Of a stretch of DNA of 64,000 bases, positions 1 through 64,000 are shown piece after piece. Under the pieces are notes generated by a model that was given only the letters and a program-made list of their open reading frames with translations, did no database searches and was not told where the DNA came from. Source of the stretch: Burkholderia metallica (lineage in GTDB: Bacteria > Pseudomonadota > Gammaproteobacteria > Burkholderiales > Burkholderiaceae). The stretch spans positions 248,001-312,000 of the forward strand of contig NZ_CADFDB010000001.1 of assembly GCF_902832845.1 (NCBI RefSeq). The letters are read 5' to 3'. Both the position numbers and the translations under genes were made by a program. Positions within the stretch are counted from its first letter, which is position 1; each line of letters opens with the position of its first letter.

Positions 1-256
1 GGTGACGGCGCAAAATCCATCGTCTATTCTCCGCATTCGGCCCGCACGACCCGGTCCGGCGCGCAAGCCAAGCCGGACCGGGCGATCGGGCATTCGCCGT
101 GCGTGTCGATGGCGCGCATTGTTGCATTTTCCCGGCAGGTATGTTTTTGAACACGGGAGTTGCACGGCGATTTTTTGATTGATAATCTGCGGCACGTTCG
201 AATGAACGGTTGGTGAGCCGCCGGTTATATCGATATATAAAAATGCTGAGAGAGCG

Positions 257-523
257 ATGACGATCCGAGAAAATCAACGCGTCAGGTTTGGCGTCGGCGA
301 TGTCGTGACGCTGAAGACGGGCGGCCCGCGCATGACCGTCACCTATGCCGGGCCGGTCGTATTCGACGACGGCGACTGGCTGATCTGCCAGTGGTTCGAC
401 GAGAGCGGCGAATTCCGGCAGGAAATGTTTCCTCACGACACGGTAGTGCCCGAGCCGCGTGCGATTTCCGCCGGGCGCGTCCGCATGCGGATGCAGTCGC
501 ATCGCTACCGGTCGGCCGCCTGA
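257..523 (+). CDS. YodC-like DUF2158 small protein
   Basis: This 88-residue protein resembles the DUF2158/YodC family of small beta-barrel-like proteins of unknown function. The core (residues about 10-60) has the family pattern: a GDVV.LK.GGP.MTV segment followed by a W..CQWF strand. The C-terminal 25 residues are basic and arginine-rich, which could be a simple extension. The ATG at 257 follows a purine-rich GAGAGAG stretch that can serve as ribosome binding site. The 250 bases upstream are comparatively AT-rich and probably hold its promoter. It stands alone, about 100 bases before the P450 gene. No function is established for the family. Confidence 0.8.
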   Translation: MTIRENQRVRFGVGDVVTLKTGGPRMTVTYAGPVVFDDGDWLICQWFDESGEFRQEMFPHDTVVPEPRAISAGRVRMRMQSHRYRSAA

Positions 524-624
524 CGACACCTTGCCGCCGCGATGCGGCCGCACGCGGCGCCTGCGCCGCGACATTTCACGTCAGCCCGAAACATGCGGCG
601 GCGCGCCGCGCCGATACTGTCTGC

Positions 625-1803
625 ATGAACCCGACCGATCCCATCGCAGCGGTCACGCACCGCGATCCCTATCCCTACTATGCGGCGCTCGTCGACGGGC
701 CGCCGCTCGCGTTCGACGCCACGCTCGGCCTGTGGGTCGCGAGCCGCGCGGCTGCCGTGACGGCCGTGCTCGGCCATCCGGCCTGCCGCGTGCGCCCGCT
801 GGACGCGCCCGTGCCGCCCGCGTTGCGCGGCACGACGGCCGGCGCGCTGTTCGGCGAACTCGTGCGCATGAACGACGGCGCGATGCGGCACGACGTGCCG
901 AAGCAGGCGCTGCGCGCGGCGTTCGCGCCGATCGATGCCACCGCGTTGCGCGATCGCGCGGCGCAGCTTGCCGCGCGGTGCTTGCCGGCGCCGGGCGACG
1001 CCGACGCGCTGAACGCGTGGTGCATGACGATGCCCGTCTGCGCGGTGGCCGATCTGCTCGGCTTCGACGACACGCAGCTCGACGATATCGCGCTGCTGGT
1101 CGTCGATTTCGTCGCCGCGCTGTCGCCGTTGTCGGATGCGGCGGCGCTGGCCCGCGCGAGCGACGCCGCGCGGCAGTTGCTCGACCGCATGACGGCGCGC
1201 GTCGCGCAGACGCATGCGCACGACGGCACGCTCGTCGCCGCGATACAGCAGGCGGCCCGCGCGTCGGGCTGGCAGGCGGGCGAAGCGCGGGTCGCGAATC
1301 TCGTCGGGCTGCTGTCGCAGACTTGCGAGGCGACCGCCGCATGGCTCGGCAATGCGCTGGTGGCGTGGAACGGGGAGGCGGGCGGGGAGGCGGCAACGCG
1401 CACCGTGCGCGACGATGCCGCGCTCGACGCATTCGTTGCCGAAATCGGGCGCCTCGATTCACCGGTACAGAACACGCGCCGCTTCGTCGCGTCGCGCACG
1501 ACGATCGAAGGCGTGACCGTCGAAGCCGGCGACGCGATCCTCGTCGTGCTCGCCGCGGCGAACCGCGACCCTGCCGTGCATCGCGACCCGCACCGGCTGA
1601 TGCCCGGCCGTGCGGCCGGCCCGAATTTCGGCTTCGGCACGGGGCCGCATGCGTGCCCGGGCGAGCGGATCGCGCGGGCGGTGACGGCGGGGGCGTTCGG
1701 GGCGTGGCTGCGTGCGGGCGGCGAGACGCCGCGCGACGGGCTGGTGTGGCATTACCGTGCGTCGACCAACGTCAGGATGCCGAAGTTCGACGCAGCAGGG
1801 TGA
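625..1803 (+). CDS. cytochrome P450
   Basis: A 392-residue soluble bacterial P450, a normal length for the family. The haem-binding loop FGFGTGPHACPGE is present, with Cys344 as predicted axial ligand. The K-helix ExxR appears as EIGR, and an I-helix-like stretch precedes it. The frame is open from 391, but the upstream extension overlaps the DUF2158 gene and is not P450-like. The ATG at 625 (MNPTDPIAAVTHRDPYPYYAAL) gives the usual N-terminal D.DPYPYY-like start, so it is preferred. No ferredoxin, ferredoxin reductase or biosynthetic partner is adjacent, so redox partners and substrate cannot be named. Confidence 0.9.
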   Translation: MNPTDPIAAVTHRDPYPYYAALVDGPPLAFDATLGLWVASRAAAVTAVLGHPACRVRPLDAPVPPALRGTTAGALFGELVRMNDGAMRHDVPKQALRAAFAPIDATALRDRAAQLAARCLPAPGDADALNAWCMTMPVCAVADLLGFDDTQLDDIALLVVDFVAALSPLSDAAALARASDAARQLLDRMTARVAQTHAHDGTLVAAIQQAARASGWQAGEARVANLVGLLSQTCEATAAWLGNALVAWNGEAGGEAATRTVRDDAALDAFVAEIGRLDSPVQNTRRFVASRTTIEGVTVEAGDAILVVLAAANRDPAVHRDPHRLMPGRAAGPNFGFGTGPHACPGERIARAVTAGAFGAWLRAGGETPRDGLVWHYRASTNVRMPKFDAAG

Positions 1804-1818
1804 GCGGGAAGGAGGGAC

Positions 1819-2145
1819 TTATCGGCAGCCTTGCTTCTCCGCCCATTGCTCCTGGGCGGCTACGCGGCGCTGCACGCGTTCGACGAGACCGGTGGAAAAG
1901 GTCCGCATGCTGATGCCGCGGCGCTTGGCGAGGATCGTCTGCGCGACGTCGGTGCGCGGATTCGGCTGGCAGGCCCAGTACAGGGTCATCAGCCAGCCGA
2001 TGCCGGTCCACCCGAACAGCGCGTTGAACATCGCGACCGTCAGCTTGTCGTGCCGGCCGCGCCGGTCGGCAATGACTGCCGGCAGAAAATAGATCGCGAT
2101 CGCGGCTACCGAACCGGCTACTTGAATCAGGACTGCGTTCTGCAT
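1819..2145 (-). CDS. small two-helix membrane protein, superinfection-immunity-like
   Basis: A 108-residue inner-membrane protein with two hydrophobic segments (about residues 5-25 and 38-60), joined by a basic cytoplasmic loop (DRRGRHDK). The NALFGWTGIGWLMTLYWAC segment resembles the Imm_superinfect/TM2-like family named after the phage T4 immunity protein. The C-terminus is soluble and charged. The ATG at 2145 is chosen because GGAG lies 6 bases upstream; the longer frame reading back to 2784 crosses the rhodanese gene. It is convergent with the P450 gene, leaving a 15-base gap. No phage genes are nearby, so the family name should not be taken as a function. Confidence 0.75.
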   Translation of the reverse strand: MQNAVLIQVAGSVAAIAIYFLPAVIADRRGRHDKLTVAMFNALFGWTGIGWLMTLYWACQPNPRTDVAQTILAKRRGISMRTFSTGLVERVQRRVAAQEQWAEKQGCR

Positions 2146-2246
2146 GTTGCTGCTCCATCCGAACTGCAATGGGACTGATTGTCGCGCTTTTTTCGGTAGC
2201 GTGCAGGCCGCGCGTCGGCAATTGATTGTTGCGCTTTTAATGATGA

Positions 2247-2666
2247 TCAGCCGGCTTCGGCCGCCGCGGGCTGAACTTCGTTGCTCAGCGCGAAACCTTC
2301 GTCGAGCCAGCCCGTCACGCCGCCGATCATCAGCTTGACCGGCCGGCCGAGGCGCGCGAGCTGGATCGCCGCGCGCGCGGCGCCGTTGCAGTGCGGGCCC
2401 GCGCAGTAGACGACGAACAGCGTGCCGGCCGGATAGCCGGCGAGCTTGCTCTCGATGATCTTGCGGCGCGGCAGGTTGCGCGCGCCTGGCACGTGGCCGG
2501 CCGCGAACTGGTCGGGGCCGCGCACGTCGAGCAGCACGAAATCGGGCGCACCCGACGCGAGCGCGTCGTGCACGTCCCAGCAATCGGTCTCGTAGCGCAG
2601 CGACGCCTCGAAGTGGGCGAGGGCGGCGGGGCTGTCGGCGGCGGGTACGTCGGTGACGAAGGACAT
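2247..2666 (-). CDS. rhodanese-domain protein
   Basis: A single-domain rhodanese-like protein of 139 residues. The N-terminal CH2A-like motif is LLDVRGPDQFAAGHVPGARN. The active-site loop is YCAGPHCNGA, with the predicted catalytic Cys near residue 89. The family transfers sulfane sulfur or handles related thiol chemistry in the cytoplasm; the substrate is unknown. It is divergent from the FtrA-like regulator at 2777, with 110 bases between starts. This pairing suggests that the regulator controls it, but that is an inference. Confidence 0.88.
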   Translation of the reverse strand: MSFVTDVPAADSPAALAHFEASLRYETDCWDVHDALASGAPDFVLLDVRGPDQFAAGHVPGARNLPRRKIIESKLAGYPAGTLFVVYCAGPHCNGAARAAIQLARLGRPVKLMIGGVTGWLDEGFALSNEVQPAAAEAG

Positions 2667-2776
2667 CGCAGGTTCTCCTGAAGATTGCGCGGATCGCGGT
2701 GGAATGAGGGGTAGTATCGCGGTTCCGCGCGTTTCGCGGCAGTGGCGCGATCGACAAGTTCCGGTAACATCGCGCC

Positions 2777-3739
2777 ATGCACAATCATCTCGTCGTCGCG
2801 CTCGCCTACGATCGCCTCTGCACGTTCGAATTCGGCTGCGTGGTCGAACTGTTCGCGCTCGAACGCCCCGAACTCGGGGTCGACTGGTATCGCTTCGCGG
2901 TCTGCGCGAGCGAGCCGGGGCCCGTGCGCGCGGCGGGCGGCATCACGGTCGCGGCGCCTTACCGGCTCGCGACGCTCGATCGCGCCGATACCATCGTGAT
3001 TCCCGGCTGGCGCGATCCGGACGAACTGCCGCCGGAACCGCTGCTGAAGAAGCTGCGGGCCGCGCATCGTCGCGGCGCGCGGCTCTGCTCGATCTGCTCG
3101 GGCGTGTTCGTGCTGGCGGCGGCAGGCGTGCTCGACGGCCTCACGGTGACGACCCACTGGCGCTATGCGGAGAAGCTGCAGGCGCGCTATCCGGCGCTGC
3201 GCGTGAATCCCGATGCGCTCTACGTCGACGAAGGGCAGATCGTCACGTCGGCGGGATCGGCGGCGGGGCTCGACATGCTGCTGCATCTCGTGCGCCGCGA
3301 TCACGGCGGCGCGATCGCGAACCGGGTCGCGCAGCGCCTCGTGCTGCCGCCGCATCGCGACGGCGGCCAGGCGCAGTTCGTGCCGCGCCCGGTCGCGCCG
3401 GGCGGCACCGACCGGCTCGCGAAGCTGATCGACTGGATGCGCGCGCACGCGGCCGAGCCGCACACGCTCGCATCGCTCGCCGCGCAGGCCGCGATGAGCA
3501 CGCGCACGCTGCAGCGTCAGTTCGCGGACGCGACGGGGATGTCGCCGCTCGCGTGGCTGATCCGCGAACGCGTGAACGTCGCGAAGGACATGCTCGAAGC
3601 GCATCCCGCGTTGCCGCTCGCGCAGGTCGCCGCGCGCGCGGGGTTCGGTTCCGAGGAATCGTTGCGCCGGCATTTCCGGCGCGTCGCGGCGACGAGCCCG
3701 GCCGCGTACCGGCGCGGGATGGATCGTGGCGCGCGATAG
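2777..3739 (+). CDS. ftrA: FtrA-type GlxA/AraC transcriptional regulator
   Basis: A 320-residue regulator. Residues about 5-190 form a DJ-1/PfpI-like class I glutamine amidotransferase fold, with a nucleophile-elbow-like CSICSGVFVLAAAG. Residues about 220-315 form an AraC-family double helix-turn-helix (TLASLAAQAAMSTRTLQRQF, then AQVAARAGFGSEESLRRHF). This architecture is that of the GlxA/FtrA group of activators. In this group the amidotransferase-like domain is thought to sense a ligand rather than catalyse. The ATG at 2777 is the first Met of the domain. The divergently transcribed rhodanese is the likely target. Confidence 0.85.
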   Translation: MHNHLVVALAYDRLCTFEFGCVVELFALERPELGVDWYRFAVCASEPGPVRAAGGITVAAPYRLATLDRADTIVIPGWRDPDELPPEPLLKKLRAAHRRGARLCSICSGVFVLAAAGVLDGLTVTTHWRYAEKLQARYPALRVNPDALYVDEGQIVTSAGSAAGLDMLLHLVRRDHGGAIANRVAQRLVLPPHRDGGQAQFVPRPVAPGGTDRLAKLIDWMRAHAAEPHTLASLAAQAAMSTRTLQRQFADATGMSPLAWLIRERVNVAKDMLEAHPALPLAQVAARAGFGSEESLRRHFRRVAATSPAAYRRGMDRGAR

Positions 3740-3821
3740 CGGGCGCCGCATCGGATCCCGTCGCGCGACGCTACGCGGATGCGGCGCGGCAAGCGAAACG
3801 CGGCCTGCCGCGTAGTCCGGC

Positions 3822-3839
3822 CGGCCGCCGCGGCGGCCG
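3822..3839. other. 18-bp perfect GC palindrome
   Basis: CGGCCGCCG followed directly by its own complement forms a perfect 18-bp palindrome. It lies in the 115-base gap between the convergent ftrA and adiA genes. There is no T-run on either side, so it is not a classical intrinsic terminator. It may still act as a bidirectional 3'-end structure. Confidence 0.4.
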
Positions 3840-3854
3840 ATCGACCGGGCAGGC

Positions 3855-6194
3855 TCAGCGCGTGCGGGTGTCGAGCGCCTTCTGCCTGATGCACGCGATC
3901 CGGTACACCCCGTCCTCGACTTCGACGCCATGCGTATCGTGCGTGAAGCCGGGGAAGCGCAGGTCGAATTGCTCGAGCGCCTTCAGGTAGCCGAGCAGCG
4001 GGCCGTCGGCCGGCCCCGCGTTCTCGCCCGGCATCAGCAGCGGAATGCCCGGCGGATAGGGCACGACGCCCGTCGCGACGGTGCGGCCCGCCATCTCCGA
4101 CAGCTCCAGCATCTCGATGTCGTTGTGCACCAGGTGCTCGAACGCCTCGGCCGGGCTGTAGTCGGGCTTCGGCAGCGTCGAGAAGCCGCGCGACATCATC
4201 TCGGTCGTCTTCAGGTCGCTCATCGCGCTGAACATCAGGTCGCACAGGTCGCGCAGGCCGAGCTTGCCGTAGCGCGCCGGATAGCGCGCGACGAGTTCGG
4301 GCAGCGCCTGTTCGAGCGGCGCATTCGCGTCGTAGTCGCGCTTGAAGTCGAGCAGCGTGTTGACGAGCGTGCCCCACTTGCCCTTCGTCACGCCGAGCGA
4401 GAACAGGAACAGGATCGTGAAGTCGGTCGTCTTCTCGACGACGATTCCGTGCCGGTCGAGATACGCGGTGACGACCGACGCCGGAATGCCGACCGGCATC
4501 AGCCCGCCGTGCGGTGCGACGCCCGGCGTGACGATCGACACCTTGATCGGGTCGAGCATGCAGTAGTCGTCCTCGATGTCGCCGAAGCCGTGCCACGTGT
4601 CGCCCGGATGCAGCACCCAGCACGACGGGTCGGTGGCGAGCAGCGTTTCGTCCGCTTCGTGGAAGCGCACGCGGCGGCCGGTCTTGCGATCGACGACGCT
4701 GTCGGGCTGCCAGCCGTCGAAGAACCAGTCGTCGTTCTCCGCGCATTCCGTGTGCAGGCGCGCCAGCATCTGGCGGAACGCGACGGCCTCGCGGATCGCA
4801 TCGGTCGTCAGCGCCTCGCCGCCGGGGCCGTCCATCATCGCGGCGCTCACGTCGTTCGACGCGATGATCGCGTAGTTCGGCGACGTCGACGCATGCATCA
4901 TGTACGCCTCGTTGAAGCGCGCGTGCTCGATCGGGTTGCGGCCGTCGCGAACGTGGATGAACGATGCCTGCGACAGCGCGGCGAGCAGCTTGTGCGTCGA
5001 CTGCGTCGCGAACACGGTCGGCTTGCTCGCGTCGTGTTGCGACGGATCGCCGTGCATTGCGTGACGGTCGCGGTAGATCGGATTGAAGCGCGCGTAGCCG
5101 TACCACGCCTCGTCGAAATGCAGGCGGTCGACGCTCTGGCCGAGCAGCGCCTCGACGCGCGCGACGTTGTAGCAGAGGCCGTCGTACGTCGAGTTCGTGA
5201 TCAGCGCATGCACGGGCGTCGGGTCGATGCCGGCGCGACCGCGCACGAGCGGGTTCGCGTCGATCGCGAGGCGCACGGCGGCGGCCGTGAGCCGCTCCGG
5301 CATGATCGGCCCGATGATCCCGTAGTGGTTGCGCGACGGCACCAGGTAGGTCGGAATCGCGCCGGACATCGTCATCGCGTGCTCGGCCGACTTGTGGCAG
5401 TTTCGGTCGCACAGCGCGACCTGGTTGCGCGTGACGCTCGCCATCAGGATCACGCGGTTCGACATCGACGAGCCGTTCGTCACGTGATACGTGCGATGCG
5501 CGCCGAACACGCGCGCCGCGTAGCGTTCGCTTTCGCCGATCGGGCCCGAGTGGTCGAGCAGCGAGCCGAGCTCGCCGACCGAGATCGACAGGTCCGAGCG
5601 GAACAGCGCTTCGCCGAAGAATTCGAAGTACGCGCGGCCGACCGGCGATTTCAGGAACGCGGTGCCGCCCGTGTGGCCCGGCGTGTGCCACGAGTATTCG
5701 TACACACGCGAGAACTGCGCGAGCGCGCGGAACATCGGCGGCAGCACGGTTTCGCGGTAACGCTCGATCGCGGCGACGATTCGGCCGCCGATGAACGCGG
5801 TGGTGTCCTCCAGCAGCCAGATGAAGTCGTCGGCCTTGCGCATCGCGTCGACCGGAATCGCGGACGCGCTCGCGCGGCTCGCGAGCAGGAACACCGGCAC
5901 GGTCGCGTTGCGCGCGCGCATCGCGTCGAGCACGGCCTGCGCGGGCGCATGGGCGACGTCGCCGCCGAGTTCCCAGTTGAGCAGCAGGCACTGGATCGCC
6001 GGATCGGCGGCGACCACGGCGCAGGCATCGTCGGCGGACGTCGCGATCACGACGTCGACGAGCCGCGCGCGCAGCTCTTCGGCCAGCGCCGTCGCGGCGC
6101 GCCCGGTGGCCGTGCGTTCGTCGATGTCGTGCTGCACCAGCAATGCCTTCATGCCGAGGCGGCGGAAGGCCGGTTGGGTCAAGGATGCGGTCAT
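3855..6194 (-). CDS. adiA: biodegradative arginine decarboxylase (Orn/Lys/Arg decarboxylase family)
   Basis: A 779-residue PLP-dependent, acid-inducible-type decarboxylase with an N-terminal wing domain (about 1-140), a PLP-binding core and a C-terminal domain. The cofactor lysine is Lys402 in STHKLLAALSQASFIHVRDG. Around it the sequence reads closer to AdiA (HARFNEAYMMHASTSPNYAI, then SNDVSAAMMDG) than to lysine or ornithine decarboxylases. The reaction would be arginine to agmatine plus CO2, consuming a cytoplasmic proton. It starts three bases after the stop of the antiporter gene, so the two are co-transcribed. The antiporter's strong AdiC likeness supports arginine as substrate, but lysine cannot be excluded from sequence alone. 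Confidence 0.83.
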   Translation of the reverse strand: MTASLTQPAFRRLGMKALLVQHDIDERTATGRAATALAEELRARLVDVVIATSADDACAVVAADPAIQCLLLNWELGGDVAHAPAQAVLDAMRARNATVPVFLLASRASASAIPVDAMRKADDFIWLLEDTTAFIGGRIVAAIERYRETVLPPMFRALAQFSRVYEYSWHTPGHTGGTAFLKSPVGRAYFEFFGEALFRSDLSISVGELGSLLDHSGPIGESERYAARVFGAHRTYHVTNGSSMSNRVILMASVTRNQVALCDRNCHKSAEHAMTMSGAIPTYLVPSRNHYGIIGPIMPERLTAAAVRLAIDANPLVRGRAGIDPTPVHALITNSTYDGLCYNVARVEALLGQSVDRLHFDEAWYGYARFNPIYRDRHAMHGDPSQHDASKPTVFATQSTHKLLAALSQASFIHVRDGRNPIEHARFNEAYMMHASTSPNYAIIASNDVSAAMMDGPGGEALTTDAIREAVAFRQMLARLHTECAENDDWFFDGWQPDSVVDRKTGRRVRFHEADETLLATDPSCWVLHPGDTWHGFGDIEDDYCMLDPIKVSIVTPGVAPHGGLMPVGIPASVVTAYLDRHGIVVEKTTDFTILFLFSLGVTKGKWGTLVNTLLDFKRDYDANAPLEQALPELVARYPARYGKLGLRDLCDLMFSAMSDLKTTEMMSRGFSTLPKPDYSPAEAFEHLVHNDIEMLELSEMAGRTVATGVVPYPPGIPLLMPGENAGPADGPLLGYLKALEQFDLRFPGFTHDTHGVEVEDGVYRIACIRQKALDTRTR

Positions 6195-6197
6195 GTG

Positions 6198-7730
6198 TCA
6201 TTCCCCCGTCGGTTGGGTTGCCTGGACGCTCGCGGCAACGGCCGGCGAGCGAGCATGAAGGACGTCGGCCCGGTGTCGGCCCACGGAGATCCAGAAGGTG
6301 GCGGCGAGCGCGGCGATGGTCACGCCGAGCGCGAGATAGCGCACCCAGCGCGGCGAACGGCCGCCCGGATGCACGTGGGTTTCCTCGATCTCGCGCTGGC
6401 GGTTGATCGACAGCTCGTAGAAGACGATCGTCGCGACGACGAAGATCAGCGACCAGCGCGTCTGCTGGCCGTCGGAGCCGACCATCGCCCACAGCGCGTA
6501 GACGGCGCCGATCAGGCCGACGATCGTGTAGAACGTGAACTGGTGCGACGGCATCTTGCCGTAGCCGAGCACCTTGATCGCGATGCACGAGTAGATGTAC
6601 GGCAGCAACGTCATGATCACGGCGATCGACGCGATCTTGCCGAACTGCTCGCTCGCGCTCGGCGACATCGTCGCGAGCACCTGCACCGACATGATCAGCG
6701 CGACGATCGCGAGGCCGGCCGACGGCACGTTCTTCGAGTTCACGCGGGCGAACACGCCGGCGAACAGGCCGTCGTCGGCGGCCGCCTTCGCGGTCTGGCC
6801 GACCAGCAGCGTCCAGCCCGCGAGCGAGCCGAGGCAGCCGAGCGCCGCGCAGATCGCGACCGCGTTCGCGGCCGTATCGCCGAGTGCGAGGCGCGCGGCA
6901 TCCGCGAACGGCGCGCTCGATGCGAGCAGCGCCTTGTTCGGGATCATCCCCATGATCACGGTCGAGCTGAGCACGTAGCAGACGGCCGCGAGCACGACGC
7001 CGCCGACGGTCGCGATCGGCACGTTGCGCGACGGATTCTCGACGACGCCGGCCGACACCGACGCGCTCTCGACGCCGATGAACGCCCACAGCGTGAAGTT
7101 CAGCGTCGCGCCGATCGCGTTGAAGCTGCTCGTGCCCGACACGTTCCAGCCGGCGAAGTACACGTCCTTGCTGAACCAGAACCAGCCGAACACGGCCATC
7201 CCGAGGATCGGCACGAGCGCGAAGATCGTCGTGACCGACTGCACGCGGCCCACGACGTTCGGCCCGAGGATGTTCGCGTACGTGAACAGCCAGATCACGA
7301 AGATCTGCGCGAGCGCGAACACGAGCGGGTCTTTCAGGACCGGGAAGAAGTGCACGAGATAGCCGAGGCCCGCGACCGCGAGGCCGACGTTGCCGAGCAC
7401 GTTCGCGAGCCAGTAGATCAGGTTGGTCTGGTAGCCCATGTACGGGCCGAACGACTTGCGCGCGTATGCGTACGGGCCGCCGGCGGCCGGGTCGATCGCG
7501 GCGAGCTTCGCGAACACGAGCGCGAGCGACACGGCGCCGACGACGGTGATCAGCCAGCCGAAGATCGCGATGCCGCCGGTGGCGGCGAGGTTCGCGGGCA
7601 GCATGAAGACGCCGGAGCCCATCATGTTGCCCGCGACCATCAGCGTGGCGGGAACGACGCCGATTTTCGGCGCGGAAGCGGTGGCCGGCGTGGCGGCGGA
7701 ACGGGAGGGGGACGAGCTGGCATCGGACAT
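6198..7730 (-). CDS. adiC: arginine/agmatine antiporter, AdiC-like APC transporter
   Basis: A 510-residue APC-superfamily transporter with about 12 transmembrane helices. The N-terminal tail is about 20 residues longer than E. coli AdiC. Signature segments match the AdiC group: GNMMGSGVFMLPANLA at the TM1 unwound region, WAFIGVESASV in TM6, and SLAGWTLLVGQTAKAAADDG with the tryptophan at the gating position of AdiC. It would exchange external arginine for internal agmatine across the inner membrane, working with the decarboxylase encoded three bases downstream. Upstream lies a 650-base AT-richer region that likely carries the operon promoter. Confidence 0.85.
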   Translation of the reverse strand: MSDASSSPSRSAATPATASAPKIGVVPATLMVAGNMMGSGVFMLPANLAATGGIAIFGWLITVVGAVSLALVFAKLAAIDPAAGGPYAYARKSFGPYMGYQTNLIYWLANVLGNVGLAVAGLGYLVHFFPVLKDPLVFALAQIFVIWLFTYANILGPNVVGRVQSVTTIFALVPILGMAVFGWFWFSKDVYFAGWNVSGTSSFNAIGATLNFTLWAFIGVESASVSAGVVENPSRNVPIATVGGVVLAAVCYVLSSTVIMGMIPNKALLASSAPFADAARLALGDTAANAVAICAALGCLGSLAGWTLLVGQTAKAAADDGLFAGVFARVNSKNVPSAGLAIVALIMSVQVLATMSPSASEQFGKIASIAVIMTLLPYIYSCIAIKVLGYGKMPSHQFTFYTIVGLIGAVYALWAMVGSDGQQTRWSLIFVVATIVFYELSINRQREIEETHVHPGGRSPRWVRYLALGVTIAALAATFWISVGRHRADVLHARSPAVAASVQATQPTGE

Positions 7731-8382
7731 GCGAGGCTCCTTGAAAAGACGTGATGCGGTTGAGGTGGCGCGGCCCGGCGCCGGTCGACGATTCCGGTGC
7801 GGATCGCCGTTTTATTAAGCGGTGTCATGTTATCTCGGTAATCGGATTTTTAAATGAAAATGCAGAAGTTAAATCGTTTGAATATTGATGTGAATCATTG
7901 AGTTGAGAGAAACGATGTCTCGGTGCGACCTCGGTGGCGCGGCGCGGTTGGGCTTGTGGGGCCAGCGCTCCCGATGCCGGACGGTCGCAAAGGCCGGTCG
8001 AATGGCGCGTCGGTCGCTAATTGAGCGTTTTGTCGAATGGGTTAAATCGCGGCGTGACGTAAATAATCACTCGATCAGTGATCGATTTTGTTGATTATCG
8101 TCAACGGAATGAAAAACGTGTTGCTTGCGCAATATGCTTCGCGTTCACGTGATGGGTGCCGATTTCTGCTGACAGCAGGCCGACGCGGCCGAGCCGCTCG
8201 GCGCATTCACACGGGTTTTTCCTGACGGGCGCGAGGGCAGCCCGGGAACACGTCGGGAAAACGTCGGGAAAACGGGAAAAGGACCTGAAGGGGCCCCGAA
8301 AGCGGCCACGGAAAGCGCCCCCGGGGCCCGGCCCATCGGCGTATCATCCGGATTTTCGTCAGCCCGATCCAGGCACCCCACC
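7731..8382. promoter_or_regulatory. divergent intergenic region between adiC and the M20 peptidase gene
   Basis: About 650 bases without a convincing gene; a short open frame at 7903-8094 has no RBS and no recognisable domain. The part near adiC (about 7810-7900) and the middle (about 8040-8130) are clearly AT-richer than the flanking genes. They should hold the adiC promoter and perhaps a second one. An inverted repeat ATCACT-N5-AGTGAT lies at 8066-8082, and GTTGA-N6-TCAAC follows at about 8090-8105. Near 8250-8280 a short GGGAAAA motif is repeated three times. None of these could be assigned to a known regulator. Confidence 0.5.
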
Positions 8383-9837
8383 ATGACTTCCGTCGACACT
8401 ACCCCCGTCCTCGACCATGACAAGCTCGTTACCTTCATCGAGCGCAAGTGGAACGATGAAATCCTCCATGCACTGACCGACTACATCGCGATTCCCGCGA
8501 AGAGCCCGGCATTCGACCCCGACTGGGCGAAGCGCGGCTATCTCGAGCGCGTCGTCACCGATGCCGCGCAGTGGGCCGAACGCCAGCCGGTGAAGGGCCT
8601 GAAGCTCGAGATCGTGCGTTTGCCCGGCCGCACGCCGGTGATCTTCTTCGAAACGCCCGCCACGCGCTCGGGCAGCACCGACACGATCCTGCTGTACGGC
8701 CACCTCGACAAGCAGCCCGAATTCGACGGCTGGCGCGCGGACCTCGGCCCGTGGACGCCGAAGTACGAGAACGGCAAGCTGTACGGCCGCGGCGGCGCGG
8801 ACGACGGCTACGCGATCTACGCGAGCCTCGCGGCGCTCGGCGCGCTCGACGAGCAGGGCATCGAGCGGCCGCGTTGCGTCGGCCTGATCGAGACCTGCGA
8901 GGAGTCGGGCAGCTACGACCTGCTGCCGTACGTCGACGCACTGCGCGACCGGCTCGGCCAGGTATCGCTCGTCGTGTGCCTCGATTCGGGCGCCGGCAAC
9001 TACGACCAGATGTGGCTCACCACGTCGCTGCGCGGGCTCGTGTCCGGCGACCTGCAGGTCGAGGTGCTCGAGGAAGGCGTGCACTCGGGCGTCTTCGGCG
9101 GCATCGCGCCGTCGAGCTTCCGCGTGATGCGCCAGTTGTTCGAGCGTCTCGAAGATGCGAAGAACGGCAACCTGTTGCCCGGCGTGTTCCATTGCGAGAT
9201 TCCCGACAGCCGCGTGCGCGAAGCCGACGCGGCCGCCGCGATTCTCGGCGACGCCGTGTGGAAGGGGCTGCCGTGGGCCTGCGGCGCGGACGGCAAGCCG
9301 GTGCTGCCGACCACGACCGATCCGCGCGAGGCGCTGCTGAATTCGACGTGGCGTCCGTCGCTGTCGGTCACCGGTGCGGCCGGCCTGCCGGCGCTCGCCG
9401 ATGCGGGCAACGTGCTGCGCCCGCGCACCGCGTTCAAGCTGTCGCTGCGCCTGCCGCCGCTCGTCGACGCCGCGCAGGCCGTGCAGCAATTGAAGGAATT
9501 GCTCGAACTCGATCCGCCGTACAACGCGAAGGTCACGTTCAAGCCGGACGCGGGCGCCGCGACGGGCTGGAGCGCGCCGGATCTCGCGCCGTGGCTCGCA
9601 TCGTCGCTCGATGCCGCGTCGCGCCGCCACTTCGGTGCCGACTGCGCGTACATGGGCCTCGGCGGCACGATCCCGCTGATGAACGTGCTTCAGGAGGGTT
9701 TTCCGTCCGCCCAGTTCATGGTGTGCGGCGTGCTCGGGCCGAAGTCGAACGCGCACGGCCCGAACGAATTCCTGCACGTGCCGTACGCGAAGAAGCTGAC
9801 GGCGGCGGTCGCGGACGTGATCGCGACCGCGCGCTGA
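8383..9837 (+). CDS. M20 family metallopeptidase (dipeptidase-like)
   Basis: A 484-residue zinc-dependent M20 peptidase, longer than a minimal carboxypeptidase and similar in size to cytosolic nonspecific dipeptidases. Metal-site motifs are visible in order: YGHLDKQPE (His and Asp ligands), GRGGADDGYA (bridging Asp), and ETCEESGSYD (catalytic Glu pair). A dimerisation or lid domain lies between the metal-binding halves. It has no signal peptide, so it is cytoplasmic. The ATG at 8383 is followed directly by the conserved N-terminus. The next gene, an Ldh2-type dehydrogenase, begins 60 bases later, so the two may be co-transcribed. The natural substrate is unknown. Confidence 0.88.
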   Translation: MTSVDTTPVLDHDKLVTFIERKWNDEILHALTDYIAIPAKSPAFDPDWAKRGYLERVVTDAAQWAERQPVKGLKLEIVRLPGRTPVIFFETPATRSGSTDTILLYGHLDKQPEFDGWRADLGPWTPKYENGKLYGRGGADDGYAIYASLAALGALDEQGIERPRCVGLIETCEESGSYDLLPYVDALRDRLGQVSLVVCLDSGAGNYDQMWLTTSLRGLVSGDLQVEVLEEGVHSGVFGGIAPSSFRVMRQLFERLEDAKNGNLLPGVFHCEIPDSRVREADAAAAILGDAVWKGLPWACGADGKPVLPTTTDPREALLNSTWRPSLSVTGAAGLPALADAGNVLRPRTAFKLSLRLPPLVDAAQAVQQLKELLELDPPYNAKVTFKPDAGAATGWSAPDLAPWLASSLDAASRRHFGADCAYMGLGGTIPLMNVLQEGFPSAQFMVCGVLGPKSNAHGPNEFLHVPYAKKLTAAVADVIATAR

Positions 9838-9897
9838 TCGCCGGATTGCCCGACGTGCCGATGGCCCGACCCGGGCCGACTTGATGGAGTGTTGCCG

Positions 9898-11007
9898 ATG
9901 ACCGTACTGCCGACGCCCGATACCGAACCGCTGCGCATGCGCGCCGAACCGCTGCATGCGTTCGTCGCGGCACTCTGGGAACGGGCCGGCAGCAGCGGGC
10001 GCGAGGCTGCGCTCGTCGCCGATCATCTGGTCGGCGCGAATCTCGCGGGCCACGATTCGCACGGGATCGGGATGATCCCGAACTACGTCGCGTCGTGGCG
10101 GGAAGGGCAGTTGCAGTTGAACGGGCACGCGTCGATCGTGCGCGACGGCGGCGCGGTGCTGACGATCGACGGCGGGCGCGGCTTCGGCCAGGTGATCGCG
10201 TTCGAGGCGATGGTCGAGGGGATCGAGCGTGCGCGACGCATGGGTATCTGTGCGATCGGGCTGCGCGACGTGCATCATCTCGGCCGCATCGGGCACTGGG
10301 CCGAACAGTGCGCGCGCTCGGGGCTCGTGTCGTTCCATTTCGTCAACGTGCCGGGCGACCTGCTGGTCGCACCGTTGCACGGCACCGATCCGCGCTTCGG
10401 CACGAACCCGTTCTGTGCCGCGTATCCGCGTGCGGGCCGGCCGCCGCTGCTGCTCGATTTCGCGACGAGCGCGATCGCGTACGGCAAGACGCGTGTCGCG
10501 TACAACCAGGGCAAGCGCGTGCCGGCCGGGTCGCTGATCGACCATCGCGGGCAGCCGACCGACGATCCGGCCGTGATGCACGAGCAGCCGTTCGGTGCGC
10601 TGCTGCCGTTCGGACTGCACAAGGGCTATGCGCTGGCCGCGATGTGCGAGATTTTCGGCGGGGCGCTCGTCGGCGGGCATACCACCTACGGCGACACGCT
10701 GCAGAAGACGAGCGCGATCGTCAACGGGATGTTGTCGGTGCTGATCGATCCGAATGCGTTCGATGCGGCCGACGCCGAGCGCGAAGCCGATGCGTTCGTC
10801 GCATGGGCGAAGGCGTCGCCGCAGGCCGGCGACGCGCCGGTGCAGGTGCCGGGCGAGCCGGAAGAGGCCAGCCGCGCGGCACGCGGTGCCGGCGGCATTC
10901 CGGTCGACCGCGCGACGTGGCGGCAGATTCGCGACAGCGCGGCGGCGGTCGGCTTCGATGACGCGGCGCTCGATGCGTGGACGCAACGTTGCACGGAGCG
11001 CGCATGA
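9898..11007 (+). CDS. Ldh2/malate-lactate dehydrogenase family oxidoreductase
   Basis: A 369-residue NAD(P)H-dependent 2-hydroxyacid dehydrogenase of the Ldh2 (malate/L-lactate/ureidoglycolate dehydrogenase) family, cytoplasmic. Family motifs include GHDSHGIGMIPNYV, the catalytic-His region DVHHLGRIGHW, and the cofactor region DPRFGTNPFC.AYPR. An in-frame GTG lies at 9889, but GGAG at 9886-9889 is correctly placed for the ATG at 9898, so that start is preferred. The gene ends in an ATGA overlap with the TfoX-like gene. Exact substrate (malate, lactate, ureidoglycolate, delta-1-piperideine carboxylate and others) cannot be set from sequence. Confidence 0.87.
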   Translation: MTVLPTPDTEPLRMRAEPLHAFVAALWERAGSSGREAALVADHLVGANLAGHDSHGIGMIPNYVASWREGQLQLNGHASIVRDGGAVLTIDGGRGFGQVIAFEAMVEGIERARRMGICAIGLRDVHHLGRIGHWAEQCARSGLVSFHFVNVPGDLLVAPLHGTDPRFGTNPFCAAYPRAGRPPLLLDFATSAIAYGKTRVAYNQGKRVPAGSLIDHRGQPTDDPAVMHEQPFGALLPFGLHKGYALAAMCEIFGGALVGGHTTYGDTLQKTSAIVNGMLSVLIDPNAFDAADAEREADAFVAWAKASPQAGDAPVQVPGEPEEASRAARGAGGIPVDRATWRQIRDSAAAVGFDDAALDAWTQRCTERA

Positions 11008-11477
11008 GCTGGCAGTCGGAGAAGGCGCGCGGCGAGGAGATCGCGTATCAGCTCGCGCCGCTCGGCAACGTGACGGTCGTGCGGTTCTTCAGCGGTGCGG
11101 CGATGCGGCTCGACGGCGTGATGTTCGGCTTCATGTCGCGCGGGTCGCTGTTCCTGCGTGTGGATGCCGTGAACCGTCCGGCGTTCGTCGCGGCGGGGAT
11201 GGGGTCGTTCTTGTACGAGCGGCCCACGCGGACCGTCGCGCTCGCGGGCTACTACGAAACACCGGCCGACGTGCTCGAGGACGCAGGCGCGCTGTTCGAC
11301 TGGTGCCGCAGCGCGTATCGCGCGGCGCTGCTGGCAGGGCCGCCGAAGCGCAAGGCGCGGGCGGCGGTGAAACCGGTGGGGGAAGGGAAGCCGGCGGTGA
11401 AGCGAGCGGCGAAACCGGCGGCGAAACCAACGACGAAACCAGCGGCAAAACCCACAGCAAAACGCAAGCAAACCTAA
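11004..11477 (+). CDS. TfoX N-terminal domain protein with Lys/Ala/Pro tail
   Basis: A 157-residue protein whose first 105 residues match the TfoX/Sxy N-terminal domain (VRFFSGAAMRLDGVMFGFM, then FLYERP). The last 40 or so residues are a low-complexity basic tail of repeated AAKP/TTKP units, resembling histone-H1-like tails that bind DNA nonspecifically. The TfoX C-terminal domain is absent. The start is fixed by ATGA coupling to the preceding dehydrogenase gene. TfoX proteins modulate competence genes in gamma-proteobacteria, but stand-alone N-domain proteins have no settled role. Confidence 0.8.
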   Translation: MSWQSEKARGEEIAYQLAPLGNVTVVRFFSGAAMRLDGVMFGFMSRGSLFLRVDAVNRPAFVAAGMGSFLYERPTRTVALAGYYETPADVLEDAGALFDWCRSAYRAALLAGPPKRKARAAVKPVGEGKPAVKRAAKPAAKPTTKPAAKPTAKRKQT

Positions 11478-11487
11478 TACCGACCAA

Positions 11488-11505
11488 GCGAAGCAACCGC
11501 TTCGC
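11488..11505 (+). terminator. possible terminator hairpin after the TfoX-like gene
   Basis: A perfect 7-bp stem (GCGAAGC, loop AACC, GCTTCGC) starts 11 bases after the stop codon. The following 30 bases are pyrimidine-rich with short T-runs but no continuous U-tract. It is therefore a weak intrinsic-terminator candidate. The rest of the 300-base gap up to 11780 shows nothing else recognisable. Confidence 0.4.
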
Positions 11506-11780
11506 GAACTTCGCTTTCCTTTCTTTCGGTCTCGGCCGTATCCGTGCGGTGCACGCGGCGTGATGCCCGGCGGCGCGCCCGCACCGGTGCGCAAAAGCCA
11601 CTGGCTTGCCGCATCGCACATCCCCCGTGCTTCACAACGGCGGCCCCGGCGTTTATGATCGGCGCGGGTTGCACCCGTGCATCGCGCGACCCGCGCCGGC
11701 CTCGCCGCCGGCTCCGCGAACGACGCATCGTACGTCGCGCGGCATGCTTCCCCACTCATCATTCCAGACGGAGACAGCCG

Positions 11781-12359
11781 ATGCTCGTCCTGATTCTCGG
11801 TTTAGCGATCTTCCTCGGTGTGCACTCGATCCGGCTCGTCGCGGACGGCTGGCGGTCGGCGACGATCGAGCGGATCGGCGAGAAAGGCTGGAAGGGCCCG
11901 TATGCGATCGCGTCGATCGTCGGCTTCGTGCTGATCGTCTGGGGTTACGGCATCGCGCGTGAGGGCGCGACGCTGCTGTGGGTGTCGCCCGTCGGCGTGC
12001 GCCACCTCACCGGGATGCTGACCGCGATCGCCTTCGTGCTGATCGCCGCGTCGTACGTGCCCGGCAACCGCATCAAGATGCTCGTCGGCCATCCGATGGT
12101 GGCCGGCGTGGCGGTTTGGGCGATCGCGCACCTGCTCGCGAACGGCACGCTGCACGCGGTCGTGCTGTTCGGCGCGTTCTTCGTGTGGTCGCTCGTCGAT
12201 TTCGTCGTGTGGCGTGCGCGCGATCGCCGCGATGGCGTACGCTATCCCGCGGGCAGGCTGTCGGGCGACGTCGTGGCGATCGTGGCCGGGCTCGTCGCAT
12301 GGGCCGTCTTCGCGCTGTTCCTGCACGGCTTGCTGATCGGCGTGCGGCCGTTCGGTTGA
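11781..12359 (+). CDS. NnrU family membrane protein
   Basis: A 192-residue integral membrane protein with about five to six hydrophobic helices. It matches the NnrU family: LGLAIFLGVHSIRLVADGWR at the N-terminus, then HPMVAGVAVWAIAHLLANG and VVLFGAFFVWSLVDFVVWRARD. NnrU was named from a denitrification locus and is related to the isoprenylcysteine-methyltransferase-like NnrU/MAPEG-type proteins. No nitric oxide or nitrite reductase gene is nearby, so a nitrogen-oxide role is not supported here. The ATG at 11781 follows GGAG at 11770. Confidence 0.85.
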   Translation: MLVLILGLAIFLGVHSIRLVADGWRSATIERIGEKGWKGPYAIASIVGFVLIVWGYGIAREGATLLWVSPVGVRHLTGMLTAIAFVLIAASYVPGNRIKMLVGHPMVAGVAVWAIAHLLANGTLHAVVLFGAFFVWSLVDFVVWRARDRRDGVRYPAGRLSGDVVAIVAGLVAWAVFALFLHGLLIGVRPFG

Positions 12360-12410
12360 GCGAACGACCGAACGACCGAACGATGGCCCCCCGGCCGCCG
12401 ACGCCAACGC

Positions 12411-13790
12411 TCAGCGCAGCTTCGCGCCGGCCGCGTCGCCGAGTTGCGCCGGCTTGCGGCGCAGGAAATACGCGGCGACGATCGCGATCGCCGTCGAAAC
12501 CGTGAACCAGAACTGGAAGCGCGAATCCGGGTTGAATGCCTGCGAGCCGAGCACGGCGACGAGCGCCAGCAGCGCGACCCAGTTCGACACCGGATAGAAC
12601 CACGCGCGGAACGCCGCCGGATCGCGTTGTTCGTGTTGCGTCTGCCGGCGCATCGCGAAGTGCGCGACGATGATGAAGATCCACACGATCATCACGAACG
12701 CACCGCTGCTCTTCGCGAGCATCAGGAACAGGTCGCCGCCGCTCACGAAGTGAATTCCCAGAATCGACACGCAGATCGCGAGGCACAGCACGAGCGCGTT
12801 CATCGGCACGCCTTTCGCGTTGGTGCGGCCGAACACCGCGGGTGCGTGACCCCGCTGGCTCAGCGAGAACAGCATGCGCGAGTTCGAGAACAGGAACGAG
12901 TTCATCACCGACATGAACGACACGAACAGCACGATCTTCATCGCGACGGCCGCGCTCGTGAAGCCTGCCATGCTGAACAGCGACACATACGGCGATTTCA
13001 GGTTGGCCTTGTCGGTCCACGGCATGCACAGGATCAGGATCGATACCGAGCCGACGTAGAACACCATCACGCGCACGATCACGCTCTTGATCGCGCGGAT
13101 CACGTTATTGCTCGGGTTCTCGGATTCGCCCGCCGCCACGGCCGCGATTTCGCTGCCGCCGAGCGAGAAGATCACGACCATCACGCCCGCGAGCACGGGC
13201 GAGATGCCGTTCGGCATGAAGCCGCCGTGATCGGTGAGGTTCACGAGCCCCGGCGCCGGAATGCGCGGCTGGAAGCCGAGCAGGATCGATGCGCCGAGCG
13301 CCATGAACACGATGATCGTCGCGACCTTCGCGAACGACAGCCAGTATTCCGCTTCGCCGAACGAGCGCACCGAGTACGCGTTGCTCGCGATCAGCGTGAC
13401 GAGCATGAACAGCGCGCCGCCCCAGATCGGCAGCCACGGCAGGAAATCGTGGAGGATCGCGCCGAGCAGGATCGCCTCGACGGTAATCGTCATCATCGAC
13501 TTGAACCAGTACAGCCAGCCGACCGCGAAGCCCGCCCATTCGCCGAGATAGCTGCTCGCGTAGGTGGAGAACGATCCGCTGTCGGGGTTGCGCGAGGCCA
13601 TTTCGCCGAGCATGAACATGACCAGCGTGACGATCACGCCGCCGATCAGGTACGACAGGATCGCCGCGGGGCCGGCGCTCGCGATGATCGCGCCGGAGCC
13701 GACGAACAGGCCCGCGCCGATCACGCCGCCGAGCGCGATCATCGTGATGTGCCGTTGCTTGAGGCTTTGCCTCAATGAGTTGTCCTGCAT
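12411..13790 (-). CDS. amino-acid permease, AAT/GabP-like APC family
   Basis: A 459-residue APC transporter with 12 predicted transmembrane helices. The N-terminal signature QRHITMIALGGVIGAGLFVGSG and the following helix PAAILSYLIGGVIV are typical of the amino-acid transporter (AAT) subfamily that includes GabP, ProY and CycA. The motif GESENPSNNVIRAIKSVIVR follows TM6-7. It imports an amino acid or GABA by proton symport at the inner membrane; the substrate cannot be assigned. It stands alone, convergent with nnrU and head-on to a 280-base gap before the TSUP gene, where nothing recognisable was seen. Confidence 0.87.
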   Translation of the reverse strand: MQDNSLRQSLKQRHITMIALGGVIGAGLFVGSGAIIASAGPAAILSYLIGGVIVTLVMFMLGEMASRNPDSGSFSTYASSYLGEWAGFAVGWLYWFKSMMTITVEAILLGAILHDFLPWLPIWGGALFMLVTLIASNAYSVRSFGEAEYWLSFAKVATIIVFMALGASILLGFQPRIPAPGLVNLTDHGGFMPNGISPVLAGVMVVIFSLGGSEIAAVAAGESENPSNNVIRAIKSVIVRVMVFYVGSVSILILCMPWTDKANLKSPYVSLFSMAGFTSAAVAMKIVLFVSFMSVMNSFLFSNSRMLFSLSQRGHAPAVFGRTNAKGVPMNALVLCLAICVSILGIHFVSGGDLFLMLAKSSGAFVMIVWIFIIVAHFAMRRQTQHEQRDPAAFRAWFYPVSNWVALLALVAVLGSQAFNPDSRFQFWFTVSTAIAIVAAYFLRRKPAQLGDAAGAKLR

Positions 13791-14081
13791 CTCCTACCTC
13801 TAATTATTGTTGACCGGGAACGCATCGGGTGGCGCGGCGGCAAGCGTTCTGCCGCCGCAGGGGCGCCGATGTCGAGGGAGCGTGTGTGACGCGATGTGCC
13901 GGGCCGCCGGCGCTGAATCGGAATGGCGGCCGCGAAGTGCCGGTCGGTGCCCGCGAGAGGGCGACGACGACCGCAACCCCGGATTGTGGGCGGACACCGC
14001 CGTCGCGGCAAACGAGATATGCGAAAGACGTCTTGCGGTTTGCTCATCAATTGCCGCGAGGGCGGCAAGCGCGTGTTCGCG

Positions 14082-14819
14082 TCAGATCGGCCTGACGAAC
14101 AACCCGACGGTGAGCACGGCGCCAATGCAGACGATCCCGATCCGCAGCACGCGTTCGTTGACGCGGTGCAGCGCCCACGTGCCGAGCAGGCCGCCGACGA
14201 TCGCGCCGCCGCCGAGCGCGAGCGCGTTGCCCCAGTGCAGGTGCGGCGACGTCAGGAACAGCACGACGGCCGATGCGTTCATCACGCCCGCGAGCGCGTT
14301 CTTCGTCGACATCGCGTGACGCGGCGACAGGCCGGCCATCGTCAGCACGGCCATCATCAGGAAGCCGAGCCCGCCGCCGAAGTAGCCGCCATAGATCGCG
14401 ATCATGAACTGCGACAGCGCGGCCGGGACGGTGCCGAGGTGTGCGGTGCCTTCGCGCGGCTTGCGGAAAAAGCTGCCCCACGCGAACACGATCGTCGCGA
14501 ACAGCACGAGCCACGGCACGAGGCGCGAGAAGATCGACGACGGGGTCTTCAGCAACAGCAGCCCGCCGAGCGCGCCGCCGACCACGCTGATCGCGAACAT
14601 CGCGCGAAACGACAGCTTGCCGACGCCGCGCACCAGCTTGCGGCTCGCCCAGCCGGTCGTGACCTGCGCGGGAAACAGCGCGACCGTCGACGTGATGTTT
14701 GCCGCGAGCGGCGACATGCCCGACACGATCAGCGCGGGCAGCGTGACGAACGAGCCGCCGCCGGCCAGGGTGTTCTGCAGTCCGGCCCAGAGGCCGGCGA
14801 GGACGACGAGTGCGAGCAT
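14082..14819 (-). CDS. TSUP/TauE-SafE family anion exporter
   Basis: A 245-residue membrane protein with eight or so hydrophobic segments. It has the internal two-fold repeat of the TauE/SafE (TSUP) family: GLQNTLAGGGSFVTLPALIVSG in the first half and YGGYFGGGLGFLMMAVLTMAG in the second. Members export sulfite, sulfoacetate or other sulfur-containing organic anions. No sulfonate-metabolism gene is adjacent, so the substrate is open. It appears monocistronic. Confidence 0.85.
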   Translation of the reverse strand: MLALVVLAGLWAGLQNTLAGGGSFVTLPALIVSGMSPLAANITSTVALFPAQVTTGWASRKLVRGVGKLSFRAMFAISVVGGALGGLLLLKTPSSIFSRLVPWLVLFATIVFAWGSFFRKPREGTAHLGTVPAALSQFMIAIYGGYFGGGLGFLMMAVLTMAGLSPRHAMSTKNALAGVMNASAVVLFLTSPHLHWGNALALGGGAIVGGLLGTWALHRVNERVLRIGIVCIGAVLTVGLFVRPI

Positions 14820-15455
14820 CGGTGCGGGAGCGGAAGGTGGCGGGGCGCCGGTCGAAAGCGGGCAAGCGCGGCGGACGCACGATGGTAATGCAGGATCGGG
14901 CGCGGCGGGAACCCGTGCGATCGCGGTGTCGTTGCGCGGTTTTCCCGGCCGGCGGACGCGGCGGCGCGGGCCGGACCGTTATCCGGGCTTCCGGGCCGAT
15001 GATCGCACCGACGCGCGCATGCGCGGTCTTACGACGTCGCGCGACCAATGTCTGATTGCCGAACGGCGCGCGCGAAATAGACTGATTGATGAGCGGCAGG
15101 ACAGAACCGGCGGGGTTGGGGCAAGCCGGCGCCCGGTGCGCTCGGGAACGCAGTTCCTGTTGACGGGTTCGATTCCGGCCACGCGGTGCCGGCGCGCCGG
15201 AATCGGGCCACCTTTATTCGGGGGACACGCATGCGCGCCGGCGGGCGAACAGGCGACGAGGTGTCGATCGCGGCCACGCGAGGGTGCTTCGTTGCGGTTG
15301 CTCCGCCGTATCGGCGGAGTAGCTGAATTTCGCAATCCGGATCATGCGGCGCGTGTGCCACGCGCCGTACGATCGACGTTGCCCGATCGCTCCGCAGCCG
15401 GCGGATGTCAGCCGTTGGACGGCCGTCGCGGGGGCGCGGGCGTGAGAGAACAATC
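14820..15455. other. 636-base intergenic region with two strong hairpins
   Basis: No gene was recognised here; long frames on the minus strand have no domain and poor codon use. Two perfect hairpins lie close together: CTCCGCCG-TAT-CGGCGGAG at 15301-15319 and CGGCGCGTG-TGC-CACGCGCCG at 15347-15367. Both sit 90-155 bases upstream of the beta-helix gene start. Neither has a T-run. They may shape the 5' leader of that gene or be remnants of a mobile palindromic repeat. Confidence 0.5.
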
Positions 15456-16751
15456 ATGAGAAAGTCGCTTCACGGAATCGGATCGGGTACGGCCGTCTGC
15501 CTGATCTGCACTGCATGTATCGCCGCATCGCCGGCAGCCGCCTACACGCCGCGCGGCATGCGGCATGCGCATCCTTCTCGCAACGTGCAGCCGCTTGCGA
15601 TCGCGACCGTCCAGCCGACGGCGAACGGCGGAGACCAGGCCGACGCGCTGCAGGCCGCGTTCGATGCGTTGCAGCCGGGCCAGCACCTCGTGCTTGCGCC
15701 GGGACGCTACGTCGTTGGCCGCTCGTTGACGGTATCCAGGGCGGACGTCGTGATCTCCGGCTATGGCGCGACGCTGGTCGCGACCGATCCGGCGCAGCAG
15801 ACCATCGTGATGAGCGGCAGCGGCTCGACGCTCGTCGGCGTCACGCTGGTCGGCACGGGCACGACGCGGCTGACGACACCCGAATCGACGAAGGTCGAGG
15901 TGACGGGCACCGGCGTCCAGGTGCTCGGCGTGACGATCCAGGGCGGCGCCAGCGCCGGGATCTTCGTGTTCGGCGGCAGCAACGTGGCGATCGTGGGCAA
16001 CACCGTGCAGGCGACGCTGGCCGACGGCATCCACACCACCTACGGCTCGACCAACGTGCTGGTGCGCGGCAACACGGTGAAGGACACCGGCGACGACCTG
16101 ATCGCCGTCGTCAGCTACCAGCATGACGGCCGCCTGAGCGCCAACGTGCTGATCGACGGCAATACGGTATCCGGCAATTACTGGGGGCGCGGCATCTCCG
16201 TGGTCGGCGGTCGGTCCGTGACGATTTCGAACAACACTGTCAATGGCGTACAGAAGGCGGCCGGCATCCTGGTCGCGCAGGAGGACAGCTGGAAGACCTA
16301 CGGTGTGTCGGACGTGCTGATCGAGAACAACGTCGTCGGCGCGATCCAGGACGGCACGAACGCGAACAACGGCCTGCCGCCCACCGGGCAGGGCGCGATC
16401 GAACTGGATACGTCGTCGGGGTCGGTGTCGTACGTCGTCGTGAAGGGCAACCGCGTATCGGGTTCGGGCTATGCCGGCTTCCGCGCGGCGGGGAACGTCT
16501 GCCATTTCGCGGTGACCGATACGACGCTCGCGTCGATTGCCGGCGTACCGGTGTCGCTGCTGACGAACGGCTGCCCGGCCGCCAGTATCGTCGCGTACGG
16601 CAATTCGCTGGGCGGCGTCGCGCTGGTGCCGCCGGTCGGCGCCTCCCCGACCGGGACGGTTCCGGCCGGCGGCGCGGTGACCTCGGGGATGCCGGCGGTG
16701 CGCACGAGCCTGATGCGTGCGAATGGCACATCCGCCCCGGCGCGGAACTGA
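15456..16751 (+). CDS. exported right-handed parallel beta-helix protein
   Basis: A 431-residue secreted protein. Residues 1 to about 28 form a Sec signal peptide ending in AAA-Y. Residues about 45-390 are a run of short, regular beta-strand repeats rich in V.I.GNTV/ISNNTV-type coils (for example NVLVRGNTVKDTGDDLIAV), as in pectate-lyase-like and NosD/PbH1 proteins. The N-terminal cap (DALQAAFDALQPGQHLVLAPGRY) resembles that of polysaccharide lyases and epimerases. It therefore probably binds or cleaves a polysaccharide outside the cytoplasm. No catalytic triad could be fixed. The ATG at 15456 starts the signal peptide. Confidence 0.83.
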   Translation: MRKSLHGIGSGTAVCLICTACIAASPAAAYTPRGMRHAHPSRNVQPLAIATVQPTANGGDQADALQAAFDALQPGQHLVLAPGRYVVGRSLTVSRADVVISGYGATLVATDPAQQTIVMSGSGSTLVGVTLVGTGTTRLTTPESTKVEVTGTGVQVLGVTIQGGASAGIFVFGGSNVAIVGNTVQATLADGIHTTYGSTNVLVRGNTVKDTGDDLIAVVSYQHDGRLSANVLIDGNTVSGNYWGRGISVVGGRSVTISNNTVNGVQKAAGILVAQEDSWKTYGVSDVLIENNVVGAIQDGTNANNGLPPTGQGAIELDTSSGSVSYVVVKGNRVSGSGYAGFRAAGNVCHFAVTDTTLASIAGVPVSLLTNGCPAASIVAYGNSLGGVALVPPVGASPTGTVPAGGAVTSGMPAVRTSLMRANGTSAPARN

Positions 16752-17147
16752 CGAGGTTCGCGACGTGCCGCCAGTCGTGCGATCGAACGTGGCGCCGCGC
16801 GATGCGTTCGGGCGCGCGGTTGCCCCGGCGCCGTGGCGGCGTCTGGACTGCGGGCAAGCGGCCGCGATGCGCGGCGATGCGGTCGGTGTGGTCGCGTTTG
16901 ATCTCGTGCTGCGGGTCGTCGGGCGATGCGCGATGACGGTGGCCCTTGCAGTCGAAGTCCGCGGTGTGGATCCCGACGATCGTGCCGGTCGTTCATCGGA
17001 ATGGCCGGTTCGATCGTCGTCGCGTCGCTCGGCGCGTCATCGGCTCATGCCGGCGGCTTCAACTGCGATGAAAAACGGCTGACCGTCGATGCCGATCGTT
17101 ACGTCGAGGCGAGGCCATCCGCGAAGCAGTTGGCCGATCCAGCGCAC
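16752..17147. other. intergenic gap, possible truncated exported ORF
   Basis: No confirmed gene lies here. A frame starting at ATG 17001 and ending at 17174 encodes about 57 residues beginning with a signal-peptide-like stretch (GSIVVASLGASSAHA). It overlaps the 3' end of the convergent MFS gene. It has no recognisable domain and may be the broken start of a lost exported protein. Confidence 0.35.
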
Positions 17148-18371
17148 CTATTCGGCATCGGCGCAGATCGCTGACCCAACACCGGCCGGTTGTGGCGAAC
17201 GGTCGAGCTTCGGCAGCCACACGAAGGCGATCGTCACGAGCGTCACGCCGACGACGAGCATCGGCACCACCATCGGCCAGGCCCCTAATTGATATTGCGG
17301 GCCGACGAAGGTTGCCGCCGTCTGGCCCACGCAGAAAGCGAAGAACATCATGATGAAGCCGGACCATGACACGGCACGACCCGCAAGGTGCGGCAGACCG
17401 CTCACCGCGCCTGCCTGTCCGCAAGGCTGGTGGATGCCGTGGCCGAGACAATACACGCCGTGTCCCAATAGCAGCGGCCATGCACTCCACGGAAGCAGCA
17501 CACAGCCGAGTGCCTGGATCACCGCGCCGGTGAGGCTCAGCATCGCGCCTTGCCGCACGGTGCGAAGCATGCTCTGCCGGTTGAGCAGTCGTCGGCATCC
17601 ATACGTGCTTGCAACGTAGACCAGGGTGCCGCAGGCGGGTATCCAGCCGTAGCGCTGAGGCGATATGCCCAGATATCCGATATAGATCGCCGGCGAGAGC
17701 AGCAGAAAGCAGAACATGCCGGTATAGGTCGACGCAGCCACGAGTGCCCATACCCTGAACGTCGCATTGGAGAGGATTTCGCGTACGCCGCCGGCTGCCG
17801 GCTTGCTCGTATGTCCCTGCCGACGAGATTCTTCAAAACCGCGCCAGCATGTCGCAAGCAGCACGCATGCATACACGCTCATGCCTGCCAGGACCCACCG
17901 CCAACCTGCGTGTTGGGTGACATAGGCACCCAGGATCGGCGCGACACACGCCATCAACCCCATTCCCGTGAATCCGCGCGCCATTACATGCGGCCCATCG
18001 TCGGCCGCATAGCGATCGCGCACCGTCGCACGTGCGCATACCAGGATTGCGGCCATCGCCAACCCCTGAAAGGCGCGTGCCACGGTCAACATCGCGGCGG
18101 TCGCGGCAAGCGCGGCACCCAGTGCAGCGACCGCGTAGAGCGCGAGGCCGGTCAACAGCACCGGCCGACGGCCGAAGCGATCGGACAGGCTGCCCATCGG
18201 CAACTGCCCGATGCCGAATGCCAACGCAAACACCGTGAGACTGATGCTGGCCGAGCCCAGCGTCGCGGCGATTTCGGGCAGCGCCGGCAGGTAACTGTCG
18301 GTCGCGACCGGCTGCGCCGCCAGCAAGAACGGTAGCAACAGCGCAAAGTCGATGGGAGCGCGGCGGATCAT
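17148..18371 (-). CDS. MFS drug-resistance transporter, Bcr/CflA family
   Basis: A 407-residue 12-helix major facilitator. The Bcr/CflA-type opening LLPFLLAAQPVATDSYLPALP and the loop 2-3 motif GSLSDRFGRRPVLLTG are both clear. The family exports chloramphenicol, bicyclomycin, sulfonamides or L-cysteine by proton antiport. The frame is open to 18434, but the homologous N-terminus begins at the ATG at 18371, which is preferred. Codon use is less GC-extreme than in flanking genes, hinting at separate acquisition. It is followed at its 5' side by a 245-base gap with nothing recognisable. Confidence 0.85.
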   Translation of the reverse strand: MIRRAPIDFALLLPFLLAAQPVATDSYLPALPEIAATLGSASISLTVFALAFGIGQLPMGSLSDRFGRRPVLLTGLALYAVAALGAALAATAAMLTVARAFQGLAMAAILVCARATVRDRYAADDGPHVMARGFTGMGLMACVAPILGAYVTQHAGWRWVLAGMSVYACVLLATCWRGFEESRRQGHTSKPAAGGVREILSNATFRVWALVAASTYTGMFCFLLLSPAIYIGYLGISPQRYGWIPACGTLVYVASTYGCRRLLNRQSMLRTVRQGAMLSLTGAVIQALGCVLLPWSAWPLLLGHGVYCLGHGIHQPCGQAGAVSGLPHLAGRAVSWSGFIMMFFAFCVGQTAATFVGPQYQLGAWPMVVPMLVVGVTLVTIAFVWLPKLDRSPQPAGVGSAICADAE

Positions 18372-18616
18372 TTGAGCAGTTCCGGGCAAGAACCTTTCCT
18401 GAATGGATTGACGGCAACCGCGTAGCCCGCGCAACAGGGTACGAGGACGCCGAGGCTGGCGGTTGCGGTCGCAATGGTTTTCCGGATGGTTTCGGGCATG
18501 AGTACGACGTCAGGCAGAATGATATCGGTCCGGGCGGACCCGTTTCACGCGTACGCGGCCGTGACGATGAACGGCGCCGACAGCGTCGGCGCCGAAGCAG
18601 TTCGACACGACCGCGA

Positions 18617-20044
18617 CTAGCGTTGAAGGGATCTGGATTCCCGCTCGTTCACCGTGCTGTCCGGTTGCATTGCCAGTGCCCGCAGGCGCGCGTATTCGGC
18701 CTTGCCGACCGGCTGCGCATTCGGCTGGCCCAGATCGTTCATGTGAATACGATAGGTTTCCCGCGCGCTCAACGCGGCAAGCGATGCAATCACGGTGGCG
18801 CCGAACGTGATTGCGCCCACGATCAACCAGACATTGGCCGTCCCGGGCGGCGCCACGGCCGTGAAGAGCGCCGGCAGCATCGCGGTGGCGGCGGTGCCGA
18901 GGTTCTGCGCGATGGCCATGGCCGACACACGGGTGCGGGTCGGGAAAAGTTCGGGGTAGAAGCTCGGGAACACCGCGTTGTAGCCCTGATAGACGACGCC
19001 CCACATCAGCAGCGACATCGCGAAAGCAAGCGGTACGCTCTTGATGCTGATCGCATACAGGTACGCGAACGCGAGCAGGCCCGACAGCAGCGCACCGAAA
19101 ACGATGGGCGGTTTGCGGCCGATCCTGTCCGACAGGTTGCCGACGTACGGAATCACCAGCACCGCGACTATGTTGCCCACCACCGGAATCCACAGGTAGA
19201 CGTCCTTCGCGAAGCCGATGCCGTAGGCCGGCTGCACCGCATAGGCCGCGCCGAAGATGGTGGCCACCACCGGAATCACGTTCATCAGTGCCATGCATAC
19301 CACGCGCAGCATGTCCTTCCAGCTGTACTTGAACGCGTCGACGACCGGTGAACGCGGGCGCGACTGCTGCCGGACTTCGGCTGCGAACGCTGGCGTCTCG
19401 TCCACCTTGCGGCGGATGATCCAGGCCGCAATGATGACCACGAAGCTGAGCAGGAACGGAATGCGCCAGCCCCAGCTGGTGAATTGCTCGGCCGGCAAGT
19501 AGTAGGCGAGCGGCAGGAACACGGCAGCCGCCAGCACCTGGCCGGCCTGCACGCCCTGCAGCGTGAAACTCACGAAAAAGCCGCGGCGTCCGAAGGGCGC
19601 GTGCTCCAGGATCATCGAACTGGCGCCCGAGATCTCGCCGGCGACCGCAAAGCCCTGCGCCAGACGCAGGATCACCAGCAGTACCGGCGCCAGCAGCCCG
19701 ACCTGCTCATAGGTCGGCAGCAGGCCCACCCCGATGGTCGAGAAGCCCATCAGGAACATGCACCAGAGCAGCACGGTCTTCCGTCCGTGCGTGTCGCCGA
19801 GATGACCGAGCACGAACGCGCCGATCGGCCGCGATACATAACCCACGCCGTAGGTGGCCAGTGACGCGATGATGGCGGTCGTCGCATTGCCCTTCGGGAA
19901 GAAGATCTGCGGAAAGATCAGCGCCGAGGCGGTGGCATAGATGAAGAAATCGTAATACTCGAGCACCGACCCGATCCAGCCGCTGGCGGCGGCCTTCTTC
20001 GACTGATGCTTGCCGCGAGGCTCCTGTGGTGTGGCTTCGATCAT
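18617..20044 (-). CDS. MFS metabolite:H+ symporter (MHS family, shikimate/organic-acid type)
   Basis: A 475-residue 12-helix transporter of the metabolite:proton symporter family, which includes ShiA, KgtP, ProP and benzoate or citrate carriers. The hallmark region is SGWIGSVLEYYDFFIYATASAL, followed by GHLGDTHGRKTVLLW. It probably imports the compound processed by the enzymes encoded just upstream on the same strand, where aroQ and aroE-like genes suggest shikimate, quinate or a related hydroaromatic acid. ATG 20044 is preferred over ATG 20056 because GGAGAC lies 6 bases before it. A 154-base gap separates it from aroQ. Confidence 0.85.
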   Translation of the reverse strand: MIEATPQEPRGKHQSKKAAASGWIGSVLEYYDFFIYATASALIFPQIFFPKGNATTAIIASLATYGVGYVSRPIGAFVLGHLGDTHGRKTVLLWCMFLMGFSTIGVGLLPTYEQVGLLAPVLLVILRLAQGFAVAGEISGASSMILEHAPFGRRGFFVSFTLQGVQAGQVLAAAVFLPLAYYLPAEQFTSWGWRIPFLLSFVVIIAAWIIRRKVDETPAFAAEVRQQSRPRSPVVDAFKYSWKDMLRVVCMALMNVIPVVATIFGAAYAVQPAYGIGFAKDVYLWIPVVGNIVAVLVIPYVGNLSDRIGRKPPIVFGALLSGLLAFAYLYAISIKSVPLAFAMSLLMWGVVYQGYNAVFPSFYPELFPTRTRVSAMAIAQNLGTAATAMLPALFTAVAPPGTANVWLIVGAITFGATVIASLAALSARETYRIHMNDLGQPNAQPVGKAEYARLRALAMQPDSTVNERESRSLQR

Positions 20045-20198
20045 GCTTGTCTCCATATATTGATATCGAGGGCAGAGGGCAACGCGCGTGCGAGGTACCG
20101 GCTCCTGCCCGAAGCTCGGTGCCTCTTCGTACGACGGGTGCAACGGTCGCGGCCCTGCCTGTGTCGGCTTCAGCCGATCTGTTCTCGTGCAGCGGCGC

Positions 20199-20642
20199 TT
20201 ACGCTCGATCGATCGCCGACGCGGCGGCCCGCAGGGCCAGCAGATAGCTGTCGACACCGAAGCCGCAGATCTGCCCGCTGACGATGTCGGCGAAAACGGA
20301 GTGATGCCGGAACGGCTCGCGGGCATGGATGTTGGACATGTGCAATTCGACGATCGGGCAGGTGAGGATGGCCAGCGCATCGCGGATGCCGTAGCTGTAG
20401 TGGGTCCAGGCGCCGGCATTGATCAGTACGGCATCCTGACGTTCTTCGAATGCGCGATGAATCCGCTCGCACATCGATGCTTCGCTATTCGTCTTGAACG
20501 ATTCCACCTGCGCGCCCAGTTCCGTCGCGAGCGATTGCAGCCGCGCGTCGATCTCCGCCAGCGTGATGGTCCCGTACTGCTCCGGATCGCGCTTGCCGAA
20601 CATGTTGTGGTTGATGCCATGCAGCATCAGGATCTTTTTCAT
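20199..20642 (-). CDS. aroQ: type II 3-dehydroquinate dehydratase
   Basis: A 147-residue type II dehydroquinase, full length for the family. Catalytic and substrate residues are recognisable: LHGINHNMFGKRDPEQYG (Asn and the flexible lid with Tyr), ESFKTNSEASMCERI, INAGAWTHYSYGIRDAL, and VELHMSNIHAREPFRHHS (His). It interconverts 3-dehydroquinate and 3-dehydroshikimate. Its place in a catabolic-looking operon with a transporter suggests a quinate-degradation role rather than the housekeeping shikimate pathway. The ATG at 20642 begins MKKILMLHG, the usual N-terminus. It is 19 bases downstream of the aroE-like gene. Confidence 0.88.
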   Translation of the reverse strand: MKKILMLHGINHNMFGKRDPEQYGTITLAEIDARLQSLATELGAQVESFKTNSEASMCERIHRAFEERQDAVLINAGAWTHYSYGIRDALAILTCPIVELHMSNIHAREPFRHHSVFADIVSGQICGFGVDSYLLALRAAASAIDRA

Positions 20643-20661
20643 CGGAGTCTTCCTCGCACAT

Positions 20662-21495
20662 TCAGTCAAAAGGCACGGCAAGCCGATCGATCACCGCGCT
20701 GGTCTCGGGACGTACGCCGCGCCACCACGCGAACGCTTCGGCCGCCTGCTCGACCAGCATGCCGACCCCATCCGCGATCCCGTGCACGCCCGCATTTTTC
20801 GCGAGTCGGAGAAAGGGTGTCAGACGCTTGCCGTACGCGAGCTCGTAGGCCGTGCCGTCCGGGCTGAACACGCTCGGCGGAACGGGCGGCAGGTCGCCGG
20901 TCAGACTGGCCGACGTGGCATTGACCACCAGATCGAAACGGCCCATCCGGGCCAGGTTCGCGTAGCTGCTGGCCACGAGCGGGCCGCGTCCGGCGACCTG
21001 CGCGGCCAGTGCGCGCGCCTTGTCGACGTCGCGATTCGCGATGACCATCTCGGCCGGCGCCGCGTCGAGAAACGGCAGCAGTGCGCCGCGGGCTGCGCCG
21101 CCCGCGCCGAGCAGCAGCACGCGCTTGCCGGCCATCGGGAGGCGGAGGTTGACTTCGATGTCGCGGACGAGCCCGATACCGTCGAAGTTGTCGGCCAGGA
21201 TGCGGCCGCCTTCGAACTTGAGCGCATTTGCCGCGCCCGCCAGTTCCGCACGCTCGCTTCGTTCGTTCGCCATCGCGAAAGCGTCGAGCTTGAACGGGGC
21301 CGTGATGTTGATGCCCTTGCCGCCGCTCGAGGCGAAAGCACGAACCACGTCGGCAAAGGCGCCGTCAGGCTCGACCGGTCCTTCGATCGCCGTATAGCGG
21401 ATGTCCTGCCCGGTTGCCTGCGCGAACAGGCTGTGAATCAGCGGAGATTTCGTGTGTCCGATCGGATTGCCGATCACTGCGTACTGGTCGGTCAT
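20662..21495 (-). CDS. aroE: shikimate/quinate dehydrogenase-like protein (AroE family)
   Basis: A 277-residue AroE-family dehydrogenase. The N-terminal substrate domain has AVIGNPIGHTKSPLIHSLFA and the catalytic-lysine motif INITAPFK. The Rossmann domain carries LLLGAGGAARGALLPFL, followed by ANRDVDKARALA. The R of the NADP-specific NRT motif is conserved (ANRD), but the next residues differ, so cofactor preference is uncertain. It starts in an ATGA overlap with the end of the CoA-transferase gene, so translation is coupled. Likely a second, catabolic copy acting on shikimate or quinate beside aroQ. Confidence 0.85.
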   Translation of the reverse strand: MTDQYAVIGNPIGHTKSPLIHSLFAQATGQDIRYTAIEGPVEPDGAFADVVRAFASSGGKGINITAPFKLDAFAMANERSERAELAGAANALKFEGGRILADNFDGIGLVRDIEVNLRLPMAGKRVLLLGAGGAARGALLPFLDAAPAEMVIANRDVDKARALAAQVAGRGPLVASSYANLARMGRFDLVVNATSASLTGDLPPVPPSVFSPDGTAYELAYGKRLTPFLRLAKNAGVHGIADGVGMLVEQAAEAFAWWRGVRPETSAVIDRLAVPFD

Positions 21496-22715
21496 CGCTG
21501 GCTCGCTTTCGAATAGAGGACGCCGTCGGCCTGCATCGCATCGATTTCGGCCGGATCGAAGCCGAGCGATTGCGCGACTTCGGCGTTGTGCTGCCCGAGA
21601 TCGGGTGCGGTCTCCCGGATCGTCGTGTCGCAATCGGAGAACCGGAACGGCAGGTTGGGCAGGCGCAGCGTCCCATAGCGCGGATGCTGCTGCTCGACGA
21701 CCATGCCGCGTGCCTGGATCTGCGGATCGGCCAGCACCTCGTCGATGCGCTGCACCTTCGCGCAGGGAACGTCGATGCCATCCAGCAGTTCGAGTACCGA
21801 AGTAACGGAACGGGCGGCCACCCACGGCTCGACCACCGCGAGAATCTCCGAGCGGTGCGCGTTGCGTCCGACACTGTCGTGAAACCGCGTGTCGGCGCCG
21901 AAGCCCGCCGGGCCGCCGTGCGCTTCGATCAGCGCGGCGAAGCGTTTCCATGCGTCGTCGACCTGCGCGGCGATCACGAGATCGCCGTCCGCGGCACGGA
22001 ACACGCCATAGAGCGTCGAGGTCGGCATGTCGTGCCCGGTCTGCTCGGGCAGCACCCCTTGCAGCGTGTAGCACTGCACCGCGTATTCGTGCATCGACAC
22101 CAGCGTGTCGTACAGCGCCATGTCGATGTGCTGCCCGCGCTTGCTCTTCACGCGCCCCAGCAGCGCGGCATTGATGGCCGCCACCGCATGAATGCCGGTG
22201 TACATGTCGCCGAGCGAGATGCGTAGCAGCGGCGGCCGCTCACCCGGCGTGCCGACCATCTGCATGATGCCGCTCTTGGCCTCGGCGATCAGCCCGAAAC
22301 CGGCACGATGCGCGTCCGGCCCGGTGTGGCCGTACGCCGAAATCGAGCAGTAGACGAGGCCCGGATTGCGCGCCGACAGTTCGGCGTAGCCCAGCCCGAG
22401 TTTGTCCAGTGCGCCCGGCCGGTAATTCTCGATGAACACGTCCGCCGAGTCGCACAGCCGCTGCATGAATGCCTTGCCGCGCGCGTCCTTCATGTTGACG
22501 CTCACGCCGCGCTTGCCCATGTTGAGCTGCAGGAAATAACCGCTTTGCTGATCGTCGAGCACGGTTGCGTGCTGGCGTCCGGCGTCGCCGGTGCCGGGGC
22601 GCTCGACCTTGATCACTTCCGCGCCGAGTGCCGCGAGGCACCGCCCGACATAGGGGCCGGCGAGGAAGTGGCTGTAGTCGACGACGCGAATGCCTTCGAG
22701 GGGACGGGCTTGCAT
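21492..22715 (-). CDS. CaiB/BaiF family CoA-transferase
   Basis: A 407-residue class III CoA-transferase. The N-terminal family signature is RPLEGIRVVDYSHFLAGPYVGRCLAALGAEVIKVE. The segment FIENYRPGALDKLGLGY and the conserved GPDAHRAGFGLIAEAKSG region follow; the catalytic Asp lies in LGDMYTGIHAV. It moves CoA from a donor thioester to a carboxylic acid in the cytoplasm. It overlaps the MaoC gene by one base (TGATG) and the aroE-like gene by four. With MaoC next door, the pair looks like activation then hydration of an unsaturated acid, analogous to itaconate or mesaconate pathways. Confidence 0.88.
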   Translation of the reverse strand: MQARPLEGIRVVDYSHFLAGPYVGRCLAALGAEVIKVERPGTGDAGRQHATVLDDQQSGYFLQLNMGKRGVSVNMKDARGKAFMQRLCDSADVFIENYRPGALDKLGLGYAELSARNPGLVYCSISAYGHTGPDAHRAGFGLIAEAKSGIMQMVGTPGERPPLLRISLGDMYTGIHAVAAINAALLGRVKSKRGQHIDMALYDTLVSMHEYAVQCYTLQGVLPEQTGHDMPTSTLYGVFRAADGDLVIAAQVDDAWKRFAALIEAHGGPAGFGADTRFHDSVGRNAHRSEILAVVEPWVAARSVTSVLELLDGIDVPCAKVQRIDEVLADPQIQARGMVVEQQHPRYGTLRLPNLPFRFSDCDTTIRETAPDLGQHNAEVAQSLGFDPAEIDAMQADGVLYSKASQR

Positions 22716-23173
22716 CAGATGGCTCCCGGGCGGCGCGGCACCATCAGGCGATGTTCGCCGCGTTGAACGACCTGGCCGTCCTGGTTGATCAGCTCGGAAG
22801 GCAGCACGACGATGCCCCAGTCGGGGCGGCTCTTGCTCGCCCGCATCGAGCCGACGCGGAATGTGACGTGCAGCACGTCGTTGACCTTGATCGGCAGCAG
22901 GAAATCCCACGTCCAGCCGAGCGACATGCCCGGCAGAAAGCGGTAGTCGCTCTGCGTCTTCAGCCCGTCGGCGATGGACAGGCCGAACAGCCCGTGCGCG
23001 ACGAGGCAGCCGAAGTGGCTGGCATTCGCGTAGTCCTCGTCCACGTGGACGGGCGTATGGTCGCCGGTGAGATCGGCGTACGCGAGGATTCGCTCCTTCG
23101 TCACCGTATAGTTCGGGCTCGTGCATGCGTCGCCCTCGCGGGCGTCGTCCCAGTATTTCTCGACGATCGTCAT
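22715..23173 (-). CDS. MaoC-like hot-dog hydratase
   Basis: A 152-residue single hot-dog-fold MaoC dehydratase or (R)-specific enoyl-CoA hydratase. The hydratase motif is intact in LTGDHTPVHVDEDYANAS (catalytic Asp and His), followed by VAHGLFGLSIADGL. It would add water across a CoA-activated double bond. The start at 23173 follows the VOC gene by two bases and its stop overlaps the CoA-transferase start. The immediate coupling to the CaiB-type enzyme suggests the substrate is the CoA ester that enzyme makes. Confidence 0.85.
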   Translation of the reverse strand: MTIVEKYWDDAREGDACTSPNYTVTKERILAYADLTGDHTPVHVDEDYANASHFGCLVAHGLFGLSIADGLKTQSDYRFLPGMSLGWTWDFLLPIKVNDVLHVTFRVGSMRASKSRPDWGIVVLPSELINQDGQVVQRGEHRLMVPRRPGAI

Positions 23174-23175
23174 GG

Positions 23176-23568
23176 TCACGCCTCCGCGCGCGGGTTGATG
23201 GCCAGTGCCTGCGCGACGCATGACGCCGGCCGGGCCTGGATCAGTTCGACGGCGAGCCCGTCGGGCAGGCGAAGCCAGTTGCGCCCCTGCGGCATCTCCG
23301 TGACACCGAATCGTTGTGCCGCGGCCAGCGCGGCCTCCAGGTCTTCGCACATCACGCCGAGATGGGCGAGCCGGCCTTCCGGGCCGTCATGTTCCGGTGC
23401 GTGGATGAACTGCAGGCCGCCGAGTGTCCAGTACTGCCGGGGCGCGTCGAGCGTGCCGTCCACTTCGCGCAGGGTCATGCCGAGCACGTCCTCGAAAAAG
23501 CGGATGTGCCAGCGGATGTCCTTCACCCAGATCGCAACGTGTTCCAGATAGGCTTTCGGCGCGCTCAT
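23176..23568 (-). CDS. VOC-family (glyoxalase/dioxygenase fold) protein
   Basis: A 130-residue protein with two betaalphabetabetabeta modules of the vicinal oxygen chelate fold. Candidate metal ligands are His10 in LEHVAIWVKD, His55 or so in LQFIHAPEH, the histidine in RLAHLGVMCED, and Glu in GLAVELIQ. The family covers glyoxalases, extradiol dioxygenases, epimerases and fosfomycin-resistance proteins; the member here is not assignable. It starts within an ATGA overlap with the reductase gene. Its position suggests an isomerase, epimerase or lactone-handling step in the same pathway. Confidence 0.78.
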   Translation of the reverse strand: MSAPKAYLEHVAIWVKDIRWHIRFFEDVLGMTLREVDGTLDAPRQYWTLGGLQFIHAPEHDGPEGRLAHLGVMCEDLEAALAAAQRFGVTEMPQGRNWLRLPDGLAVELIQARPASCVAQALAINPRAEA

Positions 23569-24515
23569 GCGGCGACCTCCTCGCGTTGGCGATCGGCCAT
23601 CGCGCGCTCGAGCCCCTTGATGCAGGCGACGAGCGTCGCATTGACCGGGGTCGGCACGCCGTAGCGCTGCCCCCACCGAACGACCGAACCGTTGATGAAG
23701 TCGATCTCGGTGATCGAGCCTTTCTCCAGGCTTTGCAGCATCGACGTCTTGAAGGTCGCGGGCAGCCCCTCGGCGGCAAGCGTCCAGGCCTGTTCGGGAT
23801 CGGTCATCGACAGCGTCACGCCGGCTGCCTGCGCGGCCGCGATCGCCTCGGCCACGGCCGCGAGCGATGCGGCCTTCAGCAGCGGCTCGTCGTAGAGCTG
23901 CCCATAGGTCAGGCCGGTCACGCCGGTCAGCGCGCCCGTCGCGACGTTCACGAGCAGCTTGTCCCACATCGTGCCGACGATGTTGTCGCTGACCGTCGTG
24001 GCAAGGCCCGCGGTATTGAATGCGTCGGCGATCGCCTGGACCCGCGGCGTGATGCGGCCGTCGAGTTCGCCGATATACGTGTACTTGCCGACCACGCCGG
24101 ACTCGATATGACCCGCGCCGCGCAGTACGCCGCCGACATAGGTCTTGCCGGCGAGCACGCGCTCGCGGCCGACGACGTCGGCCAGGATGTCCTCGTGGCC
24201 GAGACCGTTCTGCAGCGATAGCACGAGCGTATCCGGCCCCACCAGCGCCTGCGCGCCGCGTATGGCCGCCTCGGTATGGAACGACTTGACCAGCACGATC
24301 ACCAGGTCGGCTGCGCCGACGTCGGCCGCCTGCGTCGTCGCATGGACGCGCACGTGCCGGGAGCCGCCGGTGTCGTCGATCCGCAGGCCGTCGCGACGCA
24401 TCGCGTCGACGTGTGCGGGCGAGCGGTCGATCAGCCAGGTCTCGTGACCGCCTTCGGTGAGGGTGGCACCGATCGCGCAGCCCAGTGCGCCGGCGCCCAG
24501 TATCGCAATCTTCAT
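23565..24515 (-). CDS. ketopantoate-reductase-family oxidoreductase (PanE/ApbA-like)
   Basis: A 316-residue NAD(P)H-dependent reductase. The N-terminal dinucleotide motif is ILGAGALGCAIGATLTEGG. Family landmarks are LVKSFHTE, SLQNGLGHED with the conserved Asn-Gly, and a catalytic lysine in GTMWDKLLVNVATG. 2-Dehydropantoate reductase is the founding activity, but many paralogues in catabolic operons reduce other 2-oxo acids. Being first in a seven-gene catabolic cluster, a role in that pathway is more likely than pantothenate synthesis. It is divergent from the LysR regulator with 150 bases between starts. Confidence 0.85.
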   Translation of the reverse strand: MKIAILGAGALGCAIGATLTEGGHETWLIDRSPAHVDAMRRDGLRIDDTGGSRHVRVHATTQAADVGAADLVIVLVKSFHTEAAIRGAQALVGPDTLVLSLQNGLGHEDILADVVGRERVLAGKTYVGGVLRGAGHIESGVVGKYTYIGELDGRITPRVQAIADAFNTAGLATTVSDNIVGTMWDKLLVNVATGALTGVTGLTYGQLYDEPLLKAASLAAVAEAIAAAQAAGVTLSMTDPEQAWTLAAEGLPATFKTSMLQSLEKGSITEIDFINGSVVRWGQRYGVPTPVNATLVACIKGLERAMADRQREEVAA

Positions 24516-24632
24516 TGTTTTCTCCCGTCGACCAGAGTTGACGCCATGTCGGCCGGAACGCGTGCTTCAGCACTGACTTCGGTCCCACGCATCGCTGACG
24601 AATGGCTGCACGATAGAATTCGGCGCTCACGC

Positions 24633-24666
24633 TGGCAATGCAATGACTACAATGGCGTCATTGCCA
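24633..24666. promoter_or_regulatory. nested inverted repeats at the LysR start, probable autoregulatory operator
   Basis: TGGCAATG at 24633-24640 is matched by CATTGCCA at 24659-24666. Inside it, CAATGAC at 24641-24647 is matched by GTCATTG at 24657-24663. The nested dyads end on the regulator's start codon. Their location in the divergent gap suits a LysR-type operator controlling both the regulator and the panE-like operon. This is inferred from position and symmetry. Confidence 0.55.
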
Positions 24667-25586
24667 TGGACAATAATGCGATGACGTCGACCGATCTTCC
24701 CGACCTGAAGCTGCTCCAGCTCTTCGATCTTCTGTACGACCTGCGAAGTGTCACGCGCGTGGCCGAGCAGCTCGGCCAGAGCCAGCCGACGGTCAGCATC
24801 TGGCTCGGGCACTTGCGGGAATACCTGCACGATCCGTTGTTCATTCGAACGCCGGGCGGCATGGCGCCGACGCCGCAGGCCGATGCGCTCATCGGGCCGT
24901 GCCGGGAAATTATCGAGTCGCTGAGACGGTTCACCGCATGGGAGATCGCCTTCGACCCCGCCACCGCGCAGCGACGATTTCGTATCTGCATGACCGACGC
25001 GAGCCACGTCACGCTGCTTCCGCGGCTGCTGGCGCATGTCCATGCGGCGGCGCCCGGCATCCGGCTGGAAGCCGCGCGGATCGACGGCAACACGGAACGC
25101 GCGCTCGAATCCGGCGAGGCCGATCTCGCGATCGGCTATGTCCCGTGGCTCGGCGGCAGCATTTATCAGCAGCAGTTGTACGAGCAGGACTGGGTGTGCC
25201 TTGCCAACCGTCGCCACCCCAGGATCCGTACCCGACTCGGGGTGAAGCAATATCGCGCGGAGGGGCACGTGGTCATCACGGCGGGTACCGGCGCGCAACT
25301 TCTCGAGCAGGCGCTGAGGCGGGAGCGCATCGACCGTCAGGTCGTGCTGGAGTTGCCGGGATTTTTGGGGCTGGGCGCGATCATCCAGAGCACCGACCTG
25401 ATCACGACGCTGCCGCGTCACATCGGCGAGACGTTGGCTCGGGCCAATGACCTGGCGGTTCATTCATGCCCGATTCCAGTGGAAGGATTTGCAGTGCGGC
25501 AGCACTGGCACGGCCGGTATCACCACGAAGCGGGGAATCGCTGGCTGCGTAGCGTGGTGATTCAGTTGTTTGGCGGTTCGCATTGA
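24666..25586 (+). CDS. LysR-type transcriptional regulator
   Basis: A 306-residue LysR-type regulator. The N-terminal winged helix-turn-helix (about residues 15-70) reads LRSVTRVAEQLGQSQPTVSIWLGHLRE, and the C-terminal part is a periplasmic-binding-protein-like effector domain. The ATG at 24666 is used because it gives the normal distance to the HTH; longer upstream frames cross the operator dyads. It is divergent from the hydroaromatic or CoA-transferase operon and is its likely regulator. The inducer is probably a pathway intermediate. Confidence 0.85.
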   Translation: MDNNAMTSTDLPDLKLLQLFDLLYDLRSVTRVAEQLGQSQPTVSIWLGHLREYLHDPLFIRTPGGMAPTPQADALIGPCREIIESLRRFTAWEIAFDPATAQRRFRICMTDASHVTLLPRLLAHVHAAAPGIRLEAARIDGNTERALESGEADLAIGYVPWLGGSIYQQQLYEQDWVCLANRRHPRIRTRLGVKQYRAEGHVVITAGTGAQLLEQALRRERIDRQVVLELPGFLGLGAIIQSTDLITTLPRHIGETLARANDLAVHSCPIPVEGFAVRQHWHGRYHHEAGNRWLRSVVIQLFGGSH

Positions 25587-25731
25587 CGCAATGCGAGCGT
25601 CGTTGACTCGGGAGAGGTATCGAGCGCGCTACCGTGAGCCTGACGACTCTCGGCGATGGGATGCCGGCTTGATGGACTCGTGCCGGCCCCCTTCCACGAG
25701 AGGTGGCGATTCGGGGCCGGGGCCACTCTGC

Positions 25732-26652
25732 TCACTCCCGTCGAATCAGCTCGAGACCTTCGCGGTAGGTGGTCACCTTGAACGCGGGGAACCGTTGCTT
25801 GAACTTCGTCGAATCGAACAGGTTGTCCTGCTCGTAGCGGGGTAGAAGCTCCCGGATTTCGCGTACCTGAGGGGAGAAGAGCCCGGCGGCCAGGAAGGCC
25901 CATTTCCCGACGATCGAATACGCAGGCTTTCGTCCGAATGCGTTGCTGGCCATGTCGATGAACTCCCGATAGGTCGGCCGGTCGTCGCAACACGGTAGAT
26001 GCCAGGTCTGCCCGAATGCATCCGGCGTATTGGCGAGCGTCGCGAGCGCACGGCTCGCGTCGGGCGTCCAGATGAGCGTGCGCCGCGTGTCGTCGCGCAA
26101 CGGCACTTTCGGCTTCTTGCCTGCCTTGAGCTTGTCGATGACCAGCGCGTTCGTGAAGCTCTGGGTCTTGCCCGGGCCATAGAATTCGGGCGCCCGCCCG
26201 ATCAGGACGGGAATATCTCCGCGCGCCATTTCTTCGAGCACCATCGACGCCATTGCCGCGCGCACCTTGCCCTTGCGGCCGACCGGCGCGAACGGTGTCG
26301 ACTCCGTCTGCAGCCGGTTGTTCTGCGGGTACATGTAGGTGTTGTCGAAATAGGCGAACCGCGCGCCTTCCGCGCGGCACGCATCCAGCGCGTTCTTCAA
26401 CATCACGGGAAACTGCGTTTCCCACAGCTGCGTGTCCGGCGGCAGGCCGGCCGTGAAATAGACGATGCTGCTGCCTTTCACCGCCTGTGCGGTCTGGCTC
26501 GCATCGAGCAGATTGGCCGAGACCAGGCTGTCGGTGTCGTTGACCTTGCGCGGATTGCGGCTCACGAGGCGTATGTCGCCCGTGTGGACGCGTCGCAATT
26601 CTCTCGCCAGTTCGGTCGCGATCTGGCCATTTGCCCCTAATATCGTCTGCAT
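25732..26652 (-). CDS. NAD(P)-binding epimerase/reductase-like SDR protein
   Basis: A 306-residue extended short-chain dehydrogenase-like protein. The dinucleotide-binding motif is ILGANGQIATELARELRR, and NTYMYPQNN lies where the active-site Tyr region is expected. The classical YxxxK is degenerate, so the protein may bind NAD(P) without the usual catalysis, or act as an atypical reductase. It is the leftmost member of the MerR-linked block: a MerR-type promoter with a perfect operator lies 44 bases upstream. That suggests a stress-induced reductase of electrophilic carbonyls or quinones, as inference. Confidence 0.78.
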   Translation of the reverse strand: MQTILGANGQIATELARELRRVHTGDIRLVSRNPRKVNDTDSLVSANLLDASQTAQAVKGSSIVYFTAGLPPDTQLWETQFPVMLKNALDACRAEGARFAYFDNTYMYPQNNRLQTESTPFAPVGRKGKVRAAMASMVLEEMARGDIPVLIGRAPEFYGPGKTQSFTNALVIDKLKAGKKPKVPLRDDTRRTLIWTPDASRALATLANTPDAFGQTWHLPCCDDRPTYREFIDMASNAFGRKPAYSIVGKWAFLAAGLFSPQVREIRELLPRYEQDNLFDSTKFKQRFPAFKVTTYREGLELIRRE

Positions 26653-26695
26653 ATCGTCCGCCTTTGTGGCTTTGCCATCAATGATGATGAGCGAG

Positions 26696-26726
26696 AGGCT
26701 AACCTTGAAGGCAAGTTCAAGGTCAA
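26696..26726 (-). promoter_or_regulatory. MerR-type promoter P1 (19-bp spacer) of the SDR gene
   Basis: On the minus strand TTGACC and TAGCCT are separated by exactly 19 bases, the over-long spacing typical of MerR-activated promoters. Between them sits ACCTTGAA-N6-TTCAAGGT, a perfect 8+8 inverted repeat. The predicted start of transcription is about 36 bases upstream of the ATG at 26652. Of the five related promoters in this block, this has the most symmetrical operator. Confidence 0.75.
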
Positions 26727-26969
26727 GGGGCCGACGAATGCGCCGGTGACATTCAGTCTCGTTGACGCGCGACTGGTCGATTGAATCTCTCTAACGGAGT
26801 GATAGGGAAACGCAGAACCAGATAAATAGTTCGGCAAACTGAATAAAATTCGGATCGTCTTGCGATGGCTGTATGGCAAGCAGTAAAAGGATTCTGCCGG
26901 ACAACCGCCTGATCAGTCTCAAGCCGGCGACGTGCTCGTCGGTGCAGATCTACTCCGTCACAACTTCGC

Positions 26970-27000
26970 TTGACATTCAACTTCACTTCAATCCTAGGAT
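26970..27000 (+). promoter_or_regulatory. MerR-type promoter P2 of the exported DJ-1 gene
   Basis: TTGACA at 26970-26975 and TAGGAT at 26995-27000 flank a 19-base spacer. The spacer carries TTCAAC and CTTCAA half-sites aligned with those of the neighbouring promoters. The start of the exported DJ-1 gene is 94 bases downstream. The 26.65-27.09 kb gap holds this promoter and P1 back to back, and no gene. Confidence 0.7.
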
Positions 27001-27093
27001 CTCGTCAGTGACGTTGCGCGCCGTTGTTACGTGTGCGCTGCCCTGGTTGACGGGTGTTGTGAAACAGCCCCGACTCATGTGAGGAATTTGGAA

Positions 27094-27900
27094 ATGTTCA
27101 AGCGTTGGTTCGCCAGACACTGGCTTCTTGCCATCATCGTTTCAATGTTGACGGGCGGTTACGCGTATGCCGCGCAGACTGGACAGAGCGACGGCGCGGT
27201 GCAGCCGGGCGACAGGATTCTGGTCGTGATGACCAACCACGCCCGGTATCCCTCTCGATCGGATACGACCGGACTTTGGTTCACTGAACTGACGCATTTC
27301 TACGACGTCGCCGAGGCGGCCGGACTGCAGATGGATTTTGCGAGCCCGGCAGGCGGGGAAGTGCCGATCGACCAGCGCAGCCTGAAGTCCTTCTACCTGG
27401 ACGATTCGGCACGCGCACATCTGGCAGATCCGGCGTTCATGGCGCGATTGAAGACGACGTTGCCGGCTTCCGCCGTGACTCCATCCAGCTACAAGGCGAT
27501 CTACTTCACCGGTGGACACGGAACGTTGTGGGACTTCGCGGATAGCGCGGCATTGAAATCCGTCAGTGAGCAGATCTATCGCCAAGGCGGCATTGTCTCG
27601 GCGGTTTGCCACGGGGTCTCCGCACTGCTGCCGCTGCAGGACGATGGCGGGAAGTCGCTCGTCGACGGCGTGCCCGTGACGGGATTCTCCGATATGGAAG
27701 AAACGCTGTCCGGCATGAAGTCCCAGGTGCCCTTCTTTTTGCAGGATTCGCTCGTGAGCCGTGGTGCGCGCTACCAGAAGGCGTTGCTTCCCTTTACGTC
27801 TTATGTCGTCAGTTCCGATCGGATCATTACCGGGCAGAACCCGCAGTCGAGCAAGGAAATTGCCGAGGCGGTGGTCAAGCGACTGAAGGAAATGAATTGA
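27094..27900 (+). CDS. exported DJ-1/PfpI-family protein (Hsp31-like)
   Basis: A 268-residue DJ-1/PfpI protein with an N-terminal signal peptide or anchor (residues about 1-27, ending AYA-AQ). The domain has the Hsp31/HchA-like pattern: TGLWFTELTHFYDVAEAAG, IYFTGGHGTLWDF, and nucleophile elbow SAVCHGVSALL with Cys172 and His173. Relatives act as glyoxalase III, chaperone or deglycase. The ATG at 27094 has GAGGAA 8 bases upstream. A cytosolic paralogue lies at 32463-33146, so the locus carries the same activity on both sides of the membrane. The next gene is an exported hydrolase, probably co-transcribed. Confidence 0.83.
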   Translation: MFKRWFARHWLLAIIVSMLTGGYAYAAQTGQSDGAVQPGDRILVVMTNHARYPSRSDTTGLWFTELTHFYDVAEAAGLQMDFASPAGGEVPIDQRSLKSFYLDDSARAHLADPAFMARLKTTLPASAVTPSSYKAIYFTGGHGTLWDFADSAALKSVSEQIYRQGGIVSAVCHGVSALLPLQDDGGKSLVDGVPVTGFSDMEETLSGMKSQVPFFLQDSLVSRGARYQKALLPFTSYVVSSDRIITGQNPQSSKEIAEAVVKRLKEMN

Positions 27901-28044
27901 CCTGCAGCCGACAGGAGCGGGTCAAGCAGCGGAACGGGGCGCGTTTTGATGAGTCCGCGCAACGGGGTACGGAGCGCGCAGTCGTTCGCGGTCCGAGTAT
28001 CGAGTGGTCGGTGTCACCGCTTTCGATTACCAAAGGAGGCTGTC

Positions 28045-29043
28045 ATGAGCGGCAAGGAAGAAGTCGACTGCATCAACCAATCACGTCGTGAACTGATGAT
28101 CGGGGCCGGTGCGGTAGCCGCCGCGTCGATGGCGCTGCCTTTATTCGCTTCGAGCGGCGCGGCGAACGCTGCGACAACCCGGCATCCGTTCCATCCGTCG
28201 GAAGGCGACGCGGGCGGGGGCAACAAGATCGTGACGAAGGATGGCGTCGAGATTTTCTACAAGGACTGGGGAAAAGGTCAGCCGATCGTCTTCAGTCACG
28301 GTTGGCCGTTGTCGGCGGATGACTGGGACGCTCAAATGCTGTTCTTCGTGGAGCATGGATATCGAGTGATTGCCCATGATCGCCGTGGGCATGGGCGATC
28401 GACGCAAACAGCCGATGGCAATGACATGCATCACTACGCTGCCGACCTGGCGGCCCTGACCGAAGCGCTCGATATCAGAAACGCGATCCACATCGGGCAT
28501 TCGACCGGGGGCGGAGAAGTGGCTGCCTACGTGGCGCGCCATGGCATGAAACGGACCGCCAGGATCGTTCTGGTCAGTGCGGTACCGCCGGTCATGGTCA
28601 AGAGCGAGCGCAATCCCGGCGGCACGCCGATCGAGGTCTTCGATGGTTTCAGGAAACAGCTCGCCGCGAACAGGGCGCAGTTCTATCTCGATGTTCCGTC
28701 CGGGCCGTTCTACGGGTTCAACCGGGCGGGAGCGAAAGTGTCCGACGGCATCATTCGCAATTGGTGGCGCCAGGGCATGATGGGCGGCATCAAAGCCCAG
28801 TACGATTGCATCAAGGCCTTCTCGGAGACGGACTTCACCGCGGACTTGAAGAAGATCACGCAGCCGGCGCTGGTGTTGCATGGCGATGACGACCAAGTGG
28901 TGCCCTATAAGGATGCCGGCATGCTGTCTGCCAAGCTGCTCGGGAACGCCAGGCTGACGATCTATCCGGGCTATCCGCACGGGATGTTGACGACCCATGC
29001 GGATGTCATCAATGCGGACATTCTGAAGTTCATTCGGAGCTGA
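28045..29043 (+). CDS. Tat-exported alpha/beta hydrolase (non-haem chloroperoxidase-like)
   Basis: A 332-residue alpha/beta hydrolase with a twin-arginine signal: [10 protein letters not shown], then a hydrophobic stretch ending ANA-A. The mature domain starts near [15 protein letters not shown]. The catalytic triad is visible: Ser153 in GHSTGGGE, Asp283 in HGDDDQVVP and His312 in GYPHGM. The surrounding sequence resembles cofactor-free haloperoxidases or perhydrolases, which are esterases able to use peroxide. The ATG at 28045 has a perfect AAAGGAGG 6 bases upstream. It follows the exported DJ-1 gene by 144 bases and ends at a strong terminator. Its cytosolic twin is encoded opposite at 29137-29967. 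Confidence 0.85.
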
Positions 29044-29049
29044 AGATCG

Positions 29050-29081
29050 AGGCAGCCTCTCTCGAGAGAGGCTGCCTTTTT
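29050..29081 (+). terminator. strong intrinsic terminator after the Tat hydrolase gene
   Basis: A 28-base perfect palindrome (AGGCAGCCTCTCTC followed by its complement, 29050-29077) ends in TTTTT at 29077-29081, six bases after the stop codon. It closes the exported DJ-1/hydrolase transcript. It lies between two convergent paralogous hydrolase genes and may also limit transcription from the other side. Confidence 0.92.
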
Positions 29082-29136
29082 CCGGCGTGGTTCCGATCGG
29101 TTTACTGCAATTCCGGATCAGCTTTCGAGGCTTTGG

Positions 29137-29967
29137 CTACCCACGCAAGAACGCGAGCAGATCGGCGTTGATCGTGTCGGCGTTGGACGTCGGCATGCCG
29201 TGCGGAAAGCCCTTGTAGGTCTTCAGCGTACTGTTCCTGGCGAGCTTCGCCGACAGCAGGCCGGAATCGGCATAGGGGACGATCTGGTCGTCGTCGCCGT
29301 GCATGACGAGCACCGGAATCGTCGTGCTCTTCAGGTCCTCGGTGAAGTCGGTTTGCGAGAACGCCACGATACCGTCGTAGTGTGCCTTGGCGCTGCCCAT
29401 CATGCCCTGGCGCCACCAGTTCCAGATCACGCCTTGCGACGGCTTCGCGCCGGCACGGTTGTAGCCGTAGAAGGGGCCCGCCGGCACGTCGTAGTAGAAC
29501 TGCGCGCGATTCGCTGCGAGCTGGGCCTGCAGGTTGTCGAACACGTCCTTCGGCAAACCACCCGGATTGCTTGCGGTCTTGACCATCAGCGGCGGTACGG
29601 CGCTGATCAGCACGGCCTTGGAGACGCGATCTTCGCCGTGGCGGGCAACGTAGTGGATGACTTCACCGCCACCCGTGGAATGGCCAACATGAACCGCACC
29701 CTGCACCCCGAGGTGGTTGACCACTGCCGCGACGTCGTCGGCATAGTGATCCATGTCATGGCCGTCCCACACCTGGCTGGATCGTCCGTGTCCCCGGCGA
29801 TCGTGCGCGATGACGCGGTAGCCGTGCGACAGGAAAAAGAGCATCTGGGCATCCCAGTCGTCCGCGCTGAGCGGCCAGCCGTGATGGAAGAAAATTACCT
29901 GTGCATCGCGCGGGCCCCAGTCCTTGTAGAAGATCTGAACGCCATCCTTCGTCGTGACGTAAGCCAT
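29137..29967 (-). CDS. cytosolic alpha/beta hydrolase (non-haem chloroperoxidase-like)
   Basis: A 276-residue alpha/beta hydrolase without signal peptide. It is closely related to the Tat-exported copy beside it: both share [49 protein letters not shown] and HGDDDQ.VPY. The Ser-Asp-His triad is intact. The ATG at 29967 is chosen over the GTG at 29976 because AAAGGAG lies 9 bases upstream. Its MerR-type promoter (P3) overlaps the upstream region of the divergent merR gene, leaving a leader of roughly 280 bases. It may be a perhydrolase, esterase or haloperoxidase. Confidence 0.86.
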   Translation of the reverse strand: MAYVTTKDGVQIFYKDWGPRDAQVIFFHHGWPLSADDWDAQMLFFLSHGYRVIAHDRRGHGRSSQVWDGHDMDHYADDVAAVVNHLGVQGAVHVGHSTGGGEVIHYVARHGEDRVSKAVLISAVPPLMVKTASNPGGLPKDVFDNLQAQLAANRAQFYYDVPAGPFYGYNRAGAKPSQGVIWNWWRQGMMGSAKAHYDGIVAFSQTDFTEDLKSTTIPVLVMHGDDDQIVPYADSGLLSAKLARNSTLKTYKGFPHGMPTSNADTINADLLAFLRG

Positions 29968-30251
29968 GATCAGCACTCCTTTTCAATGTGAAGATTGAGA
30001 TTCAGTCGCGTTCCTGACAAATTTTGTTGCTCGCTGGTGGGCTGCTCCTTTTATGATGGTGGCGGATAAGGCGGCAACGTTGCCACGGGGCAGGTCGCGC
30101 TGCCGGAAGTGCGCAGGCCGGCGTCGCCATTCGCTCGGGCCTGGTCGGAACGATGCGCTCCTTTTGTCGAGACAATTTGAAATGATCAAGCGACCGCGGT
30201 GCGGTTGCTTGCCGAAGAATCCGTCGTGTTGCTCGTCGTCGTCATGGAGCA

Positions 30252-30282
30252 ACTTTAGGATTAAAGTGAACGTTAATGTCAA
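30252..30282 (-). promoter_or_regulatory. MerR-type promoter P3 of the cytosolic hydrolase gene
   Basis: On the minus strand TTGACA and TAAAGT are separated by exactly 19 bases, with ACTTTA-N4-TAAAGT symmetry overlapping the -10 side. It reads almost identically to P2 on the other side of the cluster, including TTGACATT and the later CTTYAATCCTA block. It lies about 20 bases from the GTG start of the divergent merR gene, so a single bound regulator could control both. Confidence 0.72.
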
Positions 30283-30301
30283 TCGTTTTTTGGGGGGTAG
30301 A

Positions 30302-30751
30302 GTGAAAATCGGAGAGTTGGCGAAGCGCACGGGTCTGACGGCTTCACGCATCCGTTTTTACGAGGCCGCCGGCTTGATAAGGGTGGTGGAGCGTAACGTG
30401 AACGGCTATCGGGAGTATACGCCGGAAGCGGAGTTGATTCTGGGGATGATCGCTATCGCGCAGCATGCCGGGTTCACGCTTGAACAGATGCGGCAGTTGT
30501 TGCCCGTTGGTCCCGGCGCCTGGGATCATGGTGCGTTGCTGGACGCGCTCAAGCAGAAGGTGGTCGAGATCGATAGTGTCCGCAAGCGTCTCGACCAGAG
30601 CCGCGCGCAACTGCTGGTTGCGATCGAGAGCATCGAGAACAAGCCGGACGGAATCGAATGCGCGGACAACAAGAAGCGCGTGCTCGACCGTCTCCGTGAA
30701 GCAGGCATTACGCCGGATTTCAGCAAGCTGGGCGACTCCGGCGCTGGCTGA
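30302..30751 (+). CDS. MerR-family transcriptional regulator 1
   Basis: A 149-residue MerR regulator. The N-terminal winged HTH is KIGELAKRTGLTASRIRFYEAAGLI, then YREYTPEAELILGMIAIAQHAGFTLEQM. A long dimerisation helix follows (about residues 80-120). Only one cysteine is present (in DGIECADN), so the paired-cysteine metal or [2Fe-2S] ligands of MerR, CueR or SoxR are missing. A single-cysteine redox sensor or small-molecule sensor is possible. The start is the GTG at 30302 after a GGGGGG tract; no ATG fits. It is divergent from the cytosolic hydrolase gene. Confidence 0.85.
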   Translation: MKIGELAKRTGLTASRIRFYEAAGLIRVVERNVNGYREYTPEAELILGMIAIAQHAGFTLEQMRQLLPVGPGAWDHGALLDALKQKVVEIDSVRKRLDQSRAQLLVAIESIENKPDGIECADNKKRVLDRLREAGITPDFSKLGDSGAG

Positions 30752-30932
30752 GCCCCGTGGCGATCGCGCTGCTTGCTCGATCGAGGGAACGTCGAACAGC
30801 TTATCCGTCCCGGTCCTTGCGTGGTACGACAAATGTCCGCGCAAGGAACGAACGGGTTGTCCGATTTGGCACGGGATTGGTACGACCTCGCGGCGACCAA
30901 AAGAGCCGCCGCGCCGACTCGTCGTTGAGTGC

Positions 30933-30963
30933 TTGACCTTAAAGTCATATTCAGTCTTAGAGT
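30933..30963 (+). promoter_or_regulatory. MerR-type promoter P4 of the decarboxylase-like/merR2 operon
   Basis: TTGACC at 30933-30938 and TAGAGT at 30958-30963 flank a 19-base spacer that starts TTAAAG and contains ATTCAG where the other promoters have CTTYAA. The operon's ATG is 73 bases further on. The 285-base gap after merR1 contains nothing else recognisable. Confidence 0.68.
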
Positions 30964-31036
30964 GATTGCTACCGGCTGTTGATCGGTATGCCTTCCGAGG
31001 CACGCCCGACGGCTCAATCACAAGAAGGTCAGGAAT

Positions 31037-31945
31037 ATGGACAAGCGGTTTACAGAGGTCGAGTTCGGCGCGCACAAGGTCGAGGTGCCCGCTGGCGGGT
31101 ACTACGACCGTTACCGGATGAACCCGAATCTCGACGAGGTCGCACAGGATCCTGCGGCGGGCAATATCGACTTTTTTCGCAGGATTCCAAAGCGGCTCGT
31201 CACCTCTACTGTCGGTCCGACCTGGGCGCCCAACTTTTACTATCGCTCGAGCAATGTGCAACTGCTGTTCCTGGCGCCGGTCGACCGGTTGCGGGCGATG
31301 TTGCGAGCGCCGCTCGAGCCGCTGAGAGCATTTCCGGGCCACGGGCTGGTGGCGTTGACCTTTTTCTCCTATTCGGTCTGTGACAACGATCCATACGACG
31401 AAGTATCTGTCGCCGTGGTGATCCGTCGGCCGGGCGCGCGTGGGTCGCATGCGCTGGAACTTCTCGACTCCATCCGGCGGCGGAATTTCTTCGCCCATGT
31501 TCTCGCGCTGCCCGTGACGACGGAAATCGCTCGGGTCCGTGGTCTGTATGGGTACCAGTTGCCGAAGTGGCGAACGGATATCGGATTGAACATCGGCGCA
31601 GACATTTCAGCCGCCATCGCCGGCCCTGGCGGCAAGCCCGACCTGACCTTGAGCGCGCCGCTTCCCGCTTTGCGCGATGTCCCGTCGCAGTCGCATATGG
31701 GATCGGCAACCATGATCAACATGATCGACGGCGAATGGCACCAGACCTTGGTCCAGACCAATGTGTTGTCGTTCGCCCAGCGCCTCTTTCCACGAGACGT
31801 CAATCTGACACGGCACGGCGGCCCCTTGAGCCAGTTGCTTGATGGACTCGGGGCCTCCACGGTGCTTCGCATGGACGTGGTCAAAGACGCGCAACTGGTC
31901 CTGAACATGCCAACCCGGCTAGATGCTTTCGCGCCACGATCATGA
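31037..31945 (+). CDS. acetoacetate decarboxylase-family protein
   Basis: A 302-residue protein of the acetoacetate decarboxylase (ADC) superfamily, longer than the roughly 245-residue clostridial enzyme. Family-like features include LFLAPVDRLRAML near the N-terminus and GYQLPKWRTDIG, where the lysine is a candidate for the Schiff-base residue. The adjacent Glu-rich environment of true ADC is not obvious, so the reaction may differ; several ADC-like proteins are aldolase-dehydratases or bind other oxo acids. It has no signal peptide. It is translationally coupled to merR2 by an ATGA overlap and driven by promoter P4. Confidence 0.72.
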   Translation: MDKRFTEVEFGAHKVEVPAGGYYDRYRMNPNLDEVAQDPAAGNIDFFRRIPKRLVTSTVGPTWAPNFYYRSSNVQLLFLAPVDRLRAMLRAPLEPLRAFPGHGLVALTFFSYSVCDNDPYDEVSVAVVIRRPGARGSHALELLDSIRRRNFFAHVLALPVTTEIARVRGLYGYQLPKWRTDIGLNIGADISAAIAGPGGKPDLTLSAPLPALRDVPSQSHMGSATMINMIDGEWHQTLVQTNVLSFAQRLFPRDVNLTRHGGPLSQLLDGLGASTVLRMDVVKDAQLVLNMPTRLDAFAPRS

Positions 31946-32415
31946 AGATAGGGGATCTGGCGGAGCGCACGGGATTGACCCCTTCGCGCATCCGCTTTTA
32001 TGAACGCATTGGGCTGTTGACCGCGGTCGAGCGCCAGCCGAACGGCTATCGGATCTATTCGGCCGACGCGGTGCTGGTGCTCGGGCTGGTCGCAACCGCG
32101 CAAAAGGCAGGCTTCAGCCTGGACGAGATCCGCATGTTGCTGCCGCCCGACCTTGCGCAATGGCAGCGTGGTGCGCTACTGGACGCGCTCAGCCACAAGG
32201 TGCGGGACATCGAAGCGATGGAGGTGCGGCTTGCGCAGAACAAGCGGCATCTGATGGCGTTGATGGCCGAGGTCGCGGCCAAGCCCGAGGATATCGATTG
32301 CACCGCCAACGCAACGCGGCTGCTGTCGCAGATGCAGTTGGGCGATCCGGGCAGCACCGCCCGAACGCAGGGCGCCGTCAAAGTGAAGCGGCGCCGATCG
32401 GTCCGAAACAGCTAG
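31942..32415 (+). CDS. MerR-family transcriptional regulator 2
   Basis: A 157-residue MerR regulator and a paralogue of regulator 1. Both share KIG.LA.RTGLT.SRIRFYE, a YR.Y...A.L.LG..A.AQ.AGF...... MLLP/QLLP stretch, and ...GALLDAL.. KV..I. The C-terminus ends in a basic tail (VKVKRRRSVRNS). Its single cysteine, in EDIDCTAN, aligns with the one in regulator 1, suggesting a shared sensing residue. The start is fixed by the ATGA overlap with the decarboxylase-like gene. It probably feeds back on P4 and on neighbouring promoters. Confidence 0.85.
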   Translation: MKIGDLAERTGLTPSRIRFYERIGLLTAVERQPNGYRIYSADAVLVLGLVATAQKAGFSLDEIRMLLPPDLAQWQRGALLDALSHKVRDIEAMEVRLAQNKRHLMALMAEVAAKPEDIDCTANATRLLSQMQLGDPGSTARTQGAVKVKRRRSVRNS

Positions 32416-32462
32416 GCGGCGACGTGCGTATCGATGCGTTGATATCCGGGGCCTGCTTGCCG

Positions 32463-33146
32463 TTACACGAGCGCTGCGACCTGCTCGGCGGTTGCCTTTG
32501 CTGATTGCGGATTCTGGCCCGTCACCAGCCGGCCGTCGGTGACCACGTTCGACGTGAATGGCAGCAACGCCTTCTCGTAAAGTGCACCACGTTGCACCAT
32601 CTCTTCTTCCGCGTTGTAGGGCACTTTCTTCGCGACGCCAGCCAACACCTCCTCAACCCATGAATAGCCGGTGACGCGGCGGCCCGCTACGAGCAATGCC
32701 CCGTTGCTGAGTTTCGTATTCAGTAACCCGCAATAGCCGTGACAGACGGAAGACACGATGCCGCCGCGCTCATAGATGTCTCGCGTGAGCCGCTGGAGTC
32801 CTGCGTCATCGGGGAAATCCCACATGACAGCGTGGCCGCCCGTGAAGTAAATCGCATCGAAATCCGCAGGATCGATCTGGTCGGGGCGTGCCGTGGTGGC
32901 CAGAAGTTTCTGGCAGTCGGGGTCGTTTAACCACGCTTTCACGGAGGCGTCGGCGAGGGGCCATTTCAGCGAGCGCGGCTCTAACGGAGACGGGCCGCCC
33001 TTGGGGCTGACGAGACGCTGGCCATACCCTTTCTCGGCGAATACGTGCCAGGCATGCGTCAGTTCCGATAACCACAGCCCGGTGGGTTCGGACTGATCGG
33101 CGTAGTTGGCGACATTGCTGACGACGTGAAGTATGCGTTTGGTCAC
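32463..33146 (-). CDS. cytosolic DJ-1/PfpI-family protein (Hsp31-like)
   Basis: A 227-residue DJ-1/PfpI protein without signal peptide, paralogous to the exported one at 27094. Shared landmarks are TGLW.SELTHA, IYFTGGHAVMWDFPDD, SSVCHGYCGLL with Cys135 and the following His, then ALYEKALLPFTSNVV and TGQNPQSA. A glyoxalase III, deglycase or chaperone function is plausible. The open frame reaches the GTG at 33173, but GAGGGG 9 bases before the GTG at 33146 supports the later start. Promoter P5 lies about 90 bases upstream. It is convergent with merR2, leaving 47 bases. Confidence 0.82.
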   Translation of the reverse strand: MTKRILHVVSNVANYADQSEPTGLWLSELTHAWHVFAEKGYGQRLVSPKGGPSPLEPRSLKWPLADASVKAWLNDPDCQKLLATTARPDQIDPADFDAIYFTGGHAVMWDFPDDAGLQRLTRDIYERGGIVSSVCHGYCGLLNTKLSNGALLVAGRRVTGYSWVEEVLAGVAKKVPYNAEEEMVQRGALYEKALLPFTSNVVTDGRLVTGQNPQSAKATAEQVAALV

Positions 33147-33236
33147 GTTGGACGTCCCCTCTTCATGGGTCACGAATGAGATTCATGGACATGTCGTTCT
33201 TTTGTCTGATGGCGCAAAGCACGCGTGCCACCGCAG

Positions 33237-33267
33237 ACCATAACCTTAAAGCGAAGTCGATGGTCAA
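33237..33267 (-). promoter_or_regulatory. MerR-type promoter P5 of the cytosolic DJ-1 gene
   Basis: On the minus strand TTGACC and TATGGT are separated by exactly 19 bases; the spacer holds CTTTAAGGT in the position of the shared right half-site. It is the fifth promoter of this pattern within 6.6 kb. No other feature is clear in the gap between the DJ-1 gene and the decayed ORF at 33404. Confidence 0.72.
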
Positions 33268-33403
33268 GGCTTTTTTGCCTTCGTCGTGTGTGCTGTTTCG
33301 CGTCCGGCATCAGGCCGTGTGACCTGCCCCCTGCAAACAGGGTCAGCCGGAGTCAAGTAGATCGAGAAACTGGGCTGGCCGACACCGTCGTCGATGCCAC
33401 GGC

Positions 33404-33685
33404 GTGATGATTGAACGCGAACAGTCGGTTTTGCCCGGTGGGCCTAACGAAGTTTGGTCAATCGATCTCGTGATAGGCGTAGATGCCACAGTAATGCGCT
33501 TTGCCGCGGCACTTGGTAAATCTGCCTGGATTTTGGTGTCCGGTGTGGCTGCAGGCGGGCGTTGGAAATGCTCATGGTCAACATCGGAATGGTATCCCGA
33601 CGCGGTGACACTTTTTCGTCAGGAAGTCGATGAGTCGGATTGGGCGGGGTCGTCCAGCAAGTTATCGATGCATTATCTAAGATGA
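33404..33685 (+). pseudogene. decayed chimeric ORF: transposase-like start, TPR-glycosyltransferase-like end
   Basis: A 93-residue open frame that looks like two unrelated fragments joined. Residues about 9-22 (LPGGPNEVWSIDLV) resemble the IS3-family transposase motif PNEVWS.DFV. Residues about 22-85 (VDATVMRFAAALGKSAWILV, then EWYPDAVTLFRQEVDESDWAG) match the C-terminal end of TPR-repeat glycosyltransferase-like proteins, which usually read [21 protein letters not shown]...SPWYPTARLFRQ. Key residues of both are altered and both domains are truncated. A TGACCTGCCCCC sequence at about 33320 resembles an IS3-type terminal repeat. I read this as an insertion or deletion scar, not a working gene. 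Confidence 0.5.
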
Positions 33686-33756
33686 TGCTGAAGGATAAAA
33701 AATAAGACGAGGTAACATCCTTTGGATATTACCCATCCATCTATATGTAATTGGAA

Positions 33757-34125
33757 TCAGACCGGCCCACTGCTTGTGGGGGTAGTGCAATCGATTGTTA
33801 CGGTCGCCGACCCTTCAGCCGTCTCGGGGTTAAATTCCACACCGGGTCCGCGGTAGCTATATGCGGTTAGCCTTCCAAGTTGATTGGTTAAGCATTGAAC
33901 GGATACGGTTGTTCCGGTCAGATTGGAGAGTGAAACATTTTGTCCTCTCCAAATAAAACTGAAAACCCTCGTTGATGAGTTGAGTGGCAACGTATCCCCC
34001 GTTGCCGTGCACGTCCCCCCGGACGGACTGGAGCACTGCAGTACGATCGTGGAGCCGTCGGCATATACACTGGCACTTGACGCGATTGACAAACATCCAG
34101 CGATAATCAAGCCGATTCTTTTCAT
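33757..34125 (-). CDS. small secreted cysteine-containing protein, unknown family
   Basis: A 122-residue protein with a clear Sec signal peptide (MKRIGLIIAGCLSIASSASVYA, cleavage before DGS). The mature part is about 100 residues, rich in Ser/Thr/Gly and predicted beta strands. It has four cysteines (in VLQCSS, GGTCTA, VQCLTN and IDCTTP), which could form two disulfides after export. The ATG at 34125 follows GGAGGG 6 bases upstream; the frame's upstream extension lacks any signal. Base composition is lower in GC than the rest of the window, which points to horizontal origin. I do not recognise the family. Confidence 0.6.
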   Translation of the reverse strand: MKRIGLIIAGCLSIASSASVYADGSTIVLQCSSPSGGTCTATGDTLPLNSSTRVFSFIWRGQNVSLSNLTGTTVSVQCLTNQLGRLTAYSYRGPGVEFNPETAEGSATVTIDCTTPTSSGPV

Positions 34126-34822
34126 ACCAACCCTCCAGTGAAGAGTAATTAACCTCGATAGACGGATTTGTATTTCGCGGGACTGCGGGTGCATAGTCTG
34201 ATAAGGAAAACGGAATGTCAACGACGCTATCGTGAGATTTTGATGACACTCCACAGCCCCGGGAATGTAGGGGCTTCGGATCTTGGCGGTAATGGTGAAT
34301 CGAAGTGTGAAAAAAGAAAGCAAAATAAAGAAGCCTGCCGGGACGCGGTATTTTGACGAGGGACAGGAACGGGCGACGCGGATGCGCTCGTTCGGCTTCC
34401 GATGCCGGGTGGCTTAAATTCGTGCTTACGATCTCATCGATCGCGACAGTACCAGGATCACGTGCTGCGAACGTTAGCTGGCGTCGACCTCGATTGCCAG
34501 GCGTTCCTGGCGGGTATGCACAAGCTCATCACCCGTTGACCGTGGCCTCAGTGCCTTGATCTGAGTGCTTGAGCCAAACACGTAGCCGGCACAGTACGCC
34601 GCGAATCCAAGCGTTTCTTGCGAGGTCGAGTTTCACAGCCGAAGTTGCTCCATTCGTGCGAGTTGTCAAAGCGCACCGAAACCACCAGAAAAGAGCACAA
34701 CTTTCGTTCGTCGGACTGTTCCTCAGACCAAAAAGAGGCTGCGGTTTTACCCGCTTGCCTCCGTGAAATTGCCGTGCTAATTTTTCATGAAATTTCTCGG
34801 CGTAATTTTCACGGGAGTCCGC
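34126..34822. promoter_or_regulatory. AT-richer gap with a symmetrical operator-like site before puuB
   Basis: No gene was recognised between the secreted protein and puuB; short frames at 34353 and 34618 have no domain. The last 60 bases hold three related motifs: GTGAAATT at 34763-34770, the palindrome TTTCATGAAA at 34783-34792, and AATTTTCAC at 34804-34812. They just precede the puuB RBS (GGAG at 34814). The arrangement suits a repressor operator, with the PuuR-like gene two genes on being the obvious candidate. Confidence 0.5.
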
Positions 34823-36112
34823 ATGTTCGTGCAGTCCGACCGTCACGTCGCCAGCTACTACGCCGGCACCTACCCGGCGCCGATTCCGCATCGTCCGGAA
34901 CTGGACGAACGCATCGACGCCGACGTGCTCGTCGTCGGCGCGGGGTTCAGCGGGCTGCATACGGCGTTGCGCCTGGCGCTCGCCGGCAAGCGCGTCGTCG
35001 TGCTGGAAGCGAGCCGCGTCGCGTGGGCCGCGTCGGGCCGCAACGGCGGGCAGGCGCTGCTCGGCTGGTCGTGCGACATGCAGCCGCTCGAGGATGCGCT
35101 CGGTCGCGACGGCGCGCGCCTGCTGTGGGACAGCATGCGCTGGGCCGCGGCCGAGGTGCGCGACTTGCCCGCGCGGCACGGGTTCGACATCGACTACCGG
35201 CCCGGCAGCCTGTGGGCGGCGGTGCGGCCGCGCCGCGTCGCGATGCTCGAGCAGGCCCGCGACGAGGCGGCCGAGCGCTGGGGCTACGACCGGCTGCGCG
35301 TGATCGGTCGTGACAAGATGCCCGAATGGATCGGCAGCACGCGCTATCTCGCGGCGCTCCACGATCCCGAGGCCGGCCACCTGAATCCGCTGAAGCTCGC
35401 GCTCGGCCTCGCACAGACGATCGAACGCGCGGGCGGCCGCGTCTTCGAGCAGAGCCGCGTGCTCGACTGCCAAGAGACCGCCGGCGGCCACATCGCGCGC
35501 ACCGCGCGCGGCGAGGTGCGCGCGGACGTGCTCGTGCTGGCCTGCAACGCGTATGTCGACCGGCTCGATCGCGATCTCGCGCGCCGGCTGCTGCCGGTCG
35601 GCACGTATCAGGTCGCCACCGCGCCGCTCGCGCCCGACGTCGCCCGGTCGCTGCTGCCGCGCAACAGTTGCGTGATCGACAATCAGTTCGTGCCCGACTA
35701 TTTCCGCCTGAGCCCCGACAACCGGCTGCTGTTCGGCGGCGGCTGCACGTATCTCGGCGGCATTCCGGCCGATATCGCGGCGGCGACGCGCCCGCATCTC
35801 GAACGCGTGTTTCCGCAACTGGCCGGCGTGCCGCTCGATTACGCGTGGGGCGGCCATATCGACATCAGCATGCGCCGCACGCCGGACATCGGCCGCCACG
35901 GGCAGCGCTTCTGGCTGCAGGGCTTCTCGGGGCACGGCGTGCTGCCCACGCTTGCGGGCGCGCGCGCGGTGGCCGATGCGGTGCTCGGCGACGAATGCCT
36001 GCTCGCGCAGTACCAGCGCATCCACAACCCGCGCTTCCCGGGCGGCGACCGGCTCGCCGCGCCGCTGGAAGCGATCGGCAAGGCCTGGTACCGTCTGCGC
36101 GATACCGTCTGA
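34823..36112 (+). CDS. puuB: gamma-glutamylputrescine oxidoreductase
   Basis: A 429-residue FAD-dependent DAO-fold oxidase matching PuuB along its length. The FAD motif is LVVGAGFSGLHTALRLALAG, followed by the characteristic ASGRNGGQALLGW. The start SYYAGTYPAP parallels the SYYA of E. coli PuuB, and the C-terminal FAD segment is LQGFSGHGVLPT. It oxidises gamma-glutamylputrescine to the aldehyde, releasing ammonia and peroxide. The frame opens at ATG 34787, but GGAG 6 bases before the ATG at 34823 favours the latter. It is followed after 17 bases by the puuR-like gene. Confidence 0.9.
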   Translation: MFVQSDRHVASYYAGTYPAPIPHRPELDERIDADVLVVGAGFSGLHTALRLALAGKRVVVLEASRVAWAASGRNGGQALLGWSCDMQPLEDALGRDGARLLWDSMRWAAAEVRDLPARHGFDIDYRPGSLWAAVRPRRVAMLEQARDEAAERWGYDRLRVIGRDKMPEWIGSTRYLAALHDPEAGHLNPLKLALGLAQTIERAGGRVFEQSRVLDCQETAGGHIARTARGEVRADVLVLACNAYVDRLDRDLARRLLPVGTYQVATAPLAPDVARSLLPRNSCVIDNQFVPDYFRLSPDNRLLFGGGCTYLGGIPADIAAATRPHLERVFPQLAGVPLDYAWGGHIDISMRRTPDIGRHGQRFWLQGFSGHGVLPTLAGARAVADAVLGDECLLAQYQRIHNPRFPGGDRLAAPLEAIGKAWYRLRDTV

Positions 36113-36129
36113 CTGAATCGGAATTGACC

Positions 36130-36687
36130 ATGAACGAACAGGAAGAGATAGAAAGCCTGGCGATCCTGATCCGCGACCTGCGCAAGCATCGCAAGGTCAC
36201 GCTCAACGATCTCGCGGAACGGATCGGCCGCTCGGTCGGCTTTCTGTCGCAGGTCGAGCGCGGGCTGTCGCGCCCCACGGTGGCGGATCTCACCGCGATC
36301 GGCGAGGCGCTCGGCGTGCCGACTACCTATTTCTACAGCCTGAGCAAGCCGCGCAGTGTGCCGTGGGTCACGCGGCCCGACGAGCGGCGTACCGTGTATT
36401 ACGCGGCCGGCATTACTGACATCCTCGTGTCGCCGAACATGCGCGCGCGCTTCTCGATCCTCGAAAGCCATCTCGCGCCCGGCGCGAGCAGCGGCGAGCG
36501 GCCCGTCGACGACAGCGACGAGCAGGGTGGATTCGTACTCGAAGGAGAACTGACGATCTGGGTCGACGGCGACGACACGCCCGTCACGCTCGGCCCGAAC
36601 GATGCTTTCCAGCTTCCCGCGCACAAGCGCTTTCGTTATGCCAATCTGACCGAAACACCGACGCGCGTGATCTGGGTATTCACCTGA
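36130..36687 (+). CDS. puuR: PuuR-like XRE-cupin regulator
   Basis: A 185-residue regulator: an N-terminal XRE helix-turn-helix (residues about 12-65, VTLNDLAERIGRSVGFLSQVERGLSRPT) joined to a C-terminal cupin barrel (about 110-185, with GGFVLEGELTIWVDG and LPAHKRFRYAN). This is the architecture of PuuR, the repressor of putrescine utilisation. The ATG at 36130 begins the HTH at the normal distance. Its location between puuB and the puuA-like gene supports the assignment. The symmetrical motifs upstream of puuB are its most likely operator. Confidence 0.85.
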   Translation: MNEQEEIESLAILIRDLRKHRKVTLNDLAERIGRSVGFLSQVERGLSRPTVADLTAIGEALGVPTTYFYSLSKPRSVPWVTRPDERRTVYYAAGITDILVSPNMRARFSILESHLAPGASSGERPVDDSDEQGGFVLEGELTIWVDGDDTPVTLGPNDAFQLPAHKRFRYANLTETPTRVIWVFT

Positions 36688-36840
36688 ACTGTCGGCGCGG
36701 TATGCGGTCGGGCGAGCAGCCGCGTCGAGGTAGTTATTTGCAGTCCTGATCTGTAACCGGCATGCGACGTCGTGCATGCCGGATGAATCCGGTTCGCCGC
36801 ACTGCGGCACCCGTCATACGAGACATGGAAAGGATGAGAC

Positions 36841-38187
36841 ATGGCTGACGTCGTTCCCGCGCTGGTCGATGAAGTGCGCGCATTTCGGCAGGCGCACCCC
36901 GAGATCCGTTATGTCGACCTGATTTGCCTCGACCTGCCCGGGCATTTCTACGGCAAGCGCTACCCGATCGACGCACTCGAGAAGGTAGCGGCCGGCTCGT
37001 TGCTGAAGCTGCCGCAGAACTGCATCCTGCTCGGCACGCAGGGCGGGCTCTACAAGATCGGCGACTACTGTTTCAACGACGGCGACCCGGACGCCGTGCG
37101 CCGGCTGATCCCCGGCACGCTGAAGCCGGTGACCTGGGAGAAGCAGCCGCTCGGCCAGATGCTGATCACGACGGACGACACCGACGCCCCGGTCGAGTTC
37201 GAGCCGCGCGAAGTGCTGGCGCGCGTGCTGAAGCGGTTTGCGCGGCGCGGCATCCGGCCGGTCGTCGCGTTCGAGCTCGAGTTCTACCTGTTCGCCGCGC
37301 AGCTCGAAGCGGGGATGCCGACGTATCCGCGCGACCGCCTGTCCGACGATCGCGACGATCAGCCGAACATGCATATCGAGCGGCTGTCGCGCTTCTCCGA
37401 CGTGCTGCACGAGATGGTCGACGTCGCGTGCATGCAGGGAATCGACGCGACCGTGATCACCGCCGAGCTCGGGCCGGGCCAGTTCGAGATCAACTTCGGC
37501 CATTGCGACGAAGGGCTGCGCGCGGCCGACTGGTCGGCGATGTTCTGTCGCAGCACGCGCGGCGTCGCGTTGCAGCATGGCTATCGCGCGAGCTTCATGG
37601 GCAAGCCGTACCTGCATGCACCGGGCAGCGGAATGCACGTGCACGTGAGCCTCTACGACGACGCGGGGCGCAACCTGCTGGCGGCGGACGGGCAGCGGCC
37701 GCTGCGGCACGCGGTGGCCGGATGCCTCGCGTTGCTGCCGCATTGCATGCCCGTGTTCGCGCCGAATCACAACGCGTTCCGGCGCTACGGATCGATGGTG
37801 AACGCGGCGAGCCGCGCGAGCTGGGGCTTCGAGGATCGCGATGCATGCATCCGGATTCCGGAGTCGGATGAGCGCAACCTGCGGATCGAGCACCGGCTCG
37901 CGAGTGCGGACGCGAACCCGTATCTGGTGCTCGCGGCGATTCTCTCCGGGATGGAGCACGGGCTCGATGCGAAGATCGAGCCGATCGCGCCGCTCAACGA
38001 GGATCGCGGTAGCGGCATCGATTTCCCGAAGGAGATGCTGTCGGCCGTCGCGGGGATGCAGGATCATGCGGCCGTGCGCGAAGGGCTCGGCAGCGAGTTC
38101 GTGATGGTGTATTGCGAGAACAAGCGCCAGGAAGAGCTGGATTTTCGCAATGAGATCGGCGCGCGGGAGTATCGGTGGTTTCTGTGA
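36841..38187 (+). CDS. puuA: glutamine-synthetase-like gamma-glutamylpolyamine synthetase
   Basis: A 448-residue member of the glutamine synthetase superfamily, type III/PuuA group. ATP and metal-site motifs are present: AFELEFYLF, the GSGMHVHVSLYD loop, and NHNAFRRYGSMVN, then EHRLASADANPYLVLAAILSG. Lack of the glutamine synthetase adenylylation region and its neighbours point to ligation of glutamate to putrescine or another amine. It lies 153 bases after the puuR-like gene; a GGAAAGGATG stretch precedes the ATG at 36841. No puuC aldehyde dehydrogenase or puuD hydrolase is adjacent, so the pathway must be completed from elsewhere. Confidence 0.87.
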   Translation: MADVVPALVDEVRAFRQAHPEIRYVDLICLDLPGHFYGKRYPIDALEKVAAGSLLKLPQNCILLGTQGGLYKIGDYCFNDGDPDAVRRLIPGTLKPVTWEKQPLGQMLITTDDTDAPVEFEPREVLARVLKRFARRGIRPVVAFELEFYLFAAQLEAGMPTYPRDRLSDDRDDQPNMHIERLSRFSDVLHEMVDVACMQGIDATVITAELGPGQFEINFGHCDEGLRAADWSAMFCRSTRGVALQHGYRASFMGKPYLHAPGSGMHVHVSLYDDAGRNLLAADGQRPLRHAVAGCLALLPHCMPVFAPNHNAFRRYGSMVNAASRASWGFEDRDACIRIPESDERNLRIEHRLASADANPYLVLAAILSGMEHGLDAKIEPIAPLNEDRGSGIDFPKEMLSAVAGMQDHAAVREGLGSEFVMVYCENKRQEELDFRNEIGAREYRWFL

Positions 38188-38211
38188 CTGTCCGTGAGCC
38201 GATGTCGCCCG

Positions 38212-38724
38212 TCAGGGCAGTGCGCGCCAGTACCGCACTTCGTCGATCGGCGTGCCGTCGATCTCGAACGTCTTGATGTCGTCTTCGGCGACGAAGCTCT
38301 CGCGTTCATAGAACGCCCGGGCGCGATGGTTCTTGATCAGCACCCACAGCGACACCCATTCATGACCCATGTCATGCAGCGCCCGGCACGCATGGTCGAC
38401 CAGCGCCGCGCCGATGCGTTGCCCGCAATGCGACGGATGCAGGTAGATCGCTTCGATTTCGCCCCAGGCGCGATCCTTGTCGGTGTCGCGCGTCGGACCG
38501 TAGGCGACCCAGCCCGTCGGGCCGCTTTCCGCGAACGCGAGCGCAACGCGCGGCCGGCCGGCGTCGAGCGTATGGCGCCACGAAGCGGTGCGCTTTTCGA
38601 CCGACAGGCCGGCGAGGAACGGGGCCGGCATGATGCCCGGGTAGGTGGCCTGCCACGATGCGACGTGGATGGCGGCGATGGCCGGGGCGTCGGCGGCCGT
38701 GGCGGCGCGGATGTCGATCTTCAT
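38212..38724 (-). CDS. GNAT N-acetyltransferase
   Basis: A 170-residue single-domain GNAT protein. The acetyl-CoA-binding region is IYLHPSHCGQRIGAALVDHA, with the expected Q/RxxGxG/A loop, and the C-terminal strand is WVLIKNHRARAFYERESF. Substrate is unknown; this branch includes amine and small-molecule acetyltransferases. The open frame extends to 38862, but the conserved start MKIDIRAATAADAPAIAAIH begins at 38724. It is convergent with the puuA-like gene, leaving 24 bases, and a polyamine substrate would fit the context but is only a guess. Confidence 0.82.
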   Translation of the reverse strand: MKIDIRAATAADAPAIAAIHVASWQATYPGIMPAPFLAGLSVEKRTASWRHTLDAGRPRVALAFAESGPTGWVAYGPTRDTDKDRAWGEIEAIYLHPSHCGQRIGAALVDHACRALHDMGHEWVSLWVLIKNHRARAFYERESFVAEDDIKTFEIDGTPIDEVRYWRALP

Positions 38725-38866
38725 CGTGTCCGGATCGTTGAGGACTTCAGAGGATTCAGGCCGCATCGCCGCGCGTTTTTGCGGTGCCGAAGCGGCGCAA
38801 CGGCAAGGGCCGCACGCGCCGCGCCGCGTCGAGAAACGCCTCGCGGCACGGCATGCGAACAAGCCC

Positions 38867-39256
38867 TTACTCGCCGAGCTTCGACGTCACGCAGCCCGTG
38901 CTCGAGCATTCGCGCTCGCGTTCGCGCAGGAACGACAGCCGCGACTGCGTCATGTCGTTCGCGCACTGGATATCGACGAGATAGCGGTCGTTGCGCGTCT
39001 CGCTGCACTGCGCGTCGCGTTGCTTGAGCCACGCGAGCTGGCCGGCCTTCAGCGTCGCCTGCTGGTCGCCGCTCAGTTGCTTGCGCAGGCGGCCGTATTC
39101 GTCGTTGAGATCGCGGTCGGACTGCGAGAACTGCGTGCTGGTGCAGTACACCTGGTCGAACGCGCTGCGCGGCGTCCCGCAGCCGGCCGCCTGCGCGGCG
39201 AACGGAACGGCGAGCGCGAGCAGTGCGCAGGATGCGAGCAGATTCTTCATTTTCAT
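38867..39256 (-). CDS. exported LprI/DUF1311-family protein
   Basis: A 129-residue protein with a Sec signal peptide (about 1-22, ending AQAA). The mature domain shows the DUF1311/LprI pattern of paired cysteines and helices: GTPRSAFDQVYC, SDRDLNDEYGRLRKQLSGDQQATLKAGQLAWLKQRDAQC, then VDIQCANDMTQSRL. LprI-like proteins inhibit lysozyme in some bacteria, and the helical repeat is common in periplasmic proteins of unknown role. ATG 39256 has GGAG 7 bases upstream; MKNLL at 39250 is an alternative. It lies 55 bases after the amidase gene, so the two envelope proteins may share a transcript. Confidence 0.82.
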   Translation of the reverse strand: MKMKNLLASCALLALAVPFAAQAAGCGTPRSAFDQVYCTSTQFSQSDRDLNDEYGRLRKQLSGDQQATLKAGQLAWLKQRDAQCSETRNDRYLVDIQCANDMTQSRLSFLRERERECSSTGCVTSKLGE

Positions 39257-39311
39257 CGTGGTGCTCCTGACTGGGGGAAATCCGTGGGGGCCGACAGCGG
39301 CCCCGTCGTTG

Positions 39312-40073
39312 TCATTTCGGCGCGGTGCACGCGTCGATCCCGCCCGCGATCGCGGTCGACAGTTTCTGGATCGTCTCGCGTCGCGCAAGCCGCGCTTCCT
39401 CGTCCGGATTGACGATCACGCCGGCTTCGATGAGCACGGCCGGAATCGGCGCGGTGCGCAACACGACGAGATCGTCGAAGCGGTGGATGCCGAGTTGCGG
39501 GTCGATCAGCGGGCGATTCTCGCCGCGGATCGGCTGCGCGTGATACAGCGACGGCCGTTCGCCGGCTGCGACCAGCCGTTCGGCGATCGCCTTCGCGCAA
39601 CGCAGGCTTTCCGCATAGTGCGGATTGCGTTCCGACACGAACACCGAGAAGCCGCGGAATTCGCGCTGCCGGCCCGCGTCGATGAACTGCTGCTGCATCG
39701 AGTCGTGATGGATCGACACGAACAGGTTCGCGTCGGGCGCCTGCGTCGATCGCTGGTCAAGCGCAATCTCGCGGCCGTCGGCCGACGTGCGCAGCACGCG
39801 ATCGCCATGCGCTGTGAGTTTTTCGGCAACCGCCGCGGACAGGTCGAGGTTGTACAGGTATTCGACGCGGCCGCTCGCGCCGGTCGAGCCCGGGTGAGCC
39901 GGCGTATGGCCGGTGTCGACGACGATGTAGCGCCCGGAGGCCGGCTCGGCGGCGGCACCGGCCGTGTCGGCCGCATGCAGCGCCAGCGGCGCGGCGAGCA
40001 GCGGCGCGCAGGCGAGCACACGCGCGGCCGTGCGGGCGAGCGCACCCAGGTGTCGGAGGATTCGGTTCGTCAT
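39312..40073 (-). CDS. exported N-acetylmuramoyl-L-alanine amidase (Amidase_3)
   Basis: A 253-residue zinc amidase with an N-terminal signal sequence (to about residue 33). The Amidase_3 metal ligands and catalytic residues can be read: VVDTGHTPAHPGSTG (His), the Glu in GRVEYLYNLDLS, SIHHDS (His), and the catalytic Glu in VLIEAGVIVNPDEE. It would cleave the amide between MurNAc and the stem peptide in the periplasm, as in cell separation or wall recycling. No AMIN or SPOR targeting domain is present. The ATG at 40073 matches the start of the signal peptide; the longer frame to 40133 adds an unlikely extension. Confidence 0.87.
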   Translation of the reverse strand: MTNRILRHLGALARTAARVLACAPLLAAPLALHAADTAGAAAEPASGRYIVVDTGHTPAHPGSTGASGRVEYLYNLDLSAAVAEKLTAHGDRVLRTSADGREIALDQRSTQAPDANLFVSIHHDSMQQQFIDAGRQREFRGFSVFVSERNPHYAESLRCAKAIAERLVAAGERPSLYHAQPIRGENRPLIDPQLGIHRFDDLVVLRTAPIPAVLIEAGVIVNPDEEARLARRETIQKLSTAIAGGIDACTAPK

Positions 40074-40221
40074 TGTTGTTCTCGCGGAGGGCATACGGCG
40101 CGTCGAACGGCGCGGCGCCGTCGGCCTGCTCAATGCAGTCGGAATGTCGCGCGATTATAGCGGTTGGCGGCGCCGCCGCAATGACGAAACGGCCGGCACC
40201 GCGCCGCGCGGCAGGCGGCGC

Positions 40222-41841
40222 TCAGGCCAGCACGCGGCGGGCCGCCAGCATGCCCCAGTACGACGCTTCCTCGAACAGCGACAGCCCGGACAGATCGGCA
40301 TGCGCGAACACGACGGGGCCGTCGGCATCGCGCAGCGCGAGCAGGCCCGGCCGGCTCAGGAAGCCGACGTCGGGCGTGGCCATCGCGTGGCCGCGCACGG
40401 TGATCTCGAGCGCCGTCGCGTGCTTCCACAGCTCGCGCCCGTATACGGCCTGCAGGTCGATCGCCGCCTGTTCGCGCAGCGCGTCGGGCTTGGCCTGCGC
40501 CAGCCAGCGGCGCGTGTCGTCCGGTGCCTGCAGGTTCAATGCCTGATACGCGGAAAACACCGAGCGTGTCGGCGGCGACATCCGGATCAGTTGGTGCGTC
40601 GACACGACATAGCCGAGCGCCGCACCGTCGTAGACGACGTTGTCCCACGCGAGCGGTACACCCGCTTCCTCGGCCGGCATCCCGTCGAGCAGGAAGTTGG
40701 ACACGAGCCACGGCGCACGCGGCGGCAGGTCGCGCGCGGGGTCGAAGCCCGACGCGGCAAGCAGCGGAAATACGCGTGCCGCGACGAACAGCGGCATCGC
40801 GCTGACGACGCGTCGCGCCTTCAGCGTGAACGTCGACAGTGCGCCGTCGCTGCCGATGCGCGCGCACAGCACGTCGACGCCGCCCGCGCGTTCGGTCGCG
40901 CGCACCGCGAAGCCGTCGCGCGACCACGCGTTCGAGCCGGTGCGCGCGGTGATCGAATCGCTCAGCTTCGTCACCATCGTGTGCAGCCCGTCGGGCCAGG
41001 TCAGTACCGCACCGTCGCTCGCATCGCCCGCATGGCCGCCGCGCGACGAGAAATAGTGCAGGCCGGCCCATGCCGAAACGTGCGCGTAGCCCGCGCCATA
41101 GTCGTCGCGGCAGCAGTAGTTCAGGTACCAGTGCAGCGCCTTCGCGGTATAGCCCTCGTCGAGCAGCCACTGGCGAAACGAGCGCCGGTCCAGCGCGCGC
41201 CAGCGCGGGTCGCGCGACGATTCCGCGATCGGGATGCAGAACACCTTGCGGCCGTCGGCGCCGCGCGCGGTGCGCAGGCTGTCCGTATACGCGAAGAAGC
41301 GTGCCTGTTGAGCGAGTTCGTCGGCGCCGAGGCCGGCCGTCGGCACGATGCCGTCCTGCCACTGCCCGGCGATGAAGAGCCGTTCGTCGGGCGCATGGAC
41401 GAGCACGCGCTCGTCGTACACCGGCCGCGCGGCGAACGGCGCCGACTCGATAACGCCGAGATCGGCGAGCATGTCGCGCAGATGCGCGGATTCGAGCGAC
41501 GGCAGCGGCAGGTAGTGCGCGCCCTTCGGATAGCCGAGATCGCCGAAGCGTCCGCCGGCCGCGTTGCCGCCGAATTCGGGGCCCGCGAGCACCGTGAAGC
41601 GCTGGTGCCCCGCGCGCGCGAGCTGCCACGCGCACGACAGGCCGGCCGCTCCCGCGCCGAGGATCGCGATGTCGGTCTCGATCGTGCCGGACGGCGGCGG
41701 CAGCGTCGCATGGTCGCGCAGCGCGTGGCCTTCGCGCATGCCGGGGTAGCCGACATGCGGCGTCGTCTCGATCCAGCCGGTGCGCCCGCAGGCGGCGAGC
41801 GACGCGGCCGCCGACGCGACGAGGAACGTGCGGCGGTCCAT
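40222..41841 (-). CDS. Tat-exported lipoprotein FAD-dependent oxidoreductase
   Basis: A 539-residue flavoprotein of the amine-oxidase or phytoene-desaturase type. The N-terminus MDRRTFLVASAAASLAACG combines a twin-arginine motif with a lipobox (LAAC), so it should be folded with FAD in the cytoplasm, exported by Tat and lipid-anchored. The dinucleotide fold begins at AILGAGAAGLSCAWQLARAG. Its start overlaps the stop of the spermidine-synthase-like gene (TGATG), so translation is coupled. The pairing suggests it oxidises a polyamine or polyamine conjugate outside the cytoplasm. This is an inference; the actual substrate is not known. Confidence 0.8.
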   Translation of the reverse strand: MDRRTFLVASAAASLAACGRTGWIETTPHVGYPGMREGHALRDHATLPPPSGTIETDIAILGAGAAGLSCAWQLARAGHQRFTVLAGPEFGGNAAGGRFGDLGYPKGAHYLPLPSLESAHLRDMLADLGVIESAPFAARPVYDERVLVHAPDERLFIAGQWQDGIVPTAGLGADELAQQARFFAYTDSLRTARGADGRKVFCIPIAESSRDPRWRALDRRSFRQWLLDEGYTAKALHWYLNYCCRDDYGAGYAHVSAWAGLHYFSSRGGHAGDASDGAVLTWPDGLHTMVTKLSDSITARTGSNAWSRDGFAVRATERAGGVDVLCARIGSDGALSTFTLKARRVVSAMPLFVAARVFPLLAASGFDPARDLPPRAPWLVSNFLLDGMPAEEAGVPLAWDNVVYDGAALGYVVSTHQLIRMSPPTRSVFSAYQALNLQAPDDTRRWLAQAKPDALREQAAIDLQAVYGRELWKHATALEITVRGHAMATPDVGFLSRPGLLALRDADGPVVFAHADLSGLSLFEEASYWGMLAARRVLA

Positions 41842-43364
41842 CAGCGCAGCACGTGTTTCCAGTCGTCGTCGAAGCGGCGCACGAGCGGCTGGTCGTTGAG
41901 TTCGTTCGGCGACATCGGCAGCGCCGGCATGTCGGCCGGGAAGTGGAACATCTCGACGGCCGTCTGCGCGTCGAGCCAACGCGTGGGCACCGAGTAGTGC
42001 GTCGGCACCGTGAAGTCGCGGCGCTTGCCGGCGATCACGAAACCCCAGTCGCCGAACGACGGCACGTAGCAGTGATAAGGCCACGTGTTGAGCCCGGCTT
42101 CGTGCAGCGTCGCGATGATGGTCCAGTACGCGTGCGGCGCGAAGTACGGCGACGTCGACTGGATCACCGCGTAACCGTTCTCCGACAGGTGGCGCGCGAG
42201 CAGCCGGAACACCGGCACCGAATACAGCCGGCCGAGCCCGAAGTTGGTCGGGTCGGGAAAGTCGACGACGATCGCGTCGTACACGTCGGCATTCGATTCG
42301 AGCCAGCGCACCGCATCGTCGTTGATCACCTGCACGCGCGGGTCCTTCAGCGCGCCCTGGTTCAGCTTGACGAGCGGCGCGGACGTCGAGAACAGCTTCG
42401 TCATCGCGGGATCGAGATCGACGAGCGTGATCCGTTCGAGGTTGCGGTGCTTGAGCAGTTCGCGCACCGCGAGACCGTCGCCGCCGCCGAGTACGAGCAC
42501 GCGCTTCGCCCACGGCAGCGCCTCGATCGTCGGATGGATCAGCGCCTCGTGATAGCGGTGCTCGTCGCGCGACGAAAACTGCAGGTTGCCGTTCAGGTAG
42601 AGCCGCATGTCGTCGTGCCACTGCGTGAGCACGATGCGCTGGTACGGCGTCGTTTCCGAATAGATCGTCTCGTCGCCGTACACGCCGTGTTCGGCCCAGT
42701 GCGTGATGCGGTCCGACAGCGCGAACCCGGCGACGAGCAGCCCGATCACGAGCGACGCGCGCATCAGCTTGCCGCGCACGTTGCGGATCTCGTCGCGGAA
42801 CAGGTGCGTCGTCCACAGCGCGACGAAGGCGTTCAGGAGCCCGAACAGGAAGCTCGTGCGCAGCAGGCCGAGACGGGGCGCGAGCACGAGCGGGAAGATC
42901 AGCGATACGGCGAGCGAGCCGAGATAGTCGAAGGTCAGCACTTCGCTGACGGTATGGCGGAACGCCTGGCGGCGCTGCTGGAACGCGCGCATCACGAGCG
43001 GGATCTCCATCCCGATCAGCAGGCCGAGCGCGAGCACGAGTGCATAGAGCGCCGCGCGAAACGGTGCGGCGAGCCACGCGAACACCGCGAACACAGCGAA
43101 CAGCAGCGCGGCCGACACGCCGCCGAGCAGGCCGACGAGCAGCTCGATGTCGACGAAGCGGTCGAGCACGTCGTCGTCCTCGACGAACTTCGCGAGCCAC
43201 GAGCCGATCCCCATCGCGAACAGGTAGCAGCCGATCACCGACGAGAACTGCAGGATCGAATCGCCGAGCAGGTAGCTCGACAGCGCGCTGCTGATCAGTT
43301 CGTAGCCGAGCCCGCACGACGCGAGCACGAGGATCGACAGGACGAGCGCGCGCTTATGCAGCAT
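41841..43364 (-). CDS. speE: membrane-anchored spermidine-synthase-like protein
   Basis: A 507-residue protein with two parts. Residues about 1-215 form roughly seven transmembrane helices (for example LVLSILVLASCGLGYELISSA, then LALGLLIGMEIPLV). Residues about 225-490 form a spermidine-synthase-type aminopropyltransferase domain, with VLVLGGGDGLAVRELL binding decarboxylated AdoMet, then DLDPAM, NDDAVRWL and VVDFPDPTNFGLGRLYS. The second half is full length and keeps the conserved Asp residues. It would make spermidine-like polyamines at the inner membrane. Its divergent partner operon encodes AdoMet decarboxylase (SpeD), the enzyme supplying its aminopropyl donor. Confidence 0.85.
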   Translation of the reverse strand: MLHKRALVLSILVLASCGLGYELISSALSSYLLGDSILQFSSVIGCYLFAMGIGSWLAKFVEDDDVLDRFVDIELLVGLLGGVSAALLFAVFAVFAWLAAPFRAALYALVLALGLLIGMEIPLVMRAFQQRRQAFRHTVSEVLTFDYLGSLAVSLIFPLVLAPRLGLLRTSFLFGLLNAFVALWTTHLFRDEIRNVRGKLMRASLVIGLLVAGFALSDRITHWAEHGVYGDETIYSETTPYQRIVLTQWHDDMRLYLNGNLQFSSRDEHRYHEALIHPTIEALPWAKRVLVLGGGDGLAVRELLKHRNLERITLVDLDPAMTKLFSTSAPLVKLNQGALKDPRVQVINDDAVRWLESNADVYDAIVVDFPDPTNFGLGRLYSVPVFRLLARHLSENGYAVIQSTSPYFAPHAYWTIIATLHEAGLNTWPYHCYVPSFGDWGFVIAGKRRDFTVPTHYSVPTRWLDAQTAVEMFHFPADMPALPMSPNELNDQPLVRRFDDDWKHVLR

Positions 43365-43485
43365 GGCGCATCCGTTGTGCAGTGTTCGGCAATGTGGATA
43401 TACTGGCGCGGATTTTTGTCTGTCGGCCCCGAGCGGGCCGGCCGGCGACGGGGCGGCGAACCGAGCACAAAATCCGAGGAAAAGA

Positions 43486-43872
43486 ATGAATAGTGCCTAT
43501 CTTTATGCGGTTCATTTGCTGTCGGCGTTCGTGCTGCTTTTCGTGTTCGCGGCAGTGTACCTGAAGGTCACCCCGTTCGACGAACTGGCGCTGATCCGCG
43601 ACGGCAACGCGGCCGCGACGCTGTCGTTCGGCGGCGCGCTGATCGGTTTCTGCCTGACGCTCGCGTCCAGCATCGCGCACAATTCCACGCTCGGCGAAGT
43701 CGTGGTCTGGGCCATCGGCGCGATGATCGTCCAGTTGATCACCTATGCGGCGCTCACCCGCGTGATGCCCGGCATGAATCATGCAATCGAGGATCGCAAC
43801 GTCGCGATGGGCGGCCTGATGGGCACCGCGTCGCTCGTCGTCGGCATCATCAATGCCGCCTGCCTGACCTGA
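43486..43872 (+). CDS. DUF350 membrane protein (YjfL-like)
   Basis: A 128-residue inner-membrane protein with about four transmembrane helices. The DUF350 pattern is clear: DELALIRDGNAAATLSFGGALIGFCLTLASSI, then HNSTLGEVVVWAIGAMIVQLITY. The family is linked by neighbourhood to polyamine and glutathionylspermidine genes in other bacteria, for example YjfL near YjfC in E. coli. ATG 43486 has AGGAAAAG just upstream. It is first of a five-gene operon and divergent from the spermidine-synthase-like gene with 121 bases between starts. Confidence 0.87.
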   Translation: MNSAYLYAVHLLSAFVLLFVFAAVYLKVTPFDELALIRDGNAAATLSFGGALIGFCLTLASSIAHNSTLGEVVVWAIGAMIVQLITYAALTRVMPGMNHAIEDRNVAMGGLMGTASLVVGIINAACLT

Positions 43873-43899
43873 CGCGCCACGCGTTTCGAGGAGACCGAC

Positions 43900-44937
43900 A
43901 TGAGTCTGGGTTCATTCATCCGCAAGCAGTTCATCGACGTCCTGCAATGGACGGAGGACACCGACGGCGTGCTGGCCTGGCGCTATCCGATGGAAGACCA
44001 GGAAATCCAGTACGGCGGCAAGCTGACCGTGCGCGAAACGCAGGTCGCGATCTTCGTGAACGAAGGCAAGATCGCCGACGTCTTCCAGCCGGGGCTGTAC
44101 ACGCTGGAAACGAACACGCTCCCGGTGCTCACGTACCTGAAGAACTGGGACAAGTTCTTTCAGTCGCCTTTCAAGTCGGACGTCTATTTCTTCAGCACGC
44201 GGCTGCAACTCGGCCGCCGCTGGGGCACCGCGCAGCCGGTGACGATCCGTGACCGCGAATTCGGTTTTGTGCAGGTGCGTGCGTTCGGCATCTACTCGTA
44301 CCGGATCGTCGACGCGGGCGCGTTCCACCGCGAAGTGAGCGGCACGCGCGCGCAGTACACGGTCGACGATCTCGAACAGCAGTTGCGCAACCTGGTCGTC
44401 ACGGCGATGAGCACGACGTTCGGCTCGTCGGACGTGCCGTTCGTCGACATGGCCGCGAACCAGTCGCTGCTGTCGCAACGCGTCGCCGACGCGCTGGCGC
44501 CGGTGTTCACGCGCTATGGCCTCGCGCTTGACGCGTTCGCGGTCGAGAGCGTATCGCTGCCGGCCGAACTGCAGAAGGCGCTGGACCTGCGCATCGGCGC
44601 GGGGATGGCCGGCGATCTCGCCCGCGCCACGCAATACCAGACCGCGCAGGCGATTCCGCTCGCCGCGCAAAACCCGGGCGGCATCGCCGGCGTCGGCGCG
44701 GGGCTCGCGGCCGGCGCGGCGATCGGGCAGGCGATGGCCGGCCAGATCGCGGGCGCCGCGCCGCCCGCGCCCGTGGCGGCGCCGGCGGCGGCTGCGCCGG
44801 CGGCAGCTGCGCCGGCGGCAGGTACCGATTACGTGCAGCGGCTCGAACAGTTGAAGGCGCTGTTCGACAAGGGCCTCGTGACCGAAGACGAATATTCGCG
44901 CGCGAAGGCCGAGATCCTCGCGAAGCTCACCGGTTAA
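43900..44937 (+). CDS. SPFH (virion-core-like) protein with SHOCT tail
   Basis: A 345-residue protein. Residues about 20-270 form an SPFH/band-7-like domain of the YdjI/'virion core protein' type (QVAIFVNEGKIADVFQPGLYTLET, then VYFFSTRLQLGRRWGTAQPVTIRD). An alanine- and proline-rich linker (PAAAAPAAAAPAAG) follows. The C-terminus (about 310-345, LEQLKALFDKGLVTEDEYSRAKAEIL) is a SHOCT motif, a short helical module that helps oligomerise. It has no obvious TM helix, so it is probably a peripheral scaffold. It begins 27 bases after the DUF350 gene. Confidence 0.86.
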   Translation: MSLGSFIRKQFIDVLQWTEDTDGVLAWRYPMEDQEIQYGGKLTVRETQVAIFVNEGKIADVFQPGLYTLETNTLPVLTYLKNWDKFFQSPFKSDVYFFSTRLQLGRRWGTAQPVTIRDREFGFVQVRAFGIYSYRIVDAGAFHREVSGTRAQYTVDDLEQQLRNLVVTAMSTTFGSSDVPFVDMAANQSLLSQRVADALAPVFTRYGLALDAFAVESVSLPAELQKALDLRIGAGMAGDLARATQYQTAQAIPLAAQNPGGIAGVGAGLAAGAAIGQAMAGQIAGAAPPAPVAAPAAAAPAAAAPAAGTDYVQRLEQLKALFDKGLVTEDEYSRAKAEILAKLTG

Positions 44938-44946
44938 GCGTCGCGC

Positions 44947-46473
44947 ATGTTCAGTACCTCGTGCCCCCAGTGCGGCGCGCCGGTCGAGTTTCGCTCGGCC
45001 GCGGCGGTCATGGCCGTCTGCGCGTTCTGCCGCAGTACGCTGCTCAAGCGCGGTGCCGACGTCGAACGGATCGGCGAACTGGCCACGGTGCTCGACGATG
45101 CGTCGCCGATCCAGATCGGCACGGCCGGGCGCTACGGCAAGCGCGCGTTCACGGTGCTCGGGCGCATCCAGATGACGTACGACGCCGGCGCCTGGAGCGA
45201 GTGGTACGTCGTGTTCGACGACGGCGCGTTCGGCTGGCTGTCCGATGCGTCGGGCCAGTATGCGATCACGGTGCGCGAGCCCGACGACGCGATCGGCGCG
45301 ACCTGGCCGGCGTTCAACGCGCTCGAACCCGGCATGCGGATCGACCACGGCGGCCGCGCGTATCTCGTGTCCGACGTGCGCACCGCACGCTGCACGGGCG
45401 GCGACGGCGAGTTGCCGTTCCGGGTCGATGCGGGGTGGGAAGCGCGCGTGGCCGATTTGCGCACCGGCAACGCATTCGCGACCTACGACTATTCCGATGC
45501 CGCCGCGAACGGCGGGCGCCCGGCGGTCTACGTGGGCGAAGCATTCGAGTTCGACGCACTCGCGTTCACCGGGCTGCGCGATACCGAGAACGAGACGCGC
45601 GAGCAGCGCGGCGCGGAGATGGTGCCGTTCGCGTGCCCGAGTTGCGGTGCGCCGCTGTCGTATGCGCCGAACGTGGCCGATTACGTCGTGTGCGGAAACT
45701 GCCATGCGGGCGTGCAGTGCACGGCCGAGCAGCAGACCGTGTTCGCCGCGCAGCGCAGGCTCGACGCGGTGAAGGGCGCGCTGGAGCTCGGCGCGGTCGG
45801 TACGTTCGACGGCGCGAAGTACACGGTGATCGGGATGATGCGTTGCCGCGTGCCGGGCGACGACGAGACGTGGGACGAATACCTGCTGCTGAATCCGAAA
45901 CGCGGCTTCCTGTGGCTCGTGCAGAGCGACGGGCGCTGGGAGCGCGTGCAGGTGCTCGACCAATGGCCGACGATCGGCGGCGATGCCGACGTGACCGACG
46001 GCGGCAAGACCTATCGCCTGCGCGAGACATACGACTCGGAGGTCGTCTACGTGGTCGGGGCGTTCAACTGGCGTGTGCAGGTCGGCGATCGCACGTCGAT
46101 CATCGACTACGGCTGGCAGAAGGACAAGCTGACGCGCGAGCGCAGCGCCGCGGAGATCGTGTGGTCGCGCGCGCGGCCGCTGTCGGGCAGCGCGCTCGCC
46201 GACCGCTTCGGCATGCCGGCGCTCGCGACGGCCGCGGCTACCGGGGCTACGGCGGCAACCGGCGCCGCCGCGTCGACCGGCCTGTTCGGCGGAAAAGGCC
46301 CGCACAGTTTCGCGCCGCTGCCGCTCGTGTTCAGCGCGCTGCTCGTGATCCTGAATATGGGCTCGCTGTTTTCGTTTAGCGGGCGCACCGTCTACGTGCT
46401 GATCGGCCTGCTGGTGCTGTGGCTGCCTGAATGGCTGTGGAAGCGCTTTGCATCGGACGGGGGCGGAGCGTGA
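44947..46473 (+). CDS. DUF4178 protein with two zinc-ribbon-like domains and C-terminal membrane helices
   Basis: A 508-residue protein built from a tandem repeat. Each half has a CxxC...CxxC zinc ribbon (TSCPQCGAPVEF...AFCRST, and FACPSCGAPLSY...CGNCHAG) followed by a DUF4178 beta-rich domain (IGTAGRYGKRAFTVLGRIQM, then VGTFDGAKYTVIGMMRC). After residue about 450, two hydrophobic helices (LVFSALLVILNMGSLFSF and VYVLIGLLVLWLPEWLW) anchor it in the membrane. DUF4178 has no assigned function. It starts nine bases after the SPFH gene and overlaps the next ORF by four bases. Confidence 0.84.
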   Translation: MFSTSCPQCGAPVEFRSAAAVMAVCAFCRSTLLKRGADVERIGELATVLDDASPIQIGTAGRYGKRAFTVLGRIQMTYDAGAWSEWYVVFDDGAFGWLSDASGQYAITVREPDDAIGATWPAFNALEPGMRIDHGGRAYLVSDVRTARCTGGDGELPFRVDAGWEARVADLRTGNAFATYDYSDAAANGGRPAVYVGEAFEFDALAFTGLRDTENETREQRGAEMVPFACPSCGAPLSYAPNVADYVVCGNCHAGVQCTAEQQTVFAAQRRLDAVKGALELGAVGTFDGAKYTVIGMMRCRVPGDDETWDEYLLLNPKRGFLWLVQSDGRWERVQVLDQWPTIGGDADVTDGGKTYRLRETYDSEVVYVVGAFNWRVQVGDRTSIIDYGWQKDKLTRERSAAEIVWSRARPLSGSALADRFGMPALATAAATGATAATGAAASTGLFGGKGPHSFAPLPLVFSALLVILNMGSLFSFSGRTVYVLIGLLVLWLPEWLWKRFASDGGGA

Positions 46474-46619
46474 TCCGGTACATCCTCTACGGCATTTACG
46501 CGCTGATCGTCGTCACGCTGTTCAGCTGCGCATCGATCGGCGGCAGCGGTTCGGGCGGCAGCGGCTGGGGCAGTTCGTCGGCCCGCAGCGGCTACTCGTC
46601 GTACGGGTCGCACAAATGA
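46470..46619 (+). CDS. 49-residue single-pass membrane protein
   Basis: A tiny coupled ORF: GTG start at 46470 inside a GTGA overlap with the DUF4178 gene, and an ATGA overlap with speD at its end. Residues about 3-21 (RYILYGIYALIVVTLFSCA) form one transmembrane helix ending at a cysteine. The rest is a Gly/Ser-rich tail (GGSGSGGSGWGSSSARSG). The TLFSCAS stretch could be a lipobox-like site. GGAG in gggcggagc precedes the start. Overlap on both sides argues that it is a genuine gene, perhaps a small subunit of the membrane complex. Confidence 0.7.
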   Translation: MIRYILYGIYALIVVTLFSCASIGGSGSGGSGWGSSSARSGYSSYGSHK

Positions 46620-47002
46620 CCGCGTTCGACGGGATTGCGGCACCGCCGCGCGCGACGTTCGGTTCGCACGTGCTGGCCGATCTGGCCGGCATCGACGCCG
46701 CGCTGCTGCGCGACGCCGCGCGGCTCGAGGCGCTGCTGACCGACGCGGCGCAGCGGGCGGGCGCCCGCGTGATCGGCGCGCATTTCCATCATTTCGGCGG
46801 CGAGCATGGCGTGACGGGGGTCGTGCTGCTCGCCGAATCGCACATCACGATCCACACATGGCCCGAGCATCGCTTCGCGGCCGTCGACGCGTTCATGTGC
46901 GGCGCGGCGCGCGCGGCCGATGCGGTCGATGCGATCGCCGCCGCGCTCGGCGCGCAGGCGCAGGTCCGGCAGCAGGTCGCGCGCGGCGGCGCGGCAATGT
47001 AA
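46616..47002 (+). CDS. speD: S-adenosylmethionine decarboxylase proenzyme
   Basis: A 128-residue prokaryotic AdoMet decarboxylase of the small SpeH type. The self-cleavage site that yields the pyruvoyl group is Glu74-Ser75 in LLAESHITIHTWPE, and the conserved His and Cys lie in HFHHFGGEHG and AFMCGAA. It makes decarboxylated AdoMet, the aminopropyl donor for spermidine synthesis, in the cytoplasm. It is translationally coupled to the small membrane ORF, so its synthesis is tied to the DUF350-SPFH-DUF4178 complex. The divergent spermidine-synthase-like gene is its natural partner. Confidence 0.9.
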   Translation: MTAFDGIAAPPRATFGSHVLADLAGIDAALLRDAARLEALLTDAAQRAGARVIGAHFHHFGGEHGVTGVVLLAESHITIHTWPEHRFAAVDAFMCGAARAADAVDAIAAALGAQAQVRQQVARGGAAM

Positions 47003-47092
47003 CCGGGCGAGTCGCGTTCCTGACGCTATTCCCGTCAACGGTCGAACCGGAACGACGACACGCCGCGCAGCGTCGCGCGGCACATGCCGCTG

Positions 47093-47545
47093 TCAGTGCG
47101 GCACCGCTTCGGCTTCGGCCCAGCGCTTGAACGAATCGAGGCGCCGGCGCGTCTGCACGAGGTAGAACGCGCCGATCAGCGGTTCGAGCAGCCAGCGCAG
47201 CCAGGCCGGCTGCGCGCGGAAGTGATATGTGAATTTCACCTCGGTCGTGCCGGGCGTGTGCTCGGTGAAGTTCCAGCTGCCGCTGAAGCGTTCGAGCACT
47301 TTCGGCCCGTCGACCATTTCGACGGCCGCGACCTGCGGCGGACGGTACGAGATGTAGCGCGACACCATCGTCGCGCCCGACTGGCTGCGGCAGAACGCAT
47401 CGACGCCGACGTCGGCCGCCGCTCCGTCGAGCAGGTAGGCGTCGGCGAGGAAGCTGTCCCACATGAGCCGCCGCGCGTAATCCTGCGACCACGTGAAGAG
47501 GCGCCTGCGATCGACGCCGACGGTCCGGCTGACTGAGATCCTCAT
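47093..47545 (-). CDS. SRPBCC/START-like small-molecule-binding protein
   Basis: A 150-residue protein of the SRPBCC (polyketide cyclase/dehydrase, START-like) superfamily. It has the expected N-terminal strand ISVSRTVGVDRRRLFTWSQDYARRLMWD, a central beta-sheet and a long C-terminal helix (WLRWLLEPLIGAFYLVQTRRRLDSFKRWAE). The family folds around hydrophobic ligands; the one here is unknown. It is convergent with speD, leaving 90 bases, and does not belong to that operon. ATG 47545 is used as the first Met of the domain. Confidence 0.75.
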   Translation of the reverse strand: MRISVSRTVGVDRRRLFTWSQDYARRLMWDSFLADAYLLDGAAADVGVDAFCRSQSGATMVSRYISYRPPQVAAVEMVDGPKVLERFSGSWNFTEHTPGTTEVKFTYHFRAQPAWLRWLLEPLIGAFYLVQTRRRLDSFKRWAEAEAVPH

Positions 47546-47642
47546 GATGGCGGACGCAATGGCGCGGATTGGGATGAAATCGAGTGTAACCCGCCAATGC
47601 CGCGCATTTCTTCATACTTCGTCAAGTCGAGGAGGGGCTCGA

Positions 47643-47671
47643 TTGACGCACTCCGGGATTTCACCTAGAGT
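47643..47671 (+). promoter_or_regulatory. sigma70-type promoter for nadM
   Basis: TTGACG at 47643-47648 and TAGAGT at 47666-47671 flank an optimal 17-base spacer. The predicted start is about 50 bases before the nadM ATG, so the leader contains the hairpin at 47683. Confidence 0.6.
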
Positions 47672-47682
47672 TCGTGTCAACC

Positions 47683-47701
47683 CTTCGGGAAAGACCCGAA
47701 G
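47683..47701 (+). other. leader hairpin before nadM
   Basis: CTTCGGG-AAAGA-CCCGAAG forms a perfect 7-bp stem in the predicted nadM leader, 25 bases before the ATG and about 12 before the RBS. It lacks a T-run, so it is not a terminator. A protein-binding or translational-control element is possible. Confidence 0.45.
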
Positions 47702-47726
47702 CGTTTCAATCTCTTGAGGGAGCCTC

Positions 47727-48767
47727 ATGAGTACGCAACAGAACCGGCGCTTCGACGCGCTCGTTTTCATTGGTCGTTTCCAGCCTCCGCATCGTGGTCA
47801 CCTGAACGTGCTGAAGTCGGCACTGAGCCGGGCCGAACGCGTGTGCGTGCTGATCGGATCGACCGACAAGCCCCGCACCATCAAGGATCCGTTTTCGTTC
47901 GACGAGCGCCGCCAGATGCTGGCTTCGCTGCTCGACGCGTCCGAGCGCGACCGCGTCACGATCGCACCGTTGCAGGATTCGACCTACAACGACGGCGACT
48001 GGGTGCGCTGGGTGCAGGACGCCGTCGCGTCCGCGCTCGGCGACGTCGCGCAGCGCAAGGTCGGGCTGATCGGCCACGAGAAGGACGCCACGTCGTATTA
48101 CCTGCGGATGTTCCCGCAATGGGAGCTCGTCGACGTCGATGCGACCGAAGACATTTCCGCCACCGAGATCCGCGACCAGTATTTCGCCGAACGCCCCAAC
48201 AGCTTCGTGCAATGGGCCGTGCCGGAACCGGTGTTCGGCTGGCTCGAGCGTTTCCGCACGCAGCCGGAATTCGCGCAACTGAAGTCGGAAGCCGAATTCA
48301 TCGCCGGCTATCGCAAGGCGTGGGCGGCCGCACCGTATCCGGTCACGTTCGTGACGGTCGACGCGGTGGTCGTGCATTCGGGCCATATCCTGCTCGTGCG
48401 CCGTCGCAGCGAGCCGGGCCGAGGCCTGTGGGCGCTGCCGGGCGGGTTCGTGAACCAGGACGAGCGGCTCGACGCGGCCTGTATCCGCGAGCTGCGCGAA
48501 GAAACCGGCCTGAAGCTGCCGGAGCCCGTGCTGCGCGGCTCGATCAAGGACCGCCAGGTGTTCGACCACCCCACGCGTTCGCTGCGCGGGCGCACGATCA
48601 CGCACGCGTGCCTGTTCAACTTCCCGACCGGCGAATTGCCGCGCGTGAAGGGCAGCGACGACGCCGACAAGGCGCGCTGGGTGCCGCTGAACGAATTCGC
48701 GCAGATGCGCGGCGTGATGTTCGAGGATCACTTCGACATCGCGTATCACTTCCTGGGGAAGCTGTGA
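47727..48767 (+). CDS. nadM: bifunctional NMN adenylyltransferase / Nudix hydrolase
   Basis: A 346-residue fusion. Residues about 10-185 are a NadM-type nucleotidyltransferase with the signature VFIGRFQPPHRGHLNVLKSA (HxGH), and ISATEIRDQYFAERPN. Residues about 205-346 are a Nudix domain with GGFVNQDERLDAACIRELREETGL, a complete Nudix box. The first domain joins NMN and ATP to form NAD; the second in homologues hydrolyses ADP-ribose. It lies 73 bases before nadV, giving a two-step nicotinamide salvage pathway. GAGGGAG just before ATG 47727 is a good RBS. Confidence 0.92.
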   Translation: MSTQQNRRFDALVFIGRFQPPHRGHLNVLKSALSRAERVCVLIGSTDKPRTIKDPFSFDERRQMLASLLDASERDRVTIAPLQDSTYNDGDWVRWVQDAVASALGDVAQRKVGLIGHEKDATSYYLRMFPQWELVDVDATEDISATEIRDQYFAERPNSFVQWAVPEPVFGWLERFRTQPEFAQLKSEAEFIAGYRKAWAAAPYPVTFVTVDAVVVHSGHILLVRRRSEPGRGLWALPGGFVNQDERLDAACIRELREETGLKLPEPVLRGSIKDRQVFDHPTRSLRGRTITHACLFNFPTGELPRVKGSDDADKARWVPLNEFAQMRGVMFEDHFDIAYHFLGKL

Positions 48768-48840
48768 CACGCTGATTCCCCGCAATCCGTCCGCCGCGAC
48801 AGACGCGGCGGCACTTCAACGGCCTAGAGGAGCTCTAGCC

Positions 48841-50274
48841 ATGCAAAGCGATCCCGGCGGCTTTGCCGCGATTCTCGCCAATCCGATCCTCAACACGGAT
48901 TCGTACAAAGCTTCCCATTTCCTGCAATATCCGCCCGACGCGACGGCGATGTTCTCGTACGTCGAATCGCGCGGCGGCCGCTACGACCGCACGCTGTTCT
49001 TCGGCCTGCAGATGCTGCTGAAGGATTATCTGTGCAAGCCGATCACGCACGCGATGATCGACGAGGCGCGCGACTTCTTCACGGTGCACGGCGAGCCGTT
49101 CAACGAAGCGGGGTGGCGCTATATCGTCGAACGCTACGACGGCTATCTGCCCGTGAAGATCCGCGCGGTGCCCGAGGGGTCGGTCGTGCCGGTGCACAAC
49201 GTGCTGATGACGGTCGAATGCGCCGATCCGCAGGTGTTCTGGCTCGCGTCGTATCTCGAGACGATGCTGTTGCGCGTCTGGTATCCGGTGACGGTCGCGA
49301 CGCGCAGCTGGCACCTGCGGCAGACGATCCGCCGCTTCCTCGAAAAGACCGACGACGATCTCGCACAACTGCCGTTCAAGCTGCACGACTTCGGCGCGCG
49401 CGGCGTGTCGAGCGCGGAGTCGGCCGCGATCGGCGGCGCCGCGCACCTCGTGAATTTCATGGGCTCGGACACGGTGCTCGGCGTACTGGCCGCGAACCGT
49501 TTCTATCGCGAGCCGATGGCCGCGTATTCGGTGCCGGCGGCCGAACACAGCACGATCACGTCGTGGGGCCGCGAACACGAAGCCGATGCGTACCGGAACA
49601 TGATTCGCCGCTTCGGGCTGCCCGGTGCGATCGTATCGGTCGTGTCGGACTCCTACGATCTGTTCGCCGCGCTCGATCTGTGGGGCGGCGAGCTTCGTCA
49701 GGCCGTGCTCGACTCGGGCGCGACGCTCGTCGTGCGACCCGATTCGGGCGACCCGGTGAAAATCGTGCTGCAGACCGTGCGCGCGCTCGACGAATCGTTC
49801 GGCTCGACCGTGAACGGCAAGGGGCGGCGCGTGCTGAACCGCGTGCGCGTGATCCAGGGCGACGGCGTCGACGAGCTGTCGATCGAAGCGATCCTTTCCG
49901 CGCTCGACGATGCGGGCTATGCGGCCGGCAACGTCGTGTTCGGGATGGGCGGCGCGCTGTTGCAGCAGGTGAATCGCGATACGCAGCGCTTTGCGATGAA
50001 GTGCTCGGCGATCCGGCGCGGCGACGTATGGCACGACGTCCGCAAGGATCCGGTCACCGACCAGGGCAAGCGCTCGAAGAAGGGGCGGCTCACGCTGCTG
50101 CGCAGCATGCGCACCGGTGAGTATCGGACCGTGACGCTGCCCGTCGCTTGGGACGACCGGGTGCTGGAAGGCGAGTGGGAAGAGGCGCTGGTAACGGTGT
50201 TCGATACGGGGCGGTTGCTGGTCGACACGACGTTTGCGGAAGTGCGGGCGAGGGCGCACGCGGGGGAGGTGTGA
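48841..50274 (+). CDS. nadV: nicotinamide phosphoribosyltransferase
   Basis: A 477-residue NAMPT-type enzyme, not the smaller nicotinate enzyme. Landmarks are NTDSYKASHFLQYPP at the N-terminus, LHDFGARGVSSAESAAIGGAAHLVNFMGSDT, PAAEHSTITSWG, VVRPDSGDP and VIQGDGVDELS. It converts nicotinamide and PRPP to NMN in the cytoplasm, which NadM then adenylates. GGAG of 'gaggagct' lies 9-12 bases upstream of ATG 48841. A strong symmetrical hairpin follows its stop. Confidence 0.92.
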   Translation: MQSDPGGFAAILANPILNTDSYKASHFLQYPPDATAMFSYVESRGGRYDRTLFFGLQMLLKDYLCKPITHAMIDEARDFFTVHGEPFNEAGWRYIVERYDGYLPVKIRAVPEGSVVPVHNVLMTVECADPQVFWLASYLETMLLRVWYPVTVATRSWHLRQTIRRFLEKTDDDLAQLPFKLHDFGARGVSSAESAAIGGAAHLVNFMGSDTVLGVLAANRFYREPMAAYSVPAAEHSTITSWGREHEADAYRNMIRRFGLPGAIVSVVSDSYDLFAALDLWGGELRQAVLDSGATLVVRPDSGDPVKIVLQTVRALDESFGSTVNGKGRRVLNRVRVIQGDGVDELSIEAILSALDDAGYAAGNVVFGMGGALLQQVNRDTQRFAMKCSAIRRGDVWHDVRKDPVTDQGKRSKKGRLTLLRSMRTGEYRTVTLPVAWDDRVLEGEWEEALVTVFDTGRLLVDTTFAEVRARAHAGEV

Positions 50275-50286
50275 CGCAGCCCACCG

Positions 50287-50331
50287 GCGCGAACGGGGCG
50301 GCAGCGCGCGATGCGGCCGCCCCGTTCGCGC
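50287..50331. terminator. 16-bp stem between convergent nadV and NmrA-like genes
   Basis: GCGCGAACGGGGCGGC at 50287-50302 pairs perfectly with its complement at 50316-50331 across a 13-base loop. It fills the gap between two convergent genes. There is no U-tract on either strand, so any termination would be bidirectional and structure-driven. Confidence 0.55.
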
Positions 50332-51198
50332 TCAGGCGGCGCGGGTGACGAGCGTGCGAAGCACGGCATCCACGTCGATTTCCCCTTTCAATACATCCGC
50401 GCGTGCCGACTCGAAATCGATCCAGCCTTCGTTGAAGCCGTCGAGCATGCTCATGCGCGGTTCGGGGTAACGCATCCGCTGCGTATCGAACAGGGCTGCC
50501 CATGTGTCGCGCGGTACGACTTCGGCGTGGACGGCGCGCCCGAGCACGCGAGCGAACGCGGCCGCAAGGTCGTTCGGGCTGACACGACGAGGCCCTTCGA
50601 GCTCGACGATGCGTACGCCGGCCCATTCTTCCTGGAGCAGCGCGGCGGCTACGCGGCCGACGTCTTCGGTAGCGACCATCGGTACCGGTCTGTCGAGCGG
50701 CTGGAGAAAGCTGTGGACGACACCGGCGTCGCGTGCCGTCGCGACGTCCCATGCGGCGTTTTCGACGAACCACGCGGGGCGCAGGAACGCGACGGGCATT
50801 GGCAGGTCGCCGAACGCCCGCTCGAGCATCGTCAATTGCGTGAGCAGGTTCACCCGCGTCGCCTGCGCGCCGATCGTCGACAGGCAGACGATCTTGCGCG
50901 GCCGCGCGGCTCGCAATGCCGCGCCGACTGCGTCGATCACCGCGCGTGTTTCGGGAAATCCCGGGGATGGATCGAAGCACGGCGGCAGCAGAACGAACAC
51001 GCCGGCCGAGTCCGAGAAAGCCGCCGTCAGTGCAGCGGTGTCGGTCATGTCGGCGAGTGCAACGTCGCAGTTGCGCGCAGCCCAGGGCACGGCGCGATCC
51101 GCGCTGCGCGTGACGGCCCGCACGCGCTGGCCGGATGCGAGCAGCGTTCGGGCGAGTGCGCCGCCGACCTGTCCGGTGATGCCGGTAATGGTGTACAT
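50332..51198 (-). CDS. NmrA-like NAD(P)-binding protein
   Basis: A 288-residue Rossmann protein of the NmrA/TMR group. The dinucleotide motif is ITGITGQVGGALARTLLASGQRVRAVTRS. The active-site Tyr-Lys pair of classical SDRs is missing, as is usual in this group, which includes redox-sensing regulators and quinone or nitroreductase-like enzymes. It is divergent from a LysR gene at 51382 with 183 bases between starts, a typical regulator-target arrangement. The start at 51198 gives the normal N-terminal strand. Confidence 0.82.
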   Translation of the reverse strand: MYTITGITGQVGGALARTLLASGQRVRAVTRSADRAVPWAARNCDVALADMTDTAALTAAFSDSAGVFVLLPPCFDPSPGFPETRAVIDAVGAALRAARPRKIVCLSTIGAQATRVNLLTQLTMLERAFGDLPMPVAFLRPAWFVENAAWDVATARDAGVVHSFLQPLDRPVPMVATEDVGRVAAALLQEEWAGVRIVELEGPRRVSPNDLAAAFARVLGRAVHAEVVPRDTWAALFDTQRMRYPEPRMSMLDGFNEGWIDFESARADVLKGEIDVDAVLRTLVTRAA

Positions 51199-51381
51199 GG
51201 TTCGAAATCCTCATCGAAAAATGGGAGGAATGCGCGCCGGAACGGCCGGTAGGCGCATCTGCCTGTCGTACTCGGCATGCCGCCGCAGGGGGTTGCCGTC
51301 GCGATGCATCGGGTTGCATGATAGGGAACGGCGATTCCTGACGGAATCGAATTCATGTCATTGGATTGGTGATTTTTTGTC

Positions 51382-52302
51382 ATGAGCGAAATCATGAGCA
51401 TCGACGGGCGGATTCTGGCGAACGTGAGCGTGCTGGCCGCGATCGTAGAGGGCGGCAGCTTCGCGCGCGCGGCCGATGCGCTCGGCATGTCGCCGTCCGG
51501 TGTCAGCCGGGCCGTCGGCCGGCTCGAGGCGCGCGTCGGCGTGCGGCTGCTCGATCGCACGACGCGGTCGGTGACGCTCACGGACGAAGGGCGGCGTCTG
51601 TACGAAGACATCGGGCCGCTGCTCGCCGGCATTGGCGACGCGGTCACGCTGGCCGCCGGCTCGGCCGCCGCCGTGCGTGGCAGGCTGCGCGTGAATGTCG
51701 ACGCCTATTTTTCGCGACGGGTACTGGCACCGCATCTGCCCGCGTTTCTTGCGCGCCATCCCGATCTGTCGCTGGAACTCGCTGCACGCGAGCAACTCGG
51801 CGATCTCGTCGCCGAAGGATTCGACATTGCGGTGCGGTTTGGCGAACCGCCGTCATCGTCGCTGGTCGCGCGCAAGCTTCTGGAGACGCGTGCGGTGACG
51901 GTCGCCGCGCCCGCGTACGTGAAACGGCACGGGCGTCCCGAGACGCCGGCCGATCTCGTCGACCATGCCTGTATCCAGATGCGCAACACGCTGACCGGCG
52001 AGCCGCTCGAATGGGTCTATCAGCTTGGCCGCAAGCGCGTGCCGGTGAAGACGACCGGCCGGCTGCTCGTCAACGATGCCGGCACGATGCTCGGCGCATG
52101 CCTGGCCGGTGCCGGCGTCGCGCGCTTCAAGGCGAGCGGGGTAGCGGGGCTGATCGAGCAGGGGCGGCTCGTTGAACTGCTTGAGGATTGGCGCGGCGAG
52201 GCGTTCCCGCTGTTTGCGTACTATCCGTCGCGTCATCTGCCGCCCGCAAAGGTACGGGCGTTCATCGATTTCGTGGCCGAGATCGTGGCGATCGGCAGTT
52301 AG
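51382..52302 (+). CDS. LysR-type transcriptional regulator
   Basis: A 306-residue LysR regulator with an intact HTH (FARAADALGMSPSGVSRAVGRLEARVGVRLLDR) and a full effector-binding domain. It resembles the subgroup that controls adjacent oxidoreductase genes. A second ATG at 51394 is possible; neither has a strong RBS. The divergent NmrA-like gene is the likely target. Its stop lies 15 bases before the end of the convergent MocR gene. Confidence 0.85.
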   Translation: MSEIMSIDGRILANVSVLAAIVEGGSFARAADALGMSPSGVSRAVGRLEARVGVRLLDRTTRSVTLTDEGRRLYEDIGPLLAGIGDAVTLAAGSAAAVRGRLRVNVDAYFSRRVLAPHLPAFLARHPDLSLELAAREQLGDLVAEGFDIAVRFGEPPSSSLVARKLLETRAVTVAAPAYVKRHGRPETPADLVDHACIQMRNTLTGEPLEWVYQLGRKRVPVKTTGRLLVNDAGTMLGACLAGAGVARFKASGVAGLIEQGRLVELLEDWRGEAFPLFAYYPSRHLPPAKVRAFIDFVAEIVAIGS

Positions 52303-52317
52303 CACGATCGCCCGCGA

Positions 52318-53784
52318 TCACCGCTCACCTGCGAGCGCGCGCGTTCCGGCATCCGTCTGCATGCCAGCCCGCGCCGCCTCCATCGCCCGCGCGAGCGCAT
52401 CGAACACGGCCGGCCCCTTGCAACGCGACACGTTGAACCGCAGGTACGACGTCGCGCCGTGCGACGGGCTGAACACGTTGCCGGGCGCGAGCACCACGTC
52501 CTCGTCCAGCGCATGGCGCGCGACACGCGCGGCGTCGAGCCCGTCGGGCAATTGCGCCCACACGAACAGGCCGCCGCGCGGCTCCGTCCAGATTCGCAGC
52601 CCGGCGCGCGACACGCGCCGGAGCGTTTCGCCCATCGCATCCGCGAGGCGCGCACGCAGGCTGTCGACATGGCGCCGGTACGTGCCGTCGACGAGCAGCC
52701 GGTGTACGACGTTCGCGCCGATCTGCGCATGGCCGAACGACGTCGCGAGCTTCAGGTCGACCAGCGCATCGATCCATTCCGGGCGCGCGGCGACATAGCC
52801 GCAGCGGATCGCGGCCGACAGCGTCTTCGAGAAGCTGCCGATCGATACGACGCGCGACAGCCCGTCGAAGGCCGCGAGGCGCGGCGCGGGCGTGCTTTCG
52901 AAATCCGCGAAGATGTCGTCCTCGACGATCAGCAGGCCATGCTCGGCCGCGAGCGTCAGCAGCCGGTGCGCGACGGGCGCCGAGAGCGTCGCGCCGGTCG
53001 GGTTGTGCAGCGCCGCGTTGGTGATGTACAGGCGCGGCCGGTGCTCGGCGAGCACCTGCTCGAAGCGCGCGAGATCGGGGCCGTTCGGCGTGTACGGGAC
53101 GCTGACGATCCGCGCGCGGTGCGCACGCAGCAGCGCCTGGAAGTTGAAATAGCACGGATCGTCGAGCACGACCGTGTCGCCCGGCTCCAGCAGCAGGCGG
53201 CACACGAGATCGAGTGCGTGCGAGCCGCCGTCGGTCAGCATGATCTGCGCGGGTTCGGCCTGGATGCCATGCTGCGCGAGCCGCCACGCGAGCTGCTGGC
53301 GCATCGCGGGCAGGCCGAGCGGCGTCGCGTAGTCGGTCAGCGCGTCGGATTCGTCGCGCGACGCGGCGCGCAGCGCGCGGCGCAGGCTCTCGTCCGGCAG
53401 CCACGACGGCGGCAGCCACCCGCAGCCGGGCTTCACGGACGTCGGCGCCGCTTCGAGCGACTGGCGCGACAGCCACAGCGGATCGAGCCCGCGATCGAGG
53501 CGCGGGCCGAGATCGGCGAGCGCGAGCGGCGGCGCGTGCCCCGACACATAGAAACCCGAGCCGCGCCGCGCCACGAGCACGCCTTCGCTCGCGAGTCGCT
53601 CGTATGCATCGACGACGGTCGATTTCGACACGCCCAGCCCCTCCGCCATCATCCGGATCGACGGCACGCGCGCGCCGGGCACCAGCGCACGGCTCGCGAT
53701 CCGTGCGCGCAACGTATCCATCACGGTCTCCACGCGCGTGCGCGACGGAGTGGGCGGAACGGGAAGCGGGGTGGCCTGGCTCAT
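52318..53784 (-). CDS. MocR/GntR-type regulator with PLP aminotransferase domain
   Basis: A 488-residue MocR regulator. Residues about 15-85 form a GntR winged helix (VPSIRMMAEGLGVSKSTVVDAYERL), and residues about 130-480 a class I aminotransferase fold with the PLP lysine at Lys320 in IGSFSKTLSAAIR. MocR proteins respond to PLP or an amino compound and control a divergent transporter or enzyme gene. Here the divergent partner is the EamA transporter at 53911, and a perfect inverted repeat lies directly upstream of the start (53797-53823). The ATG at 53784 is the first Met before the HTH. Confidence 0.9.
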   Translation of the reverse strand: MSQATPLPVPPTPSRTRVETVMDTLRARIASRALVPGARVPSIRMMAEGLGVSKSTVVDAYERLASEGVLVARRGSGFYVSGHAPPLALADLGPRLDRGLDPLWLSRQSLEAAPTSVKPGCGWLPPSWLPDESLRRALRAASRDESDALTDYATPLGLPAMRQQLAWRLAQHGIQAEPAQIMLTDGGSHALDLVCRLLLEPGDTVVLDDPCYFNFQALLRAHRARIVSVPYTPNGPDLARFEQVLAEHRPRLYITNAALHNPTGATLSAPVAHRLLTLAAEHGLLIVEDDIFADFESTPAPRLAAFDGLSRVVSIGSFSKTLSAAIRCGYVAARPEWIDALVDLKLATSFGHAQIGANVVHRLLVDGTYRRHVDSLRARLADAMGETLRRVSRAGLRIWTEPRGGLFVWAQLPDGLDAARVARHALDEDVVLAPGNVFSPSHGATSYLRFNVSRCKGPAVFDALARAMEAARAGMQTDAGTRALAGER

Positions 53785-53796
53785 GGCGAAGAATGA

Positions 53797-53823
53797 ACTG
53801 TACGGCCGGTTGTCCAGTACAGT
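53797..53823. promoter_or_regulatory. probable MocR operator
   Basis: ACTGTAC at 53797-53803 and GTACAGT at 53817-53823 form a perfect 7+7 inverted repeat, with centres two helical turns apart. It lies 13 bases upstream of the mocR start and 88 bases before the eamA GTG. Position and symmetry support regulator binding; the binding itself is inferred. Confidence 0.6.
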
Positions 53824-53910
53824 TTGTCCGAATTGTATTGGGCTGTAGCTTACGCGCTTTTCACGGACGGCGGATCATCGGTCATCCACTTTCCCCGTTC
53901 AGGATTTCCC

Positions 53911-54798
53911 GTGCAAAAAACGACCGACGGATGGCTCAGCGGCCTGCTGGGCGTGATCATCTTCAGCGGCTCGCTGCCCGCGACGCGTGTCGCGGTGCAG
54001 GGGCTCGACCCGCTGTTCGTCACGTTCGCGCGCGCGACGATCGCCGGCGCGCTCGGCCTGCTGCTGCTCGTCGCGCTGAAGCAGCGCCGGCCGACGCGTG
54101 CCGAAGCCGTGTCGCTGGCCATCGTCGCGCTCGGCGTCGTGGTCGGTTTTCCATTGCTGACGGCGCTCGCGCTGAAGCACGTGACCTCCGCGCACGCGAT
54201 CGTGTTCGTCGGGTTGCTGCCGCTCGCGACCGCGCTGTTCGGGGTGTGGCGCGGCGGCGAACGGCCGCGGCTGCCGTTCTGGATCTTCTCGATCGTCGGC
54301 AGCGGTGCGGTGGCCGCGTTTGCGCTGCGTAACGGCGGCCACGCGTCGGTGGTCGGCGATGCGCTGATGCTGGCCGCGATCGTCGCGTGCGGGCTCGGCT
54401 ATGCGGAAGGCGCGCGCCTGTCGCGCGAGCTCGGCGGGTGGCAGGTGATTTCGTGGGCGCTCGTGCTATCGCTGCCGCTGATGCTGCCGCTCGCGTGGCT
54501 CACCCGGCCCGCGTCGTTCGACGGCGTCGATGCCGCCGCGCTGTGGGGGCTCGCGTACGTGTCGCTGTTCAGCATGCTGATCGGCTTCGTGTTCTGGTAT
54601 CGCGGGCTCGCGCTCGGCGGGATCGCGGGCGTCGGCCAGTTGCAGTTGCTGCAGCCGTTCTTCGGCTTGCTGCTCGCAGCCGGGTTGTTGCACGAGGCCG
54701 TACCGTCGTCGATGGTCGTGGTGACGGTCGTCGTGGTCGGCTGCGTGGCGGGCGCGAAATACTTCTCGAAAATGACGCCCGTGCGGCGCGCGGGCTGA
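53911..54798 (+). CDS. EamA-family DMT transporter
   Basis: A 295-residue membrane protein with ten hydrophobic helices arranged as two EamA repeats (PLFVTFARATIAGALGLLLL near the start; LQLLQPFFGLLLAAGLLHEAV near the end). Drug/metabolite transporters of this type export amino acids, vitamins or purines. The open frame starts at 53824, but the GTG at 53911 has AGGA about 7 bases upstream and gives the normal N-terminus. It is controlled, by position, by the divergent MocR protein. Confidence 0.83.
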   Translation: MQKTTDGWLSGLLGVIIFSGSLPATRVAVQGLDPLFVTFARATIAGALGLLLLVALKQRRPTRAEAVSLAIVALGVVVGFPLLTALALKHVTSAHAIVFVGLLPLATALFGVWRGGERPRLPFWIFSIVGSGAVAAFALRNGGHASVVGDALMLAAIVACGLGYAEGARLSRELGGWQVISWALVLSLPLMLPLAWLTRPASFDGVDAAALWGLAYVSLFSMLIGFVFWYRGLALGGIAGVGQLQLLQPFFGLLLAAGLLHEAVPSSMVVVTVVVVGCVAGAKYFSKMTPVRRAG

Positions 54799-54906
54799 CG
54801 CGCATGGCCGAACGGAGGGGGCGGGCGCTTCCCGTCGAAGGTTGACGCGCTCGCGCCCGGTCGTCCGGGGCACGCAGGCCGCGCGCCCCGTTGCTTCGTG
54901 CCGGCG

Positions 54907-56145
54907 TTACTCGAACGTTTCGAGCGCGAGCAATTCGTCGATCGTCTGCCGGCGGCGGATCAGACGCGGCACGCCGCGATCGACGAGCACTTCCGGCGCG
55001 AGCGGCCGGCTGTTGTAATTCGACGACATCGACGCGCCGTACGCGCCCGCGTCGTGCAGGAACAGCAGGTCGCCGATCTGCGGCTGCGCCAGCTTGCGGT
55101 GCGTGACGACACCGCCCGCATCCTGCGTGAACACGTCGCCCGATTCGCACAGCGGCCCCGCGATCGCGATGTCGACGAGCGGCCGGCCGGCCGGCAGCGC
55201 GCCATCCGGCGCATGCACCGACACCGCGTGGTAGCTGCCGTACATCGACGGGCGCATCAGGTCGTTGAAGCCCGCGTCGATCAGCACGAAATCGTGCTTC
55301 GGCCGGCGGTTGACGGCCTGCACTTCGGTGACGAGCGTGCCGGCTTCGGCGACGAGGAAACGGCCCGGTTCGATCTCGATGCGTACCGGGTGGCCGAGGT
55401 GCCGCTCGATCCGCTTGCGCGCGGCGTCCCACTGGCTGAAGTAGTGACCGACGTCGACACGCGGCTCGCCGTCGCGATACGGGATCGACAGGCCGCCGCC
55501 GGCCGAGATCGCGTCGATGTCATGGCCGAGCGACGTGACGAGATCGACCATCGCATCGCATACCTGCGACAGGTGGCCGTAGTCGACGCCCGAGCCGATA
55601 TGCATATGGATGCCGACCAGCTTCAGCCCGTACCGGCGCACGATCTCGATCGCGCGCGGCACGTCGTCGATCCAGATGCCGTGCTTGCTCTGCGGGCCGC
55701 CGGTGTTGGTCTTGTTGCTGTGGCCGTGGCCGAACCCGGGGTTGACGCGCAGCCACACGCGGTGGCCGGGCGCGTGCTCGCCGATGCGCGCGAGCATGTC
55801 GAGCGAACCGGCGTTGACGGTCACGCCGTGCTTCAGCACGGCCGCGAGCGTCGGGCGGTCGATCAGGTCGGCCGTGAACACGACGCCCTCCGGCTCGCCT
55901 GCCGGACTGAACCCGGCCGCGAGGCTGCGCTCGATCTCGCCGAGCGACACCGCGTCGACGCACGCGCCTTCCTCGCGCATCAGCTTCAGGATATGGACGT
56001 TCGAGTTCGCCTTCTGCGCATAGCGGATCACGTCGAACTGGCGCAGTTGGGCGATGCGGTCGCGGATGACGTCGGCGTCGTACACCCACAGCGGGGTGCC
56101 GTATTGCTGCGCGAGCGTCGCGAGCTGGCGGGAATCGAGGGACAT
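54907..56145 (-). CDS. lysA: diaminopimelate decarboxylase
   Basis: A 412-residue fold-type III PLP decarboxylase. The cofactor lysine is Lys45 in RYAQKANSN; other family landmarks are the glycine loop SAGGGLSIPYR, EPGRFLVAEAG and, near the C-terminus, GPLCESGDVFTQD with the conserved Cys and Glu. It makes lysine from meso-diaminopimelate. The frame extends to 56262, but MSLDSRQLATL at 56145 is the natural N-terminus. The next gene in the other direction is a LysR regulator, the same arrangement as lysA-lysR in E. coli. Confidence 0.9.
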   Translation of the reverse strand: MSLDSRQLATLAQQYGTPLWVYDADVIRDRIAQLRQFDVIRYAQKANSNVHILKLMREEGACVDAVSLGEIERSLAAGFSPAGEPEGVVFTADLIDRPTLAAVLKHGVTVNAGSLDMLARIGEHAPGHRVWLRVNPGFGHGHSNKTNTGGPQSKHGIWIDDVPRAIEIVRRYGLKLVGIHMHIGSGVDYGHLSQVCDAMVDLVTSLGHDIDAISAGGGLSIPYRDGEPRVDVGHYFSQWDAARKRIERHLGHPVRIEIEPGRFLVAEAGTLVTEVQAVNRRPKHDFVLIDAGFNDLMRPSMYGSYHAVSVHAPDGALPAGRPLVDIAIAGPLCESGDVFTQDAGGVVTHRKLAQPQIGDLLFLHDAGAYGASMSSNYNSRPLAPEVLVDRGVPRLIRRRQTIDELLALETFE

Positions 56146-56196
56146 GGCGGATGAATCGGGACGAATGAACGGATAACGTGAATGATGCGCCGGATT

Positions 56197-56250
56197 GGCT
56201 ATACAGTAAAATGCATGTTTATCGACATTCGATTCATATCTGATATAGCC
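56197..56250. promoter_or_regulatory. divergent lysA-lysR control region
   Basis: A distinctly AT-rich stretch between lysA (start 56145) and lysR (start 56255). GGCTATA at 56197-56203 and TATAGCC at 56244-56250 form a 7+7 inverted repeat with the AT-rich core between. It very probably holds both promoters and the regulator's binding site. Confidence 0.5.
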
Positions 56251-56254
56251 GATC

Positions 56255-57169
56255 ATGCTCACGCATCGTCATATCGAGGTTTTTCGCGCGCTGATGGTCA
56301 CCGGCAGCACGACGCGCGCGGCCGAGATGCTCTATACGTCGCAACCGACGATCAGCCGCGAGCTCGCGCGCATGGAGCAGGTGGTCGGCTTTGCGTTGTT
56401 CGAGCGCGCGCACGGCCGGCTGCGGCCGACGATGGCGGCGCTCACGCTGTTCGACGACGTGCGGCTCGCGTATGTGGGGCTTGAACGCGTCGCGGCGACG
56501 GCCGCGCGCCTGCGCGAGTTTCGCGACGGTCAGCTGTCGGTGATCGCGCTGCCGGCGTTTTCGCACGCGATCCTGCCCGGCGCGTGCCGGCGTTTTCATG
56601 ACGCGCACGCGGGCGTGAGCGTGTCGGTTGCGACGCAGGAATCGCCGGTGCTCGAAGAGTGGCTGACCGCGCAGCGTTACGACGTCGGACTGACCGAGCA
56701 CGACGTCGCGCCGCCCGGCACTGTGCTCACGCCGCTGCTCGAAGTCGACGAAGTCTGCGTGCTGCCCGACGGCCATCCGCTGCTCGCGCAGGACGCGATC
56801 GATCTGCCGGATCTCGCCGACCGTCCGTTCGTGAGCCTGTCGTTGAACGATCCGTACCGCATCCTGATCGACGAGGCGTTCGCGCAACTCGGCGTCGCGC
56901 CGCGCTCGGTCGTCGAAACACCGTCGGCGGTGTCGGTGTGCGCGTTCGTGCGGCAAGGGCTCGGCGCCGCGATCGTCAATCCGCTGACCGCGCTCGATTT
57001 CGTCGGGCGCGGCCTGCACGTGCGGCCGCTCACGCGGTCGTTCCCGTACCGGGTCAGCGTGATCGTGCCCGAGCATCGGCCGAAGAGCCTGCTCGTCGAT
57101 GCGTTTGCCGACGCGCTGCGCGGCGAGGCGAACGCGATTCGCCGGCGCCTGGCCACGCTGCTCGGCTGA
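56255..57169 (+). CDS. lysR: LysR regulator of lysA
   Basis: A 304-residue LysR-type regulator. The HTH is FRALMVTGSTTRAAEMLYTSQPTISRELARMEQ. It is divergent from lysA with 109 bases between starts, like the E. coli LysR that activates lysA in the presence of diaminopimelate. The same job is likely here, based on position and likeness. ATG 56255 gives the usual 7-residue lead into the HTH. Confidence 0.83.
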   Translation: MLTHRHIEVFRALMVTGSTTRAAEMLYTSQPTISRELARMEQVVGFALFERAHGRLRPTMAALTLFDDVRLAYVGLERVAATAARLREFRDGQLSVIALPAFSHAILPGACRRFHDAHAGVSVSVATQESPVLEEWLTAQRYDVGLTEHDVAPPGTVLTPLLEVDEVCVLPDGHPLLAQDAIDLPDLADRPFVSLSLNDPYRILIDEAFAQLGVAPRSVVETPSAVSVCAFVRQGLGAAIVNPLTALDFVGRGLHVRPLTRSFPYRVSVIVPEHRPKSLLVDAFADALRGEANAIRRRLATLLG

Positions 57170-57224
57170 CGCGGCCGTATGATGGGCGTTTCACCGCCAT
57201 CGCCGCCTTTTTCCGGAATTCCTC

Positions 57225-57845
57225 ATGACCGACACTTCCGTTTCCCTCGAACCACCGATCCTCACCGGCGCATGCGTCGAACTGAGGCCGCTCGACCGAG
57301 CCGACCGGCAGGCGCTGCTGGATGCCGCCGCGGACGGCCAGCTGTGGAACCTGAAGGTCACGGTCGTGCCGGGCCCCGAGACGGTCGACGCCTATATCGA
57401 CACCGCGTTGCAGGGCCGCGCCGCCGGCACCGTGATGCCGTTCGCGATCGTCGATCGCGCATCGGGCCGCGTGATCGGCAGCACGCGCTTCTGGAAGATC
57501 GATCGCCAGAACCGCAAGCTCGAGATCGGCCATACGTGGCTGAGCGAATCGGCGCAGCGCACGCGCGCGAATACCGACGCGAAACGGTTGCTGCTGGGTT
57601 ATGCGTTCGACGTGCTGCAATGCGTGCGCGTGCAGTTCACGACCGACGAGCTGAACGAGAAATCGCGCGCGGCGATTTTGCGGCTCGGTGCGAAGCAGGA
57701 AGGCATCGTGCGGCACGAACGGATCATGCCGGATGGCCGCAAGCGCAATTCGGTGCGCTTCAGCATCATCGACGACGAATGGCCGGACGTGCGTGCGCGG
57801 CTGGACGCGAAGCTTGCGATGTCACGTGCAACGCGTGAAGTGTGA
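57225..57845 (+). CDS. RimJ/RimL-type GNAT acetyltransferase
   Basis: A 206-residue GNAT protein of the RimJ/RimL branch. It starts PILTGACVELRPLDRADRQALLDAA, and the strand-helix around IGSTRFWKIDRQNRKLEIGHTWLSESAQRT and C-terminal SRAAILRLGAKQEGIVRHERI follow the branch pattern. This group acetylates ribosomal proteins' N-termini, but many members act on small molecules. It begins 56 bases after the lysR gene and may be co-transcribed with it. Confidence 0.82.
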   Translation: MTDTSVSLEPPILTGACVELRPLDRADRQALLDAAADGQLWNLKVTVVPGPETVDAYIDTALQGRAAGTVMPFAIVDRASGRVIGSTRFWKIDRQNRKLEIGHTWLSESAQRTRANTDAKRLLLGYAFDVLQCVRVQFTTDELNEKSRAAILRLGAKQEGIVRHERIMPDGRKRNSVRFSIIDDEWPDVRARLDAKLAMSRATREV

Positions 57846-57939
57846 CGTCTGACGCGCGTCGCGCCGCCGGAAGGGAGCGGCGACGCGACGGCAGGGAAAG
57901 CAGCGCGCCGCGCATCACGCGCGGCGCTGGGGCGGCGCG

Positions 57940-58518
57940 TTACTGCGCCGATGCGAGGTGGTGGCGTTCCGCGAGCTTCTGCGCGTCCGCATACTGCTTC
58001 TGCAGGATCGGCAGCGCCTGGCGGGCGACTTCCTTCAGCTTCGCGTCGCGGCCCGACGCGATTTCGGCCTGGAACGCCGAAATCGTCTTCTGCTGGCCGG
58101 CGAGCGCGACCTGTTCGATATACGCCTTGTCGAACTCGGCGCCGCGCAGGTTCTTGATGCTGTCCAGCACGGCCGTGTCGGGGTCGTTGGCCGGCACGTC
58201 GACGCCGCGCGGGCTGGCTGCGCGCATCGCCTGGATGATCTTTTGATCATCGGCCGACACGCGTTGCGCGAATGCCTTCACCTGGCTGTCCGACGTGCGC
58301 GAGTCGGCGATGCGTGCCGCGCCGTGCTGCGTCGACACCGTTTTCGTGCCGTCCGTGATGAAGGCCTGGTCGGCTTCGTGGATGCGCGTCGCGGCGGCGG
58401 CCGGCGCAGCCGGTGCGGCCGGTGCCGGTTGGGCGGTTTGCGCGGTCGCCGTCACGGCGACGAGAAGCAGGCCAGCGGCAGACAAGGCAAGGCGCGAGAC
58501 TTGGGGAAAGCGGTTCAT
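57940..58518 (-). CDS. exported DUF4142 protein
   Basis: A 192-residue protein with a signal peptide (about 1-26, ending TAQ). An Ala/Pro linker follows, then the helical DUF4142 domain (about 50-190): FITDGTKTVSTQHGAARIADSRTSDSQVKAFAQRV, with the conserved DH-type pair degenerate here. DUF4142 proteins are ferritin-like periplasmic proteins of unknown role, often stress-induced. It is convergent with the GNAT gene at 57225. Confidence 0.84.
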   Translation of the reverse strand: MNRFPQVSRLALSAAGLLLVAVTATAQTAQPAPAAPAAPAAAATRIHEADQAFITDGTKTVSTQHGAARIADSRTSDSQVKAFAQRVSADDQKIIQAMRAASPRGVDVPANDPDTAVLDSIKNLRGAEFDKAYIEQVALAGQQKTISAFQAEIASGRDAKLKEVARQALPILQKQYADAQKLAERHHLASAQ

Positions 58519-58949
58519 GGGACCTCCTTTCGATCGGGGCTCTGGTTGAAAACCGGATCGTTTGATCCGGTGCTGTGCGAGAGACCGGGCGCGCCCGGGC
58601 CGGATTCGACCGCCGCTCTGCCGCGGCGCCGGTCGAAGTGTTTCCCGGCCCGACCGATTCTAGGAGAGCGATCCGGTAGCAGGTGCAACGGTGCTGTGGT
58701 TTGTGTAACGGTTGGTAAGACGAATCGATGAGCGTGCGCGCCGACAGGTATTGCGTACATGCTGTGTGTGCGGCGGCGGCAATTTTTGCGTGCACGTGAC
58801 GCGTGAAATGCACGGGGGTGTCATCTGGCGGCCATCGTGGTGTCGTGGGAGATCGTGCGTGGCGAGCGGCGGACCGAACCGGACGTGCGACGCGCACGAG
58901 GCGAACGAAGCACACGACGTGAACGATGCGCAGGACGCGCACGAATGCG
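58519..58949. other. intergenic region between DUF4142 and HAD genes
   Basis: About 430 bases with no gene recognised. Long open frames on either strand are low-complexity products of GC-rich sequence. The portion next to 58518 should contain the DUF4142 promoter; near 58700-58800 the sequence is AT-richer, but no clear motif was found. Confidence 0.5.
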
Positions 58950-59573
58950 TCATACGCGATCGAGCAGGGCGGCGAGACTCGGCAGCAACGGTGTCGCGCA
59001 ATGCGCCTGCAACGCGTCGGGCGCGGTATAGCCCCACGCGACGCCCTGGAATGCGATGCGCGCGCGTCGTGCCGCGTCGGCATCGCGGATTTCGTCGCCG
59101 ACGTACAGCGCTTCGTCGTGCCGCACGCCGGCCTCTTGAACGAGTGCGCGCAGACGACGTGCCTTGCCGAACAGCGGAATGCCGCACGCGAAATGTTCGA
59201 CCCGGCTGCTCGCGTGCGGGCCGAGCCGGTCGCGCACGATCGCCTCGGTATTCGACGTGGCGATCGCGATGCGGATGCCGCGCGCGGCGAGCGCGTCGAA
59301 CGTAGCGTCGACGCCGGGGAACAGCGCCACTTGCGCGACACGCGGCTGCATCAGGCGACGCATGTCGATCGTCACGCGCGGCACTTTCCACATCGGCACG
59401 TCGAGCGCGCGAATGATGTCGCGCGCCGACATGCCGCGCAGCGCCGGGCGCAGCTCGGGCGTCGCGTCGCGAAAGCCGTGCAGACGCGACGCTTCCGACA
59501 GCGCCGCGAGAAAGCTGTCGAGCGAATCGGCAAGTGTGCCGTCGAAGTCGAATGCGATGAGGCGGTAGGGCAT
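58950..59573 (-). CDS. HAD-superfamily phosphatase (phosphoglycolate-phosphatase-like)
   Basis: A 207-residue HAD hydrolase. Motif I is AFDFDGTLADS, motif II falls in IAIATSNTEAIV, motif III is the Lys in FGKARRL, and motif IV is YVGDEIRDADAARRA. The small alpha-helical cap domain between motifs I and II is typical of the Gph/PGMB group. Substrate is unknown; phosphoglycolate and other small phosphates are candidates. The ATG at 59573 is the conserved start, since upstream codons lack family likeness. Confidence 0.85.
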   Translation of the reverse strand: MPYRLIAFDFDGTLADSLDSFLAALSEASRLHGFRDATPELRPALRGMSARDIIRALDVPMWKVPRVTIDMRRLMQPRVAQVALFPGVDATFDALAARGIRIAIATSNTEAIVRDRLGPHASSRVEHFACGIPLFGKARRLRALVQEAGVRHDEALYVGDEIRDADAARRARIAFQGVAWGYTAPDALQAHCATPLLPSLAALLDRV

Positions 59574-59730
59574 GAAGCGGTGTGGCGGGTTGATCGGGCA
59601 GGGTGACATTGTCACCGAATCGCGTTCGGTCGCGTGCACGATCGGCTGCGCGTGCGGAGACGCGAGAGGGTCGAGCGCGCTCGCGCCGCCTCATCGGGAC
59701 GATTGGCACCGATGTGCGGTTTGCTGAACA

Positions 59731-59899
59731 AGTCGGCCACCCCAGCCCGGTTGCACGCCACTTTCGCCCGCAAAGCGCATGTGCATCCGTCGGGCCGCAG
59801 CGACAGGCAGCATAAATGTCGACCGCCCGAGCCCGACTGCACGCCACTTTCGCCCGGAAGGCGCATGCGCATCCGTCGAGCCGCAGCGACATGCAGCAC
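59731..59899 (+). repeat. two tandem copies of an 86-bp unit
   Basis: Two near-identical units (59731-59813 and 59817-59899) repeat at an 86-base period. Both share GCACGCCACTTTCGCCCG, GCGCAT.TGCATCCGTCG.G and CCGCAGCGACA.GCAGCA, with about 12 differences. They are intergenic, between the HAD and GNAT genes. The unit has no coding signal on its own and may be a degenerate mobile or palindromic repeat element. Confidence 0.6.
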
Positions 59900-59966
59900 C
59901 GCTTGTCGCCCCACGCGCTGCGCGGTATTGTCGGCGTTTCGCATTCCCCTCGAACCGGAGACCGAC

Positions 59967-60410
59967 GTGCCCGCTGCCGCCCCCGCCACGCTGAGATTTT
60001 CCACCGACAAGCGCGAACTCGACGTCGACGCGATCTTCGACTTCCTGCACCGCGACGCGTACTGGTCGCAGGGCATCCCGCGCGACGTGGTCGAGCGGGC
60101 GATCGCGGGCTCGCTGTGCTTCGGCGCGTACGTCGGCGACCGGCTCGTCGGCTTCGCGCGGCTCGTGACCGATCACGCGACGTTCGCGTACCTGTGCGAC
60201 GTGTTCGTGCTGCCGGCCGACCGCGGCCACGGTTACGGCCGCGCGCTGATCGATTACGTGTTCGCGCAGGAGATGGTGCAGGGCCTGCGCCGCATCATGC
60301 TCGTGACGTCCGATGCGCATGCGCTGTACCGGCCGGTCGGCTTCGGGCCGGTGGAGAATCCCGAGCGGGTGATGGAGATCCGCCGCCCGGACATCTACGC
60401 GAAACGCTGA
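59967..60410 (+). CDS. GNAT N-acetyltransferase
   Basis: A 147-residue single-domain GNAT protein. Residues of the acetyl-CoA loop are VFVLPADRGHGYGRALIDYV, with the canonical RGHGYG, preceded by YVGDRLVGFARLVTD. Its substrate cannot be assigned. The GTG at 59967 has GGAG 6 bases upstream and fits the family start; the frame's longer version back to 59634 runs through the 86-bp repeat. It is followed 58 bases later by a DUF1653 gene. Confidence 0.82.
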   Translation: MPAAAPATLRFSTDKRELDVDAIFDFLHRDAYWSQGIPRDVVERAIAGSLCFGAYVGDRLVGFARLVTDHATFAYLCDVFVLPADRGHGYGRALIDYVFAQEMVQGLRRIMLVTSDAHALYRPVGFGPVENPERVMEIRRPDIYAKR

Positions 60411-60468
60411 CGCGCGGCGCAGCGCATACAATACGCACTTTCCGTTTTTTGCCGAAGAGAAGCCCGTC

Positions 60469-60687
60469 ATGACCGAACAGGAAGCCGAACAGCTCGCGAC
60501 GCATCGCCATTACAAGGGCGGTCTGTATCGCTATATCGGCGTTGCGCGCCATTCCGAAACCGAGGAATCGGTGGTCGTGTACGAACACCTGTGGCCGCAT
60601 GCGCGCGGGCTGTGGGTGCGGCCGGAAGCGATGTTCAACGGCAATCTCGAAGACGGCACGCCGCGTTTTCGCAAGCTGCGCGATTGA
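60469..60687 (+). CDS. DUF1653 small protein
   Basis: A 72-residue protein with the DUF1653 pattern HYKGGLYRYIGVARHSETEE, VVVYEHLW and LWVRPEAMFN. It is a compact beta-rich domain of unknown function, widespread in bacteria. It follows the GNAT gene and is convergent with the AlkX/YcaQ gene. Confidence 0.85.
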   Translation: MTEQEAEQLATHRHYKGGLYRYIGVARHSETEESVVVYEHLWPHARGLWVRPEAMFNGNLEDGTPRFRKLRD

Positions 60688-60738
60688 CGGGCGGCCGGCC
60701 CGCGCGGGCCGGCACCCTGCGCGTGAGCCGCGCGCGCG

Positions 60739-61950
60739 TTACGCGGCGGCCAGCGCCTTCTCCAGCTCGGGCGGCGCGTGCCGGACCGTGACGTCCGGCG
60801 TGCCGTGCCATGCAGCGAGCTTCTTCACCGCCTTCGCGACATCGGCCGCGACCCCGGTGCCGAATCGCACACCGGGCTCGACATGCACGGCCTTCAGTTC
60901 GAACGTGCCGAGCGTGCGATGCGCCTTCGCGTCGACGCGCCCGACCAGCCGGCCGCGATGCAGCACCGGCAGGCAGAAATAGCCGTAACGCCGCTTGTGC
61001 TCGGGCGTATAGCATTCGATCGTGTAATCGAAACCGAACAGCGTCGATGCACGCCGCCGGTCCCAGACGACCGGGTCGAACGGCGACAGCAGCGTCGTGA
61101 CCGTCGAGCGCAGCGTATCGGCCTCGGCGGCCGGCAGCCACGCTTCGAGCGAGCGATGCACGTAGGCCGGCTCCTTCCAGCCGTCGATCGCCACCGGGAT
61201 CAGGTCGCCCGCGTCCGCGAGCTGCTCGAGCTCCGCGCGGTACGAACGGCGCGGCAGCCGATAGTAATCGGCCACCCAGTCCGCGCGCACGACGCCGAGC
61301 GCGCGGCACGTGAGGTCGAGCAGCGCGGGCAGCACGGCTTCGCGCGGCGGCAGGTCGCGCGCGTCGTCCCAGTCGGGCAGCACGCGCTCGCGCACGTCGT
61401 AGACGCGCTGGAAATTGCGGCGTTCCGACACCATCAGGTCGCCCGTCGTGAACAGCACTTCCAGGTGACGCTTCTCGGGCTTGCGATCCCACCACCCGTT
61501 GCCTTTCACGCCATCGTCGCGGACGAAATCGGCCGAGCGCACGGGGCCTTCGTCGCGAATTCGCGCGAGCAGCCGCTCGATGGCGGGACGATGCTGTTCG
61601 TGCCACTCGGCCGCGTATTTCCAGCCCATTCCCGACGGATCGAGCATCTTGTAGCGCATCAGGCCGAACTGCTCGATCGGCAAAAAGCACGCCTCGTGCG
61701 ACCAGTATTCGAACAGGCGCGCCTCCGCGAGATGTTCGTCGAGCCACTGCGGCGAGAAATCGCCGAGACGGCTGAACAGCACGAGATACGGGCTCCGCGC
61801 GACGACGTGGATCGTGTCGATCTGCAGTTGCGCCATCCGGCGGATCGTGTCGAGCACGTCGGATTTGGTCGCCTTGCGGCGGGGCGGCGTCAGCAGGCCC
61901 TGCGCGGCGAGATGCAGCGCGCGGGCGGCGGCGGGCGAGAGCGTAAGCAT
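60739..61950 (-). CDS. AlkX/YcaQ-type DNA glycosylase
   Basis: A 403-residue winged-helix protein of the HTH_42 family (YcaQ/AlkX and AZL group). The QxD catalytic motif appears as QLQIDTIHVVARS (residues about 41-53), which groups it with YcaQ/AlkX rather than the QxQ-type AlkZ. Further family markers are YWSHEACFLPI and, later, FDYTIECYTPEHKRRYGYFCLPVL. Homologues unhook interstrand DNA cross-links, so this gene should protect against bifunctional alkylators. It is monocistronic, and the gap behind its start holds the small-RNA candidate. Confidence 0.87.
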   Translation of the reverse strand: MLTLSPAAARALHLAAQGLLTPPRRKATKSDVLDTIRRMAQLQIDTIHVVARSPYLVLFSRLGDFSPQWLDEHLAEARLFEYWSHEACFLPIEQFGLMRYKMLDPSGMGWKYAAEWHEQHRPAIERLLARIRDEGPVRSADFVRDDGVKGNGWWDRKPEKRHLEVLFTTGDLMVSERRNFQRVYDVRERVLPDWDDARDLPPREAVLPALLDLTCRALGVVRADWVADYYRLPRRSYRAELEQLADAGDLIPVAIDGWKEPAYVHRSLEAWLPAAEADTLRSTVTTLLSPFDPVVWDRRRASTLFGFDYTIECYTPEHKRRYGYFCLPVLHRGRLVGRVDAKAHRTLGTFELKAVHVEPGVRFGTGVAADVAKAVKKLAAWHGTPDVTVRHAPPELEKALAAA

Positions 61951-62081
61951 CGGAAGGGCGGCCGGGAGTGATGATCGGGAGCCACTTTAGCGCGAAAGCG
62001 GCGCACGCGCATGACGTGCCGCTGCAACGTGTCTGACAATGCTTGACAGATGCATTTCGCAAGTTTCCCTATAGTGCAGTC

Positions 62082-62250
62082 CATGGCGCGACGAAATGAG
62101 CGCGCAACGATTCCGCTTCCGACGCACATATGTCCATGGCACGCAGGAAGCGAATCCGGGATTCTCAACCCCCATCGGGAGACCCGGAGCCCTGAGCGGA
62201 CATCCATGCGGTTGCGCACCGGCCCCGTGTGGATGTCCGCTGATTTTTTT
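62082..62250 (+). ncRNA. candidate structured small RNA
   Basis: About 170 bases with TATAGT at 62070-62075 and TTGACA at 62043-62048 upstream (spacing 21, so a non-ideal promoter). The transcript would fold into three stems. Stem 1 pairs CGCTTCC 62114-62120 with GGAAGCG 62146-62152. Stem 2 pairs CCGGG 62156-62160 plus TCTC with GAGA plus CCCGG 62179-62187, with a C-rich loop. Stem 3 is the terminator. No ORF on this strand ends just before the terminator, so it is not the tail of a gene. The C-rich loop of stem 2 could base-pair with ribosome binding sites. Family unknown. Confidence 0.55.
62195..62250 (+). terminator. intrinsic terminator of the small RNA
   Basis: AGCGGACATCCA at 62195-62206 pairs perfectly with TGGATGTCCGCT at 62230-62241, and TTTTTTT follows at 62244-62250. 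It is oriented for + strand transcription. On the minus strand, transcription from the terpene synthase gene would meet no U-run. Confidence 0.92.
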
Positions 62251-62286
62251 GTTTTTTCCGGTTTCCCCTCTCCGTCACGCGGCCCT

Positions 62287-63357
62287 TCAGGCCGTGGTGC
62301 TCGTCTCCCCCGGCCGCAATGCGCGCGACAAGTCGTAATGTCGGGCCGCGCCGTAACGCGGCGAACCGAAATGCCAGTCGTAGTTGCCGCGAATATACGT
62401 GCGGGCTTCGTCAAGCAGCCGCAGCGACGTTCGGTCGGTGGTGCGCGCCCGCACCCGCGTTTCCAGATCCAGATATTGCGCCAGATACCCGTTGTGGATT
62501 CCGGCCGCCGCGTCGAGCGCGGCTTGCGGCGCGAGCCGGCGTTCGTGCATCAGGACGCACACGAGATTGCTGCTCGATTCGCCGGCTTCCTTCGGATACG
62601 AAAAGATGTCGTTGCACAGGCACAGGATCAGGCTGGACAGCTTGCGCAGGCGCTGAACCTCCTCGTCGGCGTAGAACGCGGCCGGTGCTTCGTAGCCCGC
62701 GGCGATATCGATCAGCGCAAACGCGCCTTCGCCGCATCCGTTGTACGTGCGGCCTGAGAGGTATTCGGCCTCGCCCGGCACGACGTCGGTCGCGTAACGG
62801 CCGGCTTCCCACAGCGTCGAAAACAGGAACGTCATCATGCCCGCCGTCCAGCGCGCGAATTGCGCGCGCGTGCACGTGGCCGCGATGCGTGCACACACGT
62901 CCTGCGTCGCCCGTTGCAGCGACGGCAGGAATGCAGCCAGGTGCGGCAGCCGCGCCGCCAGCGCAGTGCGCAGCGGCACCGGATCGTAGCCGGTCGGATC
63001 GGCCATCATCTCGTACAGCCACAGGTAGAGCGCCCCGAGATCGCCGGGCGCGCGCGCGGCGCCGTGCAGGCTGCACAGGCCGTCGTCGATCGCGAAGATC
63101 CAGCCGTATGCGCGGGTCGTCGTGCACAGGCCGTCGAAGGTCGCATGCGCATAGACGCGCGCGCAGTATTCGCCGACCTTGCCGTGGCGGATGCCGCTGG
63201 CCCAGCGCGGATCGTCGAGCAAGCCGTGGCCGTTCATCCACGCATGCAGATCGGCTTCGGCGCGACCGGCATCGGGATGCACGGGCGTTTCGAACGGGTG
63301 GAACAGATGCGGCAGCACCAGCGCGGGCGCGGCGGCAACGGTTTCGACGGTGGACAT
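62287..63357 (-). CDS. class I terpene synthase
   Basis: A 356-residue bacterial class I terpene synthase. The metal-binding motifs are both present: a variant Asp-rich motif AIDDGLC with Asp91 and Asp92 (not the usual DDxxD), and the NSE triad NDIFSYPKE with Asn249, Ser253 and Glu257. A Y at the C-terminal end and the helical pattern suit the bacterial fold. It would cyclise a prenyl diphosphate in the cytoplasm; product unknown. It lies 54 bases after the cis-prenyltransferase gene on the same strand and should be co-transcribed, implying that the two make one terpenoid. Confidence 0.85.
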   Translation of the reverse strand: MSTVETVAAAPALVLPHLFHPFETPVHPDAGRAEADLHAWMNGHGLLDDPRWASGIRHGKVGEYCARVYAHATFDGLCTTTRAYGWIFAIDDGLCSLHGAARAPGDLGALYLWLYEMMADPTGYDPVPLRTALAARLPHLAAFLPSLQRATQDVCARIAATCTRAQFARWTAGMMTFLFSTLWEAGRYATDVVPGEAEYLSGRTYNGCGEGAFALIDIAAGYEAPAAFYADEEVQRLRKLSSLILCLCNDIFSYPKEAGESSSNLVCVLMHERRLAPQAALDAAAGIHNGYLAQYLDLETRVRARTTDRTSLRLLDEARTYIRGNYDWHFGSPRYGAARHYDLSRALRPGETSTTA

Positions 63358-63411
63358 GGCGTATCTCGCGAAGGGCGGATGACAACGGGCGCAGTGAAGG
63401 TGCGCTCCGGC

Positions 63412-64000
63412 CTACTTGCCGAACCGGCGCGTGCGTTTGCCGTAGGCATCGATGGCCTGCTCGAAGTCGTTGCGTCCGAAATCGGGCCAGCACGTCGGCG
63501 TGAAATAGAACTCCGAGAAAGCGGTTTGCCAGAGCATGAAATTCGACAGGCGCTGCTCGCCGGACGTGCGGATCACGAGGTCCGGTTCGGGCTGGCCGGC
63601 CGTGTAGAGCCGGCTCGCGATCAGCTCGGGGCTGAGCCGCGCGAGCAGCTGATCGACGGTGCCGACCGCGACATGCTCCTCGATCAACGACCGGATCGCA
63701 CGCAGCAGGTCGAGGCGGCCGCTGTACGCGACCGCGATGTTCACGTCGAGCCCGCGCGAGCCGGCCGTGCGTCGTTGCGCGGCGTCGATGCGCCCGGCCG
63801 TGGCGGGCGGCAGTTTCGTCAGGTCGCCGATCACGCGCAGGCGCCAGCGGCCGCTGGCGGCGAGTTCGTCGAAGACGTCGGCGATCACCGCGAGCAGGCC
63901 GCGCAATTCGTCGGCGTCGCGGTCGAGGTTGTCGGTGGACAGCGGCCAGAGCGTCACGAACGGGATGCCGGCTTCCTCGCACCACGACAGCAGCGCGTGC
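63412..64000 (-). CDS. cis-prenyltransferase (UppS family), 5' end beyond the window
   Basis: The gene runs off the right edge; about 195 C-terminal residues are visible. Reading in from the edge, the frame gives the UppS-like SWCEEAGIPFVTLWPLSTDNL, then NIAVAYSGRLDLLRAI, and the strong family signature DLVIRTSGEQRLSNFMLWQTAFSEFYFTPTCWPDF. Family members extend allylic diphosphates with Z geometry; some make only C15 or short products. With a terpene synthase immediately after it, a short-chain Z-prenyl diphosphate synthase is more likely than the housekeeping undecaprenyl enzyme. The internal GTG at 63957 is not the start, since the conserved sequence continues past it. Confidence 0.85.
   Translation of the reverse strand, partial: HALLSWCEEAGIPFVTLWPLSTDNLDRDADELRGLLAVIADVFDELAASGRWRLRVIGDLTKLPPATAGRIDAAQRRTAGSRGLDVNIAVAYSGRLDLLRAIRSLIEEHVAVGTVDQLLARLSPELIASRLYTAGQPEPDLVIRTSGEQRLSNFMLWQTAFSEFYFTPTCWPDFGRNDFEQAIDAYGKRTRRFGK

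Follow-up and report, generated by a model that had tools for sequence, protein, structure and literature searches.

The region analysed here, hereafter the window, is a 64-kb stretch (64,000 nucleotides) of a Burkholderia metallica contig, and it carries a cluster of enzyme genes that lies around two genes for regulators of the MerR family. A 306-aa NAD-dependent epimerase/SDR-like oxidoreductase (25732..26652, minus strand; Pfam PF01370, 7.6e-16) is followed on the plus strand by DJ1a (27094..27900), encoding a 268-aa DJ-1/PfpI protein (PF01965, 2.9e-9), and by ABHa (28045..29043), encoding a 332-aa alpha/beta hydrolase (PF00561, 2.1e-29). Both of the latter have a homologue on the minus strand, ABHb (29137..29970; 277 aa; PF00561, 4.1e-30) being 68% identical to ABHa, and DJ1b (32463..33173; 236 aa; PF01965, 3.2e-15) 46% identical to DJ1a. 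By eye, the N-terminus of DJ1a shows a hydrophobic signal-like segment and that of ABHa a twin-arginine-like SRRELM motif, and no signal segment was seen in ABHb or DJ1b. Intact orthologues of ABHb are 87-99% identical to it and broken ones less so.

The regulator genes are merR1 (30302..30751, plus strand; 149 aa, GTG start) and merR2 (31942..32415, plus strand; 157 aa), and between them lies a gene for a 302-aa acetoacetate-decarboxylase-like (ADC-like) protein (31037..31945, plus strand), the 3' end of which is overlapped by the start of merR2. MerR1 and MerR2 are 47% identical and both match PF13411, PF00376 and PF09278 above cut-off, in keeping with the N-terminal winged-helix HTH and the dimerisation helix of the MerR family. 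The ADC-like label had been given from the sequence in the original prediction; it gains support through the orthologues, as PF06314 is found in 7 of the 10 members of the alignment (best 3.5e-9), but not for the window protein alone, which gave no match. K177, within a YxLPKW motif, is invariant in this alignment. An NCBIfam profile search with the ADC-like protein yielded no match, sequence searches detected no solved relative (one returned just CdiI, E 0.74), and AlphaFold modelled the protein with middling confidence (mean pLDDT 70.3). The DJ-1, hydrolase, reductase and ADC-like genes, singled out earlier as belonging together, do make up a gene set of a reductive/carbonyl type.

Five predicted MerR-type promoter/operators, P1 to P5, are distributed through the cluster. 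P1 (26696..26726, minus strand) lies upstream of the SDR/epimerase gene and P2 (26970..27000, plus strand) upstream of DJ1a-ABHa, while P3 (30252..30282, minus strand), P4 (30933..30963, plus strand) and P5 (33237..33267, minus strand) are predicted to serve ABHb, the ADC-like gene with merR2, and DJ1b, respectively. As originally claimed, all share a 19-bp spacer, and the pattern TTGACM-N19-TANNNT matches at exactly these five coordinates and strands in the whole 64-kb window, against a chance expectation of 0.09; the maximum among 100 shuffles was 1 and none reached 5. Spacer positions 11-16 read CTTCAA in P1 and P2, CTTTAA in P3 and P5, and ATTCAG in P4, so that the CTTYAA reported for four sites was read correctly. 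The perfect dyad described for P1 was also confirmed, as an 8+6+8 arrangement, ACCTTGAA-N6-TTCAAGGT, at 26702-26723, and in P2-P5 four or five of the eight outer positions are paired. Summed over P1-P5, 27 of 40 outer positions pair, a value reached in none of 20000 spacer shuffles, and sliding the register gave a maximum of 16. A 19-20 bp spacer holding a dyad is general to MerR-family promoters and is found in those of the window; sites, spacer and dyad together support the view that the genes around the two MerR paralogues have MerR-type operators in common.

The end of P3 is 20 bp from the start of the divergent merR1, and autoregulation of merR1 is possible, to judge from this position; a site is similarly placed beside merR1 in 14 loci (L075-L078, L080-L084, L089-L091, L095 and L096). 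Nothing in Rfam matched near the long P3 leader at gathering scores; the search gave one sRNA match elsewhere in the window. The remaining operators also have counterparts in relatives: a P1-like site precedes SDR orthologues in L075, L076, L077, L036, L183 and L186, P2 is kept before DJ1a in L075 and L076, and sites orthologous to P4 and P5 occur.

Across the genome, the loose pattern TTGAC[AC]-N19-TANNNT is not enriched (16 matches versus 22 in a reversed control) and was rejected as a genome-wide predictor; the signal therefore resides in the clustering and the dyad. A refined dyad consensus occurs at 7 places in the 7.55-Mb genome and at none in the reversed control. All 7 adjoin regulon genes, and the genome's 8 other MerR paralogues have none nearby; P4 is missed because it has more than three mismatches. 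Three further such operators were found on other contigs. On contig 2, like operators precede a second ADC-SacDH/DJ-1 cluster that lacks a MerR gene, and on contig 8 a like operator lies between the gene for a flavin oxidoreductase of the old yellow enzyme (OYE) type and that for a third MerR, MerR3. With operators and a third MerR elsewhere in the genome, the regulon is not local, contrary to the initial description. Its completeness within the window is not supported either: one of the outlying operators is at the OYE gene, and OYE is the gene called at a site in 13 of 20 loci fetched outside the genus.

Recurrence of the motif upstream of orthologues had been proposed as a check, and the sites do recur, mostly with the 19-bp spacer. 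Within the genus, 54 of 65 genomes (own included) have sites, with 0 in the reversed control of all 65, and all 52 genomes that have a MerR match have a site, versus 2 of the 13 without (Fisher 8.7e-11, ignoring kinship). Many sites adjoin MerR genes, which makes this association trivial in part. A matrix built from the 8 own-genome sites and applied at a score threshold of at least 20 found 203 places in 73 loci, versus 1 in the reversed control, and outside the window the spacers of its matches measured 19 bp in 141 cases, 18 bp in 25, 17 bp in 5 and 20 bp in 2. Every one of 20 hand-chosen sites, 18 of which lack a MerR match in the fetched stretch, adjoins at least one regulon family, and in L174, L175 and L177 a SacDH-like gene alone is left at the site. 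Relatives carrying operator and MerR beside regulon-type genes include alpha- and gammaproteobacteria, and the neighbours come in different combinations of OYE, ADC-like, hydrolase, DJ-1, SDR and aldehyde dehydrogenase genes. Cupriavidus metallidurans CH34 and Shinella zoogloeoides, for instance, each have the MerR, the operator and an OYE gene. Of the 10 plasmid loci examined, 9 have the operator, and regulon-type neighbours are annotated in 8. Erosion is also seen: ADC, DJ-1 or hydrolase genes are broken or lost in several relatives, L112 has merR1 with a degraded site, and Pseudoalteromonas carries a close MerR but neither the operator site nor regulon-type neighbours. A class-wide draw of 369 genomes yielded just 4 with the MerR subfamily, among them the own genome. 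The operator resembles those of other MerR-family regulators, and some sites could therefore answer to another MerR.

It is also conceivable that the similar boxes mark two or three independent regulons, each of MerR1, MerR2 and MerR3 controlling no more than its own neighbours and sensing a different signal. Three such MerRs, from separate tree lineages, are retained by some genomes, and the sites are not fully alike, reading for example GTTATCGT at OYE and CTTAGAGT at ADC. This division is nevertheless unlikely, given that in ten genomes with one MerR match, which adjoins an operator of its own, further operators are kept at ADC-SacDH, SacDH or DJ-1 genes away from any MerR match, and that the three proteins show little or no variation in residues S15-E21 of the DNA-binding domain. 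In the MerR tree (rows L041 and L079 left out, labels by best BLAST match) 72 subfamily rows separate from 8 own-genome paralogues (91/86, with a long-branch warning), and merR3 constitutes one group, which is not so for the merR1 and merR2 labels.

The original prediction was correct that the MerR paralogues lack paired cysteines but overlooked that MerR1 and MerR2, like MerR3, each have one cysteine, C120, which is conserved in relatives. It is kept in 62 of 64 aligned MerR sequences and in 10 of 10 plasmid MerRs, two of which have two cysteines. Extra cysteines occur among the 64 at column 80 (16 sequences) and column 136 (13), and only C120 is common throughout the subfamily alignment, the MerR2 of L091 having Arg there. 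In the MerR2 model, with helices at 3-10 and 14-22, a long helix at 76-113 and a C-terminal helix at 120-133, C120 falls at the start of the last, which is also the metal-loop position of CueR. A single conserved cysteine makes a thiol-based signal plausible.

CueR holds its metal through two C-terminal-loop cysteines, C112 and C120, and SoxR binds a [2Fe-2S] cluster through four C-terminal cysteines. That CueR-, CadR- or SoxR-like sensors read the operators, or that MerR1-3 hold metal via C120, is suggested by the alignment of C120 with CueR C120 and by the CueR model being the best NCBIfam match of both window regulators. We consider this very improbable, since the metal, SoxR and NmlR models fall far short of their curated cut-offs, neither MerR1 nor MerR2 has a second cysteine, the residue facing CueR C112 is Ala in MerR2, and no metal-transporter-like gene was seen by Pfam behind any of the five window operators. 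Membership in CueR (61.3 and 65.6 of 147.4 bits for MerR1 and MerR2) was thus rejected, as was that in SoxR (41.4 and 39.0 of 116.9 bits; a single cysteine, no [2Fe-2S] cluster).

Alternatively, the enzymes could form a degradation pathway rather than a stress response, the MerRs sensing a small metabolite non-covalently, such as a phenylpropanoid or aromatic-acid intermediate, and C120 being structural. Coniferyl aldehyde dehydrogenase and an acetoacetate decarboxylase (family) are annotated as neighbours in five loci, and a MaoC/acyl-CoA dehydrogenase neighbour in one, but DJ-1, OYE and duplicated hydrolases correspond to no obvious pathway. Moreover, the protein ends in no more than a short C-terminal tail (helix 120-133 of the model), Pfam matched no separate ligand-binding domain, and C120 is near-invariant whereas the remaining tail varies, so that a catabolic role appears rather improbable.

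We favour, with a probability of about 0.7, a conserved MerR-type activation regulon for carbonyl/electrophile detoxification that is probably thiol-based; its activation, inducer class and chemistry, and binding by the MerRs, we infer from the sequence features described. As dimers, MerR1, MerR2 and their remote paralogue MerR3 would all bind one common 22-bp dyad, consensus TTGACMTTNAASTTNACTTNAAKSTTANNNT, which would fill the spacer, overlong at 19 bp, of a sigma-70-like promoter. This promoter is expected to be weak at rest and to be switched on when the activated regulator underwinds the spacer. Sensing would most likely fall to the thiol of C120, at the N-terminal end of the C-terminal helix, the place of the ligand loop in metal-sensing relatives. 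The output enzymes, OYE, the ADC-like protein with its saccharopine-dehydrogenase-like partner, alpha/beta hydrolases, DJ-1 and SDR, with an adjoining coniferyl-type aldehyde dehydrogenase, would reduce, hydrolyse, decarboxylate or repair reactive carbonyl/electrophile products. Positive feedback may arise from the location of merR2 downstream of an operator-promoter, and autoregulation from the operators adjoining the merR1 and merR3 starts. More tentatively, and at slightly less than even odds, these proteins constitute a MerR subfamily, undescribed so far, that senses electrophiles by one cysteine at the ligand-loop place of metal sensors and runs a dispersed carbonyl-defence regulon in which, in the present genome, two enzymes are each represented by a copy with a signal and a copy without (DJ1a/DJ1b and ABHa/ABHb). 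The result is a sharply defined and testable regulon of environmental as well as opportunistic bacteria, with operator, regulators, targets and a candidate for the sensor residue, and it unites function-poor families (ADC-like, DJ-1, hydrolases) under a common signal.

The original prediction knew of no described counterpart, and we found none in searches of an open-licence library; the terms looked for are absent from the main text of a paper on B. cenocepacia exposed to H2O2 and hypochlorite (PMC2830190). Several known systems share parts of the design. The yraA product of B. subtilis belongs to the DJ-1/PfpI family, and we take the AdhR/NmlR operator to differ from the one described here. 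According to one account, AdhR and NmlR are MerR-family regulators of carbonyl detoxification in which one conserved cysteine is needed for the formaldehyde response, and AdhR up-regulates yraA, termed there a cysteine proteinase (PMC4776306). The family, the carbonyl theme and the single conserved cysteine are common to these systems and the present one (adhA, yraC and yraA in B. subtilis, adhC-estD in Haemophilus and Neisseria). However, their cysteine is at 52/54 as opposed to 120, A53 and Q54 being invariant in our alignment, and the set here is OYE/ADC/SacDH/hydrolase, with neither adhC nor estD seen in the window cluster. NmlR membership of MerR1 and MerR2 was rejected on the cysteine position and on NCBIfam scores of 38.8 and 44.4 of 175 bits. 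Should C120 prove to be the sensor, a metal-loop position would have been converted to a thiol electrophile switch by a route distinct from NmlR/AdhR.

With CueR, MerR and CadR there is likeness in fold, in the alignment of C120 and in geometry, which is given as a dyad of the 22-bp class whose centre lies 8 bp from the -35 box, and a 19-20 bp spacer (PMC5045206); unlike them, the window MerRs have one cysteine and their targets look like detoxifying enzymes instead of metal transport. SoxR shares the MerR family, the overlong-spacer promoter and an oxidative theme. NemR is a TetR-family repressor. The E. coli NemR-nemA-gloA system resembles the present case as an electrophile-type regulon with an old yellow enzyme, its repressor contrasting with the MerR activator proposed here. 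One paper connects the nemRA operon with methylglyoxal (PMC3739934).

The five predicted operators of the window, P1 to P5, conform to TTGAC[AC]-N19-TANNNT at 26696-26726, 26970-27000, 30252-30282, 30933-30963 and 33237-33267, as originally predicted, and they are the sole matches in the 64 kb, against 0.09 expected. The sub-motif CTTYAA was recovered in four of the five sites, with ATTCAG in P4, and P1 forms the perfect 8+6+8 dyad that had been described. With the five dyads aligned in the expected register, 27 of their 40 outer positions are paired, a value reached in 0 of 20,000 spacer shuffles. The cluster encodes an SDR/epimerase, two DJ-1 proteins (DJ1a and DJ1b, 46% identical), two alpha/beta hydrolases (ABHa and ABHb, 68%), an acetoacetate-decarboxylase-like (ADC-like) protein and the regulators MerR1 and MerR2 (47%). 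Signal-like N-termini were read by eye on DJ1a and ABHa, and this pair (27094-29043; Sec-like, Tat-like by eye) forms a signal-bearing mirror of the signal-free ABHb (29137-29970) and DJ1b (32463-33173), all under one operator type. Among the fetched relatives DJ1a recurs only in L076 and, split into two pieces, in L075; for ABHa there is one partial match, in L080. The window also carries Rfam ncS035, Burkholderia sRNA 35, at 62083-62250 on the plus strand (192 bits).

The regulon had been considered local, a view that must be abandoned since like operators also occur on contigs 2 and 8 of the same genome. The loose pattern shows no genome-wide enrichment (16 matches vs 22 in the reversed control), and a refined dyad pattern, allowing up to three mismatches, occurs at seven places vs none in the control. 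Four of these places are window sites (of the five there), contig 2 contributes two and contig 8 the seventh. Of the genes preceded by the two contig 2 operators, one encodes a DJ-1 protein (81% identical to DJ1b) and the other an ADC-like protein (also 81%); the latter is followed by a saccharopine-dehydrogenase-like (SacDH-like) gene, and this second ADC-SacDH/DJ-1 cluster with two operators (contig 2, 462039-465315; L028 6040-9316) shows no MerR match. Its neighbours are genes for TetR and for a coniferyl-type aldehyde dehydrogenase; in several relatives, e.g. L081 and L084, merR1 and merR2 occupy this location. On contig 8 the site separates a gene for an old yellow enzyme (OYE)-type NADH:flavin oxidoreductase (PF00724, 1.4e-51) from merR3, whose product is 52% identical to MerR2. 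By coordinates, none of the seven places is near any of the eight other MerR paralogues found in the genome.

Relatives were drawn from a genus sample of 65 genomes including this one (52 with a MerR match at 1e-25 or better), a family sample of 299 (86 at 1e-35 or better, in six of 25 genera), a class sample of 369 (four at 1e-25 or better, this genome included) and named records. A matrix built from the eight sites of the B. metallica genome only scored 20 or more at 203 places vs one in the reversed control (73 loci, 977 kb). That total still counts the eight training sites, six duplicate contigs and some hits that near-palindromes produce again on the reverse strand. With the window set aside but contigs 2 and 8 kept, TTGACM and TANNNT are separated by 19 bp 141 times and by 18 bp 25 times; rarer spacers are 17 and 15 bp (five each), 21 bp (three), 20 and 23 bp (two each) and 22 bp (one), and no 16-bp spacer occurred. 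L030 was excluded at the outset as a duplicate of L075, and six further duplicates were dropped, leaving 67 loci. In these, the regulon families often supply the first gene downstream of the 205 places scoring 18 or more: ADC-like 28, OYE 26, DJ1b 22, ABHb 20, merR3 17, merR2 11, SDR 4, merR1 3 and DJ1a 1, with 7 others and 66 where none was called, some of the latter being opposite-strand echoes or starts missed by the simple gene caller. In L078 (G007; 5597-8467) a pair of genes resembling, by eye, an IS21-type istA/istB pair splits the ADC-like gene. Operator-like sites also occur near [2Fe-2S] or molybdopterin aldehyde-oxidase-like genes beside the cluster (L076 3027, L077 14101, L078 10198), possibly a further branch of the regulon, not seen in the window.

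In the genus sample the refined pattern was found in 54 of 65 genomes and the control in none; every one of the 52 genomes that gave a MerR match has a site, vs two of the 13 that did not (Fisher 8.7e-11, ignoring kinship), a co-occurrence that is partly trivial because many sites adjoin MerR genes. One of those two, G010, has at one of its sites (L187) an OYE gene and, next to it, a more distantly related MerR, 43% identical to MerR3. Twenty stretches of 10-14 kb were hand-chosen among the matches listed, mostly away from MerR genes; in all 20 the site adjoins at least one regulon family (a SacDH-like gene alone in L174, L175 and L177), and in 18 no MerR was found within the fetched 10-14 kb. 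Ten of the genomes behind these stretches (G003, G006, G011, G025, G031, G033, G037, G039, G041 and G044) yielded just one MerR match, which itself lies some tens of bases from a site, and its neighbour is an OYE gene in both such loci fetched (G011 and G031). In these ten genomes one MerR would then have to serve distant operators. OYE and MerR are also found at the site in L155 (G673).

Plasmid records with a MerR match numbered 19, ten of which were fetched, among them C. metallidurans CH34, whose record is unannotated at this position. The operator was found in nine of the ten, Pseudoalteromonas being the sole miss, and eight have annotated neighbours that belong to the regulon set, the mix differing between records: OYE, acetoacetate decarboxylase (family), coniferyl aldehyde dehydrogenase, alpha/beta hydrolase, type 1 glutamine amidotransferase (DJ-1) and NAD epimerase. 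Their hosts are Shinella, Agrobacterium, Roseateles (a record marked as unverified organism), Pantoea, Ideonella, Paraburkholderia, Paracoccus and B. stagnalis.

MerR1, MerR2 and MerR3 each contain exactly one cysteine, C120. Cysteine occupies its column in 62 of the 64 different sequences aligned (two of them from the window); of the other two, one has Arg and the other, an outgroup, has a gap. C120 of CueR aligns with C120 here. Further cysteines at columns 80 (16/64) and 136 (13/64) indicate that the relatives are not all one-cysteine proteins; the plasmid MerRs have C120 in ten of ten and a second cysteine in two. In an AlphaFold monomer model of MerR2 (14 sequences, mean pLDDT 81.3, about 74 around C120) a long helix runs to 113 and the next begins at 120, which would place the C120 thiol at a helix N-terminus, a position that usually lowers thiol pKa.

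The distance from the dyad centre to the -35 box is 8 bp, as described for MerR-type sites of 22 bp, and spacers of 19-20 bp are usual in the family (PMC5045206). MerR proteins are known to activate by distorting DNA (PMC5045206, PMC9909328), and the regulators studied here would do likewise. The enzyme set points to reactive carbonyls and other electrophiles as putative inducers. The nearest precedent is AdhR/NmlR, in which a MerR protein that depends on a single cysteine governs yraA and genes of carbonyl detoxification (PMC4776306). The window proteins differ from it in cysteine position and target set, and their membership of AdhR/NmlR was rejected on two tested features. The earlier impression of a regulon without described counterpart stands for the titles and abstract openings of the open-licence PMC papers listed in the literature searches, although subscription journals or RegPrecise might hold one. 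Relative to known MerR regulons, what is new is the target set, together with the differently placed conserved cysteine.
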